DNA of 64,000 bases from Planococcus antarcticus DSM 14505. GTDB lineage: Bacteria; Bacillota; Bacilli; Bacillales_A; Planococcaceae. The DNA lies in contig NZ_CP016534.2 in NCBI RefSeq assembly GCF_001687565.2, positions 2,608,501 to 2,672,500 on the forward strand. Reading direction: 5' to 3'. Made by a program: the position numbers and the translations under genes. Shown here piece by piece: positions 1-64,000 of this stretch; position 1 is the first letter of the stretch, and every line of letters begins with the position of its first letter. The notes beneath the pieces were generated by a model. It was not told where the DNA came from, did no database searches, and saw only the letters and a list, made by a program, of their open reading frames with translations.

Positions 1-378
1 AAAGGATTACTCGGAACTTCTGTCTTAAAGATTTTTTCGTTGACCGCTGCGATGACCGGGTTGAACGAAAAAGCCATTCAGGACAAAAATCTGGCTTTCG
101 CAACAGTTACACATACCGGCAACTCGAATGCAGGCTATTATCCCGAGCATGCGAAACTCACATTAAAGGTCCATTACGATCCACAGACTCGAAAGATTCT
201 TGGAGCGCAATGCATTGGCGGCAAAGGGGTTGATAAGCGAATAGATGTTATCGTTACAGCTATTTACGGCGGATTGACAATTGACGACTTGCAGGCACTC
301 GAGCTCTGTTATGCACCGCCTTATTCTTCACCCAAAGATCCGATCAATATGGTTGGCTATAAGGCCATCACCAAATAG
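1..378 (+). CDS. CoA-disulfide reductase / pyridine nucleotide-disulfide oxidoreductase, C-terminal part (partial)
   Basis: The reading frame is open from the first base, so the gene starts before the window; the ATG at 40 is internal. The 125 visible residues are the C-terminal dimerisation domain of the class of FAD/NAD(P)H disulfide reductases that includes CoA-disulfide reductase and NADH oxidase. Telling segments are YYPEHAKLTLKVHYDP, ILGAQCIGGKGVDKRIDV and the terminal YAPPYSSPKDPINMVGY, a family signature near the active site. The FAD and NAD domains are outside the window, so the exact substrate (CoA disulfide, other thiols or oxygen) cannot be decided. It converges on the amylase-like gene with a shared terminator between them. 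Confidence 0.85.
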   Translation, partial: KGLLGTSVLKIFSLTAAMTGLNEKAIQDKNLAFATVTHTGNSNAGYYPEHAKLTLKVHYDPQTRKILGAQCIGGKGVDKRIDVIVTAIYGGLTIDDLQALELCYAPPYSSPKDPINMVGYKAITK

Positions 379-388
379 TACCCACACG

Positions 389-432
389 AAAACAGGCAAA
401 GAAAAAGCGAATCGCTTTTTCTTTGCCTGTTT
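389..432. terminator. Bidirectional terminator between convergent genes
   Basis: A nearly perfect inverted repeat with arms of about 21 bases (AACAGGCAAAGAAAAAGCGA and its complement) is flanked by A and T runs. It lies between the stop of the reductase gene and the stop of the leftward amylase-like gene and can serve both strands. Confidence 0.85.
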
Positions 433-448
433 TATTTTGATAAAACTA

Positions 449-1912
449 TTATACCGTTTTTTCATTTGCCTTTTGTTTTGCTGCGTCTGCTTTACGCTGC
501 TTGCCTTTGCGCCAAACAACCCACAAAAACAGCATGAACACGACATACATGATAGCAAGAACCGCAATGTAAGCGGAATTTAGTTTAGTTTCTTCGGTCA
601 CATGGAAAACTTCTGCAATTTCACGGTCCTGCGTCAAACGGTATTCTCCATTGTCTTCTTGGCGGATAATATCGCTTTCAAACAAACCGCGCATTTCCTG
701 TCCTTCTCCAATAACCTCAGCAGGTAGGTTAATATTCTTAGTTACTGAAGAATTGTTGATGGCGATAATCCACGTTTCTTCATCATTGGAGCGTTTGTAG
801 ACCAGCCAGCCATCTTCGTCATGTAGAATTTCCAATTCGCCTGTCCGTAAAGCCTCAGATGAATTGCGCAATGATGTCAAGTCCGTGATATGATCAACTA
901 GTTCTTTGTCCACAGCTAAATCCAAAATTTGATGTGATTCGGGCAGCTCAGTGCCGTTCATTGCTGATTCGGAGCCATACTGGACGACTGGGATTCCGGG
1001 CATTGTCAATAACTGAGTCAACAGCAGTGTCCAGCGTGTTGGTGGAAAACCATTTTCTTCGACAATATCGGCTGTAAACCGAGATCCTATTAAAGAATCC
1101 ACTTGAATGAGGTTGTCTTCGCTTTCTTCCATGATAGAAGAAATTCCAGTCAAATCCTGGTCGAAATTCTTATAAGCCGCACGCAGGGTTTCTTCTACTC
1201 CTGGCAAGACCACTGCATCAACCCCAGGCATCTCTGCCATTTCTCTGTCGCTTAAGATGTAGCTGTCCCGGACGTCTTTAATGGCGTCAGAAAAATCACT
1301 TACAAATGACTCATCCAACTGGTCTGCATTCTGCAGACGGAAGCCATCAATTTCATAAGTCTCACTAAATTCCGTAAAAGTGGAAATCAATGCTTCCTGT
1401 GCTTCTAGATTCGAAGTATCCAAAGCCAGGCTGCCATCTTCATTTTCCGTAAACCAATCTGGATTTTCAGCTACCCAAACATGTTCCTCACTTACTTGCT
1501 GCGTTGGGACATCCACAATCACTTTCATATCCTGATCATGGATTTCAGCTACCAATTCTTCAAATTCTTCTTTTGTTCCAAAATGGCGCTCAAATTTGGT
1601 GTAGTCCAATACTCTTTTCCCATCATATGTAGCTGTCGAAAACACAGGTCCTATCGAAAGAGCGGTAAAGCCCATTTCTTTCACAAATAATAGTTCACTG
1701 GCCATGCCATCAAAGTCGCCTCCATTGAAACTTGCAGGATCCAATGCATTTACTTCGTAATCATTATCGATCTTTTTATTGAAATAACGGTCAACCAGTA
1801 CATCATAGATGAGCTCATCTTTTAGTTCGCGCTCGTCTGCAGCAAAAGCCGGATTAACGAGTGTTAACACTAGTACGCTTGATATGATGCTTAAAATCCA
1901 TTTTGCCTTCAA
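449..1912 (-). CDS. Membrane-anchored alpha-amylase (GH13)-like protein, probably catalytically inactive
   Basis: 487 residues if translation starts at the TTG at 1912, which has GGAGG seven bases upstream; the longer frame to 1975 lacks such a site. A signal peptide (KAKWILSIISSVLVLTLV, AFA cleavage site near residue 24) is followed by a GH13 TIM barrel, a C-terminal beta domain, one membrane helix near residues 445-467 and a basic tail. The fold is clear from GDFDGMASELLFVKEMGFTA and TMPGIPVVQYGSE. The catalytic regions are degenerate: region I reads DVPTQQ instead of DxxxNH, region II reads GFRLQNAD with Gln (about residue 194) where the nucleophile Asp is expected, region III has no GE, and region IV lacks NHD. 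It may bind glycans or act structurally; that is inference. Confidence 0.75.
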   Translation of the reverse strand: MKAKWILSIISSVLVLTLVNPAFAADERELKDELIYDVLVDRYFNKKIDNDYEVNALDPASFNGGDFDGMASELLFVKEMGFTALSIGPVFSTATYDGKRVLDYTKFERHFGTKEEFEELVAEIHDQDMKVIVDVPTQQVSEEHVWVAENPDWFTENEDGSLALDTSNLEAQEALISTFTEFSETYEIDGFRLQNADQLDESFVSDFSDAIKDVRDSYILSDREMAEMPGVDAVVLPGVEETLRAAYKNFDQDLTGISSIMEESEDNLIQVDSLIGSRFTADIVEENGFPPTRWTLLLTQLLTMPGIPVVQYGSESAMNGTELPESHQILDLAVDKELVDHITDLTSLRNSSEALRTGELEILHDEDGWLVYKRSNDEETWIIAINNSSVTKNINLPAEVIGEGQEMRGLFESDIIRQEDNGEYRLTQDREIAEVFHVTEETKLNSAYIAVLAIMYVVFMLFLWVVWRKGKQRKADAAKQKANEKTV

Positions 1913-2051
1913 TCTGAAATCCTCCTTCAATGAGGTTGCTATTGCGTGCCACACGGTTAATTTTATCAAATTCAAGCTACCGCTGCCATGTTAAGTTAGG
2001 GTTTCAGCAATGACTTGCCTAAGTTTCGTCTAAACTGTGAAAATCTCCATA

Positions 2052-2083
2052 GAAAAAGGCAAGTGCATTGAGCACCTGCCTGC
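2052..2083 (-). terminator. Terminator of yisL
   Basis: On the minus strand AGGCAGGTGC and GCACTTGCCT form a stem (one G-U pair) with a TCAAT loop followed by TTTTTCT, directly after the yisL stop. Confidence 0.8.
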
Positions 2084-2088
2084 TTTTC

Positions 2089-2460
2089 TTAAAAGAAATT
2101 CAAACCGATCGGCAACATGAAACCGATGAACATTGTGGCAAATAGGAATAAGACAAACAATGCCCAAAACATCGTAACCGGTTTTTGTTTTTTCGAACGA
2201 ACCAAAATCATTTCCATCATTCCGATCGCCAAAACACCCAATAAGAACTTAATGCCGTACAGCATCGGATCTGATGAAGACCATTCGATGAATAAAGTAA
2301 GTCCTGTGATGATGATCAAAATGTAGAACAACCTCAAGACCATGTGCAAAATCTTGCGGCCTTTGCTATCGCGCTGCATAAATGCCGCAATTAGGAACAA
2401 GACGACGGCAATGACCCATGTTGTGATGTGTAGATGTGTAGTCTGTGTAAAAATATCCAA
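2089..2460 (-). CDS. yisL: UPF0344 (DUF1516) membrane protein YisL
   Basis: 123 residues with four predicted membrane helices. The sequence follows the B. subtilis YisL pattern: HLHITTWVIAVVLF, ILHMVLRLFYILIIITGL, GIKFLLGVLAIGMMEM and a short LPIGLNFF end. Function is unknown in the family. It lies next to a yisK-like gene, as in B. subtilis, which supports the call. AGGTGAGC lies upstream of the start. Confidence 0.85.
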   Translation of the reverse strand: MDIFTQTTHLHITTWVIAVVLFLIAAFMQRDSKGRKILHMVLRLFYILIIITGLTLFIEWSSSDPMLYGIKFLLGVLAIGMMEMILVRSKKQKPVTMFWALFVLFLFATMFIGFMLPIGLNFF

Positions 2461-2528
2461 AAGCTCACCTCTTCTAATAAAGTCCTTTCCAGTTTATCAC
2501 AAATCGGACGATGGGAAGAGCTCATATC

Positions 2529-3428
2529 TTATGACAAATGTGTGACGAGGGTGCCAATGGATTCAATTGATACTTTAACAGTGTCTCCCGCTTTAAGGAA
2601 TTTTGGTGGATTAAAGCCTTTTCCAACTCCAGCCGGTGTGCCAGTAAGCAGAACATCCCCTGGTTCCAGTTCAACATACTGTGAAACTTCCGCTATGAGG
2701 TCATCCACACGGCGAATCATATTTTCTGTATTGCCATTTTGGCGTACTTCGTCATTGACTTTTGTTACGATCGACAAATTCTGTGATTGAGGAATTTCAT
2801 CTTTGGTCACAATATAAGGCCCTAGTGGACATGAGCCCGGCAAGCTTTTCCCAAGGAAATACTGCTGGTGCTTTTCCTGTAGGTCTCGGGCAGTCAAATC
2901 ATTCGCGATGCTGTAGCCAAAAACATAATCATAAGCCATTTGCTTTGGTATTTTGTGACCCGCTTTTCCAATGATGATAGCGAGTTCCCCTTCGTAATCA
3001 TAGGCATCGGTCACGTCACTATGAACAGAAACAGTTTCGCCGTCTGCTGAAATACAAGTAGGCGACTTTGTGAAAACCACTAGGTCTACAGGAGCTTCCC
3101 CACCCATTTCTTTGGCGTGATCCGCATAGTTCTTTCCAATACCAATAATGTTTTTAGGTGTTCTGGAAATTGGAGCTAACCATTCAATTTCTGAAAATGA
3201 GTGTTTGAATTCTTCAGAGCGTTCAGATTGGACAGCAGCTTCCGTCAATTTGCGAATTTGTTCGACAAACTCTAATCCTTGTGGAATTCCATCAATCAAC
3301 TGTGATGGGAATGCCGGCAGGACCTCTAATTGCTGTTGGATGGCAAGCAAATCCCAGACAGCTTCCTCCTTTTTAACCTTTGGTCCGAATCCTTCTTTTT
3401 CTTCATAGCGAAATGATAACAGCTTCAT
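2529..3428 (-). CDS. Fumarylacetoacetate hydrolase family protein (YisK-like)
   Basis: 299 residues, usual length for the family. An N-terminal domain of about 70 residues precedes the FAH fold. IIGIGKNYADHAKEMG, the metal-binding YEGELAIIIG glutamates and NDLTARDLQ aspartate, and the closing GDVLLTGTPAGVG are all present, so the divalent-metal site looks intact. Family members act on acylpyruvates or oxaloacetate; B. subtilis YisK is reported as an oxaloacetate decarboxylase. Its place beside yisL agrees with the YisK assignment, but FAH paralogues are hard to separate by sequence. The intended substrate is therefore uncertain. Confidence 0.85.
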   Translation of the reverse strand: MKLLSFRYEEKEGFGPKVKKEEAVWDLLAIQQQLEVLPAFPSQLIDGIPQGLEFVEQIRKLTEAAVQSERSEEFKHSFSEIEWLAPISRTPKNIIGIGKNYADHAKEMGGEAPVDLVVFTKSPTCISADGETVSVHSDVTDAYDYEGELAIIIGKAGHKIPKQMAYDYVFGYSIANDLTARDLQEKHQQYFLGKSLPGSCPLGPYIVTKDEIPQSQNLSIVTKVNDEVRQNGNTENMIRRVDDLIAEVSQYVELEPGDVLLTGTPAGVGKGFNPPKFLKAGDTVKVSIESIGTLVTHLS

Positions 3429-3471
3429 TCGTCAAACACTCCTTTTCTTTGATTGAATTCATTATACACAT

Positions 3472-4650
3472 TTAGGGTTTTGAATTGTTAGTTTTTTCGA
3501 AATTATTTCCATATGTCCATTTTCTCCAGACACTTTCGAGCGGTCCTCTTGAAAACTTTTCGAACCAAAGTTCAGCAAAAATCAGCTGAACTATAAAAAT
3601 TCCGATGGCAATCAATGTTCCAGTCAGCAGATCCACTTGTCCATACAGACCAAAGCCGTACGAATAAAAGATCAGTGTTGCCAATATGGATTGCGTGATG
3701 TATGTCGTCAGCGACATCCGCCCCACTTTGGCAACCGGAGATAACAGCTTCTGCATACTAGTTTTTTGTGCCAACAAAGCGATTATTGCCGCATAGCCGA
3801 TTGCTACAAGCGGTCCTCCGAAAATATCTTGCAGATAGATAAACGCGTAGTTTGGTTCAAATAGAAATGGCGCAGTCTTCAGCAACAAACCCATCAGCAA
3901 AGGAACGACGGCTAAAAACAGCCACAGTTTGCGTTTTTCCTGAGTCCGCTCAATCAGCTGCCATTTTGCTGCAGCCGCTCCAACCATCAGGAATGGCAGG
4001 ATCGTGGCGATCAGAATAACATAGCCTACTAAATTATTGCTGTAGGTCCAATCCGCTAACCGTTGACTGAAAATTTCTGCAAAACTGCCTGATTGGTAAA
4101 ATTGGATTGAGCTTTCGATTTCCAAGTAACCTACATAAGTATTCGGATCCGCTGCAACTGCTATAAACATAATACCCAATAGCAGCAAATGCGGAACGGC
4201 ATAGATGATGGCCGCAAAGCCCATCAGCCAGCTAGATGGCAGTCGGATCATGCCAATCAGCAAAAAGCCCATGATGGCGTAAGTAATCAGAATATCCCCA
4301 TACCAGATTAAAAAAGCATGGATGATGCCGAACAGCAGTAGCACTGCTAAGCGTTTGACGGCTAATAGCGTAAAGGGACGTTGCTTAGCTTCTGCACGCA
4401 TAAATTGCATCGCCAACCCATAGCCGAACAACATGGCAAATAAAGGATAGAAACTGGCTTGGATAAATATATCGATAAACAGGTATACACCTTCATTCAC
4501 ATTTCCATCAAACCATTTATAGGGATCGATATAGGAAAGTGGCGAATGAAAAGCCAGCATATTAATGATTAAAATACCAAAAAGTGAAAACCCTCTCATC
4601 AAATCAATTGCTTTTACTCGTTCATTTATAGAAACTGGCTGTAAGTTCAA
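3472..4650 (-). CDS. DUF418 family multipass membrane protein
   Basis: 392 residues with about ten hydrophobic segments. The N-terminus (RVKAIDLMRGFSLFGILIIN) and C-terminus (GPLESVWRKWTYG) are typical of DUF418/YeiB-like proteins, related to acyltransferase-3-like membrane proteins. HAFLIWYGDILITYAIMGF matches the conserved middle motif. No function is established. It begins ten bases after addA ends and runs the same way, so it may be co-transcribed with addBA. Confidence 0.85.
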   Translation of the reverse strand: MNLQPVSINERVKAIDLMRGFSLFGILIINMLAFHSPLSYIDPYKWFDGNVNEGVYLFIDIFIQASFYPLFAMLFGYGLAMQFMRAEAKQRPFTLLAVKRLAVLLLFGIIHAFLIWYGDILITYAIMGFLLIGMIRLPSSWLMGFAAIIYAVPHLLLLGIMFIAVAADPNTYVGYLEIESSIQFYQSGSFAEIFSQRLADWTYSNNLVGYVILIATILPFLMVGAAAAKWQLIERTQEKRKLWLFLAVVPLLMGLLLKTAPFLFEPNYAFIYLQDIFGGPLVAIGYAAIIALLAQKTSMQKLLSPVAKVGRMSLTTYITQSILATLIFYSYGFGLYGQVDLLTGTLIAIGIFIVQLIFAELWFEKFSRGPLESVWRKWTYGNNFEKTNNSKP

Positions 4651-4660
4651 AATAATCCCC

Positions 4661-7600
4661 CTAAATGTTCACTTCTTGGCTTGCCGCAAATAAGTATAGC
4701 AGTCGCTCTTTGATTGGGATGCGAAGAACCGCTTCAACAGCTTCCTGATAGACAGTTAACTGGACAGCATATCGTTCGTTCATTTCCATAGTAACATCGC
4801 TGATATGTGTCACTCGATCAGTCTTGTAATCGAGCAGCACCCAGCCATCCGGTTCCTCAAACAGGCAATCGACGATTCCCTGGATAATCTGATGATCTCC
4901 GTCCGCATCGGCTTTCGCATATGTGAAAGGAACCTCCCGTTTGATATTTTTCGCCGAACGGAGACGGGATGCGGTTTCGCTGGCATAAAAGCGTTCAATC
5001 TCTTCAACCTTCACCGCTTTTCCTTCATCAGGCGATAAGATTTCCATCCCTACTAGCGTTTCGATGAATTCTTTTATCTCTGCGGAATCCATCGTACGAT
5101 CCAGTGGAATGTGCTGCATGACCGCATGGACTGCTGTACCGACATCAGCAGCTGACAATCGTTTGTCCATCATGAAATTCGGTCGGTGCAGCAGCATCGA
5201 TCTTTCAGGTTTTGCCGTTTGAATGAAGGATTCAGGTTCATTCAAACGCTGCAGCATTTGCAGCCTTTTCATTTCAGTCACCGACTGTTTGGAGCGCTTC
5301 TCAACTGCTTGCTGATGCGGATAGCGGTAATTAAAGCGCTCGTTGACAAGCTGTTGGTAATCTGAATTCGAATTACCGCCTTTTAGCAACTCATCCAGAT
5401 TCACAATTCCAGGAAGTAAAGTTTGGGATTCAATGATTTCAATATGGAAGCGAGATGTATGACTGAGAATATGGCTGTTAACATTCAATTGTTCCGCAGC
5501 GTCAGGATGTCTGGCAATGGCCGGTCCAATCCAATCCAAATAGCCTTTTGCACGTGAACGCATGAAATCTGGTAGCCGGACATCTTCGGTGCCAACTCTC
5601 CATTTCCCCAAGAGTTGATCGATGTCTTTTACAGAAGCCGTCAAATACAGTCGTTCTTTTGCCCGTGTCATCGCTACATACAACACCCGCATCTCTTCCG
5701 CTTTCATCTGGAGCTGCTTCATTTCTTTGACCGCTAGGAAAGGTAAAGATGTGTATTCAATTCTGGTATCTGGATTGATCGCCTTGACCGCCAATCCATA
5801 GTCCTGATCGAACAAGTAAGATTTCCGGAAATCCATTTCATTAAAGAATCGGCCAGTACCTGCAAAAAAGACCACTGGAAACTCAAGTCCTTTTGACTTG
5901 TGGACAGTCATGAGCCGAACGACATTTTCTTTTTCACTGAGTGATTTAGCTGTTCCTAAATCATCACCCCGTTCACGCATTCGATCAATAAAACGTAAAA
6001 AGCGAAACAATCCGCGGAAAGAAGTTTTTTCATACTCCAAGGCACGGTCATGTAAAGCGTGCAAATTTGCTTGCCGCTGCTTGCCATTAGTCATGGCACC
6101 TGCCATCTCGTAATAATTTGTGTCCATATAGACCTGCCAGATCAACTCTGCTAGGGAGCCACGGCGCGCCAGATTTCTCCAGCCTTTCAACTGCAGCACA
6201 AAACGCTGAAGCTTTTCAGCCGCTGCAGAATCGATTCCTGTACCGGTGCGCATAAAAATTTTCACTGCTTCGTAATACGAGCCTTGTGGCGCTGCTAAGC
6301 GAATCTCGGCCAATTCATTTTCTTTCAAGCCGATAAACGGCGCACGCAAAACAGAAGCAAGTGGAATGTCTTGATATGGATTATCGATGACACGCAGCGT
6401 ATTGAGCATAATCATCACTTCAAGTGCATCAAAATAGCCGCCGGTCAATTCTGCATATAAAGGAACACCAGCCATTTTGAACTCGTCCACAAAATCTCCC
6501 GACCATGTCATGGAGCGCATCAAGACAACAATGTCACGGTATTCCAGTTTCCGTTGCTGCTGTGTCCAGGGATCATTTACAAGCATTTCCTGATCTATCA
6601 TTTCTTTTATTTTCTTTGCGATAAAGCGTGCTTCCCACTGGGATTTAGCCAGGTCCTCATCCACTGCTTCCTCTTCAGTTTCCGGCTCGTGAATCAAGGC
6701 CAATTCAATTGGAACCTGCTGCTCTGGATAAGGGGCTTTCGCTTTTAATGCAGCGGCTTCATCATAATCGATTTCTCCGACCCGCTCTCCCATAATCTGA
6801 GAAAAAATATAATTGGTGCCATCCAGTATTTCTTTGCGGCTTCTGAAATTCGCATTCAAATCGATGCGCAGTCCTGAATTTTTCGCGTCATGACGAAAAC
6901 GAGAATATTTCCCTAAAAACAACATCGGTTCAGCGAGCCGGAAGCGATAAATCGATTGCTTAACGTCTCCTACCATGAACAGATTACCATCGTGTTCATC
7001 TCCGGACTTTACTAGTTTCAAAATAGTTTCCTGCAATAAGTTGGTGTCCTGGTATTCATCCACGAGGACTTCTTTAAAACGATTCTGGTATTCTTTTGCT
7101 ATGGCGGAAGATTCGCCACCGTCTGATAAAATCTCCAGCGCATAATGCTCAAGATCAGAGAAATCAACCAATGCTCGGTCGATTTTCAACGCTTTGTATT
7201 GATCAGCAAAAACCTGCGTCAGCTCTACTAAGGTCTTCATCAACGGTGCCATTTCGCGCATTTCGTCAAGAAGCCGCTTTGGCGACCGCGTAAAATAGGC
7301 GTCAAACAGGCCACTGACGATTTTCTTCACTTCATTGCGCATAGCCTTCGATTCTTCTGCAATTGCCGGATCGCACGAGTCCTTCCGGATGCTGGCCGCC
7401 TTTTCCCACTTGAACGACTGGGAAAAAGCGTAAAGGCTGTCCCAGGATGTTTCCAATGAAGAAATGGCAGTTTTGATTACTTCTGCATCTGTTCGGAAAG
7501 TCACTTCCAATAAGGAAGGACCTTCCGGCTGCAGGGCCAATTGAAGGCCTTCCTGCGCCAGCTGCAACGCTTCCTCTAAAGCATGTCGTATCGTTAGTTT

Positions 7601-8269
7601 GAGGTCACCGATAAACGGCAGTTCGTCGATGGTGGCAGATTCTGACACGTCGTATAAGTTCGGCACTTGCTGCAGCCATCTTTCTGGGTCAGGGTGCACA
7701 CGCGAATAATCATAGAGTTTACTCAGCAGTACTTCCATCGCTTGGTCGCTGCGGTCAGAAGTGAAGCTGTCCGCCAGCCGATATACCGCATCCGCGTCTT
7801 CTCCCTCATAGGCATTTTCAAGAACCGCTTCAAGCACATCATCCCTTAGCAAGGCTGCTTCTGTTTCTCCCGCAATTCGGAAACCTGGGTCAATCTCGAG
7901 CAAATAGGCATATTGTTTTACCACCTGCAGGCAAAAAGAATGCAGCGTAGAGATTTGAGCTTTATTAATCAACCGTAATTGTTTTTTCAGATGGTTTGAT
8001 TGAGGATTTTCTGCCACTGCTTTTTCCAATGCATTCGACATGCGATGTCGCATTTCAGCAGCTGAGGCATTGGTGAAAGTAACGACCAACAGCTCGTCCA
8101 CTGAAATGGAATTTTCTTCAGCCAGCACCTTTTCAATCATCCGATTGATCAGGACAGCTGTTTTTCCTGAACCGGCTGCAGCTGACACGAGCATATCCTG
8201 GCCTTTTGCCCAAATCGCCTGCCATTGTTCATCGGTCCATGTGGCATCAATCGGTTTTTTTGGTATCAT
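4661..8269 (-). CDS. addA: ATP-dependent helicase/nuclease subunit A, AddA
   Basis: 1202 residues. AddA is the UvrD-like 3'-5' helicase and one of two nucleases of AddAB, which resects double-strand DNA ends until Chi and loads RecA. Walker A (AAAGSGKTAVL) is near residue 35, the DExx box is in VLVDEYQDTN, motif III-like GDVKQSIYRFR follows, and VMTVHKSKGLEFPVVF and VAMTRAKERLY are the late helicase motifs (the first reads LMTVHKSKGLEFPVVF). The C-terminal RecB-type nuclease has GTAVHAVMQH, IQGIVDCLF and LLDYKTD, so it looks active. The start overlaps addB by 23 bases, indicating translational coupling. Confidence 0.97.
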   Translation of the reverse strand: MIPKKPIDATWTDEQWQAIWAKGQDMLVSAAAGSGKTAVLINRMIEKVLAEENSISVDELLVVTFTNASAAEMRHRMSNALEKAVAENPQSNHLKKQLRLINKAQISTLHSFCLQVVKQYAYLLEIDPGFRIAGETEAALLRDDVLEAVLENAYEGEDADAVYRLADSFTSDRSDQAMEVLLSKLYDYSRVHPDPERWLQQVPNLYDVSESATIDELPFIGDLKLTIRHALEEALQLAQEGLQLALQPEGPSLLEVTFRTDAEVIKTAISSLETSWDSLYAFSQSFKWEKAASIRKDSCDPAIAEESKAMRNEVKKIVSGLFDAYFTRSPKRLLDEMREMAPLMKTLVELTQVFADQYKALKIDRALVDFSDLEHYALEILSDGGESSAIAKEYQNRFKEVLVDEYQDTNLLQETILKLVKSGDEHDGNLFMVGDVKQSIYRFRLAEPMLFLGKYSRFRHDAKNSGLRIDLNANFRSRKEILDGTNYIFSQIMGERVGEIDYDEAAALKAKAPYPEQQVPIELALIHEPETEEEAVDEDLAKSQWEARFIAKKIKEMIDQEMLVNDPWTQQQRKLEYRDIVVLMRSMTWSGDFVDEFKMAGVPLYAELTGGYFDALEVMIMLNTLRVIDNPYQDIPLASVLRAPFIGLKENELAEIRLAAPQGSYYEAVKIFMRTGTGIDSAAAEKLQRFVLQLKGWRNLARRGSLAELIWQVYMDTNYYEMAGAMTNGKQRQANLHALHDRALEYEKTSFRGLFRFLRFIDRMRERGDDLGTAKSLSEKENVVRLMTVHKSKGLEFPVVFFAGTGRFFNEMDFRKSYLFDQDYGLAVKAINPDTRIEYTSLPFLAVKEMKQLQMKAEEMRVLYVAMTRAKERLYLTASVKDIDQLLGKWRVGTEDVRLPDFMRSRAKGYLDWIGPAIARHPDAAEQLNVNSHILSHTSRFHIEIIESQTLLPGIVNLDELLKGGNSNSDYQQLVNERFNYRYPHQQAVEKRSKQSVTEMKRLQMLQRLNEPESFIQTAKPERSMLLHRPNFMMDKRLSAADVGTAVHAVMQHIPLDRTMDSAEIKEFIETLVGMEILSPDEGKAVKVEEIERFYASETASRLRSAKNIKREVPFTYAKADADGDHQIIQGIVDCLFEEPDGWVLLDYKTDRVTHISDVTMEMNERYAVQLTVYQEAVEAVLRIPIKERLLYLFAASQEVNI

Positions 8270-11200
8270 CTTCGGCGGTCTCCTTTCTGATCAATTCTAC
8301 TGCCTTATCCACCGATAAAGCCGGAAGTTTGCGGTAGCTTTGTTCCGGATCTGTCGGATCAAACTGGCAAACGGAGCGGTAAGAACAAAATTGACAAGGG
8401 GTGTCTTCCTTCAATTTATATGGCGTTATGCTCGTATTTCCTTCCAATATGCCATTGCCAGCACGCTGATGCTTGCCGCGGACAAACCGGCGTATGGTCT
8501 GCATGTCCTCTTTGACTACCGTTTTTGACTGGGATACAGACACTGAGCCACTTTTATTGAGTCTTACCGGTATGACATTAGAATAACCCTCAATTCCATC
8601 ATCCATTGCCTGGATCACCTCGGGATCTTCAACAACCAAGCCATTCATTTTAAATGATTTAGCCATTTCCTCTTCCAGCTCTTCGGCTGTCATCAACTTG
8701 GTCAGCTTCAGTATGGGATTGTGCATGTGGAAGTAAAGTACGCCAGCTGGTTCCGCTTCCTCTCCAAACCAACGGTCAGAATGGGTCAATGCTACATCCA
8801 GATATGTGAATGTTTGCAAAGACAACCCGTGATAGACATTGCTGAGGTCAAGCCCTTGCTTGGATGATTTGTAGTCGACAATGCGCAAATACGGTTTGCC
8901 ATGAATTTCAGTCGAATCGATCCGGTCGATCCGACCACGGACATTCATTTTACGTCCGTTATTCAATGGAATGTCGAGCGGCGGAATCGTTTCTTGAGGG
9001 CCGAATCCGACTTCCAAAGCGACTGGCACAAATCCGGAAACTTTGGCGTGCTTACTGAGCATGAATGCTGTCTGGCGGATGATGCCCTCTAATTTATGCT
9101 GGATATAGCGATAACGATGTGAACTGATCAGAATGTGATTGACGAAATAAGGCGACAACTGCTCGATTGCTTCTTTAGCCAAATTCTGGCATTGCTGTCT
9201 AGTCAGAGAAGACCACGAAACTCCAAGCCGTAAAACTTCATCTGAAATCCATTTAATTGCGGCATGAAATAAGTCACCCATTGCTGGCGCAGCCAATTTA
9301 TATTGGCTGCGTTCTTCAAGCCGTAGACCATAGGCGACATAATGCGCAAAAGGACAGCCGTAATAAGTTTCAACCCTTGATACACTGGAGGAGATTGGCG
9401 TGCCATACAGGGGATCGGCAATATCTTGACGCAGTGAATCCGCTGTATTTCGTTTGATCGGCGCTAAAATCCGCTCAATGACAGAAGACCAAAATGGATC
9501 TTCGCGGTAATAATTCAAAACGGCACGCCATTCGGCTGTCAATTCCCCGTTGCGAATCTGTGAGGTCAAATAAGCCAAGGTCGACCGTGGATGTGAAATA
9601 TAAGCCAATGGTGAGCTGTCCAGCAGCTCTTCGGGGTCGATAACTGCAGGAACTGTATCGATTGACAGCATATCTTTTAGTTTTTGGATGTAGAGAGAAG
9701 GCAGCAGCGCTTTTCCTTCTTCATCTGCAATCGGAAACGATACAGTCAGCAGTTCCGAGGCTGATGTAAATGCACGGTAGACCATATAAGTTTCGTCCAT
9801 TAAGCGCATTTTTGAAGTCGGAGCGAGTTCAAAGCCGATCTGTGCAAACCAGTCACGGTCCGTATCGGTCAGAAGTCCTTCTTGTTCAATGCGTTTGGGC
9901 AGTACGCCATCATTGGCTCCGATAACGAATACAGATTTAATATCCATTAAACGCGCCAAATCGATTTTGGACACCGTTACTTGATCTAGGGACGGAGGGA
10001 TGCGAGAAAATTCAAGAGTTTCAAATCCTTCGTCTAATATTTTGACAGCTGTCGCCAAATTGATCTCTTTGTCTCCAAACATTAGCACAAACTGATCTAA
10101 CACACCGACCCATTGGTTCCAAGCCTGTTCATGTTCAGTAGCCGCCAATAGGCGATGCTCTTTTTCTTCACGTTCTCTCAATGCCTGGATTTTCGCGTAA
10201 ACATTCAATTTTTCAACAAACAAGAACAAAGCTTCCGCGACGTCTCTTCCGGTTTTGCTGCTTTTCAGGTGTTCTTTTAATTGAGCTAGAGGTTCTCTAA
10301 TTAAATCACGGACAGCGTGAAGCTCCATCTGAGCTACCAATTCTTCGTCTGTTTGTATGGATGTATGGAACTCGAGGCCGCGGTATTTCTTATAAAACCA
10401 GCGTTTTTCCTCAAACCAGCGTTCCCCATATATGCCATTAGCAATGACGAAGTTCTCTAGTACATCGCTGCGTTCACGCCATTTGGAAACCGGTCCTACC
10501 GGAAAAAACAAATCCGTTTTAACGGCCCGAAACACTGACTCATAAGAATAATTGGAGACAGCGGCTTCAAGAACCGAGCGGCTAAATTCAATTAAAGGAT
10601 GGTGCAGCATCGATTTTTTCTGGCTGATGAAATACGGAATTTCATATTGCGGAAAAATGGTATTGATCAACTCATCATAAATTTCAGGCTGACGGTACAA
10701 AATCGCAATTTCGTTGTAGCGAAATCCATTTCTCACTTGATCCCTGATATTCCGAGCCACAGCATGCATTTCAGCTCTTCTGTTCGAAGATTCGATGAGC
10801 GAAACATGGCCTTGACCTTGAATTTTTTGGGTTGGGTAATTATCAAAATGCCGTTCGATATGCTCTAGTTCCGGCTGTACAAATCGACGCGACAAATCAA
10901 GGTGCACCGGATTGTCAATCTCGATACCCTCTTTGGCTGCTTGTTCGCTTAGGCGGCGAGCCGTATTGGCAGACTGGTAAAACAAAGCCTGCTCGTCATT
11001 CGGATCTGTGCGTTCGTCCATTGGTAAGGCAATGGTCACCGATTTGGCATACTTCATCAATTCAAAGAGAATTTCATACTCTCTCGCTGTAAATGTTACA
11101 AATCCATCGATGTAGATGGTCGCCGATTTGATTAAATCGGAGTAAGAAATTTTCTCACTTAGCAGTGCCAAATGGCCTTCAGAATCTACAAACACTTTAC

Positions 11201-11723
11201 CCAGACGGCTTTCGATTTCTGTCAGGATCAATTCCAGATCCTCAGCCTTATCGAGCAGGGTTTTTGGTGCACCCGCTTCCAATAATGAAGAGCGGATCGA
11301 ACTCAATTCTTCGCAGTTCACACAATAGCGGGCAAATTCCTTTACCAATTGTTCAATTTGATCGGTAAAGCCCCGCTTTCCGGCCACTCTGCGAAATAAT
11401 TGAAAGTCATCACGATGTTCCTCCAGCAAACTGCGGATCAGCATGCGATAACCGAAGGTATCCACTTCTTTCCTACTGATGCCTCCTACTTCCTGCAACA
11501 CCCGCCAGGCCAGCCGCTTAAAGGTGACAGCTTGTGCCCGAATCATGCCATTCATACCATATGCGGTAGCAAGGCTGTATTCGGTGGAAAATGACATTTG
11601 GTCCGGCACGATAAGGAAGACCGGATTTCCATCTGCCTGCCGCTTTAACTCATCAACAATTTCCTCCTGAACAAAACGAGTTTTTCCCGCTCCTGCTCTG
11701 CCGTATACAATGCGTAAAGACAC
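8247..11723 (-). CDS. addB: ATP-dependent helicase/nuclease subunit B, AddB
   Basis: 1158 residues from the GTG at 11723, chosen because AGAGGAG lies nine bases upstream; the GTG at 11732 abuts that site. AddB is the partner of AddA: an inactivated helicase with Chi recognition plus a RecB-type nuclease and a [4Fe-4S] cluster. Visible are Walker A (YGRAGAGKTRF), the nuclease motifs GRIDRID and LRIVDYKSS, and the cluster cysteines in YYGCPFAHYVAYG and PCQFCSYRSVCQFDP (one plus three). First gene of addBA; a LexA-type operator overlaps its promoter. Confidence 0.97.
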   Translation of the reverse strand: MSLRIVYGRAGAGKTRFVQEEIVDELKRQADGNPVFLIVPDQMSFSTEYSLATAYGMNGMIRAQAVTFKRLAWRVLQEVGGISRKEVDTFGYRMLIRSLLEEHRDDFQLFRRVAGKRGFTDQIEQLVKEFARYCVNCEELSSIRSSLLEAGAPKTLLDKAEDLELILTEIESRLGKVFVDSEGHLALLSEKISYSDLIKSATIYIDGFVTFTAREYEILFELMKYAKSVTIALPMDERTDPNDEQALFYQSANTARRLSEQAAKEGIEIDNPVHLDLSRRFVQPELEHIERHFDNYPTQKIQGQGHVSLIESSNRRAEMHAVARNIRDQVRNGFRYNEIAILYRQPEIYDELINTIFPQYEIPYFISQKKSMLHHPLIEFSRSVLEAAVSNYSYESVFRAVKTDLFFPVGPVSKWRERSDVLENFVIANGIYGERWFEEKRWFYKKYRGLEFHTSIQTDEELVAQMELHAVRDLIREPLAQLKEHLKSSKTGRDVAEALFLFVEKLNVYAKIQALREREEKEHRLLAATEHEQAWNQWVGVLDQFVLMFGDKEINLATAVKILDEGFETLEFSRIPPSLDQVTVSKIDLARLMDIKSVFVIGANDGVLPKRIEQEGLLTDTDRDWFAQIGFELAPTSKMRLMDETYMVYRAFTSASELLTVSFPIADEEGKALLPSLYIQKLKDMLSIDTVPAVIDPEELLDSSPLAYISHPRSTLAYLTSQIRNGELTAEWRAVLNYYREDPFWSSVIERILAPIKRNTADSLRQDIADPLYGTPISSSVSRVETYYGCPFAHYVAYGLRLEERSQYKLAAPAMGDLFHAAIKWISDEVLRLGVSWSSLTRQQCQNLAKEAIEQLSPYFVNHILISSHRYRYIQHKLEGIIRQTAFMLSKHAKVSGFVPVALEVGFGPQETIPPLDIPLNNGRKMNVRGRIDRIDSTEIHGKPYLRIVDYKSSKQGLDLSNVYHGLSLQTFTYLDVALTHSDRWFGEEAEPAGVLYFHMHNPILKLTKLMTAEELEEEMAKSFKMNGLVVEDPEVIQAMDDGIEGYSNVIPVRLNKSGSVSVSQSKTVVKEDMQTIRRFVRGKHQRAGNGILEGNTSITPYKLKEDTPCQFCSYRSVCQFDPTDPEQSYRKLPALSVDKAVELIRKETAEDDTKKTD

Positions 11724-11744
11724 ATATATCACTCCTCTGAATAA

Positions 11745-11764
11745 GAACGTTTGTTCTAATTATA
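11745..11764 (-). promoter_or_regulatory. LexA-type SOS operator next to a -10 box of addBA
   Basis: On the minus strand TATAAT (11759-11764) is followed two bases later by GAAC AAAC GTTC (11745-11756), within AGAACAAACGTTCT. This fits the Gram-positive LexA consensus GAAC-RNRY-GTTC exactly. No strong -35 is seen. A repressor here would sit on the transcription start, 21 bases upstream of the addB start codon. Confidence 0.65.
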
Positions 11765-11802
11765 CTTTTTTCTTACTTTGATTGCTACTTTGAAAACATC
11801 TT

Positions 11803-12432
11803 TTACAGCTTCTGTTTTTTGCGTTCTTCTTTTGCCAAGCGGAAATCCGCTTCTACTTTTTTATGCAATCGCTTTTCAAGAATTTTGCCGACTACATACA
11901 GCAAAATGATTACCAATAATACAATTGCTGTCCTGATTGGCTGCGTAAAAAGTGCACGCAGGTCATATCCCACATAAGAGATGGTCAATACCATGACAAA
12001 TTTACCTGCCATAACCGTCAACAAGTAATAATGTTTGCGAATATTTGATAAGCCAGCTACAAGGTTAACGAGTGCAGATGGAGTAAAAGGCAAACAAAGC
12101 AAAAGAAACAGTGGACCAAAGCCGTTGCGTTCTACCCAATGGATGAGCTTTTGTACTTTCTCGTGACGAGTCATAAAATTCATGAAACGTGCACGGCCAT
12201 ATTTACGCACCAATAAGAACACAGCATAAGCGCCGATTACTGACCCACCCCAGGATAATAAGAACCCGAACCATAATCCATAAGCTGTGGCATTAGCAAA
12301 GACGAAAACAAATAGCGGCAAAAACGGCAAGAATGCTTCGACAAATGGCAACAAGAAACCAATTAACGGACCAAAAGCCCGGTAGGACTGGGTCAATTCA
12401 ACAATGTTCTCCATAGAAAAAAACTCTGACAT
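11803..12432 (-). CDS. TVP38/TMEM64 (DedA-superfamily) membrane protein
   Basis: 209 residues with about five hydrophobic segments. The family core is visible in FVFANATAYGLWFGFLLSWG, then VFLLVRKYGRARF and the conserved FLLLCLPFTPSALVNLVAGLS loop, followed by a basic C-terminus (KRLHKKVEADFRLAKEERKK). Relatives include B. subtilis YhjE, YtxB and YdjX; proposed roles in lipid or ion movement are not proven for this one. It is the leftward partner of a divergent intergenic region shared with azlC. Confidence 0.85.
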   Translation of the reverse strand: MSEFFSMENIVELTQSYRAFGPLIGFLLPFVEAFLPFLPLFVFVFANATAYGLWFGFLLSWGGSVIGAYAVFLLVRKYGRARFMNFMTRHEKVQKLIHWVERNGFGPLFLLLCLPFTPSALVNLVAGLSNIRKHYYLLTVMAGKFVMVLTISYVGYDLRALFTQPIRTAIVLLVIILLYVVGKILEKRLHKKVEADFRLAKEERKKQKL

Positions 12433-12571
12433 AAGCTCAGTCCTTTAATCTGTTTAATTTTTCAAAATATTAGTCCAAACCAAAAAGTTTTTGTGATATG
12501 CTATTGTAATTACTTTACACTCTTTTAAAGAGTTTGGAAAAGGAAATACTTATACATAGGGAGCGAGAAAA

Positions 12572-13267
12572 ATGAACGGACGTGAGTTTTTTGCCGGATT
12601 AAGGGCTGGGACTAGCATCGCGATTGGTTATTTCCCAATCGCATTGACCTTTGGTTTGCTGGCAAAAACCACCGGGCTTTCCTTACTAGAAGCGACGGCG
12701 ATGAGTATTTTTGTTTTTGCGGGTGCAGCACAGTATATTTCACTATCGCTCATCACAGCTGGAGTCGCTCCAGTCTTAATTGTTTTGAACACCTTTATCG
12801 TCAATATCCGCCATTTTCTTATGACGGCTTCACTCAATGAAAAGATGCAAACAGATGATCGCTGGAAAAAAGCACTTTACGCTTTTGGAATCACAGATGA
12901 AACTTTTTCAGTGTTAGCTACACAAAAAGGCAATAAATTATCTACTGCTTTTGCGGCTGGTGTTATCGTCATCGCCTATGGCAGTTGGGTCATTTTTACA
13001 GCAGTCGGTCATTTGATTGGCGCCAATCTGCCTCAATTTCTCCAGGCTTCCATGACGATTGCACTTTATGCTATGTTTGTCGGATTGTTGGTGCCATCGA
13101 TGCGCGGCAATCGAAAAGTAGCCAGTCTGGCGCTCATAGCGGGTCTGCTCAATTCTTTTTTTTATTTTACAGAATGGCTATCGACTGGCTGGGCCATCAT
13201 GGTTTCAACTTTGGTATCCGCTATCTTCATTGAATGGATTTCCCGGAAAGGTGTGAAAGCCGTATGA
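12572..13267 (+). CDS. azlC: AzlC-like branched-chain amino acid exporter, large subunit
   Basis: 231 residues, multipass. AzlC with AzlD forms an exporter for branched-chain amino acids or their analogues. The N-terminus (FFAGLRAGTSIAIGYFPIAL) with AKTTGLSLLEATAMSIFVFAGAAQ is the family signature, and NTFIVNIRHFLM follows. AGGGAGCG precedes the ATG. The stop overlaps the azlD start by four bases (ATGA), the usual arrangement of the pair. Substrate in this organism is unknown. Confidence 0.92.
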   Translation: MNGREFFAGLRAGTSIAIGYFPIALTFGLLAKTTGLSLLEATAMSIFVFAGAAQYISLSLITAGVAPVLIVLNTFIVNIRHFLMTASLNEKMQTDDRWKKALYAFGITDETFSVLATQKGNKLSTAFAAGVIVIAYGSWVIFTAVGHLIGANLPQFLQASMTIALYAMFVGLLVPSMRGNRKVASLALIAGLLNSFFYFTEWLSTGWAIMVSTLVSAIFIEWISRKGVKAV

Positions 13268-13569
13268 ATTCTTGGTATTGGTGGATGATACTTGGCATGG
13301 CTGTAGTGACCTATATCCCTCGTGCCATCCCGCTGACTTTCCTGGAAGGTCGCGAGTTGCCTGAAGCAGTGCAAGGTGTTTTGCGGAATATTCCCTACGC
13401 CGTCTTAGGAGCGCTAATTTTTCCAGCTATCTTTTTTATCCAAGAAAATATCTGGTTCGGTGTCATTGGTGCCATTGCAGCATTCGGTATCGCTAGTGCA
13501 GGCGCAAATGTCATGATTGTCGTTCTCGGTTCTATCGCAGTGCTTGCGGTTTATAGCCTGTTCATCTAA
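13264..13569 (+). CDS. azlD: AzlD-like branched-chain amino acid exporter, small subunit
   Basis: 101 residues starting at the ATG that overlaps the azlC stop; an upstream in-frame start exists but would lie inside azlC. Four hydrophobic segments; YIPRAIPLTFLEGRELPEAV and LRNIPYAVLGALIFP are typical AzlD motifs. Acts with AzlC in the membrane. Confidence 0.92.
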   Translation: MNSWYWWMILGMAVVTYIPRAIPLTFLEGRELPEAVQGVLRNIPYAVLGALIFPAIFFIQENIWFGVIGAIAAFGIASAGANVMIVVLGSIAVLAVYSLFI

Positions 13570-13618
13570 AAAATGCAGGTAGCAAGTGTTACAGCAAACA
13601 TAAACTTTATAAAACACA

Positions 13619-13658
13619 AAAAAAGCCGTTACTCATTTTCATGAGCTTCGGCTTTTTT
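13619..13658. terminator. Bidirectional terminator shared by azlCD and csbA
   Basis: AAAAAGCCG and CGGCTTTTT form the outer stem and CTCAT/ATGAG an inner stem, with A and T runs on both sides. The last codons and stop of csbA lie inside the hairpin. Confidence 0.85.
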
Positions 13659-13886
13659 TCTGCGATTGAACATCCTTGTGGAATACCAGAACCCGGCAGT
13701 AAGAGAAGCCGCATTTGCGATGAACAGCAGCCAAGTTTGGGTATAACCCGCATAAACAGCGGCCGCTATAAGTGCCACAGTCAAAATCAATGCAACAATG
13801 TGGTTAAACGTGACTCTCGTAAATAAGATGACGAGCAATCCCGGTACTAGCAGTGACAGGAAAAATTTCGTTACCATTGATTCCAT
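13629..13886 (-). CDS. csbA: CsbA family small membrane protein (DUF2198)
   Basis: 85 residues with three hydrophobic helices and a charged tail (RRKKAEAHENE). It matches CsbA, a general-stress membrane protein of unknown function: LLVPGLLVILFTRVTFNH and a GYTQTWLLFI segment. AAGGAG lies upstream of the ATG, 12 bases after the minJ stop, so it is probably co-transcribed with minJ. In B. subtilis csbA also has its own SigB promoter; I did not find a clear one here. Confidence 0.85.
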   Translation of the reverse strand: MESMVTKFFLSLLVPGLLVILFTRVTFNHIVALILTVALIAAAVYAGYTQTWLLFIANAASLTAGFWYSTRMFNRRKKAEAHENE

Positions 13887-13898
13887 TTAGTTATCTCC

Positions 13899-15056
13899 TT
13901 AATTGACTACTAATAATCCCAATCGATGATGATCGTGACGGAAAATAACATGCTGGCGCAAACGCACTTCAAGGTTATGGTCCAGCACTTCCAAACGACA
14001 GTGTGCAGCATTAACTTGAATTGCTTCATACAACTCCGACTCGTTTGCAATCGCAATGCCGTTTACTTTACGGATGACTTCTCCGCGCAATAAGCCCATT
14101 TTGTCAGCTGGAGAACCCGGCAACACATCAACAATCATAACCCCTTGAGACTGAGGTGTGACCGCATAGTTACCGCTGCGCTCTTTCAGTGCGAAATGGA
14201 CCGAGATGGCTATGCGCCCAATCACTCCGACGGCCAGTGCGACAAATGCTAACGGCTGCCACAATAACGCAGCTAAACCTGGCACAACGATAATGATTCC
14301 CAAAGTGGAGACAGCTTTACTAACCACAGGATAAAGGTAAACCGGCAATGTCCGTTGAGAACGTCCCTTGAAGCCAAAGATGAACGGGAACAGAATCAGC
14401 GAAAAGCTGGTTTCCCCAATCGGCAACTGAGGCCAGTATGGCGCATACGAATCGATCAATTCACCCGGCACCACCAAAAGAATCGGCAGCAGCCATAAAC
14501 GTTTCGAAATATAAGCTGCGGCCTTAAGTCCCCGTCCTGATTTATGCAACCTTGGAGAAGCCGCTTCTGCTGCCGCTTTATCAATCATTTTACCCTCAGT
14601 AAATACCAATGCTCCTGTAATAAGTGCTACAGGAATCAACCACTGATAGTTAAACTCTGTTCCTTCGAATCGGAATAACCCAAAATTTAAGGACCATTCG
14701 TTAGCATCAAATAACCAACTTAGCCCAACTGCCGCTGCAGCCAAATAAATGAACGAGCCTGCCTGATAAAAAGTCGTTACCATCAATAGAATAGAAACGA
14801 TACTTAAAGCAATCAGCCATCCGATTGGCACAACCAAGCCAATTCCTGCAAACAACACAGAAAAGATGAGGGCATACAACCAGCCATCCTTTATCAGCCG
14901 TTTAAATTCGGTCAATCCGTAGACAATCCGAATCCTAAAAATTTTACGTTCTTTCTTTACACGATAATATCCCAACAGCACTGCAGCGAGCAATGCTATG
15001 TATAAAACCGGATTTATAAAAAATCCACCAATCGCTAACATTAAATCCATTATCAC
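13899..15056 (-). CDS. minJ: MinJ, PDZ-domain cell-division topology protein
   Basis: 385 residues (B. subtilis MinJ is similar in length). Seven to eight membrane helices lead to a C-terminal PDZ domain: SQGVMIVDVLPGSPADKMG, LLRGEVIRKVNGIAIANESEL. MinJ bridges DivIVA to MinD and restricts division-site selection. The location between csbA and the ftsEX group matches B. subtilis and supports the call over a generic PDZ protein. The GTG at 15056 is used; an ATG six bases later is possible. Confidence 0.85.
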   Translation of the reverse strand: MIMDLMLAIGGFFINPVLYIALLAAVLLGYYRVKKERKIFRIRIVYGLTEFKRLIKDGWLYALIFSVLFAGIGLVVPIGWLIALSIVSILLMVTTFYQAGSFIYLAAAAVGLSWLFDANEWSLNFGLFRFEGTEFNYQWLIPVALITGALVFTEGKMIDKAAAEAASPRLHKSGRGLKAAAYISKRLWLLPILLVVPGELIDSYAPYWPQLPIGETSFSLILFPFIFGFKGRSQRTLPVYLYPVVSKAVSTLGIIIVVPGLAALLWQPLAFVALAVGVIGRIAISVHFALKERSGNYAVTPQSQGVMIVDVLPGSPADKMGLLRGEVIRKVNGIAIANESELYEAIQVNAAHCRLEVLDHNLEVRLRQHVIFRHDHHRLGLLVVN

Positions 15057-15140
15057 TATACTTACACCATCCTATCACCGACAATAAACGCTATCTCTCA
15101 TTGTACCAAAAATAGCCGGCTTTCTACACTTCTTTTTCAG

Positions 15141-16247
15141 TTAACCAAATGCGGTACCCAATTGTTCCAAAATATCTTCAATGCCTTCAATTCCAGCAGA
15201 CAGTCGAATTACTTGGCGTGTCACGCCGACTTTCTCTTTTTCTTCTGTCGAAAGTGCTCTATGCGACGTTCCATATGGATACGATACAGTCGTTTCCACA
15301 CCAGCTAATGTTGGGACAATTTTGATCCAGCCAAGTGATGAAAAAAACTTCGACACATCAACTGTTTCCGGCAATTCAAACGATACGATTGCTCCAACTC
15401 CTGGATACCAGACGCGTGCTTTATCTTCTAAAAAAGCAGCAATTGCCACAGCGTTTGCTGTTTGTGTTTTCATTCGTAGCGCTAAGGTTTTAATCCCGCG
15501 AATCGTCAGCCATGCTTCAAATGGGCTTAAATTCAACCCTAAATTGACCACACGCTTTTCAGCAATACCAATCAAGTCTGCATCTCCAACTAAAACGCCA
15601 GATGTAACGTCACTGTGACCTCCTAGATACTTTGTCGCACTGTGTGCTACTAAATCTGCCCCAAGCAAGTAAGGAGACATTGTGTAAGGTGTAGCAAAGG
15701 TGTTATCGATCATGACACGCACTCCGTAATGGTCTTTCAATTGGCATAAAACTTCCATATCTTCTAAGCGCAAAAATGGATTAGTGATTGATTCACTAAA
15801 TAGCAATTTGACTTCAGGGAAATCAATTAAAATTTGTTCGATTTCACTACGATCTGAAAAATCTGCAAAATGAACTTGGATTCCCATCAGCACCAATTCT
15901 TCCTTTAGCAAATGAAACGTTCCGCCGTAAACATCCTGAGCGGCTAGAACATGATCGCCGGATTTTACTACAGATAGGATTCCAGCTAGAATCGCTGAAG
16001 TTCCAGAAGACGCCGAAACTCCTTTAGGTGCTTGTTCTAAATCAGCTACGGTCTGACCAAGTGCATCAGTGTTCGGATTGGCTGTCCGTGAATACAAATA
16101 AGTACCATTGCCCTCGTAATAACCTTCAAGCTCTTCCAAAGATGAAAAAGAAAACGCCGAAGTTTGATAAAGCGGCATGACTTTCGATTGAATCGTCCGT
16201 TCCTTCATTGTAGCGGTATGCACTGATTTTGTTTCGATTGATGTCAT
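15141..16247 (-). CDS. Cys/Met metabolism PLP-dependent enzyme (cystathionine gamma-synthase/lyase-like)
   Basis: 368 residues, fold type I. YSRTANPNTDALGQTVADLE and ASSGTSAILAGILSVV bind the cofactor, VMIDNTFATPY carries the Asp, and the Schiff-base Lys is in SATKYLGGHSDVTSG. Members act in transsulfuration as cystathionine gamma-synthase, gamma-lyase, beta-lyase or methionine gamma-lyase; sequence reading alone does not separate these. It follows the TlpA-like gene by 11 bases with AGGAGATGG upstream and is likely in one operon with it. It occupies a place near minJ where B. subtilis has ctpB. Confidence 0.88.
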   Translation of the reverse strand: MTSIETKSVHTATMKERTIQSKVMPLYQTSAFSFSSLEELEGYYEGNGTYLYSRTANPNTDALGQTVADLEQAPKGVSASSGTSAILAGILSVVKSGDHVLAAQDVYGGTFHLLKEELVLMGIQVHFADFSDRSEIEQILIDFPEVKLLFSESITNPFLRLEDMEVLCQLKDHYGVRVMIDNTFATPYTMSPYLLGADLVAHSATKYLGGHSDVTSGVLVGDADLIGIAEKRVVNLGLNLSPFEAWLTIRGIKTLALRMKTQTANAVAIAAFLEDKARVWYPGVGAIVSFELPETVDVSKFFSSLGWIKIVPTLAGVETTVSYPYGTSHRALSTEEKEKVGVTRQVIRLSAGIEGIEDILEQLGTAFG

Positions 16248-16258
16248 TTTTCCATCTC

Positions 16259-16837
16259 CTATTCCATTGCTTCCACTAATTGCTCCATCATTGGTAAATC
16301 CATTGGACCCACAACTTTGTTCTGAATACGCCCTTCAGTATCAATCATATAAGATGTCGGAATAGATACCGCTTGGTAAGTGGCACCAACATCGCCTTTT
16401 TCGTCCATCGGAATGGCGAACTCTAGTCCAAATTCTTCGACAAACTCTTCGATTTCTTCCAACCCTTTGTCTTCTGTCGTTAAATTGACCGACAAAATGA
16501 CTACATTTTCATCTTCAGCATGCTCATCAAAATAAGTTTGCATGTGCGGCATTTCCGCTCTGCACGGAGGACACCAAGTCGCCCAGAAGTTCAATAACAC
16601 TTTCTGTCCTTGATAATCCGATAATGTGACCTCTTGACCATCTAATGCGGTCAACTGAAAATCTGGAGCTTTTTCTCCTTTAGCCAAGCCCTCGTCCGTT
16701 GGCAAAAAATCTACATTACTGCCGATTGCCATATTATCAAGCGCTTCGGACTCCGCCATGTTGTTTTTAACAGCCCCGATTATAACGAGTACTACCATAG
16801 TGGCCAGTACCAATAAGCCGATTATTTTTTTAGGCAT
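16259..16837 (-). CDS. Membrane-anchored thioredoxin-like protein (TlpA/ResA type)
   Basis: 192 residues: an N-terminal membrane anchor (KKIIGLLVLATMVVLVIIGA), then a TlpA/ResA-like fold with APDFQLTALDGQEVTLSDYQ and the redox motif NFWATWCPPCRAEMPHM, and the cis-Pro segment VSIPTSYMID. It should face the outside of the membrane and reduce or oxidise thiols, for example apocytochrome c or cell-wall proteins. ResA, StoA and other TlpA proteins are all possible; no cytochrome maturation genes are adjacent, though cccB is about 3.6 kb upstream. Confidence 0.88.
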   Translation of the reverse strand: MPKKIIGLLVLATMVVLVIIGAVKNNMAESEALDNMAIGSNVDFLPTDEGLAKGEKAPDFQLTALDGQEVTLSDYQGQKVLLNFWATWCPPCRAEMPHMQTYFDEHAEDENVVILSVNLTTEDKGLEEIEEFVEEFGLEFAIPMDEKGDVGATYQAVSIPTSYMIDTEGRIQNKVVGPMDLPMMEQLVEAME

Positions 16838-16930
16838 CTGTTATTCACTCCATTCAACTTTCATCATACGATAAATGAGACCGGTTATTCCACTAAGTTT
16901 CTTTGAAAATGTGACAGAATAACTAGGATC

Positions 16931-16963
16931 TAAAAAAACAGCCGACATTAAGATGCCGGCTGT
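16931..16963 (-). terminator. Terminator of the M23 peptidase gene
   Basis: ACAGCCGGCAT and ATGTCGGCTGT form the stem (one G-U pair) on the minus strand, followed by seven T residues. Confidence 0.85.
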
Positions 16964-16970
16964 CTTGAAC

Positions 16971-18467
16971 TTATAATGAAATATAGCTTGCTGGATTGAC
17001 TGCGTTTGTCCGGCCGCCGTTCCAAGGTCCAACATGGATTTCGAAGTGCAGGTGATCGCCGAATGAACGTCCGGTATTCCCCATTCCGCCTACATTCTGC
17101 CCTTGCGATACTTGTTGGCCTACTGAAACGCCAATTGAATTTAGATGCGCGTAAACTGTCGCATGCGTTTGCCCATTAATCGAATGGGTGATGATAACTA
17201 CGTTGCCGTATCCACCCATTGAACCGGCATAGGACACGAATCCGTTTGCCGCAGCGATAATAGCCGTGCCTTTGCTGTTGGCAATATCTACGCCCTGGTG
17301 GAACTCTGGTCCAGAACCGATATCACGCCACCCGAATTTAGAAGTAAAGCGCCCAGCAGTTGGACGGATAAATCCAGAACTTGTATTAACAGAAACTGCT
17401 GGTTCAGGCGCGCTGTATGCTGGTGTTGGAGTACTTGGTGCGCTCGGTGAAGCAGGAGCACTTGAGGCTTCAGGCTTACTTGCAGCTTTTTGTGAGGCTG
17501 CATTTTCTGCCGCTACTTTTTCTGCTGTTGCCTGCTCTGCTGCTCGTTCTGCCGCTAGACGTTCTGCCGTTGCTTTTTCTGCTGTTGCTTTTTCTGCCAC
17601 TGCTTTTTCTGCTGCTGCTTTTTCTGCTGCTGCGCGTTCTGCCGCTAGTTTGCGCAAGCGTTCTTCTTCAGCTTTTCTAGCCAGCTCTGCGAGACGGGCT
17701 TGTTCGTTGACAATTTTCGTCTCCAATTCCGCACTCACATCAATCGTTTCGTCACGCTGTTGAACAAGTGTGGTTTTTTCTTTTGCCAAGCGTTCTTGCT
17801 CAGCTTTCAAATCCTTAACAAGACCCGCCTGCACGGCTTTCTGTCCGTCCAATGATTCTCTAAGGCCGACAAGTTCTGCGCGGCGTTCTTCCTGTTCAGC
17901 AAGCTTTGTTTCAACTTGAGCTTGCTGTTCGCCTAACAGCTTTTTATCTTCCGCTTGTTCGCTCATGATTTCACGATCTGCATCGATTAATGTGTTCACT
18001 GCTGAAAAACGGTCAATGAAATCTACAAAGCTATTGGCGCCCAACAATACATCTATGTAATCAACCGAGCCTCCGCTCAGCTGAATGGCACGTGCACGTT
18101 CTTGAAGCAACTCTGTACGTTCAGCGATCTTTCTTTCCAATTCTACAATAGATTTCTTCAGTTCATCAATTTCGATGATAGTCTGATCGATTTCACCTTG
18201 AACTCCGCTAATTTTTGACTGAGTTTCTTGTATTTTGTTCTCCAGATCCTGGATTTCAGCCATAATACTTTCCAGTGTGGATTGGTTTTGGTTTATTTCA
18301 GTGGATTTCACAGTAATACCTGAATTTAACTCATTTTGTTTTTCTTCCATTTTTTGCTGCTCTTGCTGCAATTCACTTAAAGTATCTGCGTTAACTGTTG
18401 GAATCAACAAGGTAAGCGCCAATACAGATGAAACACCAGTCAACAACCATTTCGACTTCGAGTTCAA
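16971..18467 (-). CDS. Secreted coiled-coil M23 endopeptidase (EnvC/PcsB-like FtsEX partner)
   Basis: 498 residues from a TTG with AAAGGGG nine bases upstream. Signal peptide (WLLTGVSSVLALTLLIPTVNA), long coiled coil from about 30 to 250, an Ala/Glu/Lys repeat stretch (AEKAAAEKAVAEKATAEK) to about 330, a Ser/Pro/Ala linker, then a C-terminal M23 (LytM) domain. Zinc and catalytic residues are present: HQGVD (H390, D394), YAH (H441) and HLHFE (H472, H474). Peptidoglycan cross-bridge cleavage is expected. It lies about 110 bases downstream of ftsX in the same direction, so activation by FtsEX, as for EnvC or CwlO, is a reasonable inference. Confidence 0.85.
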   Translation of the reverse strand: MNSKSKWLLTGVSSVLALTLLIPTVNADTLSELQQEQQKMEEKQNELNSGITVKSTEINQNQSTLESIMAEIQDLENKIQETQSKISGVQGEIDQTIIEIDELKKSIVELERKIAERTELLQERARAIQLSGGSVDYIDVLLGANSFVDFIDRFSAVNTLIDADREIMSEQAEDKKLLGEQQAQVETKLAEQEERRAELVGLRESLDGQKAVQAGLVKDLKAEQERLAKEKTTLVQQRDETIDVSAELETKIVNEQARLAELARKAEEERLRKLAAERAAAEKAAAEKAVAEKATAEKATAERLAAERAAEQATAEKVAAENAASQKAASKPEASSAPASPSAPSTPTPAYSAPEPAVSVNTSSGFIRPTAGRFTSKFGWRDIGSGPEFHQGVDIANSKGTAIIAAANGFVSYAGSMGGYGNVVIITHSINGQTHATVYAHLNSIGVSVGQQVSQGQNVGGMGNTGRSFGDHLHFEIHVGPWNGGRTNAVNPASYISL

Positions 18468-18579
18468 GTTCGCGTTCCCCTTTCGGCTTTACGTTCTTTT
18501 CTATCTCTCTAAGTTTTCTCTATTTTACCCAAACTGCCTGGAGTCTCTCTAGTAGATTCAGACCGTTACTAACACTATC

Positions 18580-19464
18580 TTAAACCCGTAAAAATTTTCT
18601 AATCGACATAAAGCTTCCCCAAATGCCAATAAATACGCCCATTAATAAAATTAAGGCACTTACCTGGTAGATAAACGGAGTGAATTCCAGCAACTGAAAC
18701 AGTTCTCCACTTAAACGAGGCTGTACAAGTTTAGTTACCTCGTTGTAAAGCAACGCTACCAGGCCAATCGGTACTATGGATCCCAATATTCCAAGCCACA
18801 TGCCTTCCAAGATAAATGGAATGCGGACAAACCAGTTAGTGGCACCGACTAATTTCATGATCTCAATTTCTCGACGTCTAGCGACGATCGTAATGCGAAT
18901 CGTGTTTGAAATCAAGAACATGGCGGTAAACAACAATGCCAGGATTAAAATCAATCCGACATTTCTTCCGGCATTCAAGAAATCAAAAAGTTTCTGTATT
19001 TTGTCTTTGCCGTATTCAACTCTTTCTATATTCTCTAAAGCTGCAATACCTGTAGCTACTTTTTCAGTTTGCTGAGGATCTACTGCTTTTACATAAAAAA
19101 CATCGAATAATGGATTGTTTTGCTCGAATAAGCTTAACTCATCACCGAAATCAAGAACTAAATCCGTCAACTCTTCTTCTTTGGTTGAGAAATCGGTCGA
19201 TTCGACACCTGGTATTTCACTAATTTGCGATTCTAGGCTTTGCACTGTCTCTTCTGTAGCATCCAATGAAATAAAAACTTTCATTTCGACGTCATTTTCG
19301 AGATCATCAGCTACTTTGTTCAGGTTCATCATGATTAAAACGAATACACCGACCAACAATAACGTTACTGTTACAGCACTTACAGATGCAAATGTCATCC
19401 AGCTATTGCGTCCCAGGCTTTTAAAACTTTCCTTAAAATGGCGCACCATTGTTCTAGCCTTCAT
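18580..19464 (-). CDS. ftsX: Cell-division ABC transporter permease FtsX
   Basis: 294 residues from the ATG at 19464, which has GGAGGT ten bases upstream; the GTG at 19476 overlaps that site. Topology: N-terminal helix (SAVTVTLLLVGVFVLIMMN), a large extracellular loop with ECD repeats (VEMKVFISLDATEETVQ), then three C-terminal helices with RRREIEIMKLVGATNWFVRI. FtsX couples FtsE to an extracellular peptidoglycan hydrolase. It overlaps ftsE by 11 bases. Confidence 0.96.
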   Translation of the reverse strand: MKARTMVRHFKESFKSLGRNSWMTFASVSAVTVTLLLVGVFVLIMMNLNKVADDLENDVEMKVFISLDATEETVQSLESQISEIPGVESTDFSTKEEELTDLVLDFGDELSLFEQNNPLFDVFYVKAVDPQQTEKVATGIAALENIERVEYGKDKIQKLFDFLNAGRNVGLILILALLFTAMFLISNTIRITIVARRREIEIMKLVGATNWFVRIPFILEGMWLGILGSIVPIGLVALLYNEVTKLVQPRLSGELFQLLEFTPFIYQVSALILLMGVFIGIWGSFMSIRKFLRV

Positions 19465-20140
19465 AGCCGTAGTCACCTCCAGCTACATCGCGGACAATTA
19501 ATCCGCCTTCTATTGCGATTACGCGATGTCTCCGCGTATTGACGATTTGTTGATTATGAGTTGCCATGATAACGGTGGTCCCTGCTTTGTTGATGCGTTC
19601 AAACAGATTCATGATATCCCAGGCCGTTTCAGGGTCCAAATTTCCTGTTGGCTCATCCGCGATCATCACTTTTGGCATGTTGACGATAGACCTTGCGATG
19701 GACACACGCTGTTGTTCTCCACCGGATAGTTCTGTTGGAAACATTTTAGCTTTGTGCTTTAACCCGACTAGATCCAATACTTCCATAACCCGCTTTCTGA
19801 TGTCTTCAGGCTTTTCTTCAATGACTTCGAGCGCAAATGCTACGTTTTCATAGACACTCAACTTTGTCAGCAATTTGAAGTCCTGGAACACGACACCGAT
19901 CTGACGGCGCAGCATTGGCACTTTTCTGCGTTTTAATGTTGCTATATCAATATCATCGACGAACATTTGACCAGAAGATGGTCGTTCTTCGCGATACATC
20001 ATTTTAATGAATGTTGATTTTCCTGCACCACTTGGACCCACGATATAAACGAATTCACCTTGTTCGATTTCAACATTCAAGCCGTTCAAAGCGACAATTC
20101 CGTTGGGATATTTTTTGTAGACGTTTTTCATTTGTATCAT
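19454..20140 (-). CDS. ftsE: Cell-division ATP-binding protein FtsE
   Basis: 228 residues from the ATG at 20140 (AGGTGGG upstream), the same length as B. subtilis FtsE; in-frame residues further upstream are leader. Walker A VGPSGAGKSTFIKMMY, Q-loop GVVFQDFKLL, signature LSGGEQQRVSIARS, Walker B VMIADEPTGNLD and the ATHNQQIV switch histidine are all present. It powers FtsX. Confidence 0.97.
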   Translation of the reverse strand: MIQMKNVYKKYPNGIVALNGLNVEIEQGEFVYIVGPSGAGKSTFIKMMYREERPSSGQMFVDDIDIATLKRRKVPMLRRQIGVVFQDFKLLTKLSVYENVAFALEVIEEKPEDIRKRVMEVLDLVGLKHKAKMFPTELSGGEQQRVSIARSIVNMPKVMIADEPTGNLDPETAWDIMNLFERINKAGTTVIMATHNQQIVNTRRHRVIAIEGGLIVRDVAGGDYGYEG

Positions 20141-20163
20141 TTTTATTACCCACCTATTAGTAA

Positions 20164-20216
20164 TTGGCTTAAGCCAAATTATTTCCATAGAATTTTGCAG
20201 CAAACTCATTATAACA
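20164..20216 (-). promoter_or_regulatory. Extended -10 promoter and palindrome in the ftsEX leader
   Basis: On the minus strand TGTTATAAT (20208-20216) is an extended -10 element with no good -35. Downstream, 20164-20177 is a perfect 14-bp palindrome TTGGCTTAAGCCAA in the leader, 23 bases before the ftsE start. It could be an operator or an RNA hairpin. The rest of 20178-20381 is AT-rich with nothing I can name. Confidence 0.45.
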
Positions 20217-20381
20217 CCTTAAACATATATTTTTATTACATTTCTGTATCATTTAAAATACAATCTGAATAATCTGAACTATAAGAAAAAATAAATTAGC
20301 AGATACTAACCTATTATTTAACTTCCATATTATAACTTTATACAACAAAAAAGTATTATACGCATTTTTAATAAACAAAAA

Positions 20382-20410
20382 AAATAAACTTGCTTTTTAG
20401 CAAGTTTATT
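20382..20410 (-). terminator. Terminator of cccB
   Basis: AATAAACTTGC and GCAAGTTTATT form the stem on the minus strand, followed by a long T run; the cccB stop codon is inside the 5' arm. Confidence 0.8.
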
Positions 20411-20750
20411 TCATATTCGCCAAATACTCCGCAACTGCGTCTGCTTCGTCGCCTTCAATAATGTTGGCTGGCATTGCGCCTTGCCCATTCTCGATGATCG
20501 AACGAATTTCGTCTTGGGACAAACGCGATCCTACGTCGTTCAAGGCCGGAAAATTCCCTGCACCTTCCAAGTTCTCACCGTGGCATGAAATACAATTTTG
20601 TTGAACCACTTGCTCAGCATCAATTGAGGCTGTTTCTTCCCCGCCATTATCAGCAGGCGCTTCTTCTGGTTCTGTTGTTTCATCGCCGCCTCCGCATGCG
20701 CCCAATAAAAGTGTCGCACCGAACAGCATCGCCATCAATTGCTTTTTCAT
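20406..20750 (-). CDS. cccB: Cytochrome c551 lipoprotein CccB
   Basis: 114 residues from the ATG at 20750 (AGAGGAGG upstream). A lipoprotein signal (MKKQLMAMLFGATLLLGACG, lipobox Cys) is followed by an acidic linker and a small class I cytochrome c domain with the haem motif NCISCHG and the axial Met in GQGAMPANI. It sits on the outer face of the membrane and carries electrons to the terminal oxidase. Position between ftsE and yvjA matches B. subtilis. Confidence 0.93.
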   Translation of the reverse strand: MKKQLMAMLFGATLLLGACGGGDETTEPEEAPADNGGEETASIDAEQVVQQNCISCHGENLEGAGNFPALNDVGSRLSQDEIRSIIENGQGAMPANIIEGDEADAVAEYLANMK

Positions 20751-20800
20751 TTGGTGACCTCCTCTAATGAATTGTTTCTTTCTATTAGAGTATACCAAAG

Positions 20801-21673
20801 TTACGGTCTTTTGAAACCTTCACCTAAAACTTCAGAAGCGTCTGAGACGATGACAAAAGCTGAGGGATCGATAAATTTAACCAATTGTTTGAGTCTTGTA
20901 AATTCTGTTTGAGGAATAACTACCATCAATAATGGCTTCTCAGTTCCAGAATAGCCGCCTGTCGCTGTCAGTTCCGTTACTCCGCGATCGACTTCTTCGT
21001 AGATAGCATCGCGGATTTCCATTTGCTTTGTAGTGATGATATAGACCAGTTTTGATTGGCCGAATCCCACTTGGACAAGATCAATGGTTTTGGTCGTGAC
21101 ATACAAGCCGATCAATGCGTATAGCCCTTTTTCAATATCAAAGACCAATGCGGCAGCCAAAACAATAAAGCCGTCAATCATCGCCACACTGGTACCCAGA
21201 GTCCAGCCGGTATATTTTGTGATAATCTGTGCAGCCAGATCGGTTCCCCCGGTGGATGCCTTGCCCCGGAAAACGATGCCAAGTCCAAGTCCTACCATAA
21301 TCCCGCCAAATAAAGCTCCCAGCAGAGGATCTTGCGTCCAAGGCTCCCATGATTCTGTCAAAAACACCACAAGGGGCAGGAACACTGTACCTACAGCGGT
21401 TTTAATGCCAAAATTTCTCCCCAATAAAATTAATCCTGCAGCAAACAAAGGGATATTAAAAGCCCACTGAACAAATGCCGGCTTCCATTCAAACAAACCC
21501 TTCAATATAGTACTAATGCCGCTCACGCCACCTGAAGCCACTTCGTTCGGCAATAAAAATACGTTGAAGGAGATAGCGACAATCGTTGATCCGATGATAA
21601 CGCTGGCATAGTCTATGAACAAAGTCAGCAAGGGATGAGGATCTTTGCGAATACGTCGATTTTTTTTTGTCAT
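20801..21673 (-). CDS. yvjA: YitT family membrane protein (YvjA)
   Basis: 290 residues: five or six membrane helices (DUF161 type) starting PLLTLFIDYASVIIGSTIVA, with NVFLLPNEVASGGVSGIST and GLGLGIVFRGKASTGGTD, then a soluble C-terminal DUF2179 domain (KLVYIITTKQMEIRDAIYEE, GGYSGTEKPLLMVVI). Function unknown; it may bind a small ligand through the C-terminal domain. Found between cccB and prfB, the position of yvjA in B. subtilis. Confidence 0.88.
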   Translation of the reverse strand: MTKKNRRIRKDPHPLLTLFIDYASVIIGSTIVAISFNVFLLPNEVASGGVSGISTILKGLFEWKPAFVQWAFNIPLFAAGLILLGRNFGIKTAVGTVFLPLVVFLTESWEPWTQDPLLGALFGGIMVGLGLGIVFRGKASTGGTDLAAQIITKYTGWTLGTSVAMIDGFIVLAAALVFDIEKGLYALIGLYVTTKTIDLVQVGFGQSKLVYIITTKQMEIRDAIYEEVDRGVTELTATGGYSGTEKPLLMVVIPQTEFTRLKQLVKFIDPSAFVIVSDASEVLGEGFKRP

Positions 21674-21790
21674 TTGTTTTTCGTCCTCTTCTCTTTTATG
21701 TTCGATTAAACCCTGTCAGAGTATACCAAACGCTTACAGCTTTGTGAACTTCATCCGGGTAAAGCAAGACTTCACAGAGCTGAAGAATAT

Positions 21791-21824
21791 AAAAAAAGTC
21801 CGAAAGCGGATATGCTTCGGACCT
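21791..21824 (-). terminator. Terminator of prfB
   Basis: Minus strand: GGTCCGAAGC pairs imperfectly with GCTTTCGGAC around a short ATATCC loop, followed by seven T residues, after the prfB stop. Confidence 0.8.
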
Positions 21825-21841
21825 TTCGTTCTGCTCTTTTC

Positions 21842-22943
21842 CTATTCCATTTTGGAGCGCAATAAGGAATTGATAAATCCATCAATATCGCCATCCATGA
21901 CAGCTCCTAAATTGCCTGTCTCGTAGTTGGTTCGGTGATCTTTGACCATCGAATACGGATGGAATACATATGAACGGATCTGACTTCCCCAGCCAATTTC
22001 CTTTTGTTCTCCACGGATTTCTAGAAGACGGGCTTCTTCTTCCTCAACTTTTAATGTATACAATTTCGCTTTCAGCATCTGCATCGCTTTTTCACGGTTT
22101 TTGATTTGCGAACGTTCCTGCTGGCATGTCACGACGGCGCCTGTTGGAAGGTGAGTGATTCGAACAGCAGAATCTGTGGTATTGATATGTTGTCCACCGG
22201 CTCCACTTGCCCGATACGTATCGACTTTCAAATCTTCCGTGCGGATATCGATTTCAATTTCACCAGTAAATTCCGGCATTACTTCACAAGAAACAAATGA
22301 AGTGTGGCGGCGCCCAGATGAATCAAAAGGTGAAATCCGAACTAAACGGTGAACACCTTTTTCAGCTTTCAAGTAGCCATACGCATTGTGTCCCCGAATA
22401 CCAAGAGTAACGGATTTGACGCCTGCCTCGTCGCCAGCCAGATAATCCAAAGTCTCAACTTTAAAACCCCGTTTTTCTGCCCATCGCGTATACATACGCA
22501 ACAGCATCGAGCACCAATCCTGAGATTCTGTTCCACCTGCACCCGGATGCAATTCCAAAATGGCATTGTTTTTATCGTAAGGCTCACTGAGCAGCATAGT
22601 CAATTCGTAATCTGCCAGGTCGGAGATAAATTGCTTCATATCCTTATTGACATCTTCATGCAGATCATCATCGTCTTCTTCTCTTAACAGCTCTAAAGAC
22701 ATTTCCATGTTCTCCTGCGTTTCCATGAAGCTGTAATAGGTATTGACGATTTCTTTTAGTCCATTCAATTCTGAAATGACCGTTTGCGCAGATTCCTGGT
22801 TGTTCCAAAAATCAGGATCGAGCATCATTTCATCTAACTCTTGTATGCGGGATTCTTTGTTTTCTAAGTCAAAGAGACCCCCTAAAGTCCGCCAATTTAC
22901 TGGCTGATTTGTCGAGCTCGTTACGGATGTCTGCTAATTCCAT
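21842..22943 (-). CDS. prfB: Peptide chain release factor 2, with programmed +1 frameshift
   Basis: RF2 releases peptides at UGA and UAA. The gene is in two frames: 24 codons from the ATG at 22943 (GAGGAGG upstream) to CTT, then TGA at 22869-22871 in frame; skipping the T at 22871 continues with GAC in the +1 frame to the stop at 21842. The joined product is 366 residues, the B. subtilis length. The stop-recognition tripeptide SPF is in [14 protein letters not shown] and the catalytic GGQ in [18 protein letters not shown]. Not a pseudogene. Confidence 0.97.
22869..22884 (-). promoter_or_regulatory. RF2 autoregulatory +1 frameshift signal
   Basis: The site reads AGG GGG TCT CTT TGA C on the minus strand: an internal Shine-Dalgarno-like AGGGGG, the slippery CTT codon, and an in-frame TGA followed by C. 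This is the classic prfB arrangement, by which low RF2 promotes the shift. Confidence 0.95.
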
Positions 22944-22966
22944 CGTATGTTCCTCCTCAAAATAAC

Positions 22967-22990
22967 ACCGAAGAGCAAAAGCTCTTCGGT
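22967..22990 (-). terminator. Hairpin between secA and prfB
   Basis: Perfect ten-base stem ACCGAAGAGC / GCTCTTCGGT with a four-base loop. The following minus-strand tail (GTTATTTTG) is a poor T run, so it may be a partial terminator or attenuator rather than a full stop; prfB begins 23 bases beyond. Confidence 0.6.
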
Positions 22991-23004
22991 CTTTTCACAC
23001 TCTC

Positions 23005-25521
23005 TTATGAAACTGTCCCATGACAGTTCTTATACTTCTTGCCGCTGCCGCACGGGCAAAGATCGTTTCGCCCAACTTCCATTTCTTTGCGGACAGGTGC
23101 CTTTTTCTTTTTTGGAGCCGGTCCGTCTTCTTTCGGATTGACTGCTTGACCTTTCGCAACTTCTTCACGCTCAAGATTGTTGCGAATCTCAGCCTTCATC
23201 GAATACTTCGCTACATCTTCTTCAATAGCCTCGACCATTGCTTCGAACATCGCAAAGCCTTCACTTTGGTATTCACGAAGTGGATCGTTCTGTCCATAAG
23301 CACGCAAGTGAATCCCTTGACGAAGTTGATCCATTGCATCAATATGATCAATCCATTTTGTATCGATTGAACGGAGCAAGACAACCTTCTCAAATTCACG
23401 CATACGTACAGGCGTCATTTCTATTTCTTTTTCATCGTAACGCATGCTAACCGCTTCTTTAATGTTAGCAATCAGCTCTTCTTGGGATTTACCCTGAAGG
23501 TCAGCTTCAGTTACTGTGTTTTCTGGAAGAAGATTTGCAGCAATCAATTCATTCAGTGATTTCAAGTGCCAGTCTTCCTGTTTTTCTTCTGCTGTATGCG
23601 TGTAGACCATACGCTCAATTGAACTATTGATCATATTTTCAACCAGTGCACGCATATTTTCAGTTTCCAACACTTCCATACGCTCTTTGTAGATGATTTC
23701 TCGTTGTTGACGAAGAACATCATCGTATTGAAGCAGGCGTTTTCGAGCGTCGAAGTTATTACCTTCCACTCGTTTTTGCGCGGACTCAACAGAACGTGTT
23801 ACCATTTTCGATTGCAATGGCTGGGAATCGTCCATACCTAATTTGCCCATCATCGTACGCATTGCGTCTGAACCGAAACGGCGCATCAAATCATCTTCAA
23901 GAGACAGGTAAAATTGAGTAACACCGGGGTCACCTTGACGACCTGAACGTCCACGCAACTGGTTATCAATGCGTCGTGATTCGTGACGTTCTGTACCGAT
24001 AACTGCAAGTCCACCCGCTTCAATAACACCTTCTCCGAGTTTAATATCAGTTCCTCGACCCGCCATATTAGTAGCAATCGTTACAGAACCTTTTTGACCA
24101 GCATTTAAAATAATTTCCGCTTCATGCTCATGATTTTTCGCGTTCAATACGGAATGTTTAATGCCTTTTTTCGTCAAATACTCCGAAATGATTTCTGATG
24201 TTTCAATGGCCACTGTTCCGACAAGCACCGGCTGACCTTTGGCATGGCGAGTTGCAATATCGTCCCCTACCGCTTTGTATTTACCCGCAGTAGTAGAATA
24301 AATCAAATCAACGTGATCTTCACGGATAATTGGTTGATTGGTTGGAATTACAATGACGTACATATTGTAGATATTGCGGAATTCTTCTTCTTCTGTCTTC
24401 GCTGTACCGGTCATACCAGACAATTTATCGTACATACGGAAATAGTTCTGGAAAGTGATGGTAGCCATCGTCATCGATTCATTTTGGATTTCTAGGCCTT
24501 CTTTAGCCTCAATCGCCTGATGCAAACCATCAGAATAACGCCGGCCTTTCATTAAACGACCGGTAAACTGATCGACAATGACAACTTCCTCTTCCTGGAC
24601 AATATAGTCCACATCTTTGTGCATCGTCACATATGCCTTCAATGATTGATTGATTGTGTGATTCAGGCGAACATGGCTAATATCAAAAAGATTGTCGATA
24701 CCGAATGCTTTTTCAACTTTTCCGATACCTTCTTCTGTCAAAACAACACCTTTGGTCGTCTCGTCATAGGTGTAATCCGTATCTTTTGTCAGCAAACGCG
24801 CAAACGCGTTTGACTGTTGGTACAATTGTGCCGCTTTGGCTGCCTGTCCTGAAATAATCAGAGGCGTCCGCGCTTCATCGATCAAAATAGAGTCGACTTC
24901 ATCGATTACGGCGTAATTCAATGGACGTTGGACCATATCTTCTTTATAAAGCACCATATTATCCCGCAAGTAATCAAAGCCCAGTTCGTTATTCGTACTA
25001 TACGTTACGTCAGACAAGTAAGCTGCTCGCTTTTCATCTTTGGTCAAACTATTTAAGTTTAAGCCGACAGACAATCCAAGCCATTCGTACAGCTCGCCCA
25101 TTTCCAAAGCATCACGGCTGGCCAAGTATTCATTGACCGTTACTACGTGAACTCCTTTTTTACTGATGGCATTCAAGTAAACAGATAGAGTTGAGGTTAA
25201 GGTTTTACCTTCACCTGTCTTCATTTCTGAAATATTCCCTTCATGAAGAGAAACAGCACCCATAATCTGCACGCGGAATGGATATAGTCCAAGGATGCGC
25301 TTCGATGCTTCACGAGTCGTCGCGAAGGCTTCTGGTAGCAAGTCATTCAAGGACTCACCTTTAGCATGACGCTCTACAAATTCTTCTGTCTTCGCTTTTA
25401 ATGCTTCATCGGTCAAAGCTGAAAAATCTGAAGCCAATGCTTCAACTCGATCCGCTACTTTTTCCAATCGTTTTAAATCCCGTTTATTCGGATCAAATAC
25501 TTTATTCAATACTCCTAGCAT
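23005..25521 (-). CDS. secA: Protein translocase ATPase SecA
   Basis: 838 residues from the ATG at 25521 (GGGAG upstream); the in-frame extension to 25557 is not needed. SecA drives preproteins through SecYEG. Walker A is in [14 protein letters not shown], Walker B in [18 protein letters not shown], the preprotein cross-linking domain follows, then [12 protein letters not shown] and [13 protein letters not shown] of the second nucleotide-binding fold, the helical scaffold, and the C-terminal zinc motif [14 protein letters not shown]. Upstream of prfB as in most Firmicutes. Confidence 0.98.
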
Positions 25522-25550
25522 AATTATACCGCTCCCTGCGTAAGTGTCCG

Positions 25551-25648
25551 CCGGCATCTAACATGCCGGGTGATCGCTTTAGCTTTTATAGTGCCCTGTT
25601 AAGCGCTGGCGCCTAAAGAACATATTTATCCAAATCATCATCAGTCAA
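25551..25648 (-). promoter_or_regulatory. Candidate secA promoter and leader hairpin
   Basis: Minus strand: TTGACT (25643-25648), an 18-base spacer, TATGTT (25619-25624). In the leader, CCGGCAT and ATGCCGG (25551-25569) form a seven-base stem with a five-base loop, 29 bases before the secA start, and no T run follows. The remaining 25649-25800 shows nothing else recognisable. Confidence 0.4.
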
Positions 25649-25800
25649 TTTTAAAAAAATCTCACTATTCATTTTAACACTGTGCAGAAATGCGTGCAAA
25701 TAATGATGATAGTTCCTTTATCGATAAAAGAGCTTAAAACAGATCCAACTTATTCAAAATTATTAACGCCTTCAGAATCTTCATAAAAGAAAGCAAACCA

Positions 25801-25825
25801 AAAGCCTCTCATTTAGAGAGGCTTT
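25801..25825 (-). terminator. Terminator of hpf
   Basis: Perfect stem AAAGCCTCTC / GAGAGGCTTT with a short ATTTA loop region, downstream of the hpf stop. Confidence 0.8.
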
Positions 25826-25871
25826 AATGTCTGGCTATAAGAACTAGTAACAGAAAATACATGATCAATTT

Positions 25872-26441
25872 TTATTGTGCAGAAGTTTCAATCAACCCAT
25901 AGCTTCCATCTTTTCGTTTGTAGACAATGTTTGTTTCATTAGATTCCGCATCTGTAAAGACAAAGAAATTATGCCCAAGCATGTTCATCTGCAGAACTGC
26001 TTCTTCTTCATCCATCGGTTTCAAGTCAAACTGCTTTGTGCGGACAATTGTGAAATCCTCGTCATCTTCTTCTGCTTCATTTTGGACGCGTGTATCATTT
26101 TCAGCAGTGGCGAATGCAAGGCCCATACCATCGCGCTCACGGAATTTACGATTTACTTTTGTTTTGTACTTGCGAATTTGACGCTCTAGCTTGCTGACGA
26201 TCAAATCTATTGCTGCGTACATATCATCATGTCGTTCTTCAGCACGTAATGTCAGGTTTTTCATCGGTATAGTAACTTCCACTTTTGTTTGGTTGTGATT
26301 GTATGATTTCAGGTTGACCATTGCGGTAGCATTTGCACCGTCTGTGAAATATCTTTCAATCTTTTCTACTTTCTTTTCGATGTGTTCACGTATTGCGGGA
26401 GTTACCTCAATATTTTCGCCTCTGATGTTAAATTGCAACAT
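25872..26441 (-). CDS. hpf: Long-form ribosome hibernation promoting factor (HPF/YvyD)
   Basis: 189 residues. The N-terminal HPF domain (MLQFNIRGENIEVTPAIREH, VEVTIPMKNLTLRAEERHDD) is joined by an acidic linker to the C-terminal dimerisation domain (RTKQFDLKPMDEEEAVLQM, LGHNFFVFTDAESNETNIVY). The long form dimerises 70S ribosomes into inactive 100S particles in stationary phase and stress. A SigB-like promoter lies upstream, as known for B. subtilis yvyD. Confidence 0.95.
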   Translation of the reverse strand: MLQFNIRGENIEVTPAIREHIEKKVEKIERYFTDGANATAMVNLKSYNHNQTKVEVTIPMKNLTLRAEERHDDMYAAIDLIVSKLERQIRKYKTKVNRKFRERDGMGLAFATAENDTRVQNEAEEDDEDFTIVRTKQFDLKPMDEEEAVLQMNMLGHNFFVFTDAESNETNIVYKRKDGSYGLIETSAQ

Positions 26442-26483
26442 GTTAACTCCTCCTTCTATTATGCTACTTGTACACTTCTACAT

Positions 26484-26509
26484 CTTCCCTTGTCTTTCCT
26501 TCTTAAAAC
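26484..26509 (-). promoter_or_regulatory. SigB-like promoter of hpf
   Basis: Minus strand GTTTTA, 14 bases, GGGAAG. This fits GTTTAA-N13/14-GGGTAT partly. The match is modest; the known SigB control of yvyD elsewhere supports it. Confidence 0.35.
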
Positions 26510-26567
26510 CAAAAAAGTTTTAAGAATATGGATTACAGGTAAACAGTATGACAAGGAGATGAAGTTC

Positions 26568-27275
26568 ATGTTTACTAATAAAACCATCGTTGTAACCGGT
26601 GCTTCCCAAGGCATCGGCAAGAGCATTGCGGCGCATTTTGCCACTGAAAACGCACGTGTCATTGGGTTGGACATTCAGCCAATTCAACTAGAAGGCGTTG
26701 AATACCGAAAATGCGATGTCGGCAACTTCGAAGACGTCATAGCTGTATTCAAAAAAATCAATGAAGATTACGGTGCTATCCATGCATTGATCAACAATGC
26801 CGGAATTTCAACATTCAAATCCATCTGGGAAGTGGATGAGCAGGAATGGGACCATGTTCTGGATACTAATTTGAAAAGCGTCTTTATTTGTAGCCGAGAA
26901 GCAGCACGCTATATGTCGGAGGACATCCGTTCCATTATCAATATGACCTCGACACGGGCATTCATGTCGGAACCCAATACCGAAACCTATTCGGCATCAA
27001 AAGGCGGCATCTTCGCTTTAACCCATTCACTCGCAGCGACTTTAAGTGAAAAGGAAATTCGCGTCAATTCAATCGCTCCAGGCTGGATTCATACGGGCGA
27101 CACAGCAAAACTGCGTGACGTCGATCATCAGCAACATTGGAGCGGCCGCGCCGGAGAACCCGCCGATGTTGCCCGCGCTTGCTTGTTCTTAAGCAACCCA
27201 CAAAACTCCTTTATCACAGGAGAATGCCTGAACATAGATGGCGGCATGACAAGAAAAATGATTTATGAGCACTAA
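26568..27275 (+). CDS. Short-chain dehydrogenase/reductase
   Basis: 235 residues from the ATG at 26568, nine bases after AAGGAG; an ATG abutting that site at 26559 is less likely. Classical SDR: TGASQGIGKSIAAHF binds the nucleotide, NNAG follows, and the catalytic set is N in LDTNLKSVF, S in INMTSTRAF, YSASK. The Ser-Tyr-Lys triad is intact. The substrate is unknown. It stands alone on the plus strand, divergent from hpf, with the first repeat array starting one base after its stop. Confidence 0.9.
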   Translation: MFTNKTIVVTGASQGIGKSIAAHFATENARVIGLDIQPIQLEGVEYRKCDVGNFEDVIAVFKKINEDYGAIHALINNAGISTFKSIWEVDEQEWDHVLDTNLKSVFICSREAARYMSEDIRSIINMTSTRAFMSEPNTETYSASKGGIFALTHSLAATLSEKEIRVNSIAPGWIHTGDTAKLRDVDHQQHWSGRAGEPADVARACLFLSNPQNSFITGECLNIDGGMTRKMIYEH

Positions 27276-27276
27276 C

Positions 27277-27684
27277 GAAAAGCGGAAGCGCCTGTTCAGC
27301 TCCGACAGGCATAAGGCAGACCAGCAGTGTGGCGTTCGTTGCCACGCAGATGGGTTGACTTATGACCCGAGGAGCTAGGCGCTGGAGTCTGGACACCAAG
27401 AAAAGCGGAAGCGCCTGTTCAGCTCCGACAGGCATAAGGCAGACCAGCAGTGTGGCGTTCGTTGCCACGCAGATGGGTTGACTTATGACCCGAGGAGCTA
27501 GGCGCTGGAGTCTGGACACCAAGAAAAGCGGAAGCGCCTGTTCAGCTCCGACAGGCATAAGGCAGACCAGCAGTGTGGCGTTCGTTGCCACGCAGATGGG
27601 TTGACTTATGACCCGAGGAGCTAAGCGCTGGAGTCTGGACACCAAGAAAAGCGGAAGCGCCTGTTCGGCTCCGACAGGCATAAG
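27277..27684 (+). repeat. Tandem array A: three 123-bp units plus a 39-bp partial unit
   Basis: Units start at 27277, 27400 and 27523; the partial fourth (27646-27684) stops after GGCATAAG. Copies are almost identical. Each unit has GCCTGT/ACAGGC around a nine-base loop containing AGCTCC; CATAAG (27310) complementary to CTTATG (27359); an inner hairpin GTGGC/GCCAC; GGAGCT (27371) complementary to the loop; and AGGCGCT complementary to AGCGCCT at the start. It is related to array B at 32416 and begins one base after a stop codon. No convincing protein is encoded. It looks like a dispersed intergenic element, of the general kind seen as bcr-type repeats in bacilli. Confidence 0.9.
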
Positions 27685-27722
27685 AAATAAAGAGTTAACG
27701 TTGATTATTTCTTAAACCATTG

Positions 27723-27750
27723 AAAAAAACCGGCAGAAGCCGGTTTTTTT
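27723..27750. terminator. Bidirectional terminator after array A
   Basis: AAAAACCGGC and GCCGGTTTTT flank an AGAA loop, with long A and T runs. It can end both the SDR/array transcript and the leftward PilZ-like gene. Confidence 0.85.
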
Positions 27751-28109
27751 CAATTCATTTCGATTTCCTTCAGTTCTCTGATTTCATTTAAAATGAGCAT
27801 TTCTTTTATTGGGTTTCGTTCAAAATCAGCTCCATACATCCAGCCCTCTTCGTATGGCTGCTTCCAGACGATCTCCGCATTCGCAATAATTGTTTCGTGA
27901 TTCAGAATAAATTCCAATCTTACGGTTTCTTCTCCTGATTTGAATTCTTTTTCGGAAAACAGTTTTGCTCCCTTAGGAGAAATATCAAACAATAGGCAAT
28001 AGATGTTGGCAGGCAAAACTTTATTTTTAAGCAGATCTCTCACTCGCAGAAATATTTCCGGTGGAGTGCCGAATGTATAGCGAAAACTTTCTGACCGTTT
28101 ATAAAACAT
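27750..28109 (-). CDS. PilZ-like domain protein
   Basis: 119 residues, soluble. KRSESFRYTFG near the start and LLFDISPKGAKLFSEKEF resemble the RxxxR and D/NxSxxG motifs of PilZ c-di-GMP-binding domains, followed by beta strands ending in IVWKQPYEEGWMYGADF. The first arginine motif is spaced RSESFR, one residue longer than canonical, so c-di-GMP binding is uncertain. It lies 39 bases after comFC in the same direction. Confidence 0.7.
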   Translation of the reverse strand: MFYKRSESFRYTFGTPPEIFLRVRDLLKNKVLPANIYCLLFDISPKGAKLFSEKEFKSGEETVRLEFILNHETIIANAEIVWKQPYEEGWMYGADFERNPIKEMLILNEIRELKEIEMN

Positions 28110-28148
28110 GGCTGTCCCTCCTATTGTTCTTCCATTATAAACTCTTAG

Positions 28149-28805
28149 CTATGCACGGATAAGCGCCAAAACCTTAATCTCCTTTACGCCCTTTTCCTTT
28201 AGGACTTTTGCAGCCAAACGCATTGTACTGCCTGTCGTATATAAATCATCAAACAGCAATACTTTTTCAGGTACTGGATTTCCATTCCACCAAAAAACGT
28301 CTTGTAAGGCCATTCTCTCAAACTTTGATTTCCCAGCCAGACCCACTTCATTTTTCCCAAGTAAATGTATATAGGGTACAGCGGCCGAATCAAGCAAGCG
28401 ATCAACTTGGGGGAATGTACGTTCTTTCATCTTATTTTCATTCATCGGGATAGGAACAATCAGTGATTTTTGGCTGCGTAATTCTTCTTTTAAAACTTCC
28501 GCAAAAACTTCTGACAATACCACGTCTTTAAGAAATTTAAATTGATGCAAGTAGTTTTTCATCGCTGGATTGTAGCAGTACAAACTTTTGCCCGAATCAA
28601 TCACTCCTGCATATTCAGTAGCTTCCCAGTTAGAGCAATTACGGCATATCCCTTCTCCTGGCGCGCTGCAGAAAGGGCAGCCTCCTGCTATCCGTTCGAA
28701 ACCGCTGCGGCAGCGCCCACAAATCACTTCTTCCAGTTCATTGAAAAAGATGCTGTTCCAGCTGACCTGAAGGGGCATGTCACGATCACATAAATAACAG
28801 TTCAC
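28149..28805 (-). CDS. comFC: ComFC, competence-associated phosphoribosyltransferase-like protein
   Basis: 218 residues. An N-terminal zinc ribbon (CYLCDRDM, CGRCRSGFERIAGGCPFC, CRNC) is followed by a PRTase-like fold with IVPIPMNENKMKERTFPQVD and the PRPP motif VLLFDDLYTTGSTM. ComFC is needed for natural transformation in several species. Its GTG start overlaps the comFA stop by four bases. Confidence 0.93.
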   Translation of the reverse strand: MNCYLCDRDMPLQVSWNSIFFNELEEVICGRCRSGFERIAGGCPFCSAPGEGICRNCSNWEATEYAGVIDSGKSLYCYNPAMKNYLHQFKFLKDVVLSEVFAEVLKEELRSQKSLIVPIPMNENKMKERTFPQVDRLLDSAAVPYIHLLGKNEVGLAGKSKFERMALQDVFWWNGNPVPEKVLLFDDLYTTGSTMRLAAKVLKEKGVKEIKVLALIRA

Positions 28806-30130
28806 TTTATCACCTCTCTATTGTAAGAAATGATGCGTTTTTTTGCTTTATCCATTTGTCGAACAATGCCATTGTGAAAAAATATGACCTCACCCTCCGG
28901 ATAGTCTATAGCTCGGCCAGTGCGCCCTGATATTTGGATCAATGCTGCTGCATCAAAGATTGGCTGGTCAGCTCCAACTACAGCCACCTGCACATTTGGA
29001 ATGGTAATTCCACGCTCCAGAATGGTCGATGTCAATACGCCAGGAATCTTTTTTTTGCGCAGTTTCATAACTTTTTCTTTTCTATCTTGATCTTTAGAAT
29101 GGACTGCTTCGATGGTAGGATGTCTTTTCTGGAATAGGATAATTGCCTGTTCAATGAGTTCGACTGTCGGAAAAAATACTAAGAAAGGTTCATCCTTCTC
29201 TATTTTTCCATCTACCCAAGCAGCCAGTTTTGTTGGGATTTTCCCTTTCGCAAAGTCCTTCTCATAACTCCATAAAGACCGGAATTCCGGAACCGGTAAA
29301 GGATGGCCGTGAAATCGCTGAAATATCCGGGAAGTACTTGATACTTGCTTCACTAACTCGTCTGAAGGGGTTGCCGATACATAGACAATCGGTGCTTCCT
29401 TTTTCTTAGCTTTCATAACTGCTCTTTTTAATGCAGGGTCATAGGAAAAAGGAAATGCATCTGCCTCATCGACAATCACAATATCAAAAGCATCTATGAA
29501 ACGATACAGCTGATGGGTAGTCGCAATGACCAATTGTGCAAACCCCCATTCTTCGGGAGAATCTCCGTACAGACTATGGACAATTGTATTTGGAAAGACG
29601 GCACGCACTCGTGGAGTGAGCTCTAAAACTACATCTGTCCTGGGAGCAGCAATACAAACGCGCAGCCCTTTCTTCAAAGCATCAAAGATCGGTGGAAACA
29701 ATAACTCGGTTTTCCCGGCTCCGCATACGGCATAAATTAGATGATCGTTTTTTTGCAAGAGACTTTTTTGAACTTCCTGTGAAGCCCGTTCCTGCAGTGG
29801 GGTGAGACTGCCATTCCAATGGAATGTATGGCTTTGAGGAGAAATCGTTGAAGGAAGCGCCCAAGTGATCAATTCTGTACAGGAACTGATGCGCCCCATC
29901 TTTATGCACTGCCGGCAATAATAGCAGATTGTATGACACGCAGCACAGAAAAAAGGAATGATTTTTTTCGTGGATTTTTCAAGGCATCTGGCACATTGCC
30001 TGCCGTCTAAGATGCCTGGGCTGGTACTGACCGAACCATCGGAAATGGCTTTATCTATCTGATCTTTTGGAAAAGGAGTGAAATTTCTAAGCCACATCCT
30101 GCCTGTTAAAAATTCTTCTATTTGTTTCAT
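28802..30130 (-). CDS. comFA: ComFA, DNA-uptake ATPase
   Basis: 442 residues from the ATG at 30130 (GAAAGG upstream). A four-cysteine zinc motif (CARCLEKS, FFCAACHTICYYCRQC) precedes a DEAD-box-like ATPase: Walker A AVCGAGKTELLFP, VDEADAFP, VYVSATPSDE, and QISGRTGRAIDYPEG. ComFA powers entry of single-stranded DNA during transformation. comFB, which separates comFA and comFC in B. subtilis, is absent. degV lies 38 bases upstream; no ComK box was seen between them. Confidence 0.95.
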   Translation of the reverse strand: MKQIEEFLTGRMWLRNFTPFPKDQIDKAISDGSVSTSPGILDGRQCARCLEKSTKKIIPFFCAACHTICYYCRQCIKMGRISSCTELITWALPSTISPQSHTFHWNGSLTPLQERASQEVQKSLLQKNDHLIYAVCGAGKTELLFPPIFDALKKGLRVCIAAPRTDVVLELTPRVRAVFPNTIVHSLYGDSPEEWGFAQLVIATTHQLYRFIDAFDIVIVDEADAFPFSYDPALKRAVMKAKKKEAPIVYVSATPSDELVKQVSSTSRIFQRFHGHPLPVPEFRSLWSYEKDFAKGKIPTKLAAWVDGKIEKDEPFLVFFPTVELIEQAIILFQKRHPTIEAVHSKDQDRKEKVMKLRKKKIPGVLTSTILERGITIPNVQVAVVGADQPIFDAAALIQISGRTGRAIDYPEGEVIFFHNGIVRQMDKAKKRIISYNREVIK

Positions 30131-30168
30131 TCGCAGCAACCTTTCGCTAGAGAAAAAGCCCCAGTAGG

Positions 30169-31002
30169 TTATTTCTTCACCCAACCAAGACCCATTGCTC
30201 CTTCTCCTAAATGTGTTCCAATAACTGGTCCAAAATAAGAAATCTCGAAGTCCACATCCGGACATGCAATTCCCAATTCTTTACACCATTGCTTTGCTTC
30301 TTCCGGCCGATTTGCATGAATAATTGTCGCCTGAAGTTTCTGGCCATCTTTACTATCTTCTTTTAACAAATCAACAATCCGATTCATCGCTTTTTTACGT
30401 GTCCGAACTTTCTCGAACGGGATAATGACTTTTTCTTGAAAATGTAAAATCGGTTTGATTTGTAGCATACCTCCTATTAAAGCCTGGGCACTAGACAATC
30501 TTCCCCCACGTTGCAGATGCTTTAGATCTTCAACCATAAAATAGGCGCGTAAAGATTTTTTCATTTCGTTCAATTCATTTAAAATGGTTTGCGCATCAGC
30601 TCCATTTTCAGCCATTTTTGCGGCTTTCACCACATAAAACCCTTGAAGCGCACAAGTGAGTTCGGAATCGAATGAATAGACGTCTATTCCATTAACCATT
30701 TCAGCGGCCTGCTGAGAACCTGCGTAAGTTCCGCTGATGCCACTCGATAAATGAATGGACACAATTTCATCGTGACTCCCAGACAGCTCATTAAACAAAG
30801 TGACAAATTCTCCTAATGGCGGTTGTGACGTTTTCGGGAATTCCTCTTTGGCCTTTTGATAAAACGCTTCTTCAGTCAAATCCTCTTCTCTATGAGAATG
30901 ACTGCCGAACGTCACCTGCAGTGAAACCATGTGGATATTCAATGCTTTACGTGTTTCTTCAGGTAAATAAGCTGTACTGTCAGTTACAATTGCTGTTTTC
31001 AT
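30169..31002 (-). CDS. degV: DegV family fatty-acid-binding protein
   Basis: 277 residues, typical of DegV/FakB-like proteins. TAIVTDSTAYLPEETRK is the N-terminal signature, IHLSSGISGTYAGSQ binds the carboxylate, and MVEDLKHLQRGGRLSS follows. Family members present fatty acids to the kinase FakA. The position between degU and comFA is that of degV in B. subtilis. GGGAGG precedes the ATG. Confidence 0.92.
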   Translation of the reverse strand: MKTAIVTDSTAYLPEETRKALNIHMVSLQVTFGSHSHREEDLTEEAFYQKAKEEFPKTSQPPLGEFVTLFNELSGSHDEIVSIHLSSGISGTYAGSQQAAEMVNGIDVYSFDSELTCALQGFYVVKAAKMAENGADAQTILNELNEMKKSLRAYFMVEDLKHLQRGGRLSSAQALIGGMLQIKPILHFQEKVIIPFEKVRTRKKAMNRIVDLLKEDSKDGQKLQATIIHANRPEEAKQWCKELGIACPDVDFEISYFGPVIGTHLGEGAMGLGWVKK

Positions 31003-31072
31003 TGGTTAATCAGCCTCCCTTTCTAGTTTACCAAAAAAAGACACGGAAAAGACATAAGGAAAAAAGACGAAA

Positions 31073-31097
31073 CAAAAAAATCCCGCAGAGAGCGGGA
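31073..31097 (-). terminator. Terminator of the lipoprotein gene
   Basis: Minus strand TCCCGC / GCGGGA stem with a short loop followed by eight T residues. Confidence 0.85.
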
Positions 31098-31106
31098 AAA
31101 TTGTTA

Positions 31107-31676
31107 TTAGTTACCGACAAGGTGAACACCGTTTACTTTCCACTCGTCGTTTTCTTTTTTAAATATGACAACTTGACGTGCCGTCTGTTCAACCGCATCA
31201 TCCGAATCTGCAGCTTTCATCTTTACATTAAGTGATGCAAAAACTTCTGCGCGATTCTCTTCGTATTTTACAATCGTTTCATCGCTTGTTTCATATTGGC
31301 TATCGTAAGCTTCGAAAGCTTGAGTCAATGCAGCTTTGTCTTCCTCACGATCAAACCCGTCCGGTTCTTGTGCGATGGTCTTCATATAACGGTCGATGTC
31401 TTCAGCGTTAAAAGCCGCTATATACTCATCATAAGCTGACAATAACTCATTGGCCTGTTCTTCAGGCACTTCTGCGGCCAGGATATTCCCTTCCTCGTCC
31501 ACTGTAAAGCCGGCTGATTCCTCCGGAGTCTCATCAATGCCATGGTCGATTGCATTGTTTTCATTTGCTGCATTACCATCTTCGACTGTGTTTTCATTGA
31601 CTGAAGGCTCTTCGGAATCTGAGCAGGCAGCGAGTGTTAAAATAAGGCCTACTGCAATAATCATTTTTTTCATCAT
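31107..31676 (-). CDS. Lipoprotein of unknown function (NTF2-like C-terminus)
   Basis: 189 residues. The signal MMKKMIIAVGLILTLAACSD has a clear lipobox (LAAC). An acidic, Asn-rich linker to about residue 60 leads to a domain of about 120 residues (LLSAYDEYIAAFNAEDIDRY, RAEVFASLNVKMKAADSDD, VVIFKKENDEWKVNGVHLV) that reads like an NTF2/SnoaL-like fold. No catalytic motif is evident. AGGAGGAATGC lies before the first of two adjacent ATG codons. It is monocistronic with its own terminator. Confidence 0.8.
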   Translation of the reverse strand: MMKKMIIAVGLILTLAACSDSEEPSVNENTVEDGNAANENNAIDHGIDETPEESAGFTVDEEGNILAAEVPEEQANELLSAYDEYIAAFNAEDIDRYMKTIAQEPDGFDREEDKAALTQAFEAYDSQYETSDETIVKYEENRAEVFASLNVKMKAADSDDAVEQTARQVVIFKKENDEWKVNGVHLVGN

Positions 31677-31805
31677 GCATTCCTCCTGCGATTCATTTTG
31701 CCATAGGCGGATGGTGAATACAATGAAGAAACTGTGTCATCTGTCAAAACGGAATTTTTTAAAGTTTTGCGATACACTAGTAGGTGCAAATAAAGGAGTG
31801 ATTGA

Positions 31806-32414
31806 ATGGAAAAAAGAGATGCAAGACAGATACTGGAACAAAAAATGAAGGAAACGCGCCCTCAATGGAACCGCAAGCAGCCTGCTCGGCCAAAGAAATA
31901 CAAATCGAGCATGCAGAAAGTGGAAAATTATGTAGTGCTGGATTTTGAAACCACTGGATTGCGTGCGGGAAGCGATAAAATCATCCAAATTGGCGCCGTT
32001 AGATACCTCAATCATCAGCGCAAGGAAACCATGTACATGATGGTCAATCCCCAATGCTCTATTTCCGGCACGATCACAAGAATCACCGGCATCACCAATA
32101 ATGATGTAGAAAATGCGCCTGTCATCGAAGAAGTGGCCCATGAATTGATTGCATTTATAGGTGGTCTGCCCATTGTTGCACATAACGCCCCTTTTGATAT
32201 GGGATTCCTGTATGCATTGGAAGAAATCACACCGATTCCAGAATACACGGTGATTGACACAGTCAAACTCGCAAGAAGAGCTATTACTCAAACACCCAAT
32301 CACAAATTGACTACATTGACAGCCTTTTTAAAACTGGAACACGATGCCCACGACGCACTGGGCGATTGCCTAGCAACAGCAGCCATCTACCAATACTGCT
32401 ACGACCGGATTTAA
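31806..32414 (+). CDS. DnaQ-like 3'-5' exonuclease (DEDDh)
   Basis: 202 residues. About 40 basic N-terminal residues precede an exonuclease domain with the DEDDh set: D and E in VVLDFETTGLRAG, D in AHNAPFDMGFLY, and H/D in HDAHDALGDCLATAA. It resembles the PolC-type epsilon domain as a stand-alone enzyme. Role in repair or RNA/DNA trimming is not shown. AAGGAG precedes the ATG. Array B starts one base after the stop codon. Confidence 0.9.
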   Translation: MEKRDARQILEQKMKETRPQWNRKQPARPKKYKSSMQKVENYVVLDFETTGLRAGSDKIIQIGAVRYLNHQRKETMYMMVNPQCSISGTITRITGITNNDVENAPVIEEVAHELIAFIGGLPIVAHNAPFDMGFLYALEEITPIPEYTVIDTVKLARRAITQTPNHKLTTLTAFLKLEHDAHDALGDCLATAAIYQYCYDRI

Positions 32415-32415
32415 A

Positions 32416-33074
32416 GAAAAGCGGAGGCGCCCGTGTAGCTCTGACGGGCATAAGACAAACCGGCGAAGCGGCGCTTTTTGCCGCACAGTCGGGATGGCTT
32501 ATGACCCGAAGAGCTGGGCGCCGGAGTCTGGACAATAAAGAAAAGCGGAGGCGCCCGTGTAGCTCTGACGGGCATAAGACAAACCGGCGAAGCGGCGCTT
32601 TTTGCCGCACAGTCGGGATGGCTTATGACCCGAAGAGCTGGGCGCCGGAGTCTGGACAATAAAGAAAAGCGGAGGCGCCCGTGTAGCTCTGACGGGCATA
32701 AGACAAACCGGCGAAGCGGCGCTTTTTGCCGCACAGTCGGGATGGCTTATGACCCGAAGAGCTGGGCGCCGGAGTCTGGACAATAAAGAAAAGCGGAGGC
32801 GCCCGTGTAGCTCTGACGGGCATAAGACAAACCGGCGAAGCGGCGCTTTTTGCCGCACAGTCGGGATGGCTTATGACCCGAAGAGCTGGGCGCCGGAGTC
32901 TGGACAATAGAGAAAAGCGGAGGCGCCCGTGTAGCTCTGACGGGCATAAGACAAACCGGCGAAGCGGCGCTTTTTGCCGCACAGTCGGGATGGCTTATGA
33001 CCCGAAGAGCTGGGCGCCGGAGTCTGGACAATAAAGAAAAGCGGAGGCGCCCGTGTAGCTCTGACGGGCATAAG
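32416..33074 (+). repeat. Tandem array B: five 124-bp units plus a 39-bp partial unit
   Basis: Units start at 32416, 32540, 32664, 32788 and 32912; the partial sixth (33036-33074) stops after GGCATAAG, the same point as in array A. Units are nearly identical (one difference at the end of the fourth). The same helices as in array A are present with changed bases: GCCCGT/ACGGGC, GCGGC/GCCGC, AGCTCT/AGAGCT and GGCGCCC/GGGCGCC, plus CATAAG/CTTATG. Antisense frames through it are repeat artefacts. Confidence 0.9.
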
Positions 33075-33101
33075 AATTTTTGCCGAGTTCTATTTAAACA
33101 A

Positions 33102-33139
33102 AAAAGGCGTGTCTGCGAAAAGCAGACACGCCTTTTTCA
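33102..33139. terminator. Bidirectional terminator between array B and degU
   Basis: A 16-base stem (AAAAAGGCGTGTCTGC and its complement) with a GAAAA loop and flanking A and T runs. Confidence 0.88.
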
Positions 33140-33143
33140 AATA

Positions 33144-33818
33144 TTACCTTACTTCAACCCAGCCATTTTTGATTGCGGTCACAACTGCTTGTGTCCGGTC
33201 ATTTACCTGCATTTTCTGTAAGATGCTTGATACGTGGTTTTTAACTGTTTTCTCAGATATGAACAAGGTTTCACCGATGACACGATTGCTCTGTCCATCA
33301 GTCAACAATTGAAGAACTTCACTTTCACGTTTCGTCAACAAATGATACGGGCGGCGAATTTCCGTTTGATGGAAAGAACCTTTGTTCTCGCGTTCACTCA
33401 AACGACGGAACTCCATTACTAAGTTACGTGTAACCTTAGGGTGTAAATAAGACCCACCTTTTGCTACGACTTTGATTGCTTGAATAATGGCATCTGCATC
33501 CATTTCTTTAAGCATGTAACCTAAAGCACCGGTTTTTAATGCATGTGTTACGTAAGATTCATCGTCGTGGATGGACAGCATAATAACTTTTGCATCAGGA
33601 AATTGTTCAATCAATTCACCAGTAGCCTCTACACCATTTTTTTGTGGCATATTGATATCCATCAATACCACATCCGGTCTATTTTCTTCATATAATTTAA
33701 CGACTTCGTTGCCGTCTCCGCCTTCAGCAACAACTTCAAACGAGCTTTCGAAATCTAAAATTCTTTTTACACCTTCACGGAATAATTGATGATCGTCAAT
33801 AATAATTATTTTCGTCAT
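33144..33818 (-). CDS. degU: Two-component response regulator DegU
   Basis: 224 residues, NarL/FixJ type. The receiver has [14 protein letters not shown], the phosphorylated Asp in [16 protein letters not shown], and K in [10 protein letters not shown]; the C-terminal LuxR-type HTH is [20 protein letters not shown]. DegU controls degradative enzymes, competence and motility in relatives. It lies 27 bases after degS, and degV and comF follow after the array, as in B. subtilis. Confidence 0.95.
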
Positions 33819-33845
33819 TATATTGTCCTCCTCGAATACCCTATC

Positions 33846-34991
33846 TTATATACCCTCTTTGAAAGGAATATGAAACATTAAGACCGTACCGTTACCAGGC
33901 GAGGAATTAATGAAAAAATCGCCTTCAACTAATTCGATTCTCTCTTTCATGCCTGTTAAGCCGAATGACTGATTTTTAACAATCCCTTGATCAAAACCAG
34001 TTCCGTTATCTGTTACTATAATTTTTACTTGGTTCTTTACCCATTCCATTTCTATGGTAATTTCAGTCGATTTCCCATGGCGAATTGCGTTTGAAATACC
34101 TTCTTGAATAAGACGGAAAATAGCAGTTTCGTATCTATTGGGCAACCGTACTTCTTTCCCATTTGAGTGGAACTTCAATTTTATCCCCTTATTATATTCT
34201 TCAATGGTATCGATGTATTTCTTTAAAGTCGGTACCAAACCGAGATCATCGAGTGCCATTGGCCGTAAATCGTAAATAATTCTTCTTACTTCAGTAAGTG
34301 CTTGCCTGACCATTTCCTTCAATGAAGTGATTTCCTGAAATGCTAGTTCAGGACCTTTTTCACGGTAAGTTCTTTCAATCAAATCTGAACGAAGCAGAAC
34401 ATTTGCCATCATTTGTGCAGGTCCATCGTGGATTTCCCTTGAAAGCCGCTTTCTTTCTTCCTCTTGTGCTTCGATGATACGAAGGCTATACTCTTGACTT
34501 GACTTATTCTTACCGATATCTTCGTCTCCATTTTCCAGATCTGAAGTCAAATAACTGCTGGCTACATTAATTTGATTGACCAGGTTTTCAGCCCGCTCTA
34601 TCGTTTGGAGCAAAACCTGAAGCCGGCGCTGAAGCTTATACCGCTTCTGCCGATACTTTTTTTCTTCATTACGATTGAGTGATAACTGCACCTGAAGGTC
34701 ATTTGCCTGTTCATAAACTTGGCGAACCTGACTTTCAGTAAAAGAATTAAAAAATTGGGATACTTCCGCTAAACGTCTGCGGGCAGCACGCGTCTTGTCT
34801 TCAAGAAAATCTCCAGCCTCAATGACACGCGAGATATTCAATCGGACATCTTCAAGTTCATCTTTCATTTCTTCATAACTTTGGCGACTTTCTTCACTAA
34901 TGGCGAAAATATCTTGTTTTGCCCGTTCTATTCCTGCTACCATTTCATTAAAAATAGAATCAGGTGCTTTAACGCTGATTTTCTTTGCCAT
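33846..34991 (-). CDS. degS: Sensor histidine kinase DegS
   Basis: 381 residues, cytoplasmic, without membrane helices. An N-terminal coiled-coil sensor domain of about 180 residues (DegS type) precedes the HisKA_3 dimerisation domain with the phospho-His in LSREIHDGPAQMMAN, and an HATPase_c domain (IQEGISNAIRHGKS, VTDNGTGFDQG, GLTGMKERIELVEG). It phosphorylates DegU. Confidence 0.95.
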   Translation of the reverse strand: MAKKISVKAPDSIFNEMVAGIERAKQDIFAISEESRQSYEEMKDELEDVRLNISRVIEAGDFLEDKTRAARRRLAEVSQFFNSFTESQVRQVYEQANDLQVQLSLNRNEEKKYRQKRYKLQRRLQVLLQTIERAENLVNQINVASSYLTSDLENGDEDIGKNKSSQEYSLRIIEAQEEERKRLSREIHDGPAQMMANVLLRSDLIERTYREKGPELAFQEITSLKEMVRQALTEVRRIIYDLRPMALDDLGLVPTLKKYIDTIEEYNKGIKLKFHSNGKEVRLPNRYETAIFRLIQEGISNAIRHGKSTEITIEMEWVKNQVKIIVTDNGTGFDQGIVKNQSFGLTGMKERIELVEGDFFINSSPGNGTVLMFHIPFKEGI

Positions 34992-35146
34992 TCTAAAACC
35001 GCCTTAGCTATACTGACTGTACCTAGGTAAATTCCTTACTTCTTTATACCTTATCGGCTGTAACAAGTATATCACTATATAAGCAAGCCCATATTAAATA
35101 TACGTTACAAATTATCTGATTTCATTCTACAACAGGAGGAGTTAAA

Positions 35147-35782
35147 TTGCGAGAAAATTACATAACTGTAGGCGATTCTGCCAATGCAGAAATACTTATC
35201 CAAAAATCCAGGTTCATCGGACACGTGGCACGAGCAGAAACTGAACAGCAAGCCATTGAATTTATTGATTCAATAAAACTCCTTCACCGATCCGCTACTC
35301 ACAATTGTTCTGCTTACCTTATAGGAGAACATGATTCTATCCAGAAAGCGAATGATGATGGAGAACCAAGTGGCACTGCCGGATTCCCTATGCTCGAAGT
35401 GCTCAAGAAACAAGGCTTGAAAGACGTAGTGATCGTAGTTACACGCTATTATGGTGGTATTAAATTGGGCAGCGGCGGATTGATACGGGCTTATGGGAGA
35501 ACGGCATCAGCTGCGATTTCAGCTGCGGGCACTGTAGAAAGAAAGCTTCATCACTTGATGAAAATTTCGATTGACTACACATGGCTCGGCAAGCTGGAAA
35601 ACGAAGTTCGCCAGTCTCCATACCCATTAGATCACCTCGAGTATAAAGAAGGTGTCGACCTCTATATTCATGTTGCTGTTGAAAAAGAAGAAGAGTTTAT
35701 TAATTGGATAAACGAGCTGACAAACGGTCAAGCTCAAATCAGTAAAGAATACAGTGAATTTCTGGATTTCAAATTGTCCTAG
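35147..35782 (+). CDS. yvyE: IMPACT/YigZ family protein YvyE
   Basis: 211 residues from a TTG with AGGAGG six bases upstream. The N-terminal UPF0029 domain has KSRFIGHVARAETEQQA, HNCSAYLIG, NDDGEPSGTAGFPML and VTRYYGGIKLGSGGLIRAYG. The C-terminal DUF1949 domain follows. Linked to translation or ribosome-associated stress in relatives. Divergent from degS, as in B. subtilis. Confidence 0.93.
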   Translation: MRENYITVGDSANAEILIQKSRFIGHVARAETEQQAIEFIDSIKLLHRSATHNCSAYLIGEHDSIQKANDDGEPSGTAGFPMLEVLKKQGLKDVVIVVTRYYGGIKLGSGGLIRAYGRTASAAISAAGTVERKLHHLMKISIDYTWLGKLENEVRQSPYPLDHLEYKEGVDLYIHVAVEKEEEFINWINELTNGQAQISKEYSEFLDFKLS

Positions 35783-35956
35783 TTGTTTTCATTTACGCAT
35801 TTCAGAAATCGCTGTATAATATCCAAAGCACATAAAAATGAAATATACTTTTTTACAAATCGGCCACTGAAAAGAATACACAGCACAGATCAAAAAAATT
35901 GGATTGATCCGAATTTAACACTCGGTTTGCCCATAATCGATAGAGGAGCAACTTAC

Positions 35957-36994
35957 ATGAACCGAAAAGTTTATCGAAAAACCAAATCGAGCAGAAAAAG
36001 GACCATTATAAAAGTGATTGCCACTTTAGCTGTTTCACTGCTTATCTGCGTGTCTGCCTATGGGATTTACTTGGTCAAAAAAGCCGAGTCAGCGGTGGAT
36101 ACAGCTTATGAGCCAGTAGGCAATACCAATGAAGATGTTGAACCGCTTACCGATAATATCTCCATCTTATTCATTGGAGTCGATGACAGCGAAGAACGCA
36201 ATCAGAGCGACAGCAATATCCGTTCTGATGCACTCATTCTGGCAACTTTAAACAATGCGGATAAATCCATTAAGTTGGTGAGCATCCCCCGTGATACGTA
36301 TACGTATATCCCGGATGGAGGAGAAGAAGATAAAATCACCCACGCATATGCTTATAACGGCCCAAGTTCAACCATTGAAAGCGTAGAAGAGTTACTGGAT
36401 GTACCGGTTGATTATTATCTTCGAATGAATTTCGATGCATTTATTGATACGATCGACGCTCTCGGTGGAATAGAAGTGGAAGTACCATACGATATAACCG
36501 AACAGGACGAAAATGATTCAAAAGACGCAATCGAATTAAAAGAAGGAATCCAATTCCTTAACGGCAGCGAAGCTCTTGCGCTTGCCAGAACTCGTCATTA
36601 CGATAACGACATCGAACGTGGAAAACGCCAACAGATGATCTTGGAATCCATTATGAACCGCGCTTTATCAGTCGGATCGATTACGAAGTATGGAGACGTC
36701 TTTGAAGCAGTCGGAGATAACATGAAAACAGATATGAGTTTCCAAGACATGAGAGCATTGTTCGAGTACGCAAAAGCTGGCAAACCAGATGTGGAAACCA
36801 TTACGTTAGATGGCTACGACGATATGTCCACCGGAATCTACTATTGGAAGCTAAAAGAAGAGTCCTTGCTGGAAATACAAGATATCCTGCAAAGCCACCT
36901 GGGATTAAAACCTGACACTTCTAACCTAACCAATAGCGGCATTGAACAAGAGTTTGCAGAATATCCAAATGAAGGCGAAAAAACACCACAATAA
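35957..36994 (+). CDS. tagV: LytR-CpsA-Psr (LCP) cell-wall glycopolymer ligase, TagV-like
   Basis: 345 residues from the ATG at 35957 (AGAGGAG upstream). A basic N-terminus and one membrane helix (VIATLAVSLLICVSAYGIYL) precede the LCP domain: FIGVDDSEERNQSDSNIRSD, VSIPRDTYTYIPDGG, DALGGIEVEVPYD and LARTRHYDNDIERGKRQQ. It attaches wall teichoic acid or other glycopolymers to peptidoglycan. Neighbours yvyE and tagO match the yvhJ/tagV locus of B. subtilis; the choice among LCP paralogues rests on that. Confidence 0.85.
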   Translation: MNRKVYRKTKSSRKRTIIKVIATLAVSLLICVSAYGIYLVKKAESAVDTAYEPVGNTNEDVEPLTDNISILFIGVDDSEERNQSDSNIRSDALILATLNNADKSIKLVSIPRDTYTYIPDGGEEDKITHAYAYNGPSSTIESVEELLDVPVDYYLRMNFDAFIDTIDALGGIEVEVPYDITEQDENDSKDAIELKEGIQFLNGSEALALARTRHYDNDIERGKRQQMILESIMNRALSVGSITKYGDVFEAVGDNMKTDMSFQDMRALFEYAKAGKPDVETITLDGYDDMSTGIYYWKLKEESLLEIQDILQSHLGLKPDTSNLTNSGIEQEFAEYPNEGEKTPQ

Positions 36995-37010
36995 AAACGT
37001 GGTGTTTTTT
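36978..37010 (+). terminator. Terminator of the LCP gene
   Basis: AACACCAC / GTGGTGTT stem flanked by A and T runs; the stop codon is inside the loop. Confidence 0.85.
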
Positions 37011-37071
37011 TTCGATTTTTTTTTGCACAATTCCCATTAATTTAGTTACCTTATAATTTTCCCCGAAATAA

Positions 37072-37112
37072 AAAGATTGAACCAAAAGCGTTACGCTTCA
37101 AGTTCAATCTTG
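37072..37112 (-). terminator. Terminator at the end of tagO
   Basis: AAGATTGAAC / GTTCAATCTT outer stem with an inner AAGCG/CGCTT, followed on the minus strand by TTTTTATTT. It overlaps the tagO stop. Confidence 0.7.
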
Positions 37113-38189
37113 TTCCTTGCCTTTCAACCGCACCAAGTTTAGTAGCGGACGATAATTCTTTCCTGCCAACCCGACCACTTCTACGAAAAGTTCTATTGCC
37201 ACCAGCATGACGCTGATTAGCAAAATCCCTCCCCATAAAGTCGCTTGAGAGAAGAGGAGCGCAGCAAGTCCGAACAAGGCTGCAATACCGTAAATAATCA
37301 ATACGGTTTGGCTATGAGAAAAGCCGATATTCAGTAAGCAGTGGTGCAAATGGGATTTATCCGCTTCCGAAATTGACTTTTTTTCGCGTACTCGACGGAC
37401 TATAGCGAAAAACGTATCTGAAATCGGGACACCCAGCATGATGATTGGGATAATCAGCGCGACAACAGTAACGTTTTTAAAGCCCATCAAGGCTAATACT
37501 GAAATCATAAATCCTAAAAACAAAGCACCTGTATCCCCCATAAAGATTTTAGCAGGATGAAAATTGTAAACTAAAAATCCTGAGGTGCTAGCTGCCAAAA
37601 GAGCAGCCATGGACATAACGTAGACATCGCCCATAATAAAAGCCATCGCCGCAAGTGTTAGTAAAGCAACTGTTGAGACGCCAGCAGCCAATCCATCAAG
37701 ACCATCAATCAAATTGATGGCATTGGTAATACCAACAATCCATAGGATAGTTAGTGGAATACTCAAATAGCCAAAATCCAACACCCCGCCAAATGGCAAG
37801 TTGATGAAAGAAATTTCGAGTCCACCACCGACCACCACAATTCCTGCGGCAACTAGCTGCCCAATCAATTTCGCTTTGGCACTAATTTCGTACATATCAT
37901 CCAGTACGCCGGTAATGATAATCAAAAATGCACCTATGATTATAGCAGTTTCAATCGGTATGAAAGAAGCTTCAATTGCATTAGATATGGGGTCTTGTGG
38001 TTTCAGTATGAAGTATGCGATTAAGAATGAAGCGAAAATGGCCAATCCACCTAAACGCGGCATAATTCTCGCATGAACTTTTCGGTAATTGGGACGGTCA
38101 ACTGCTCCTACGCGAAAGGCAATGCGTTTGACGATCGGAGTCAGCGCAATCGAAGCGATAAATGCCAAGACCATGGTAAGGTACAGCAT
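37104..38189 (-). CDS. tagO: Undecaprenyl-phosphate GlcNAc-1-phosphate transferase TagO
   Basis: 361 residues from the ATG at 38189 (AAGGAGG upstream). About eleven membrane helices. MraY/WecA family motifs: RKVHARIMPRLGGLAIF, NAINLIDGLDGLAAGVS, PAKIFMGDTGALFLGF and a late SHLHHCLLNIGFSHSQT. It starts wall teichoic acid synthesis by loading GlcNAc-1-P on the lipid carrier. Convergent with the LCP ligase gene. Confidence 0.95.
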   Translation of the reverse strand: MLYLTMVLAFIASIALTPIVKRIAFRVGAVDRPNYRKVHARIMPRLGGLAIFASFLIAYFILKPQDPISNAIEASFIPIETAIIIGAFLIIITGVLDDMYEISAKAKLIGQLVAAGIVVVGGGLEISFINLPFGGVLDFGYLSIPLTILWIVGITNAINLIDGLDGLAAGVSTVALLTLAAMAFIMGDVYVMSMAALLAASTSGFLVYNFHPAKIFMGDTGALFLGFMISVLALMGFKNVTVVALIIPIIMLGVPISDTFFAIVRRVREKKSISEADKSHLHHCLLNIGFSHSQTVLIIYGIAALFGLAALLFSQATLWGGILLISVMLVAIELFVEVVGLAGKNYRPLLNLVRLKGKEQD

Positions 38190-38381
38190 ATCTTTCCTCC
38201 TTAAAACATCTTTTATACGCACATATCCATTTATATTATAGCACGACTATACGATAAATAAAGAAAAACCTACTTTGTCGTTTAGTCTCTTTGCGAATAA
38301 AGTTTCGACTGGCATCTTTTCCTTGATAACTCAGCTTAGATCCTTTTCTGATTGTTGGAAAGCCATAAAATAAGCAGCTAT

Positions 38382-39344
38382 TTATTTTTTCAGGCTCTTT
38401 AACAAATCTCTTTCTTTCTCTTCATCTAACCCTGCCTTTAACTGGGTCACTCCCTCCGTCTTGCTCCATTCAAGCGTGTCTTTTGCCGATTGTTCAAGAG
38501 ACCGTAATGTAAGTCCCGTGCTTTTCGCCTTTTCGTTGTTCACCAGTATGAAGCCTTCGGGAAAATCTGTTGAAATTGGAATCCAAAAGGGTAATTCGAA
38601 AGTTTGCACTCCTTTATCCAATAGGTCACTGTCATCTGCCCAAGTAGTTTCCAGCTCTCCAGCGGCTAAACTCGAAACAAATTCTTCCATGGATATAGAA
38701 TCCGCAGCCACATTGAATATTCCCGTTGCTTTCTTCTCCATCTGGGAAACTGTAAATTCCGCTAAATCTCTGGCATCAATCCATTGCACCTTGCTTTTTT
38801 TACTGCCAGGTATCAAGACAGGACCTTTGCCATTCAACTTGATTGTCCAGTATGTAAACCGGTCTGTCGGATCAGCAGGCCCAACGACAATGCCAGGCCG
38901 AATGATCAAAGCTCGATCACCTAAACGTTCTTCAATAAGCCGTTCACACATCACCTTAAAAGGGCCATAGGTTTCGCCAGTGACCTTATCTCCTTGCACT
39001 TTCTTTTCAAATACAGATGCATTTTCCTTAACCGGTCCTTGCTTAAAATCGGTATAAACTGAAATCGTAGAAATAAATGTATAATGATCCGTTAGAATAT
39101 TTTCAAGTATCGGCTCCAAATCTGCAGGAGTGTAAGTTGATGTATCTATCACTGCCTCCCATTTTTCATTTGCTAATTTTGCCGCATCTTTCCTACGATC
39201 ACCTAAAATTCTTTTTAGTTCCGGAAAAACGCTAGGATTACTTTTCCCGCGATTGAACAAAACCACTTCATGTCCTTTTTCTAGGAGCTTCTCCACTATA
39301 TGACGTCCTACAAAAGATGTACCTCCAATAATTAATACTTTCAT
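38382..39344 (-). CDS. NAD-dependent epimerase/dehydratase family protein
   Basis: 320 residues, extended SDR fold. VLIIGGTSFVGRHIVEKLLE binds NAD(P); YGPFKVMCERLIEERLGDRA carries a YxxxM in place of the usual catalytic YxxxK, as in atypical SDRs; IRPGIVVGPADPTDRFTYW follows. With the Lys replaced, classical epimerase chemistry is doubtful. Close relatives in bacilli have no assigned role. A weak AT-rich hairpin lies beyond the stop; 38190-38381 otherwise holds nothing clear. Confidence 0.82.
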   Translation of the reverse strand: MKVLIIGGTSFVGRHIVEKLLEKGHEVVLFNRGKSNPSVFPELKRILGDRRKDAAKLANEKWEAVIDTSTYTPADLEPILENILTDHYTFISTISVYTDFKQGPVKENASVFEKKVQGDKVTGETYGPFKVMCERLIEERLGDRALIIRPGIVVGPADPTDRFTYWTIKLNGKGPVLIPGSKKSKVQWIDARDLAEFTVSQMEKKATGIFNVAADSISMEEFVSSLAAGELETTWADDSDLLDKGVQTFELPFWIPISTDFPEGFILVNNEKAKSTGLTLRSLEQSAKDTLEWSKTEGVTQLKAGLDEEKERDLLKSLKK

Positions 39345-39450
39345 TTTCCCACTCCTTTATAAGTGATTTTAATTACTTTTTTAATTATAATATGATATAT
39401 TGAATAAAATATAACGAATTTTCAAATATTTTTATAGGAGTGTAAGCCAA

Positions 39451-39753
39451 ATGGATGACACGCTTCAAATATATTCACTGAAGACGCTTTGGACACCTTG
39501 GGATGAAGCAGCTATATTAAAAATGAATCACCAGTCTCGTGCAGAACTCGCGAAGGTCATCAACTGTGAAGGGCTTCTTGTCGACTTGTCGATGGACCAG
39601 CATACTGAAGTGAGATTGGGTGTTGCTCAAAACGGCCATACGCCTTTTCAAACCCTGAAAAGGCTGAGTGAAGAAGATTTGTGCATTACTGTTAAAGATA
39701 CCGCTAAAAAGACCTTATTAAACCTGTCGTTCACACCAAAACATTCACATTGA
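39451..39753 (+). CDS. Small hypothetical protein with leucine-rich-variant-like repeat
   Basis: 100 residues, no signal or membrane helix. I do not recognise the family. DQHTEVRLGVAQNGHTPFQ followed by TLKRLSEEDLCITV resembles the helical LRV/HEAT-like unit with the pattern D-x-x-x-E-V-R-x-x-V-A-x-N-x-x-T-P, which binds proteins in other settings. ATAGGAGTG precedes the ATG. It lies just before the csbD gene but probably in its own transcript, since a SigB-like promoter separates them. Confidence 0.6.
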   Translation: MDDTLQIYSLKTLWTPWDEAAILKMNHQSRAELAKVINCEGLLVDLSMDQHTEVRLGVAQNGHTPFQTLKRLSEEDLCITVKDTAKKTLLNLSFTPKHSH

Positions 39754-39754
39754 T

Positions 39755-39780
39755 GTTTAAATTCCTCAATAGAAGGCTAT
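39755..39780 (+). promoter_or_regulatory. SigB-like promoter of csbD
   Basis: GTTTAA, exactly 14 bases, GGCTAT: one mismatch to the SigB consensus GTTTAA-N14-GGGTAT. It lies 37 bases before the csbD start, and csbD genes are typical SigB targets. Confidence 0.65.
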
Positions 39781-39817
39781 TATATAAGTAGTTAAAAATC
39801 AAAAGGAGGAATTATTC

Positions 39818-40003
39818 ATGAGTGACAATAACGGTTTTTCTGATAAATTAAAAGGTGCAGTAAACAAAGGCAAAGGCGAACTTAAAGATCAAATGGGCAA
39901 TGCTTCAAACGACCCGGATAAGCAGGCAGATGGTAAAATGGATAAGGCCAAAGGGAATATCCAAGATAAGATCGGTGATTTCAAAAATAAAGATAATAAG
40001 TGA
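39818..40003 (+). CDS. CsbD family general stress protein
   Basis: 61 residues, hydrophilic, Lys/Asp/Gly-rich. KLKGAVNKGKGELKDQMGNA and DGKMDKAKGNIQDKIGDF are the two imperfect repeats that define the CsbD (YjbJ) family. Function unknown; strongly stress-induced in relatives. AAAGGAGG lies upstream, with a SigB-like promoter before it and its own terminator after it. Confidence 0.9.
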   Translation: MSDNNGFSDKLKGAVNKGKGELKDQMGNASNDPDKQADGKMDKAKGNIQDKIGDFKNKDNK

Positions 40004-40006
40004 TTT

Positions 40007-40033
40007 AAAACCCGGTATCCCCAACCGGGTTTT
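40007..40033 (+). terminator. Terminator of csbD
   Basis: AAAACCCGGT / ACCGGGTTTT stem with a seven-base loop and a T-rich tail. Confidence 0.85.
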
Positions 40034-40052
40034 TCTTTTACATTTTTAATGT

Positions 40053-40081
40053 TTTCAAAACTTAAAGAACTCGGTTATAAT
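40053..40081 (+). promoter_or_regulatory. SigA-type promoter of brnQ
   Basis: TTTCAA, 17 bases, TATAAT, about 40 bases before the brnQ start. Confidence 0.55.
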
Positions 40082-40121
40082 GAATATTCGTGTGTAAATG
40101 TTATTTATTAAGGAGCTTGTC

Positions 40122-41447
40122 ATGGAAAAGAAGGCGCTTACAAAAACAGATATTCTGACCCTGGGGCTGATGCTTTTCGCTTTGTTTCTAGGGGCTGGCA
40201 ATATCATCTTCCCCCCTTATTTGGGACAACTTGCCGGTGATCAATTGATTTTTGCCATAACTGGATTTTTACTAACTGGAGTTGGTCTTCCCTTACTGGG
40301 TATTCTGGCTATCGCAAAAGCTGGCGGAGATCTTCAATCCATTGCAGGACGAGTCCACCCTATATTTGGTATCGTCTTTACCTTGATTATTTATTTGGCC
40401 ATTGGACCTTTTTTCGGTATTCCGCGTACAGCTACAGTTGCGTTTGAAATCGGTACAGCTCCTTTTCTTCCAGCCTCTTTTGCTGAATCTTTCTGGTCTT
40501 TAACTATCTTTACTGTTATCTTCTTCACAATTACTGTCTTATTTGCGATGAATCCGACAAAGTTGGTTGATAGAATTGGTAAAGTACTGACACCCTTATT
40601 AATACTAGTAATTGGGTTATTGGCCATAAAAAGTTTTCTGACTCCGATGGGTTCCATAAATTCACCGATTGGCAATTACGACACTGAAGCATTTTTCGAG
40701 AGTTTTTTACAAGGCTACCTTACGATGGATGCTATAGCAGCTTTGGTCTTCGGAATAGTCATTATTCAATCTATCCGCAGCAAAGGGATCACGGATACCA
40801 GGACCATTTTAAAGTCCACCGCCTATGCCGGATTTATCGCGGCCATCGGTTTGTCCGCCGTCTATTTGTCATTAAGTTATATTGGAGCCACTAGTGTTGA
40901 GGCTATCGGTCTGCAGGATAATGGCGGTATCATTATCGCTATGGCTTCACGCGTTCTATATGGAGACATTGGTGGAATAATTCTTTCTGCGGCAATAACC
41001 TTTGCATGCCTGACAACATCTATTGGATTGGTATCAGCAACAGCACAATTTTCCTTTAAAATTTTCCCTAAAATTTCTTACATCGTCTATGTTTTATTTT
41101 TCGCAGCTTTTTCTGCCATTATTGCGAATGTCGGCTTAACGCAATTAATCGCTATTTCACTTCCTGTATTGCTGGCTATTTATCCCGTGGCAATTGTTCT
41201 AGTGATTTTGTCTTTTTTTGACCATGCATTCTACCGGAAGCCTTATGTCTATATGATTGCCCTTTCCGCAACCGCGGTTGTCAGTATTTTTGATGCATTG
41301 CGTTCGACCGGCATTGTTTTTGAACAAGTGGATTCGACGTTAAGCCATTTGTTGTTTTTTGAACAGGGCATCGGTTGGGTTCTCCCAGCTGCTATTGGAA
41401 CTTTAATCGGAATGATAATTGCACGATCTACACATAAGATTAATTAA
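40122..41447 (+). CDS. brnQ: BrnQ-type branched-chain amino acid carrier (LIVCS family)
   Basis: 441 residues from the ATG at 40122 (AAGGAG upstream). About twelve membrane helices. LGAGNIIFPPYLGQLAGD is the family signature, followed by YLAIGPFFGIPRTATVAFEI and GYLTMDAIAALVFGIVI. It takes up leucine, isoleucine and valine with a cation. No regulator or partner is adjacent. Confidence 0.93.
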   Translation: MEKKALTKTDILTLGLMLFALFLGAGNIIFPPYLGQLAGDQLIFAITGFLLTGVGLPLLGILAIAKAGGDLQSIAGRVHPIFGIVFTLIIYLAIGPFFGIPRTATVAFEIGTAPFLPASFAESFWSLTIFTVIFFTITVLFAMNPTKLVDRIGKVLTPLLILVIGLLAIKSFLTPMGSINSPIGNYDTEAFFESFLQGYLTMDAIAALVFGIVIIQSIRSKGITDTRTILKSTAYAGFIAAIGLSAVYLSLSYIGATSVEAIGLQDNGGIIIAMASRVLYGDIGGIILSAAITFACLTTSIGLVSATAQFSFKIFPKISYIVYVLFFAAFSAIIANVGLTQLIAISLPVLLAIYPVAIVLVILSFFDHAFYRKPYVYMIALSATAVVSIFDALRSTGIVFEQVDSTLSHLLFFEQGIGWVLPAAIGTLIGMIIARSTHKIN

Positions 41448-41476
41448 AAGAGCCTCCCAAAATGGGAGGCTCTTTT
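41446..41476. terminator. Bidirectional terminator after brnQ
   Basis: AAAAGAGCCTCCCA / TGGGAGGCTCTTTT, a 14-base perfect stem, lying between the brnQ stop and the stop of the leftward stress gene. Confidence 0.9.
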
Positions 41477-41480
41477 GCTT

Positions 41481-42352
41481 TTAAAATAGTCTAGGTGTCG
41501 ATGGTGGTGTATTGTCTTTATTTTTTTGACTTATTTCATCATGATGATCATGGGCTTTTCTGGTTTTGTCCAAGTCATCTGTCCGCTTGTCATCCTGTAT
41601 GCGCTCTTCTTTTGAATCTCGGCCGAAAGGTGCAGGCCCTGAATTGGAATCTACACCAGGTGAAGGCTCATCTTGCCGACGATTGACTCCGTCTTCCCGC
41701 AATAAGTTGTCTTCGCCTTCCTTTGTTTGAAGAGCAGGCTCATGGTCCATTTCTTTTTCGCGGACAGAGCCTTCATCTTTTGGCCCCCCCCAGTAGGATG
41801 AATTTCATCCCCATTCAGACGGGAATCCTGAAGACGATCGCTTTTCCCAGCTCTTGCGTGTTGATCTTCTCTGGAAACTTCACGTGCATAGATTTCATCG
41901 GGATCATGATGCGTATCTGTATGGCGGTCAACAGATCCTGATCCAGGTGTACCGGCAGTTTTCTCTTCCAAATCTATTGCAGTTTTTGAATCATCCAAAG
42001 ATGAAAAATGTTCGTCTCCTGATGAAGAGCTTTCCCCATTTGTATAAAGAAGAACAGCACCTTTTTCAATTTCACGCTCATAGTCATCTGCTCTGTCCTG
42101 ATTCAAATTAAAACGATCCAACTCTTTTCTAACAATGTCTTTGCCACCGAGAAAAGACTTGAAACGATTGGAAATCGAGTTCGCTTGATCAGCATGAATA
42201 CCTTTACTGCCAGCAGACTCCACTAGTTTTTTATCATTAGCTAAGACGTAGATATCCTTTTCTTGGAAACCTTTTGATTTTAAAGCTTGTATGGCGGTAT
42301 CCATTTCTGATTGACTGAATACAATTTCAAATTCACGATTTCCGGATCTCAT
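41481..42352 (-). pseudogene. YflT-domain general stress protein gene, frameshifted at a G8 tract
   Basis: Starts at the ATG at 42352 (AGGAGG nine bases upstream). The N-terminal YflT/GSP17M domain (REFEIVFSQSEMDTAIQALK, FQEKDIYVLANDKK, DDYEREIEKGAVLLYTNG) is followed by an acidic low-complexity tail. At a run of eight G on the coding strand (41784-41791) the frame is lost and would end at 41651 with unrelated residues. The other frame carries the natural tail (KDEGSVREKEMDHEPALQ) to 41481. Six or nine G would restore a protein of about 290 residues. Either a slippage-prone locus, a recent mutation or a sequencing error. Confidence 0.7.
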
Positions 42353-42387
42353 TATAAAAAACCTCCTGTGTACTAGATAATCGTTGT

Positions 42388-42412
42388 TTTCCCTCATATT
42401 TAAGGCTTAAAC
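42388..42412 (-). promoter_or_regulatory. SigB-like promoter of the first YflT gene
   Basis: Minus strand GTTTAA, 13 bases, GGGAAA, about 35 bases before the start codon. Confidence 0.6.
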
Positions 42413-42439
42413 TCTGACAGCTTTGCGTTAAGCATAGTA

Positions 42440-43033
42440 TCACTTATATTTTTTGTTATTTTGACTGTGCTTTTCAGCTTCACTTGAGCCGCCTCTAACT
42501 TTTTCAATTTCAGGATCTTGCTGTGTAGTAAATGAGTTATGTCTTTCATCTTGAACCAAAGTAGGATCTTGTTGGAATGTTTCTCCATGTGCAAAGCGGT
42601 CCTCTTGTTCGTCAAAATTATTGTCGACAGAATTGATGAATTGATGTCTTTGTGAATCGTTCGGATTTTCCTGATTTGCATCCAATTCGTTGATCGAGAT
42701 TGAATCGAGAACAGTTTCTTCGTCTTCATCTTTATATACAATAATTCCACCTTTTTCCAAATCGGCCGTATAACGTTCTGTTTCTGTTTCTGAAAGGCCT
42801 AGTGACTTAACCCCTTCGCGGACACCGCTGTCTCCAGAAATAAATCCTTTAAATTTATCGGTAAACGTACCAACTTCCTCTTTATCAAATGCATAATTTT
42901 CAAAGTGCTCTGTATCTTTTGCTATGATATGAAGATTTTGCTCCTTGTAACCAGCGCTTTTCAAATCTTCTATTTTATTTTTCAAGTCATTTTCCGAGAA
43001 TACTACCGCTAGTATTGTTTTATCGAAACTCAT
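42440..43033 (-). CDS. YflT-domain general stress protein
   Basis: 197 residues from the ATG at 43033 (GGAGG upstream). The N-terminal domain of about 105 residues (TILAVVFSENDLKNKIEDLK, AGYKEQNLHIIAKDTEHF, LGLSETETERYTADLEKGGI) is the GSP17M/YflT domain and is paralogous to the neighbouring gene at 41481-42352. The rest is acidic and probably disordered. Function unknown; SigB-dependent in relatives. A SigB-like promoter lies 43 bases upstream. Confidence 0.82.
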   Translation of the reverse strand: MSFDKTILAVVFSENDLKNKIEDLKSAGYKEQNLHIIAKDTEHFENYAFDKEEVGTFTDKFKGFISGDSGVREGVKSLGLSETETERYTADLEKGGIIVYKDEDEETVLDSISINELDANQENPNDSQRHQFINSVDNNFDEQEDRFAHGETFQQDPTLVQDERHNSFTTQQDPEIEKVRGGSSEAEKHSQNNKKYK

Positions 43034-43075
43034 AAGAAAAACCTCCATAGATTTAATAAATTGTCATACTTCTGT

Positions 43076-43100
43076 TTACCCACTCGAAGTAATCCATAAC
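43076..43100 (-). promoter_or_regulatory. SigB-like promoter of the second YflT gene
   Basis: Minus strand GTTATG, 13 bases, GGGTAA. The -10 is good, the -35 is weaker. Confidence 0.45.
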
Positions 43101-43555
43101 CTGCTTTATGAGTTAAGTAGAAAAATCGCCTGAATTTTTGGCCTGAGAAATTCTAGAAAAAATAGCATTTAGCTTTACTTTCTTGATTGCGAATACTGCT
43201 TTAAACAATAGTTAGAATGAGGGGTTAAGCACTTTCTAATTAAAATAGTTACATGTACCTACCAAAACCCTCATTATGGAGATTTCGTTAATCAACATTT
43301 ACCGTTGTAGGCTTATTTTACCTTTTTTAGTTTTTTACAGATTTCTAAAATAAAAAAGCAGTTTATTTCGAAAATTGGTGATATCATGAATAAAAGATAT
43401 TATTACAAAGTAAAATTTGGGATGTGGAGGCGGCAATTATCGTACTTAGCGATCTATTTTCTTCTTATTTTTCAGAGGATCCGAAAAAGCCGGAAAACAA
43501 CTCTCCTACATGGATGACGGAAATACTGCCCTTGCAAAAGGAAAGGAGAGCAGTA
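43101..43555 (+). promoter_or_regulatory. Regulatory region of the HTH-TPR regulator gene
   Basis: About 450 bases without a convincing gene. A SigA-type promoter, TTGGTG (43375-43380), 17 bases, TATTAT (43398-43403), faces the regulator and would give a leader of about 145 bases. Upstream, AATGAGGG (43216-43223) and CCCTCATT (43268-43275) are an inverted pair 44 bases apart and could be operator half-sites. Nothing else is recognisable. Confidence 0.5.
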
Positions 43556-44851
43556 ATGGAAACGGGAATGCGTTTAAAATATCATCGTTCGAAACAGAAA
43601 ATCAGTTTGGAAGAAGTCGCCTCTGGCATACTATCTCCCAGAGAACTTAAAAAAATGGAAAATGGCAGTAAAGATCCCGCTTTAAAAGACTTAGAAGCTT
43701 TATGCAAGAAACTAACTATACCTTTAGCACCTAAAGATAATCCAATAGGAAAGGTGCTTGTAAAAAACTTTAAAAATTCACTACTCCACCCGCAGAACAA
43801 AGCTAAAATCATGGAACAGTATACCGATATCCAAGGGCACCCCTTATTGCATGCAGACGAAGATGTGGAACTGGAGTATAGTATTCAGCAGATTAGGTAT
43901 TTTATTATCATCGGAGATTTGGATAGTGCCGAAGAGAAGATTAAAGAAATGGAACGTTTCAGAGAGTTTATGAATCAAGAGCAGTTCTATTTATTTCATA
44001 AATACAACGGAAACTACAATTACATTCTCAACGATTTTGAAAAAGCTCTCAAAACTTACCTTGTCGCTGAAAAAATAGCGCCTAATACAATTTCTGCTTC
44101 AGAACTTGGCGATCTTTATTACTCAATTGGAATTTCCAGCACCAAATGCAGAGAAACAGAAATGGCTTTTAAGTATTCCGAAATGGCGTTGAAGATTTAT
44201 CAGCAAGAGTTCATACCAAAGCGTATAGTAGAATGTCATTTAAATATAGCAATCACTCACCAACATTTCGGTAATTTCAGGATGTCGATGGAGCATTACA
44301 AAAATGCTTTGACAATAGGCAATAAACTAGAGATTGATATTCTGCGTTTTACGACAGAATTTAATCTAGGGTATTCTTACTTTATATACCAAAATTACAA
44401 TCTTTCAGTTGTTCACATTGAAAATTCATTAAAATATATTCACCCAGAATATACAGCAGACCTTTTATCAAGTTATTGCATTTTAATTAAATGTCAATAT
44501 GAGTTAAACAACTTTGACGCTGCAAAAGTATGGATTCGTAAAGGCTTAGAAATAGTGGAAAATAAGAAATTAAATATCCATTCTCCGACTAACCACATAT
44601 TTAAAGAAGCTTACATTGAATTTATTTGCTTGGTACACCTCTTGGACGAAAACTATGAAGATTTCGAAAACTATGTTCTAAGAAAATTAATTCCTAGTCT
44701 TGAGGCTACAGGCAATTACTTCGAAAGCGGCTATTATTTCGGACATTTAGGGCAAATATTTTATGAGCAAGAACGTTATAAAGAGTCAGCTGAAATCATG
44801 AACAAAGCAAGAGAATCATATAAGAATATTAATATTTTATTTAGGGAGTGA
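43556..44851 (+). CDS. RRNPP-type regulator: XRE helix-turn-helix plus TPR domain
   Basis: 431 residues from the ATG at 43556 (AAAGGAGAG upstream); an in-frame GTG at 43424 has no good site. Residues 5-60 are an XRE-type HTH (RLKYHRSKQKISLEEVASGI, ELKKMENGSKDPALKDLEAL). The rest is helical TPR: DFEKALKTYLVAEKIAP, GDLYYSIGISSTKCRETEMA, HLNIAITHQHFGNFRMSMEH, FNLGYSYFIYQNYNLSVVHI and GHLGQIFYEQERYKESAEIM. This layout and length match NprR/PlcR/AimR-like receptors that bind imported signalling peptides. The secreted repeat-peptide gene starts five bases after the stop, so the pair is probably one operon. Confidence 0.85.
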   Translation: METGMRLKYHRSKQKISLEEVASGILSPRELKKMENGSKDPALKDLEALCKKLTIPLAPKDNPIGKVLVKNFKNSLLHPQNKAKIMEQYTDIQGHPLLHADEDVELEYSIQQIRYFIIIGDLDSAEEKIKEMERFREFMNQEQFYLFHKYNGNYNYILNDFEKALKTYLVAEKIAPNTISASELGDLYYSIGISSTKCRETEMAFKYSEMALKIYQQEFIPKRIVECHLNIAITHQHFGNFRMSMEHYKNALTIGNKLEIDILRFTTEFNLGYSYFIYQNYNLSVVHIENSLKYIHPEYTADLLSSYCILIKCQYELNNFDAAKVWIRKGLEIVENKKLNIHSPTNHIFKEAYIEFICLVHLLDENYEDFENYVLRKLIPSLEATGNYFESGYYFGHLGQIFYEQERYKESAEIMNKARESYKNINILFRE

Positions 44852-44856
44852 AAGTG

Positions 44857-45288
44857 ATGAAAAAAGGAATAACAATTTTATTTTTCTCTATCCTTGCAAT
44901 AAGCACTTTATCATTTGACAATAATACAAATTCAACAGATGAATTTGCTGTCCAGGCCCGGGTTCCTGAGCCTTGGTCTACCGGCACCGAAGTCGCTGTC
45001 CAGGCTCGTGTTCCTGAGCCTTGGTCTACCGGCACCGAAGTCGCTGTCCAAGCTCGTGTTCCTGAGCCTTGGTCTACCGGCACCGAAGTCGCTGTCCAGG
45101 CTCGTGTTCCTGAGCCTTGGTCTACCGGTACCGAAGTCGCCGTCCAGGCTCGTGTTCCTGAGCCTTGGTCTACCGGCACCGAAGTCGCTGTCCAGGCTCG
45201 TGTTCCTGAGCCTTGGTCTACCGGTACCGAAGTCGCCGTCCAGGCTCGTGTTCCTGAGCCTTGGTCTGTTAAAAACCACCAAGCTTAA
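44857..45288 (+). CDS. Secreted multi-repeat peptide precursor, candidate quorum-sensing propeptide
   Basis: 143 residues from the ATG at 44857, eight bases after AGGGAG that overlaps the regulator stop. Residues 1-20 (MKKGITILFFSILAISTLSF) form a signal peptide; a polar spacer leads to residue 30. Then six full copies of a 16-residue unit, AVQARVPEPWSTGTEV, and a seventh ending AVQARVPEPWSVKNHQA. AVQA before R resembles a signal-peptidase site, so processing could release RVPEPW-type peptides. Its place behind an RRNPP receptor gene is the standard place for a cognate precursor. Precursors of this class normally hold one or few copies. Function is inferred. Confidence 0.8.
   Translation: MKKGITILFFSILAISTLSFDNNTNSTDEFAVQARVPEPWSTGTEVAVQARVPEPWSTGTEVAVQARVPEPWSTGTEVAVQARVPEPWSTGTEVAVQARVPEPWSTGTEVAVQARVPEPWSTGTEVAVQARVPEPWSVKNHQA
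44947..45267 (+). repeat. Seven in-frame 48-bp coding repeats
   Basis: Units begin at 44947, 44995, 45043, 45091, 45139, 45187 and 45235. Between copies only synonymous third-position changes are seen (for example gcc/gct, cgg/cgt, cag/caa, ggc/ggt). Because 48 is a multiple of three, all other frames are open too, producing spurious frames on both strands. Confidence 0.95.
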
Positions 45289-45304
45289 TAGTTTTATCCC
45301 ACAG

Positions 45305-45341
45305 AAGGTCGTCGCTTTTTTATATAGCGGCGGCCTTTTAT
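45305..45341 (+). terminator. Terminator of the regulator-precursor operon
   Basis: AAGGTCGTCGCT pairs with AGCGGCGGCCTT (two G-U pairs) around a nine-base loop, followed by TTTATCTTT. Confidence 0.75.
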
Positions 45342-45385
45342 CTTTCTCAAAGAGACTCAATCCCCTCACGAACGGAGAGACTCAT

Positions 45386-45990
45386 ATGAGTAATGGGAAT
45401 ACCTTTTCCTTACCTACTGACTATGAAGTTATGCGAAAGGTTAATTTAGCCAAAGACAAGCACTTTATTCTATTGATTCAACTCTGCTTTATTTTCACCA
45501 CTGGTACCCTAATCAGCTTCGCTTTGTGGGTTGACTTCCCCCTGTCAAACGGAATGAATCCATTTTCCTTATTTTTGATTACCATCTTTTGGTTTTAATT
45601 TACATGGCTCTTCATGAACTGACCCATGCCTTCTTTATCAATATTTTTTCGGCAGGCGTCCTTCCTTTTGGATTCGGTTTCCTTTTCTTTCAGTCGGTAG
45701 TGAAGCTTACTTTGATCGAAGAAGTTTTATCATTATCGCATTAGCACCTGTTCTGGTATGGGGCATATCGCTGTCTTTTTACTATTAATTGTTCCCACAC
45801 AGATTTCCCTCAGCTTTTATATACTTCTTACCCTAAACTTTGCTGGGTCAGCCGGTGATTACGTATAGGAGTCTTATATTGCCTTCACCTCTCCAGCAGG
45901 CATATTGTTTCAAGACAACGGAAAGGAGACGACGCTGTATATGCCAGTAGACAGCAAAAAAAGAGCCAAGAAAAAGTCAATCCCCGGATC
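45386..45990 (+). pseudogene. DUF3267 putative metalloprotease gene, broken by several frameshifts
   Basis: The start at 45386 (GGAGAG upstream) gives MSNGNTFSLPTDYEVMRKVN and two membrane segments, ending at a stop at 45598. The next frame continues at once with VLIYMALHELTHAFF, the HExxH zinc motif of DUF3267 proteins. A further shift near 45700 gives GSEAYFDRRSFIIIALAPVL, and later frames give NFAGSAGDYV and SPAGILFQDNGKETTLYMP. Together these rebuild a normal DUF3267 protein split over at least three frames. The 3' end is approximate. Relatives are unstudied membrane zinc proteases. Confidence 0.8.
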
Positions 45991-46016
45991 TTTTTTGTTT
46001 GGTTCTATGTTATTCA

Positions 46017-46751
46017 TTATTGATTTTGTTTTTTGTCAACTAAGCATTCATCTACAAAACGCTTGAAAATATTCATAGAAGCGTCGTCACCTTGAAGAGC
46101 AAATTCTTCTGGATGCCATTGGATGCCCATTGCGAATTGATGGTGCTTACTTTCCAGTGCCTCCACCAGTCCATCAGAAGCTTTCGCAGCCACAGTCAAT
46201 TGGTCTGATACATCTTTAACTCCTTGATGGTGGAAAGAGTTTACATTGAATTTTTTCTCTTTCATAATATCATACAACAAACTATTTTCTTCCAAAATTA
46301 CCGAGTGGGTGCGATGAGTCCGCATTGCCATTTGCTTGTGTTGGTGCAGTTCGCCTTCAAATTGAGCCTCTAAGTCTTGATAATTGGTACCGCCCAATGA
46401 AATATTGAACATTTGGAGTCCGCGGCACATTCCGATAAACGGTTTGTCCAGCTCAAGGAATTTTAAGATCAATTCTTTTTCATACTCATCACTGCCTGGA
46501 TATACAGCTCCAAGACGTAAATGAGGTTCTTCTCCGTACAGTGTCGGGTTAATGTCCCCTCCACCCGTGACAATCAGTCCATCCAAACGTTCACATAGCA
46601 ATGGGATATCTTCTTTGTCTACAATTGGTACAATCAGCGGCAAGCCGCCTGCCTTCAGAATTGCTCTGCCGTATACTGGATCTAATGAATAGGTTTGATC
46701 TTCTTCTACACGTGCTGTTATGCCGATTACTGGTTTGTTTTTAACTGTCAT
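46017..46751 (-). CDS. Class I glutamine amidotransferase-like hydrolase (peptidase C26, PuuD-like)
   Basis: 244 residues. KPVIGITARVEEDQTYSLDP, GLIVTGGGDINPTLYGEEP, the nucleophile elbow PFIGMCRGLQMFNISLGG, and GIQWHPEEFALQGDD with the catalytic His-Glu are intact. Members hydrolyse gamma-glutamyl amides such as gamma-glutamyl-GABA. No putrescine genes are adjacent, so the substrate is open. A partial inverted repeat with T run at about 45956-45995 may end the transcript. Confidence 0.88.
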   Translation of the reverse strand: MTVKNKPVIGITARVEEDQTYSLDPVYGRAILKAGGLPLIVPIVDKEDIPLLCERLDGLIVTGGGDINPTLYGEEPHLRLGAVYPGSDEYEKELILKFLELDKPFIGMCRGLQMFNISLGGTNYQDLEAQFEGELHQHKQMAMRTHRTHSVILEENSLLYDIMKEKKFNVNSFHHQGVKDVSDQLTVAAKASDGLVEALESKHHQFAMGIQWHPEEFALQGDDASMNIFKRFVDECLVDKKQNQ

Positions 46752-46905
46752 TGTAGCTTCCTCTTTTCTACTTAATCACATTGTCCATCAGTTTATATAC
46801 CCATTATCGTAAAACAAATAAACATCTTGTTGCATTCCCTACTATTGTCATGACTTGTATTAGTAGTATTGTTAGCTACTATCCATTTGTGATGTGTTCG
46901 AAACC

Positions 46906-46925
46906 AAAAAAACCCTTTTAAGGGT
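46906..46925 (-). terminator. Terminator of the alkyltransferase-like gene
   Basis: Minus strand ACCC / GGGT with a TTAAAA loop followed by seven T residues. Short stem, moderate support. Confidence 0.55.
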
Positions 46926-46940
46926 CTGTTTCAGCAGGAT

Positions 46941-47264
46941 TTATCTCTCTTCTTCTATCACAGGATCAAAGCGGAACCGATTTAAATCGATTTGATCATT
47001 TCCGTCTACTTCCACTCCTTCACTTTGCAGTGAGATCCTTTGGAAAAGTCGGGACTCTTCATCCCTTAGCACAATTTGCCCTTGTGCGTTAACGATTCTA
47101 TGCCAAGGCAATTCATGCTTGGCACTCATGCTGTGGAGTATTCTTGTTACTTGCCTAGCCGCTCGCGGACTTCCAGCCGTTGCCGCGATTTGGCCATAGG
47201 TCATTATTTTGCCTGCTGGAATTTGCTTTATAACGTTCAAAGCTTTTTCAGTAAAAGTTTGCAT
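46941..47264 (-). CDS. Alkyltransferase-like (ATL) DNA-repair protein
   Basis: 107 residues, the DNA-binding domain of the O6-alkylguanine transferase family only. GKIMTYGQIAATAGSPRAAR and VTRILHSMSAKHELPWHRIV match, but the acceptor Cys of PCHR is Trp (W54, PWHR). ATL proteins bind alkylated guanine and pass the lesion to nucleotide excision repair rather than repairing it directly. It follows the hypothetical gene by 36 bases. Confidence 0.9.
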   Translation of the reverse strand: MQTFTEKALNVIKQIPAGKIMTYGQIAATAGSPRAARQVTRILHSMSAKHELPWHRIVNAQGQIVLRDEESRLFQRISLQSEGVEVDGNDQIDLNRFRFDPVIEEER

Positions 47265-47299
47265 TTATTTCATCCATCCCATTGCCATTGTGATTCTGC

Positions 47300-47773
47300 T
47301 TATTTTTTCTCTTTTTTAATTTTTTCTAACAAGCTCCCATTTTCATATTCTGCAAGGAGTTCTTGTGCAAATTCATATAATGACAACTTTCCCGCATCTA
47401 TATCCAGCCCACCGCTTTCGGCGTGTTTGCATTTATAATACTCTACCATCCGCTCAACCAATTCTTCAAGCCCTTGAAGTGATTGTTCATTTTCATGCTG
47501 TAATGGACGTGACAAATCGATGCCTTTCGCTTCATTTAAATATAGAAATTTCATCTGGTCTATATTATCAACTGCCTGATCAAATAGCTGCTGGTTCTTA
47601 TCCAAGCGATAAAAATTTCTCCAAAAAACAAAAATTTCCTTTGCTACTCCTAACTTTTTTGCTCCAAGAGACGCATTTAACCCTTCGACTACACAGATTT
47701 CATACATAATTTTTCTTAAAGATTTTTTATATTCTCGTTCTACAACACCCTTATATTGCATGTATCTCATCAT
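47300..47773 (-). CDS. Hypothetical protein
   Basis: 157 residues, soluble and highly charged, not recognised. Residues 15-55 (LRKIMYEICVVEGLNASLGA, KKLGVAKEIFVFWRNFYRL) could form a helix-turn-helix, and the rest is predicted helical with a Lys-rich end. Spacing of 52 bases from the FemAB-like gene and 36 to the ATL gene suggests one leftward operon with them. Function cannot be assigned. Confidence 0.6.
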   Translation of the reverse strand: MMRYMQYKGVVEREYKKSLRKIMYEICVVEGLNASLGAKKLGVAKEIFVFWRNFYRLDKNQQLFDQAVDNIDQMKFLYLNEAKGIDLSRPLQHENEQSLQGLEELVERMVEYYKCKHAESGGLDIDAGKLSLYEFAQELLAEYENGSLLEKIKKEKK

Positions 47774-47825
47774 TATACCTCCCAGGAATAACTTTGATGT
47801 TTATGCTTTTCCACTCAAATGCAGC

Positions 47826-48836
47826 CTAAATGTTTCGGTATCTTCGAGCAATGTCGTTGTCTTCTAAAGAAACCAATTTGTTATAGATTTGCTGATTGTG
47901 TACTTGCTGCCCTATATAGAAAACAGCCGGTTTGCAATTGGCAATTCTTTTTTTTGTTTTTTTCTCCCTATTTGTATCTCCTTGAAAATCGCTGCCTAAG
48001 TGAAAAAAAGCGTAGTAATTTTCTTCTCCCCACTCAGCAACTTTCAAAAGCAGGGTCCTCATAGTATCATCGCTGTCTGCTTCAGACAAACTGCCTTCCA
48101 GATGAAAGTAAATGGTGTCTCCCATCGCCAGAATATAGCAGGCCGATACAAGTTTGTTTTCATGATAGGCACCAAATAAATGAAGATTAGATCCCATCGA
48201 ACTGATCAATGTTTCAAAATAATCGTTTGTGAAAAAGTAATAACTGTCTGCTTCTTCTCTTCGTCTTGCAGCAGAGTAATACAACACAAGAAATTCAAAC
48301 ATATGGCGCACAGTTCCCAATTTTTTCACTGTCAAATTCGAACCTTTTTCATTGTCCTCATTAGATAGCTGAGAATTTTTCACAGAACCAAAATAATCTT
48401 TTAGCTTGATTGAGAAAGTTTCATACAGCGGAGAAATTTCCAGGTGATCTTTAAAAAAACAGGCATTTTCTTTCAAAGGATGAAAGCGGATATATTCAGC
48501 AATAATTCTCTCATTCTCACAATACTCAACAAAAGCTTTCCTGAAGTTGGTAGCCAAATCCATATGATTTTTCCCCGCTTTTAATATCGGTCCTCCATAA
48601 CCGAAAGGGGTCGTAGTATCAAAATAAGGGGTGTCCACTTCATTTAATTGTCGCTTAATAAAAGGATAAGCAACTTCTCCATCATCGTCTTTATAGTAAA
48701 AAAGAAAAGCTTCTCCTGGATCTAATTTCAGAGCACTTAAAAAATACTGGCTAGTATAATAAATATCTGATACTTGTAAAATGTCGAGAATCTTTTGCCA
48801 ACGACCATGCTCTTGTATAGCTATTAGTTCGTACAT
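47826..48836 (-). CDS. GNAT/FemAB-like acyltransferase (BioF2-like, Acetyltransf_6 type)
   Basis: 336 residues from the ATG at 48836 (AGGGGTGG upstream), 28 bases after the Wzz-like stop. YYTSQYFLSALKLDPGEAFL and TPFGYGGPI mark the first GNAT-like half; the second half has LFGAYHENKLVSACYILAMG and YFHLEGSLSEADSDDTMRTL, LLKVAEWGEENYYAFFHLG. Such proteins are often found in exopolysaccharide or cell-wall modification loci and transfer acyl or aminoacyl groups. Substrate unknown. Confidence 0.72.
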   Translation of the reverse strand: MYELIAIQEHGRWQKILDILQVSDIYYTSQYFLSALKLDPGEAFLFYYKDDDGEVAYPFIKRQLNEVDTPYFDTTTPFGYGGPILKAGKNHMDLATNFRKAFVEYCENERIIAEYIRFHPLKENACFFKDHLEISPLYETFSIKLKDYFGSVKNSQLSNEDNEKGSNLTVKKLGTVRHMFEFLVLYYSAARRREEADSYYFFTNDYFETLISSMGSNLHLFGAYHENKLVSACYILAMGDTIYFHLEGSLSEADSDDTMRTLLLKVAEWGEENYYAFFHLGSDFQGDTNREKKTKKRIANCKPAVFYIGQQVHNQQIYNKLVSLEDNDIARRYRNI

Positions 48837-48864
48837 ACATTCCACCCCTGCTTTACCTTGAAAA

Positions 48865-49533
48865 TCATTTGAATACTGTCTGCAACTGATTTTCTTTTTT
48901 TCGTATAACTCTATTTGTGGAATCGACAGCAGCTTTAACTGCAACAGTGCTGAATGTTATAAGAATACTGAAAATAAAACCACAAGCTGCCGCTATAGCT
49001 AAGCCAAGCGTCAGTCCTTGTTGGCTGAGAATTACTTCTTTATCTTCCGATAATGCCTGCGAAATAATATTCACATGATCAGCTTTCAATGAGGCTTTTA
49101 CTTCATTTTGAAAGATAAATCCTATTGTATTGGCAATTTTCGCTGATACATAGCTGTCATCGGAAGAAACAGTAATCGTTAAAACTGGTGAATTATCGGT
49201 ATGGGTCACATTGATTTGTTTCTGTAAATCGGCGACGGAACTTTCCAATCCTAGTTCTTTTTTCACTTTCAATAGTATTTCAGGACTTATTGCAAAACTT
49301 GCATAGGCTTCGATAATCTGAGAGTCTATCTTACTGCTTTCCACTGCTAAGTGTGGCGTAGCGGACGCTGACTCTTCAATGAGCATTTGGCTCGATGCCT
49401 GATACTGCGGTTTAAGAATAAAAGCAAATACGACCCATACTCCCAACATTAGAAGAAGTGTGAAGGCAAACGCTATGCGGACATGATTTTTCAAGTTTAT
49501 CAATGGATGCACTATAACTTTGTTATCTGCCAT
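48865..49533 (-). CDS. Wzz/YveK-like polysaccharide chain-length or kinase-modulator protein
   Basis: 222 residues. A membrane helix near 20-42 (AFAFTLLLMLGVWVVFAFIL), the Wzz start motif KPQYQASSQMLI, an extracytoplasmic helical region, and a second helix (GLALAIAAACGFIF-like, residues about 180-202) with a basic cytoplasmic tail. Such proteins modulate tyrosine kinases and polymerases in capsule synthesis. No kinase, polymerase or glycosyltransferase is nearby. GGAGGGAG precedes the ATG. Confidence 0.75.
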   Translation of the reverse strand: MADNKVIVHPLINLKNHVRIAFAFTLLLMLGVWVVFAFILKPQYQASSQMLIEESASATPHLAVESSKIDSQIIEAYASFAISPEILLKVKKELGLESSVADLQKQINVTHTDNSPVLTITVSSDDSYVSAKIANTIGFIFQNEVKASLKADHVNIISQALSEDKEVILSQQGLTLGLAIAAACGFIFSILITFSTVAVKAAVDSTNRVIRKKENQLQTVFK

Positions 49534-49853
49534 CAGGTTCTCCCTCCTTTATTCGAAAACATATGGATTATTTGCATTTATTTCTAAAAATTCAGATTAT
49601 AATAGTTCATTTATATCATATTTCCTTGATTCAATCTACCCTTTTTAGGATATTTTTTTAATTATTCTTAAAAAATATAAGTATTTAGTCTTCTAATATA
49701 AATAAAATTATAAAAAATTCCTTTAAAATAGTTCATTATAACTAATATTGTTTCTTTTTCTTCACTAGTTCTTAAGGCTTACTCTATTATCGGAAATGTC
49801 TGCTCTTCCTTTTGTCTTCACCCCATTAATTTTTCTTGTTTAATCTTAGATAC
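49534..49853. other. AT-rich intergenic region
   Basis: 320 bases upstream of the Wzz-like gene. A minus-strand TATAAT around 49598-49603 could be its -10, without a good -35. The 11-base AATAGTTCATT occurs twice (about 49602 and 49728). No gene is seen. Confidence 0.4.
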
Positions 49854-49890
49854 AAAAAAGCATCCCTCATTGGAGATGAGAGATGCTTTT
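49854..49890. terminator. Terminator of the winged-helix gene
   Basis: AAAAGCATC / GATGCTTTT outer stem with inner CTCAT/ATGAG, flanked by A and T runs. Confidence 0.85.
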
Positions 49891-49900
49891 ACTGCTATTT

Positions 49901-50194
49901 TTACCATAAGCCGATGATGCCGTTTCTTCGGTATATTACTTCTTTCGACTCGAGTGTCTTCAAAACCTTAGTTAAAGTCTGATGTGAAATATTAATGTCT
50001 GCAGTAATTTCTTTAATTGTTTTAAAAAGAACACCCTCTGATGAAGCATTTTTCAGAAAATAATGTACGAATTTTTCTCCAATTTCTGCTGTTTTTTCAG
50101 TTTCTGATGAAAAATATTCACGGGAGTCATTGAGAATTTTATCTTCTGAAAAAACTTTTGCATGGCTATGCACTTGGTTTTCCATTACTTTCAT
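49901..50194 (-). CDS. Small winged-helix DNA-binding protein (RepL-like)
   Basis: 97 residues from the ATG at 50194 (GGAGGT upstream). The C-terminal half, LFKTIKEITADINISHQTLT, KVLKTLESKEVIYRRNGIIG, reads as a winged helix of the type found in RepL-like plasmid proteins and small regulators. The N-terminal 45 residues are polar. It is alone between terminators. Regulator is more likely than replication protein because of its small size and chromosomal setting. Confidence 0.6.
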   Translation of the reverse strand: MKVMENQVHSHAKVFSEDKILNDSREYFSSETEKTAEIGEKFVHYFLKNASSEGVLFKTIKEITADINISHQTLTKVLKTLESKEVIYRRNGIIGLW

Positions 50195-50347
50195 CTAACC
50201 ACCTCCAAAAATTCCAGCCCTTCACGCGCTTGTTATTTATATACCCTTTCTTTATAAAAATATACACACTATATCAATTAATACTGATAATTCCAAAATT
50301 AATAAATGATATCCATTATAAGGATTTTTTATCCTATTGATACAAAA

Positions 50348-50380
50348 AACCCTCAGAAAAGAAGATCCTTGTCTGAGGGT
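50348..50380 (-). terminator. Terminator of the N-carbamoylase gene
   Basis: ACCCTCAG / CTGAGGGT stem with a 16-base loop followed by a T run on the minus strand. Confidence 0.8.
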
Positions 50381-50405
50381 TCTGGCTTAAAAAGAGCTAG
50401 AATGC

Positions 50406-51707
50406 TTATTTCTCCATTGCGTCTTCAATAAAATCTTTCAGTACATGAATGCCTGTCACACAATCATTTAGGGAAGACCATTCTTTTGGGTTGTGGCTGA
50501 TACCATCTTTGCTTTTTACAAAGAGCATTGCTACTGGGATAAAACGTCCAAGGTTCATAGCATCGTGTCCTGCTCCACTCGGAATATACGTTGGCGTAAT
50601 TCCGAATTTTTCTAAGGAAGCAGCCAAGCGTTTTTGTAAATCTTCCGCGATTGGTACTGGCTTTATGCGTGTGTTCAGTTTGATATTGGAAGGGATATCA
50701 TGTTTTGCTGCAATTTTTTCTGCCTGCTCGACCAGCTGATCGATGAGGCGGTCTCTCGGTTCTTCTTTAATGTCTCGAATATCGACGAGCATTCTCACTT
50801 TTTCCGGAATGACATTCGCACCGTTTGGAAAGACATCCAACTTCCCAACCGTGGCCACAGCTGTGTCGCTAATCCCTTTTGGAAATTCAGGAATTGACTG
50901 GAGAAACTCTGCTGCCGCTACAAGAGAATCTTTTCTTCCAATCATTGGTGTATTTCCGGCATGCCCTGCTTCTCCGATAAATTCCACTTCGAGCCAGGCA
51001 GGACCCGCAATGCCCGTGACGATCCCAACAGACTGATTTGCTTTTTCCAGTTTCTTACCTTGTTCGATATGCACTTCTACAAATAATTCCAATTCGTTTA
51101 TATTCCTTTTAGCTGCTTTAAAAGCCTCTAAGGTACTGCCATAATGGGCTAAAACCTGTTCAAGAGTTTCTCCATTGTAATCCCGGAGCTGTGACATTTC
51201 CTGTTCAGAGATGGCCCCTGTCATCGCTTGGCTTCCGGTTAATCCACTATTGAAACGCGAGCCTTCTTCGTCAGAAAAAATGATAACCTCATAGGGTTTT
51301 TCTGGAATATAACCAGTTTCCTTCCACGATTCCACTACTTCTAAAGCAGACAACACTCCAAGAGGACCATCAAAATTCCCGCCATTTGGAACACTGTCGA
51401 CGTGGGATCCCGATGCAATAGCTCGCCCGCTATTTTTCCCTTTTAATCTAGCGGTAATGTTGCCTGCTCCATCTTCAGAAACCGTTAATCCGGCATCCGC
51501 CATCCATTTTTTGACTAGTGTTTTCGCTTCTTTTTCTTCGTTTGAAAAGCCAGGCCGCTTAACGCCGCCAACTTGTATAAATCCAATTTGTGACAATTCG
51601 AATAATCTTCTTGCAATGCGCTCTCCATGAATCCCTGAATGATCAAGGGTATTATCGTAGTCTTTCATTAACTCTTCGTATAAAGGATTATTGTGATTTA
51701 CTGGCAT
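50406..51707 (-). CDS. M20 family N-carbamoyl-L-amino acid hydrolase / allantoate amidohydrolase
   Basis: 433 residues from the ATG at 51707 (AAGGAGG upstream). Dinuclear metal ligands are visible: ASGSHVDSVPNGGNFDG (His, Asp), IFSDEEGSRFNSG (Glu), EVHIEQGKKLE (His) and SGAGHDAMNLG (His). The enzyme removes N-carbamoyl or ureido groups from amino acids or related compounds. It is transcribed after a decayed M20D amidohydrolase and a transporter gene, suggesting a small uptake and hydrolysis operon. Confidence 0.88.
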   Translation of the reverse strand: MPVNHNNPLYEELMKDYDNTLDHSGIHGERIARRLFELSQIGFIQVGGVKRPGFSNEEKEAKTLVKKWMADAGLTVSEDGAGNITARLKGKNSGRAIASGSHVDSVPNGGNFDGPLGVLSALEVVESWKETGYIPEKPYEVIIFSDEEGSRFNSGLTGSQAMTGAISEQEMSQLRDYNGETLEQVLAHYGSTLEAFKAAKRNINELELFVEVHIEQGKKLEKANQSVGIVTGIAGPAWLEVEFIGEAGHAGNTPMIGRKDSLVAAAEFLQSIPEFPKGISDTAVATVGKLDVFPNGANVIPEKVRMLVDIRDIKEEPRDRLIDQLVEQAEKIAAKHDIPSNIKLNTRIKPVPIAEDLQKRLAASLEKFGITPTYIPSGAGHDAMNLGRFIPVAMLFVKSKDGISHNPKEWSSLNDCVTGIHVLKDFIEDAMEK

Positions 51708-51745
51708 AGTGTCCTCCTTGATTTTGACTAATACTCTTGATTCTA

Positions 51746-52587
51746 TTATTTGGTTAGAAATGACCACGCATACTGTGCGTAAAGTTCTGCACCTGTTGCC
51801 ATCGCGTCTTCGTCAACATTAAACTTTCCGTGATGATGAGCCCACTGCGTGTCTTTCTCAGCGTTTCCACTTCCTACTAATGCAAAGCTTCCAGGTACTT
51901 CATCAAGATAAAATGAAAAATCTTCTCCACCCATTGTAGGTTTTTCATCGTAAATAGAGTCTTTACTAAATGCTTCGATTGCCACTTCTTGGACTAATTG
52001 TGCACTTTCTAATCCATTGATAACAGCTTGTGTGCCTCTAATATAGTCAACTTCTGCAGTACCTCCATATATCGCAGCTGTGTGATCCGCATAAACTTGC
52101 AACTGCTTTTCAATATGATCACGGATTGCAGGATCAAAGCATCGCACCGTGCCGTGCCGTGCCTTCGATTTCCGCATTTTCAGCGATGATGTTACAGCGA
52201 GTTCCTACAACCATCTTACCAACTGTTACCACCGCTGACTGCTGCGGGTCGACCGTGCGAGAAACGATCGATTGCACATTCATGACGAAAGAAGAAGCGA
52301 TAATTGCCGCGTCAATACTAGCTTGTGGCATCGCTCCTTGACCTTTAAAACGGACCTTAAAAATATCGGCTGACGCAAATGAAGGTCCCGGACTGCAAGC
52401 CACTTTATTCGTATCGCCTTGAGACCAGATATGAATACCGAAAACATTGTCGACTCCTTTTACGGCACCCTGCTCGACCAGTGCTTTAGCGCCAGTCGCT
52501 ACTTCTTCAGCAGGCTGAAAGACGACGGATTTGAATCATTTCTTCGCTATTTTCTTTAATTGCATTTTTTATCGTTTGGTTGATCAT
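51746..52587 (-). pseudogene. M20D amidohydrolase (HipO-like), decayed
   Basis: Begins at the ATG at 52587 as MINQTIKNAIKENSEEMIQI, the normal N-terminus, then jumps near 52520 straight to VVFQPAEEVATGAKALVEQG, so roughly a hundred residues with metal ligands are deleted. The frame then runs GVDNVFGIHIWSQGD and MVVGTRCNIIAENAEIEG to a second break near 52145, where GGCAC is repeated three times. Removing two copies restores EGTVRCFDPAIRDHIEKQ. The end, KPTMGGEDFSFYLDEVPGSF, is intact. Two independent lesions mean it is not functional. Confidence 0.85.
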
Positions 52588-52656
52588 ATTGAATTTACTC
52601 CGATTTTCTGTTTTTACTTATACAAAAGCTGAAAACTCGTCTACTAAAATTCCTAT

Positions 52657-53853
52657 TTATAGGAACCCTACGAATATACCGGCTAATATAACGGAAACAA
52701 TGGTAACTGTGATAAAGCCCGCCACCAGCATCGGAGGCAGCATATGGCTGGTCAAAACTTCACGTTCTTCTTCGTCTTTTGTCAATGAATTAATCACTTC
52801 CACTGTAATGATATAATCTGCAGGGAATCCATAAAGAGCGGTCAAAGAAACCGCAAATGCCATCTCTTTACTGACTTTAAGAAGTCTTCCGATGAAGAAT
52901 GAAAAAATATACATACCGATCACACCGATGACGATACAACCGATTAATGGGTAAAGGATTTCTAGCATCATACTTGGCGTAGCATTTTTCAAGCCGTCGA
53001 AAATATAAAGCAATAAGCCCATGATTGCGAATCCAAAACCGTTCGCTTTTTGCAATGGGTGGCGTTCAAGAAAACCAATGCTGCGTGCAATAACACCAAA
53101 TAGCAAGCACAGGACGAATGGGCTGATTTCCACGATTGGAGCAGCTAGCGTCGATGTCAAGTAGGCCAGGTAACCAACCAAGGCCAAACGGAAAAACTTA
53201 AAGAAATCGGTATTGTATTTATCTGGCATCTTCGCAAACATACGCGGTTCATTAACCGTTTTGCCCGTTTTGCCTTTTTGTTCGCCAGGTACTTGCTTCG
53301 CTGTCAATTCGTTGTTTCTGTATTTGTTCAAAAGGTTTTGGCCTTCTTTTTTCAGCATAATTGAAGTCAGTGGATAGCCTGCAAATCCTTGCACCACATA
53401 AATAACGATGGCAAAGACCGCGAGAGTTGGAAGTCCAGCTGCAGCTGCCCCTTCTGACATGATTAATGCAGAAACCAGTCCCCCGACCAATGGCGGGATA
53501 GCCACTACGACCGTTTCGAAATCAAATAGTAAAATCCCGATGCTGAACAATGCTGCAATTATTCCAAGAATACCTGATATGGCAATCAAGATTGTCTTCC
53601 ATTGGTTTTTCAATTCTTCCAAAGACAATAAAGTACCCATATTTGTAATCAATAAATAAATAAGCATAACCGCAACTGCCGGCGGTACACCCGCTATTGC
53701 GACAATTTCAGGAGGGAAGAATGTCCAATATCCCAGCAGAAACAGTACCCCACTGATGAATATAGAAGGAATCCAAGCTTTTGTGCGAGTTGAAATTGCC
53801 TCGCCGATAAATAATACAAGAATTAAAATTGTCAATGCCAGCATCTGAGCCAT
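52657..53853 (-). CDS. Multipass membrane transporter, family uncertain
   Basis: 398 residues from the ATG at 53853 (AGGAGG upstream). About ten membrane helices with a hydrophilic central loop (KQVPGEQKGKTGKTVNEPRM). LIYLLITNMGTLLSLEELKN, PPLVGGLVSALIMSEGAAAA and LTALYGFPADYIITVEVINS are the most distinctive segments. The two-halved layout resembles the glutamate:sodium symporter (GltS) type, but I cannot confirm the family. Position ahead of two M20 hydrolases suggests it imports their substrate. Confidence 0.65.
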   Translation of the reverse strand: MAQMLALTILILVLFIGEAISTRTKAWIPSIFISGVLFLLGYWTFFPPEIVAIAGVPPAVAVMLIYLLITNMGTLLSLEELKNQWKTILIAISGILGIIAALFSIGILLFDFETVVVAIPPLVGGLVSALIMSEGAAAAGLPTLAVFAIVIYVVQGFAGYPLTSIMLKKEGQNLLNKYRNNELTAKQVPGEQKGKTGKTVNEPRMFAKMPDKYNTDFFKFFRLALVGYLAYLTSTLAAPIVEISPFVLCLLFGVIARSIGFLERHPLQKANGFGFAIMGLLLYIFDGLKNATPSMMLEILYPLIGCIVIGVIGMYIFSFFIGRLLKVSKEMAFAVSLTALYGFPADYIITVEVINSLTKDEEEREVLTSHMLPPMLVAGFITVTIVSVILAGIFVGFL

Positions 53854-53898
53854 TTTCTGTTCCTCCTTTTCTCTTTCCAATAGCAGTTAAGCTATCAT

Positions 53899-53919
53899 CT
53901 TTAATTGTTTAAATTAAAG
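53899..53919. promoter_or_regulatory. Inverted repeat in a divergent intergenic region
   Basis: CTTTAATT and AATTAAAG are perfect eight-base arms around GTTTA, upstream of the transporter gene. It could be an operator. A plus-strand TATAAT follows nearby. The remaining 53920-54178 is AT-rich without a gene. Confidence 0.35.
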
Positions 53920-54178
53920 ATTTGTATAATGATGCAATACTAGCACAATATTAAAGCACAATAAATAGAATAAAAAGACTATTTTGAAATAACGATAAAT
54001 CGAATTCTATTCATCTTCTTTAAAGCGATTCAAAAATTCTCTATTGCTATCAAGATTACCTTTTATTTTTACCAAAAATCTTCGGACTCCTTGGTTGACT
54101 TCTCTTCAAACGTTTACCTGCCGGACAATAGAGGTATTTAGTTGGAATAAGTACAAATCAAAAGGAGGAATCAATCAA

Positions 54179-55603
54179 ATGGATGGCAGACATTATATCA
54201 ATGGGGAATGGACGGATACAGGTGATGGCAAAATTGAAGTGATGAATCCCGCAACTGGTGAAGTCATCGGATCAGTACCTAACGGAGGCGAACAAGAAGC
54301 TACAACAGCAATTGAAGCTGCTGCTGCAGCCTTTCCAGAATGGTCGAAGACAACCGCCTATCATCGTGCTGAGATTCTGGTGAAGTGGCATGACCTACTG
54401 CTTGATCACAAAGAAGAAATTGGTGAAATTTTAACAAAAGAAATGGGCAAGCCTCTTGCCGAAGCTATTGGAGAAATAGAGTATTCTGCTTCGTTCGTCT
54501 CGTGGTTTGCTGAGGAAGGCAAGCGCATGTATGGTCGGACAATTCCAGCAAGCAAGGACGGCAAACGCATTCAGATCAATAAACAGCCGGTGGGTGTAGT
54601 AGTATCCATCACGCCGTGGAATTTCCCGGCAGCAATGATGGCTAGAAAAATGGCCCCCGCTCTTGCTGCTGGCTGTACATTTGTTGCCAAGCCGGCAAAA
54701 ATGACTCCGCTAACTGCCGTTAAAATGTACGAACTTGCGATTGAAGCCGGATTCCCTAGAGGCGTCATCAACTTAGTAACCGGTAGCGCCAGTAAGATTG
54801 GTAAGGTTTTCACCAGTCATCCCGATGTTCGTAAGCTAACGTTTACCGGTTCGACTGAAATTGGCAAAGAATTGATGAAGCAAGCGTCGGAAACCATGTT
54901 GAACCTTTCTCTCGAATTAGGTGGACACGCACCCATCATCGTTTTAGAAGATGCGGACATGGATTTAGCCATTGAAGGTGTCATGGCGTCCAAATTCCGG
55001 AATGCCGGACAGACTTGCGTGTGCGGCAATCGAATTTATGTACAGCAAAGCATAGTCGAGGAATTTTCACAGAAACTCCAGCAAGCTGCCGGCAATTTGA
55101 AAGTTGGCAATGGACTAGAAGAAGGCGTGCAAATTGGACCTTTGGTCGATAAAGACGGCTATGAAAAAGTTGAGAAACATGTCCAAGATGCTGTTGAAAA
55201 AGGAGCAAAAGTTTTAGTTGGTGGAGATGGACATTCAAAAAACAATGCCTATTATTATAATCCAACGGTTTTGATTGATGCTACATCTGATATGCTGGTG
55301 ATGAACGAGGAAACCTTTGGCCCTGTAGCTCCAATCATGTCTTTTGAAACCGATGAAGAGGCGGTCAAATTGGCAAATGATACGCGTTTCGGATTAGCAG
55401 CTTATTTCTTCACCAAAAGCATGTCTCGTGGAACTTATTTATCTGAAAGTCTGGATTATGGAATTGTCGGCTGGAACGACGGAGCTCCTTCTTCAGCACA
55501 GGCTCCATTCGGTGGTATGAAAGAAAGCGGCGTCGGACGTGAAGGCGGTCAAGAAGGATTAGATGCATTCTTGGAAACCAAATATATTTCCATAAAAGTA
55601 TAA
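54179..55603 (+). CDS. NAD(P)-dependent aldehyde dehydrogenase (succinate-semialdehyde dehydrogenase-like)
   Basis: 474 residues from the ATG at 54179 (AAGGAGG upstream); sequence before it in frame is not conserved. VSITPWNFPAAMMARKMAPA binds the cofactor, LTFTGSTEIGKELMK follows, the general base Glu is in SLELGGHAPIIVLEDAD and the nucleophile in NAGQTCVCGNRIYVQ. It most resembles GabD/SSADH and glutarate-semialdehyde enzymes. It is divergent from the transporter-hydrolase group and could act on their products. Confidence 0.88.
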   Translation: MDGRHYINGEWTDTGDGKIEVMNPATGEVIGSVPNGGEQEATTAIEAAAAAFPEWSKTTAYHRAEILVKWHDLLLDHKEEIGEILTKEMGKPLAEAIGEIEYSASFVSWFAEEGKRMYGRTIPASKDGKRIQINKQPVGVVVSITPWNFPAAMMARKMAPALAAGCTFVAKPAKMTPLTAVKMYELAIEAGFPRGVINLVTGSASKIGKVFTSHPDVRKLTFTGSTEIGKELMKQASETMLNLSLELGGHAPIIVLEDADMDLAIEGVMASKFRNAGQTCVCGNRIYVQQSIVEEFSQKLQQAAGNLKVGNGLEEGVQIGPLVDKDGYEKVEKHVQDAVEKGAKVLVGGDGHSKNNAYYYNPTVLIDATSDMLVMNEETFGPVAPIMSFETDEEAVKLANDTRFGLAAYFFTKSMSRGTYLSESLDYGIVGWNDGAPSSAQAPFGGMKESGVGREGGQEGLDAFLETKYISIKV

Positions 55604-55627
55604 GAAAAGTGCTAGCAAATTCAAATC

Positions 55628-55669
55628 AAAAAAGAAGCGGTCGGAAATTTCCCGGTCCGCTTCTTTTTT
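55628..55669. terminator. Bidirectional terminator between the aldehyde dehydrogenase gene and thrB
   Basis: AAAAAAGAAGCGG / CCGCTTCTTTTTT perfect stem with a 16-base loop. Confidence 0.9.
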
Positions 55670-55673
55670 CGTT

Positions 55674-56579
55674 TTACACAACTGTTTCACCTATTTTAAT
55701 GCCGGTTGAAGAAGGTCTGATGGCCAGGCATTCATAGAGTGGGAATTTCGCAGCTAATTGCGCTGCCACCCTTTTTTCCTGCCCTTTTTTTACAGCGATG
55801 AACAAAGAAGGTCCTGCTCCACTGATTGCCGAGCCAAAGACGTCTAATTCGAGGCAGCTTTGTTGTATGGCATCAAAATCAGGAAAATGGTCTTTACGAT
55901 AAGGCTCATGAAAAACATCTTTCTGCATCATTCGTCCCGCCACTTTCCAGTCTCCCCTTACTAAAGCGGCTGCCATTGTATTGCCGGCTGCGCTGCCGCG
56001 TATAGTGGTTTTATACGCTAAAACTTCTGGCAATAAATTGCGTGATTCGACTGTCAGAAATTCAGTAGGAGGAACCAGAATGACCACGCCAATCTCCACT
56101 TCCGGAACATGAACGATTTCTAAATCTTCTTCATCAAAATAAGAAATTGTCAAACCACCAAGAAGTGACGCTGAGATATTGTCCGGATGGCCTTCTAGTT
56201 CTGTTCCAATCCTCAGTTTTTCTTTCATGGGTAGCTGCAAGCCGATCAACCGATCCGCAATTTCAATTCCTGCAGCGATTGCCGATGCACTACTTCCAAG
56301 GCCCCTACTTAATGGAATATCTGTATCCACCATTAATTTGGCAGTTGGCAGCGGATGTCCATACTTATCCGCAACTGCTTGTGCAGTCGTGACAATCAGA
56401 TTATCTGTGCCGCTTGCAATCTGCTGATAAGCAGGATCTTTGTATTCGACAAGCCAAGCAGTTGCTGGTGATGCATGAACAAGCATATAGATGTCCAATG
56501 CCAGACCAATTGAATCAAAACCTGGACCGAGATTAGCCGTTGAAGCAGGAACAGTCACTGAAAACTCTTTCCAGTTCAT
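55674..56579 (-). CDS. thrB: Homoserine kinase ThrB
   Basis: 301 residues, GHMP kinase. [20 protein letters not shown] is the N-terminal signature, [20 protein letters not shown] the ATP loop and [16 protein letters not shown] the C-terminal motif. It makes O-phosphohomoserine for ThrC. Overlaps thrC by four bases at the end of the hom-thrC-thrB operon. Confidence 0.96.
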
Positions 56580-57637
56580 ATTTTCACTCCTTTTTTTAAA
56601 TCCTCCCAGAAACGCTCCATATCTTCCGGAACGAGAAGTGCTTTGTGTTGATTAACTGAAATTGCCGTTTCAGGATCTTTCAAGCCGTTACCTGTCAAGA
56701 CAGCCACAACTTTCGAACCTTTTTCCAACATGCCACTTTCAACTTGTTTTTTGATGCCCGCAATAGAAGCACAAGATGCCGGTTCAGCAAATAGGCCTTC
56801 AGTTCGAGCCAAGAGCTGATAAGCTTCGAGGATTTCTTCGTCAGTAGCTGCTAAAATGGTACCATTTGATTGATCTAAAGCATCGAGCGCCAGTTGCCAA
56901 CTTGCCGGATTGCCGATGCGAATAGCGGTTGCAACTGTCTCTGGATTTTCTACAACTTTATTATGAACGATTGGTGCTGCACCCGCTGCCTGGATACCTA
57001 AAAGTACCGGACGTTTTTCGCCAGTGCGCTCCGCATATTCTGTAAAGCCTTTCCAGGAGGCTGAAATGTTGCCCGCGTTACCGACTGGCAATGCAAAGAT
57101 ATCTGGTACTTGCCCCAATTGGTCAATGACTTCAAATGCGATTGTTTTCTGTCCCTCTAAGCGGTAAGGATTGACTGAATTAACCAAAGCGATTCCTGCT
57201 TCTTGACCAACTTCACGCACCATCTGCAGCGCTTCATCAAAATTTCCTTTGATTTCAAGGATTTCCGCTCCGTACATTTTGGCTTGCGCTAGTTTCCCGA
57301 GCGCAATGCGGCCTTCTGGAATGACGACGATGGTCCGCATGCCTGCTCTCGCACCGTATGCTGCGGCCGAGGCCGATGTATTGCCGGTTGAAGCGCAAAT
57401 CAATACGGTCTTGCCTTCTTCTTTGGCTTTTGCAACAGCCATCACCATGCCTCGGTCTTTAAATGAACCCGTTGGATTTGCACCTTCTAGTTTTACGTAA
57501 AGGTCAATTCCCCATTCTTTTGACAGTTTCTCCAAATGTACAAGCGGTGTATTGCCTTCTTGCAAAGTCAGTGGAGGCGTATTTTCTGTAATGGGCAGCC
57601 ATTCTTTATGTTCTTCGATCAATCCTTGCCATCTCAT
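56576..57637 (-). CDS. thrC: Threonine synthase ThrC
   Basis: 353 residues, the short Gram-positive form. [20 protein letters not shown], the PLP lysine in [34 protein letters not shown] and [16 protein letters not shown] bind PLP and phosphate. Converts O-phosphohomoserine to threonine. Its start overlaps the hom stop (ATGA). Confidence 0.97.
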
Positions 57638-58926
57638 GCTGTTTCCTCTCCTTCTATGCGGTAATGGCTAATGACGCTCGCCGTTCCTTCCAAATCACTC
57701 AATACGTCCAAATGTTGCTGTCGAGAAATTTGATGAGTCAGCAAGACCAATTCAGCCTTGTCAACTTCTCCGGCAGGCGACTGCATGACCGATTGGATGC
57801 TGGCCTCATGCTTGCTATAGATCGATGTCATTTTTGATAAAACACCAACTTCATCATTTACTAGCAAGCGGTGGAAATATTTTGAAAACCGTTTTGATTC
57901 CGGTTTGATGACACGCACATGTTGCGCTGAATGGGCACGTTTTCCGTTGACGCCGAGTTGCAGGTTGCGACATGCTGCGATAATGTCAGATACGACAGAC
58001 GTCGCTGTTGGCAAAGATCCTGCTCCCGGACCATAGAGCATGGTCTCACCTACAGCATCCCCATATATGTATACTGCATTAAATTCGTTGTTCACAGCTG
58101 CAAGCGGATGTGAGTTTGCCAGGAAGATCGGTTCTACTGACACTTCGATTCCATCTTCATCTTTCGTTGAAGAACCGACCATTTTCATGGTATACCCGAA
58201 TTTATTCGCTAGTTCCAAATCGCCATCACGAATTTCTTTCATTCCTCTCACCAGCACATCATCCAAATGGACTTCTGTCGAGAATGCTAGTGAAGACAGA
58301 ATGACCATCTTCCGCGCTGCGTCAATGCCATCAACATCTGCTGAAGGATCTGCTTCAGCGTATCCCAATTCAGTCGCTTCAGCTAATGCATCTTCATAAG
58401 TCATATTTTCTTTTTTCATCTTTGTCAATATGAAATTTGTTGTGCCGTTGACAATTCCCATCAAACTAGAGATTCGGTCAGAAGCCAGGCCATCTTCTAA
58501 TGTGCGAATGATCGGCACACCGCCAGCAACACTTGCCTCATAGAAAAGATCGCATTTTTCGAAGTCCGCCAATTTTAATAATTCATGACCATATTCTGCC
58601 ATGACATCTTTATTGGCGGTAACGACTTGTTTACCTGCTCTGAGCGCTTTTTCGATAGCTGATTTTGCACCGTCTATGCCGCCCATTACTTCAACAATGA
58701 TGTCGAGAGAAGAATCATTCAATATTTCTTCTATATCCGTCGTGAATACACTCGGATCTAAACTAGAAAGCCGGTCCTTATTTGTATCTCTGACCAGTAC
58801 TTTTCCGATTGAAACCTGGGCACCTAATTTATGATGCAAATCCTGCTGATGCTGCTGGATGATTTTAGCAACTCCGCTGCCCACCGTTCCAAGGCCTAAT
58901 AATCCGATTGAAATTTCATTTTTCAT
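57634..58926 (-). CDS. hom: Homoserine dehydrogenase with C-terminal ACT domain
   Basis: 430 residues from the ATG at 58926 (GGGGGGA upstream). NAD(P) fold [20 protein letters not shown]; catalytic region [20 protein letters not shown] and [15 protein letters not shown]-terminal ACT domain ([20 protein letters not shown]) for feedback by threonine. It reduces aspartate semialdehyde to homoserine. First gene of hom-thrC-thrB, divergent from the aspartokinase gene. Confidence 0.97.
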
Positions 58927-58985
58927 TGACGATTCCCCCCATGGTGTGTACACTGTGAAAAAACAACTGTTTTTGTCATAGGGAC

Positions 58986-59014
58986 ATTATAGTATTATAT
59001 TTTAGTTAAAACAA
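58986..59014 (-). promoter_or_regulatory. Promoter of hom-thrC-thrB
   Basis: Minus strand TTGTTT (59009-59014), a 17-base spacer, TATAAT (58986-58991). The start codon is about 60 bases downstream. No T-box or other leader structure fits in the short space. Confidence 0.65.
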
Positions 59015-59053
59015 CCCTTTTGCAGACTATTAAAAAAGATGGGACTTGATTGG

Positions 59054-60418
59054 ATGAAAGTGAGCAAATTTGGCGGTACTTCAGTAGCTAGTGCACAACA
59101 GATAAAAAAAGTAGCGGCAATCGTTAAAGCGGAGCCTTCCCGCAAGATTGTCGTCGTCTCCGCTCCCGGCAAGCGATTTGATGGAGATGTAAAAGTGACG
59201 GATCTGCTGATTAACTTGTCAGCCACCGCACTCCGGGATGAACCGACCGAAGCTCCTCTTGCCAAAGTCTTGGGACGCTATTCGGAAATTGCAGATGAAT
59301 TAGGGCTAGCCAATGACATCCAAAAAGTCATCGAAACTGACCTTATGAACCGTCTTCAATCCGATAAAAGTTCTCCCCCTCTTTTTGCGGACCTGATCAA
59401 AGCAAGCGGCGAAGACAACGCTGCAAAATTGATCGCCGCTTACCTGACATCCATCGGTCTCGCCGCCGAATACGTTAATCCGTTTGATGCCGGTTTGTTT
59501 GTAAATGGCTTGCCTGAACGGGCACAGGCGCTCCCTGAGGCTTATGATCGTCTGGCAGCATTGGGCAATAAAGAAACCATCACAGTCTTCCCTGGCTTTT
59601 TCGGTTATACAAAAGAAGGCTTGCTGCGGACATTCGAACGCGGCGGATCAGATATCACAGGCTCAATTCTGGCAGCTGCAGTCAAGGCGGAGCTCTATGA
59701 AAACTTTACCGATGTTGACTGTGTGTTTGCGGCAAATCCGCGTGTCGTCGAAAATCCTGTCGAAATCGAACAGATGACTTATCGGGAAATGCGGGAACTT
59801 TCATATGCTGGATTTGCGGTTCTGCACGATGAAGCCTTGATGCCTGTTTTTAAAGCGGCGGTTCCTTTATGCATCCGCAATACCAATAATCCAGCAGCTC
59901 CAGGAACTATGATTGTCGCAGAGCGCAATCATTCGCTGCGCCCTGTTACTGGAATCTCCGCAGACAGCGGCTTCTCAACGCTCTACGTCAGTAAATACTT
60001 GATGAACCGTGAAATTGGTTTTGGCCGCAGATTACTTCAAATATTGGAAGACGAAGAAATTTCATATGAACATATCCCATCTGGTATCGATAACCTTTCC
60101 GTTATTTTGCGCAGCCATCAATTGACTGCCGATAAAGAGCAGCGAATTGTTGATCGTGTGAAAACAGAGCTTCTGGCTGATGATGTCCATATCCGAAGTG
60201 ATTTTTCAATGATTGTCCTCGTTGGAGAAGGCATGAACAATACCAAGGGTCTGACTGCCCGCGCAGCGAATGCGTTTGCCAGAACCGGAGTCAATATTGA
60301 AATGATTAATCAGGGTTCTTCCGAAGTGAGTTTGGTGTTCGGTATCTTGAAAGAAGATGAGCAAAAAATATTGAACGAATTGTACAAAGAATTCTTTGAG
60401 CCTGTTTTGGTTCATTAA
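59054..60418 (+). CDS. thrD: Aspartate kinase (YclM/ThrD type)
   Basis: 454 residues from the ATG at 59054, the same length as B. subtilis YclM; the ATG at 59039 adds five residues without a binding site. MKVSKFGGTSVASAQQIKKV is the kinase N-terminus, FPGFFGYTKEGLLRTFERGG and SDITGSILAAAVKAELYENF follow, and two ACT domains close the protein (GFSTLYVSKYLMNREIGFGR, SMIVLVGEGMNNTKGLTARA). It feeds the aspartate pathway; its place beside hom suggests a role for threonine. Confidence 0.93.
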   Translation: MKVSKFGGTSVASAQQIKKVAAIVKAEPSRKIVVVSAPGKRFDGDVKVTDLLINLSATALRDEPTEAPLAKVLGRYSEIADELGLANDIQKVIETDLMNRLQSDKSSPPLFADLIKASGEDNAAKLIAAYLTSIGLAAEYVNPFDAGLFVNGLPERAQALPEAYDRLAALGNKETITVFPGFFGYTKEGLLRTFERGGSDITGSILAAAVKAELYENFTDVDCVFAANPRVVENPVEIEQMTYREMRELSYAGFAVLHDEALMPVFKAAVPLCIRNTNNPAAPGTMIVAERNHSLRPVTGISADSGFSTLYVSKYLMNREIGFGRRLLQILEDEEISYEHIPSGIDNLSVILRSHQLTADKEQRIVDRVKTELLADDVHIRSDFSMIVLVGEGMNNTKGLTARAANAFARTGVNIEMINQGSSEVSLVFGILKEDEQKILNELYKEFFEPVLVH

Positions 60419-60429
60419 ACAATACTTTC

Positions 60430-60463
60430 AACTCTTGAGCTTACGGGCTCAGGAGTTTTTTAT
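60430..60463 (+). terminator. Terminator of the aspartokinase gene
   Basis: AACTCTTGAGC pairs with GCTCAGGAGTT (one G-U pair), followed by TTTTT. Confidence 0.8.
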
Positions 60464-60569
60464 TAGATTCAGTTGACTTCAGCATAAAACATTTCTTGTT
60501 TAATTGATCCAGCTTATTTATTTCTGAAAATTATGATAATATAGAGCTATTCTGAGAGGAGGAAGATTG

Positions 60570-61418
60570 ATGACTGGTATTATCAAGCCCACCCCGAAAT
60601 TGTACGTGATGGATAACGGTACGTTGAGTATGGATAAAAATTTCATGATTTCCATGCATAACCCAGCAAGTGTAGAACATCCGAATCAGCCAAGTGAAAT
60701 GGTGACGTTTCCTGTTTACACGGTATTAATTGATCATCCAGAAGGCAAGATTTTATTTGACACCGCATGCAACCCAAATTCAATGGGGGCTGAAGGTCGC
60801 TGGGGAAAAGTAACGCAATCTCTTTTTCCAATTGATATGCCAGAAGAATGCTATTTGCATAACCGTTTAGATGAGCTCGGCGTTCGTCCAGAAGACATTA
60901 AATATGTTGTAGCTTCTCATCTCCATTTGGATCATGCAGGCTGCCTCGAGCTGTTTACCAACGCGACCATCATTGTTCACGAAGATGAATTGAATGGAGC
61001 TTTGCAAACCTATGCCAGAAATACTAAAGAAGGTGCTTATATTTGGGGTGACATTGATGCTTGGATCAAAAACAATCTACAATGGAAAACCGTTAAACGA
61101 ACAGAAGATGGACTTCAACTAGCTGAAGGAATCAAACTGCTGAATTTCGGCAGTGGTCATGCCTGGGGAATGCTCGGACTGCAAATTCAACTTCCCGAAA
61201 CTGGCGGCATTATTCTTGCTTCTGATGCGATTTATACTGCAGAAAGCTTTGGCCCGCCAGTTAAACCACCTGGGATTTTATACGATTCTGTCGGCTATAC
61301 TTCAGCTGTTGAAAAAATTCGCAGACTTTCACAAGAAACCAATTCAGATGTTTGGTTTGGTCATGATGCCGATCAATTTAAGACTTTCCGCAAATCGACT
61401 GAAGGCTATTACGAGTAA
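60570..61418 (+). CDS. Metallo-beta-lactamase-fold hydrolase, N-acyl homoserine lactonase-like
   Basis: 282 residues from the ATG at 60570 (GAGGAGG upstream). KLYVMDNGTLSMDKN and VLIDHPEGKILFDTACNP lead to the zinc motif VVASHLHLDHAGCLELF; later ligands are the His in NFGSGHAWGMLGLQ, the Asp in GIILASDAIYTAE and the His in DVWFGHDADQFKTF. This pattern matches AttM/AiiB/AhlD-type lactonases, which open acyl-homoserine lactones or other lactones. The true substrate is unproven. Confidence 0.85.
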   Translation: MTGIIKPTPKLYVMDNGTLSMDKNFMISMHNPASVEHPNQPSEMVTFPVYTVLIDHPEGKILFDTACNPNSMGAEGRWGKVTQSLFPIDMPEECYLHNRLDELGVRPEDIKYVVASHLHLDHAGCLELFTNATIIVHEDELNGALQTYARNTKEGAYIWGDIDAWIKNNLQWKTVKRTEDGLQLAEGIKLLNFGSGHAWGMLGLQIQLPETGGIILASDAIYTAESFGPPVKPPGILYDSVGYTSAVEKIRRLSQETNSDVWFGHDADQFKTFRKSTEGYYE

Positions 61419-61451
61419 ATAACTCAATACGAGTTTTGTCTGTAAAAACTC

Positions 61452-61486
61452 AAAAGCCCTTCGCCCGGGAATGGCAAAGGGCTTTT
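61452..61486. terminator. Bidirectional terminator
   Basis: AAAAGCCCTT / AAGGGCTTTT with a 14-base inner loop, between the lactonase-like and cupin genes. A smaller AACTC/GAGTT hairpin with T run lies at about 61421-61438 just after the lactonase stop. Confidence 0.8.
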
Positions 61487-61492
61487 ATATTT

Positions 61493-61996
61493 TTATGTCC
61501 ATCTTTCAATAACTGGGCCATTATTACCGAAAACAGGATCCAATTTCGGCAATGGCGTATGTTGTATATCTTCCAATACGTAGGGACGCTCTCCAGGTTC
61601 TCCGGTCTTCAGGTTATAGGAGACGCCGCCTGCATAAGCTCCGACAATTTCAAAATCGCCGCTAGCTTCCAGTTTCTTGTGACCGGTTCCCGCAGGCAGC
61701 AGCAAAACATCCCCCGCTGCTACTGGTAACGCTTCACCCTGCTCACCCCCAATTTGTAAAGTCGCAGATCCGCTGCGCACCCCTAAGACTTCGTGCGTGT
61801 TGCTATGGTAATGGTGGTAACCAAAAACACCGCCGGTCCAGCTGTTTGTCCAATCATGGCTGTTGAACACTGTTTCAATTTCCTGTAGATTTTCTGCGAA
61901 GACTGCCGGATAAACAATCACTGCAAGCGAAGGATTGTTCGGAATTGAGCCATCGTCTTCGAATCGAAAAAATTGCGGATTCCACATGTTGTTCAA
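61493..61996 (-). CDS. Cupin domain protein (YjlB-like)
   Basis: 167 residues, one cupin barrel. The metal motif is GYHHYHSNTHEVLGVRSG (three His, then Glu) with the second motif ALPVAAGDVLLLPAGTGHKK. Similar to B. subtilis YjlB. Such proteins bind a metal and may isomerise or oxidise a small molecule; no function is set. Confidence 0.85.
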   Translation of the reverse strand: MNNMWNPQFFRFEDDGSIPNNPSLAVIVYPAVFAENLQEIETVFNSHDWTNSWTGGVFGYHHYHSNTHEVLGVRSGSATLQIGGEQGEALPVAAGDVLLLPAGTGHKKLEASGDFEIVGAYAGGVSYNLKTGEPGERPYVLEDIQHTPLPKLDPVFGNNGPVIERWT

Positions 61997-62056
61997 CTCC
62001 TTGTCTTTTAAGGAACTTTACCCGCATGGCAACAGAATAATCAAGGATTTTACAAA

Positions 62057-63214
62057 TTATTTTAAGTTTCGAATGAATTTTTCCATTCGATCCATGCCTT
62101 CTTCAAGGTCCGTCATGCTACAGGCATAAGAAATTCGTATAAATCCTTCTCCGTAACGTGTAAATGCAGAGCCCGGCACCGCAGCCACACCTCCCTCTTT
62201 CAATAACCGCATAGCGAATTCAAAAGAAGTCATGCCGAATTTCTCAATCGAAGGGAAAATGTAAAATGCACCTTTCGGCAAGACAACATCAATGCCCATC
62301 GCTGTTAAACGGCTATAAACAAAATCTCTTCGTTGAATATATTCTTTATTCATTTCAGCGGGAACATGGCGCTGATTTTTTATCGCTTCAAATGCTGCAA
62401 ATTGACCTGGAACAGAAGCGCAAATGGCATTATACTGATGGACTTTCAAGACATGCTTCATATACATTTCCGGCCCCAGCACAAAACCGATTCTCCAGCC
62501 TGTCATCGAGTGCGATTTCGATAGACCATGAACTAAGAATGTGCGGTTGCGCAATTTTTCAAAGTGAGCTACAGTAACATGTTTCCCCTCATATGAGTTT
62601 TCACTATAAATTTCATCGGTGACGACAAAAACCTGGTGTCTCTCTAGTACAGCGGCGATTTTTTCCAGCTGGGTAGATTCCATTATGACACCTGTGGGAT
62701 TAGATGGAAAATTCATCAATATCGCTTTAGTCCGACCTGTGAACAAGCTTTCCAACCGCTGCGGATCAGGTTGGAAACCGGTATCTGACATGTCCAAGTA
62801 AACCACTTTACCGCCGCATAGCTTAATAATTGGTTCGTATCCGGGGTAGGCAGGAGCAGGTAAAATGACTTCGTCGCCTTCTTCTAAAATTGCTCGAAAA
62901 AGAGAATCTAAGCCTTCACTCGCACCATTAGTAACAATGATTTCTGTTTTTGGTTCAAAGTTCAACTCATACGTATCCTGAAAAAAAGAGGCGATTTCTG
63001 TCCGTAATTCGAGCAGGCCCGCATTATGTGTATAGGTGGTGTGATTGTTCCGGATAGCCTCAATCGCGGCTTGTTTGACCGCTTCAGGAGTCGGGAAATC
63101 AGGCTGTCCAATTGTTAAGTTAATGGCATCTGGAAAATCGGCCAATTGATTTGAAAACTGACGAATGCCCGAAATTTGAATAGATTCGATTCGACTATTG
63201 ATTGATATGCTCAT
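62057..63214 (-). CDS. patA: PLP-dependent aminotransferase PatA-like (N-acetyl-LL-diaminopimelate aminotransferase)
   Basis: 385 residues from the ATG at 63214 (AAAGGTTG upstream). Class I aminotransferase: LTIGQPDFPTPEAVKQAAIE, TYTHNAGLLELRTEIASFF, ILPAPAYPGYEPIIKLCGG, NFPSNPTGVIM and the PLP lysine in GLSKSHSMTGWRIGFVLGP. The C-terminus (YIFPSIEKFGMTSFEFAMRL) follows B. subtilis PatA closely. PatA acts in lysine and diaminopimelate synthesis; other substrates are possible. Confidence 0.85.
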   Translation of the reverse strand: MSISINSRIESIQISGIRQFSNQLADFPDAINLTIGQPDFPTPEAVKQAAIEAIRNNHTTYTHNAGLLELRTEIASFFQDTYELNFEPKTEIIVTNGASEGLDSLFRAILEEGDEVILPAPAYPGYEPIIKLCGGKVVYLDMSDTGFQPDPQRLESLFTGRTKAILMNFPSNPTGVIMESTQLEKIAAVLERHQVFVVTDEIYSENSYEGKHVTVAHFEKLRNRTFLVHGLSKSHSMTGWRIGFVLGPEMYMKHVLKVHQYNAICASVPGQFAAFEAIKNQRHVPAEMNKEYIQRRDFVYSRLTAMGIDVVLPKGAFYIFPSIEKFGMTSFEFAMRLLKEGGVAAVPGSAFTRYGEGFIRISYACSMTDLEEGMDRMEKFIRNLK

Positions 63215-63278
63215 GAGTGACAACCTTTCTTTTGACTAAGTTTGACAACACAATTTACTCAGACAGTAAACACTGCCG

Positions 63279-64000
63279 TTATTCATAAAGTCCCGGTAAC
63301 CATAAAGACAGCGCAGGAATAAATGTGATGATCAATAGACATATTATCATCGACAGCAGGAATGGCAGAACTGCAAAAGCAATCCGTTCAAAGCGGACAC
63401 CGCCAACACTCGAAGCCACAAATAGATTGACTCCAAGCGGCGGCGTAACAAAACCAATAGCCAAGTTAGCCACAAGGATAACACCAAAGTGAACCGGATC
63501 CACTCCGACAGTCACGACAATTGGCAAAAGAATCGGGGTCAGGACAACTAGCGCTGAAATGGTGTCGATAAACATCCCCACCACAAGCAGCAATAGATTA
63601 ATTGCCAACAGGATAACCAACGGATTGCTCGATAAGGCAATCAAATAATCGGAAATTTCTCCCGGAATCTGTTCGATCGTCATAAAGTACGCAAATGATA
63701 CCGATAAACCAATAATGATCATTGTGGTGGCATTGATGACGATTGCCTGTCTGAAGCTTTCATAAAGCCCCTTCCAGGATAATTCCTTATAAACAAATTT
63801 GCCAATAATTATAGCATATACTACTGCCACAACAGCAGCTTCTGTAGGTGAAAAAATTCCGCCATATATTCCGCCAAGAATGATGACCGGAATCAGCAGA
63901 GCCCATTTCGCATCCCAAAAAGTTTTAAGGACGTCCTTAAACTTGAAAGATGATGCTTCTCCAGGCTCAGGTTTATACCCACGCTTTTTGGAAATAAGGT
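63279..64000 (-). CDS. TRAP transporter large permease DctM-like (partial, C-terminal part)
   Basis: The gene runs off the right edge; 240 C-terminal residues are visible. A charged loop (KKRGYKPEPGEASSFKFKD) is followed by WALLIPVIILGGIYGGIFSP, TEAAVVAVVYAIIIGKFVYK, GMFIDTISALVVLTPILLPI and VILVANLAIGFVTPPLGVNL, the hallmark DctM segments. It imports a carboxylate-type substrate together with a small permease and a binding protein, which must lie outside the window. Confidence 0.93.
   Translation of the reverse strand, partial: LISKKRGYKPEPGEASSFKFKDVLKTFWDAKWALLIPVIILGGIYGGIFSPTEAAVVAVVYAIIIGKFVYKELSWKGLYESFRQAIVINATTMIIIGLSVSFAYFMTIEQIPGEISDYLIALSSNPLVILLAINLLLLVVGMFIDTISALVVLTPILLPIVVTVGVDPVHFGVILVANLAIGFVTPPLGVNLFVASSVGGVRFERIAFAVLPFLLSMIICLLIITFIPALSLWLPGLYE

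What the first reader, a model, noticed from the sequence alone, without database searches (positions are those of the whole stretch)
43556..45288. Candidate quorum-sensing pair: RRNPP-type receptor with a seven-copy peptide precursor
An HTH-TPR regulator of NprR/PlcR/AimR layout is followed after five bases by a small secreted protein made almost wholly of seven AVQARVPEPWS-containing units. RRNPP receptors are classically followed by their own secreted signal precursor (established for Phr, NprX, PapR, AimP), but those precursors usually hold one or a few copies. Seven copies would multiply signal per translation, much as in yeast alpha-factor. The mature signal is inferred to lie in ARVPEPW or RVPEPWS. 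I cannot tell whether this exact family has been described.
Basis: partly seen in the sequence, partly recalled or inferred. Interest (0 to 1): 0.9.

Follow-up and report, generated by a model that had tools for sequence, protein, structure and literature searches.

The report
Repeat-array pheromone and its TPR receptor
This stretch of a Planococcus-type genome encodes what is most likely a bacterial cell-to-cell signalling pair, a sensor protein and a secreted precursor that strings together many copies of the same short signal peptide, a known kind of system carried here to unusual copy numbers and kept throughout the genus.

Summary
Receptor 43556-44851 (HTH+TPR) is followed after 5 nt by precursor 44857-45288 with seven 16-aa units around RVPEPWS. 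All 46 genus genomes searched carry the receptor. Downstream, 43 have at least two repeat units, one enters a repeat then runs into Ns, and two stop at contig ends. Copies number 2-14 (median 7), mostly identical within a gene, while cores differ between species (RIPEPW, RLPDPW, KIPQPW, KHPHPW...). A 30%-identical second pair in five genomes (IHPNPW/LWPQPW) and a receptor lacking the HTH (MYPPPW x6) keep the arrangement. The receptor folds like NprR/Rap. Of six positions aligned with RapF peptide contacts, two are invariant (N270, E226), two follow the core (T266; T196, best of 265 columns in independent contrasts) and two do not; too few contrasts exist for significance. I support an RRNPP-type quorum-sensing pair. 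Multi-copy RRNPP precursors are already published (up to six or eight copies, NprR included), so this is a new variant of a known kind. Mature peptide, processing, binding and regulon are unproven. A stem that could hide the receptor's ribosome site and an in-frame upstream extension also surfaced.

The parts
43358..43388 (+). conserved promoter-region block GCAGTTTATTTCGAAAATTGGTGATATCATG, contains the TGATATCA palindrome; candidate operator/promoter
   Evidence: most columns at least 90% identical across 46 orthologs; a 26-nt pattern of it has one match in the whole genome at up to 3 mismatches, this one
43424..43555 (+). in-frame upstream extension of the receptor ORF (GTG 43424), possible longer N-terminus or translated leader
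   Evidence: no stop in this frame in 46 of 46 orthologs, V/M/L at the start position in 43 of 46 (Thr in 3); pN/pS 0.63 against 0.28 for the receptor body
43501..43507 (+). 5' arm CTCTCCT of a stem that would sequester the receptor's Shine-Dalgarno
   Evidence: pairs with 43544-43550; 99.5% of cells paired in 27 distinct rows, no two-sided covariation
43544..43550 (+). Shine-Dalgarno AGGAGAG of the ATG at 43556, 3' arm of the stem
43556..44851 (+). receptor: HTH (residues 7-57) + TPR superhelix (about 63-423), NprR/Rap-like
   Evidence: Pfam; phmmer to NprR 5dbk E 9e-9; AlphaFold pLDDT 91.6; Foldseek and VIA-align
44857..45288 (+). secreted poly-pheromone precursor, 143 aa
   Evidence: homologous precursors in the readable genus orthologs and in the protein collection
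44857..44922 (+). N-terminal Sec-type signal (MKKG + hydrophobic stretch), by inspection
   Evidence: sequence; no signal-peptide predictor was run
44947..45267 (+). tandem array, 48-nt period, seven units; cores RVPEPWS at 44959, 45007, 45055, 45103, 45151, 45199, 45247 (21 nt each)
   Evidence: core conservation
45303..45339 (+). terminator-like hairpin with U-rich tail after the precursor
   Evidence: MFE -21.3 kcal/mol, z -5.88, 0 of 200 shuffles as good; the simple terminator scan did not list it

Best explanation
This is an RRNPP-type quorum-sensing pair. Shown by sequence: a cytoplasmic-type HTH-TPR receptor of NprR/Rap fold, and immediately behind it, with its ribosome site at the receptor's end, a precursor with a secretion-like N-terminus made of near-identical repeats whose core is [RK]xPxPW[SAF]. 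Inferred: the precursor leaves by Sec, extracellular proteases cut between cores to free a peptide of about 6-8 residues covering RVPEPWS, an Opp-type permease takes it back, and it binds the concave TPR surface around N270/E226/T266/T196, switching the HTH transcription factor. Several copies per chain raise the signal made per translation; concerted evolution keeps the copies alike, so that a change of code can spread through the array while the receptor pocket adapts.
Against: No expression, secretion, processing or binding data. Mature ends unknown; I saw no invariant protease site in the units. The contrast test has 5 pairs and cannot reach 0.05 (median p 0.125); core position 4 changed only 3 times on the tree; one change of residue 266 (to N, in two sister rows) came without a core change; I262 ties with T266; two further mapped contacts, H237 (RapF Asp194) and S305 (RapF Gln263), show no such association (ranks 119-248 of 318 over four core positions); the mapping to RapF was made after the first column list was seen. 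One ortholog (L026) has no intact ATG for the precursor. Degenerate first units occur in L039, L049, L057 and L058. Most receptor relatives outside the genus have single-copy peptides.
Confidence: 0.87

Rival explanations
1. The repeat protein is not a signal but a secreted structural or antimicrobial Pro-rich repeat protein that the adjacent regulator merely controls.
For: Length (143 aa) and repetition exceed normal RRNPP precursors; Pro-rich repeats score in Cornifin; no processing shown.
Against: The core tracks two receptor positions aligned with RapF peptide contacts; the pairing persists in paralogs and with an HTH-less receptor that could not act on DNA through an HTH; the fold is a peptide-receptor fold.
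Confidence: 0.07
2. Only the C-terminal copy (or one copy) is the real signal, as in single-copy relatives; the other repeats are neutral slippage products of a 48-nt tandem repeat.
For: RRNPP signals usually lie at the C-terminus (PMC10075063 passages); copy number varies from 2 to 14, as slippage would give; units are homogenised within genes; degenerate first units exist.
Against: None of 43 parsed orthologs has a single unit, although the parser asked for at least two; the three orthologs that it did not parse are explained by Ns or contig ends. Internal copies of other precursors are released and active (PMC11343458, abstract and passages).
Confidence: 0.15
3. The receptor is not mainly a transcription factor in vivo but a Rap-like protein-binding regulator (or both, as NprR), with the HTH secondary.
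For: NprR is bifunctional (PMC5349214, whole text read); an HTH-less relative keeps the peptide array; VIA Z equals that of Rap proteins.
Against: HTH_3 above its cut-off, and the N-terminal 60 alignment columns are under stronger constraint than the whole (pN/pS 0.19 against 0.28).
Confidence: 0.2

Closest known systems
NprR-NprX (Bacillus cereus group), RRNPP family
   Same: HTH + TPR layout, receptor gene followed by secreted precursor, best PDB relative by sequence and Foldseek; published NprR precursors can be multi-copy (PMC9765709, section 7 read)
   Different: 18-20% identity to NprR chains; core [RK]xPxPW instead of SSKPDIVG; array of 2-14 copies in the 43 parsed orthologs; 143-aa precursor
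Rap-Phr with duplicated pheromones (Rap3T, Rap105)
   Same: TPR peptide receptor, repeated pheromone in one precursor, internal copies shown active (PMC11343458, abstract and passages)
   Different: Rap lacks an HTH; two copies in those systems, 'up to 8' reported; 4-aa spacer in Phr105 against 9 aa between RVPEPWS cores here
Mesobacillus foraminis plasmid NZ_CP033045.1 receptor and 137-aa precursor (L139)
   Same: NprR-like receptor (26% identity) with six EE[LF]PPPLAP units
   Different: another core and spacer, Bacillaceae plasmid; looks like an independent array (inference)
Yeast alpha-factor precursor (analogy only, recalled)
   Same: several pheromone copies in one secreted precursor
   Different: unrelated; dedicated Kex2 sites and a surface receptor (recalled); no such sites seen here

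Membership tests
RRNPP (RRNPPA) quorum-sensing family | receptor of 250-500 aa with peptide-binding TPRs (criteria in PMC10075063) | tested here: met
   431 or 475 aa; Pfam TPR; fold matches NprR, Rap, AimR
RRNPP (RRNPPA) quorum-sensing family | gene for a secreted precursor directly adjacent | tested here: met
   5-nt gap here, -4 to 13 nt in the 42 of 43 parsed orthologs with an ATG start
RRNPP (RRNPPA) quorum-sensing family | precursor of 10-100 aa (search criterion of RRNPP_detector) | tested here: not met
RRNPP (RRNPPA) quorum-sensing family | Sec-type signal on the precursor | tested here: inconclusive
   basic N-terminus and hydrophobic stretch by inspection; no predictor was run
RRNPP (RRNPPA) quorum-sensing family | conserved peptide-anchoring Asn (RapF Asn227) | tested here: met
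   N270 aligns with it and is N in 43 of 43 orthologs and in all 50 rows
RRNPP (RRNPPA) quorum-sensing family | re-imported peptide binds the receptor and changes its activity | not testable with these tools
   needs biochemistry; transporter candidates exist
NprR subfamily | at least 30% identity over at least 80% to reference NprR (criterion of PMC10075063) | tested here: not met
   18-20% identity in Foldseek and VIA alignments to NprR chains; so NprR-like, not filed as NprR
NprR subfamily | HTH plus Rap-like TPR superhelix | tested here: met
NprR subfamily | peptide-driven dimer-to-tetramer switch and Spo0F phosphatase activity | not testable with these tools
   needs biochemistry; the features are taken from PMC4970707 passages

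The most novel reading that the evidence does not exclude
In Planococcus the poly-pheromone array is the obligate, core-genome form of the signal rather than an occasional amplification: copy number (2-14) acts as an evolvable gain setting, concerted evolution lets the copies change code together while the receptor pocket (T196, T266) adapts, and stepwise protease release makes the precursor a timer. Receptor output is further set by a stem that hides its ribosome site. In one lineage the same array serves a receptor that has no HTH.
Probability: 0.35. Interest if true: 0.72.

Novelty: new variant of a known kind. Interest (0 to 1): 0.57.

Why it matters
It offers a genus-wide natural series of receptor-signal pairs with a readable code, varying copy number and a candidate two-residue specificity switch, in a mainly environmental genus (recalled) for which my searches found no described peptide quorum sensing. 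That makes questions on dose, processing and pherotype switching in RRNPP systems testable with synthetic peptides. Detectors limited to 10-100 aa precursors would pass over such long arrays.

Tried and rejected
Rejected or empty: Cornifin relation of the precursor (low-complexity match). NCBIfam: no model near its cut-off for the receptor, none for the precursor. PHROGs: receptor matches phrog_5208 of unknown function and, weakly, a repressor family; precursor none. Viral contigs: no relative; phage records: none; so no sign of a phage origin in those collections. Plasmid relatives exist only at 24-29% identity (8 records). Rfam: no family in 42900-46100 at E 0.1. Operator search for a regulon: the 26-nt pattern has only its own match in the genome, so no targets were found; the block was not recognisable upstream of the paralogs, L095 or L097 (best 15-19 of 31 bases on either strand). 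Mantel test (r 0.635, 0 of 2000 permutations) is dominated by deep splits and paralogs; I do not lean on it. The SD stem has no two-sided covariation, so structure is not proven. First core statistics used a pattern that demands P and W, so their invariance there is by construction; one search checks it without that. Rows dropped: the six named loci L032-L037 have the contig lengths of genomes already counted and were left out; L019 (Ns), L045 and L050 (contig ends) left out of the copy counts; L028 (2 copies) lies at a contig end, so its count may be low; L095 and L097 were in the 50-row analyses and left out of the 43-row ones. The order search held the same 261 genomes as the family search. 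Literature: 'RRNPP'+'Planococcus' 0 papers; 'Planococcus'+'quorum sensing peptide' 1 paper, on a B. subtilis strain by its title and abstract start; core strings 0; broader searches gave listings only beyond the papers named here; 'planococc' absent from the main texts of PMC9765709, PMC10075063, PMC11343458 and PMC12700828. Supplements could not be read, so their tables may list this clade.

Full report
OBSERVATION. The window lies in a 3.8-Mb genome (G000) whose close relatives are Planococcus/Planomicrobium (named hits). The receptor ORF runs from ATG 43556 to 44851; five bases later ATG 44857 opens a 143-aa ORF ending at 45288. TRF finds a 48-nt period, 6.7 copies, 96% matches. Seven RVPEPWS cores are spaced 16 residues. 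A hairpin with a U-rich tail (z -5.88; not listed by the simple scan) follows, so the two genes look like one transcription unit (inference).

DISTRIBUTION. All 46 genomes of the genus carry a full-length ortholog (56-100%); five also carry a second receptor of 30-31% identity. In the family, 59 of 261 genomes match at E <= 1e-20 (one search covered the same set): the 46, plus 13 others, whose stretches I fetched. Of those 13, three have repeat precursors: L095 (REIIPEPWS x5), L096 (two VTVPPPF units beside a receptor broken in two pieces) and L097 (MYPPPW x6 behind a 403-aa receptor without HTH). The remaining ten have single short precursors by my reading. Pfam finds no HTH in L097 nor in three relatives from the protein collection, P0095, P0096 and P0098; it also misses the HTH of paralog L056, whose N-terminus does align (from residue 4), so for L097 the missing alignment to residues 1-58 is the firmer sign. 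Plasmid records give 8 relatives at 24-29%; I looked at four: single short peptides in three (L137, L138, L140) and, in Mesobacillus foraminis (L139), a 137-aa precursor with six EE[LF]PPPLAP units. No match in phage records or viral contigs.

THE ARRAY. Of 46 orthologs, 43 could be parsed: 2-14 units, median 7. One (L019) enters a repeat and runs into Ns, two (L045, L050) end at a contig edge 140-149 nt after the receptor. The longest arrays, 14 (L007) and 13 (L042), are on contigs of 3.47 and 3.28 Mb. Among 48 parsed genes (5 paralogs included) only L059 and L060, both paralogs, hold more than one 6-residue core; the apparent variant in L052 is an X from Ns. Counting the seventh residue too, seven orthologs mix S, A, F or N there, and degenerate first units outside the pattern occur in L039, L049, L057 and L058. 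Entropy per position: P3 0.16, R1 0.45, E4 0.79, S7 1.12, V2 1.33, flanks 1.57-2.85. P5 and W6 come out at 0 there because the parser demanded them; without that, 278 of 278 PxP triplets in the 43 precursors are followed by W, and the other five units are the TxPW of L051. Units share 91.7% of bases within genes and 57.6% between, the pattern of concerted evolution. Eight further precursors from the protein collection show the same plan. Gaps from receptor stop to precursor ATG run from -4 to 13 nt in 42 of 43; L026 has no intact ATG.

DOES THE RECEPTOR FOLLOW THE CORE? phmmer aligns N270 with RapF Asn227, T266 with Arg223, T196 with Tyr152, E226 with Gln183, H237 with Asp194 and S305 with Gln263 (read by hand), residues that contact PhrF in PMC3601957 (passages). 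In 43 orthologs N270 and E226 are invariant. T266 ranks first of 318 variable columns for core position 4 (T with E 35, N with E 2, S with D 2, D with Q 3, D with H 1) and for position 1; I262 ties with it. T196 ranks second for position 2. H237 and S305 rank 119-248 for the four core positions tested, so they do not follow the core. Core position 2 changed 9 times on the tree and residue 196 also 9 times; in independent contrasts residue 196 goes the same way in 4.1 of 5 pairs and never the other way, the best of 265 columns, the next reaching 2.5. Five pairs cannot give p below 0.05 (median 0.125), I scanned many columns, and the mapping to RapF was made after the first column list had been seen. 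I take it as suggestive support, not proof.

SURROUNDINGS. Of 20 stretches of 20 kb, 17 hold the orthologous locus (L117-L132, L135), and all 17 keep both upstream genes 41651-42397 and 42440-43048; 42440-43048 has the YflT stress-protein domain. So the pair sits at a fixed chromosomal place. A block at 43358-43388 is strongly conserved over the 46 orthologs and a 26-nt pattern of it has no second site in the genome at up to 3 mismatches. Upstream of ATG 43556 the frame is open to 43424 in all 46, with V/M/L at the start in 43. Synonymous sites there are unusually conserved (pS 0.375 against 0.737 in the receptor; pN/pS 0.63 against 0.28), which speaks for constraint on the nucleic acid, perhaps with weak coding. 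CTCTCCT (43501-43507) can pair with the Shine-Dalgarno AGGAGAG (43544-43550); 99.5% of cells pair in 27 distinct rows out of 28 given of 46, but without covariation.

MECHANISM. Shown: gene order, array, conservation, predicted fold. Inferred: Sec export, release of a 6-8-mer by extracellular proteases, uptake by an oligopeptide permease (10 SBP_bac_5 hits), binding on the concave TPR face, change of transcription. That internal copies can be cut out and act was shown for Phr3T and Phr105 (PMC11343458, abstract and passages).

WHAT IS KNOWN. PMC9765709 (section 7 read, and passages): 17 of 17 atypically large NprR precursors are repeated, up to six copies in AimR, NprR, PlcR and Rap. PMC11343458: up to eight copies reported. 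PMC5199041 (passages): repeated Phr signals. PMC10075063 (passages): detector limited to 10-100 aa precursors, known subfamilies assigned at 30% identity over 80%; by that rule this receptor is not NprR. My searches found no paper on this Planococcus pair in the held library; supplements were not readable, so it may already sit in a table. Verdict: a real, probably functional, genus-wide variant of a known kind, with more copies than the numbers I saw in print.

Noticed in passing
window 43501-43550: CTCTCCT can pair with the receptor's Shine-Dalgarno AGGAGAG, inside an in-frame upstream extension whose synonymous sites are strongly conserved; possible translational attenuation of the receptor.
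   Followed up: partly
L065:959-2328 (G000:C1 about 958.4-959.8 kb): A second HTH-TPR regulator (21% identity), overlapping by 4 nt a 31-aa ORF ending SGPNVLPPI, downstream of a subtilisin-like ORF (by inspection): looks like a separate single-copy RRNPP pair; similar weak matches occur in many of the 46 genus genomes.
   Followed up: no
L139:2501-4176 (Mesobacillus foraminis plasmid NZ_CP033045.1): NprR-like receptor with a 137-aa precursor of six EE[LF]PPPLAP units near NRPS genes; looks like an independent multi-copy precursor.
   Followed up: partly
L097:1600-3209 (G116): TPR receptor without a detectable HTH followed by six MYPPPWS units: a Rap-like form within this clade.
   Followed up: partly
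window 45387-45860: Downstream ORF pieces with an HELTH motif look like one gene broken by stops or frame changes in this genome; described by inspection only.
   Followed up: no
L096 (G061:C3:19450-23728): Receptor relative split into two pieces next to a two-unit precursor with core VTVPPPF; the system seems to be decaying there.
   Followed up: no
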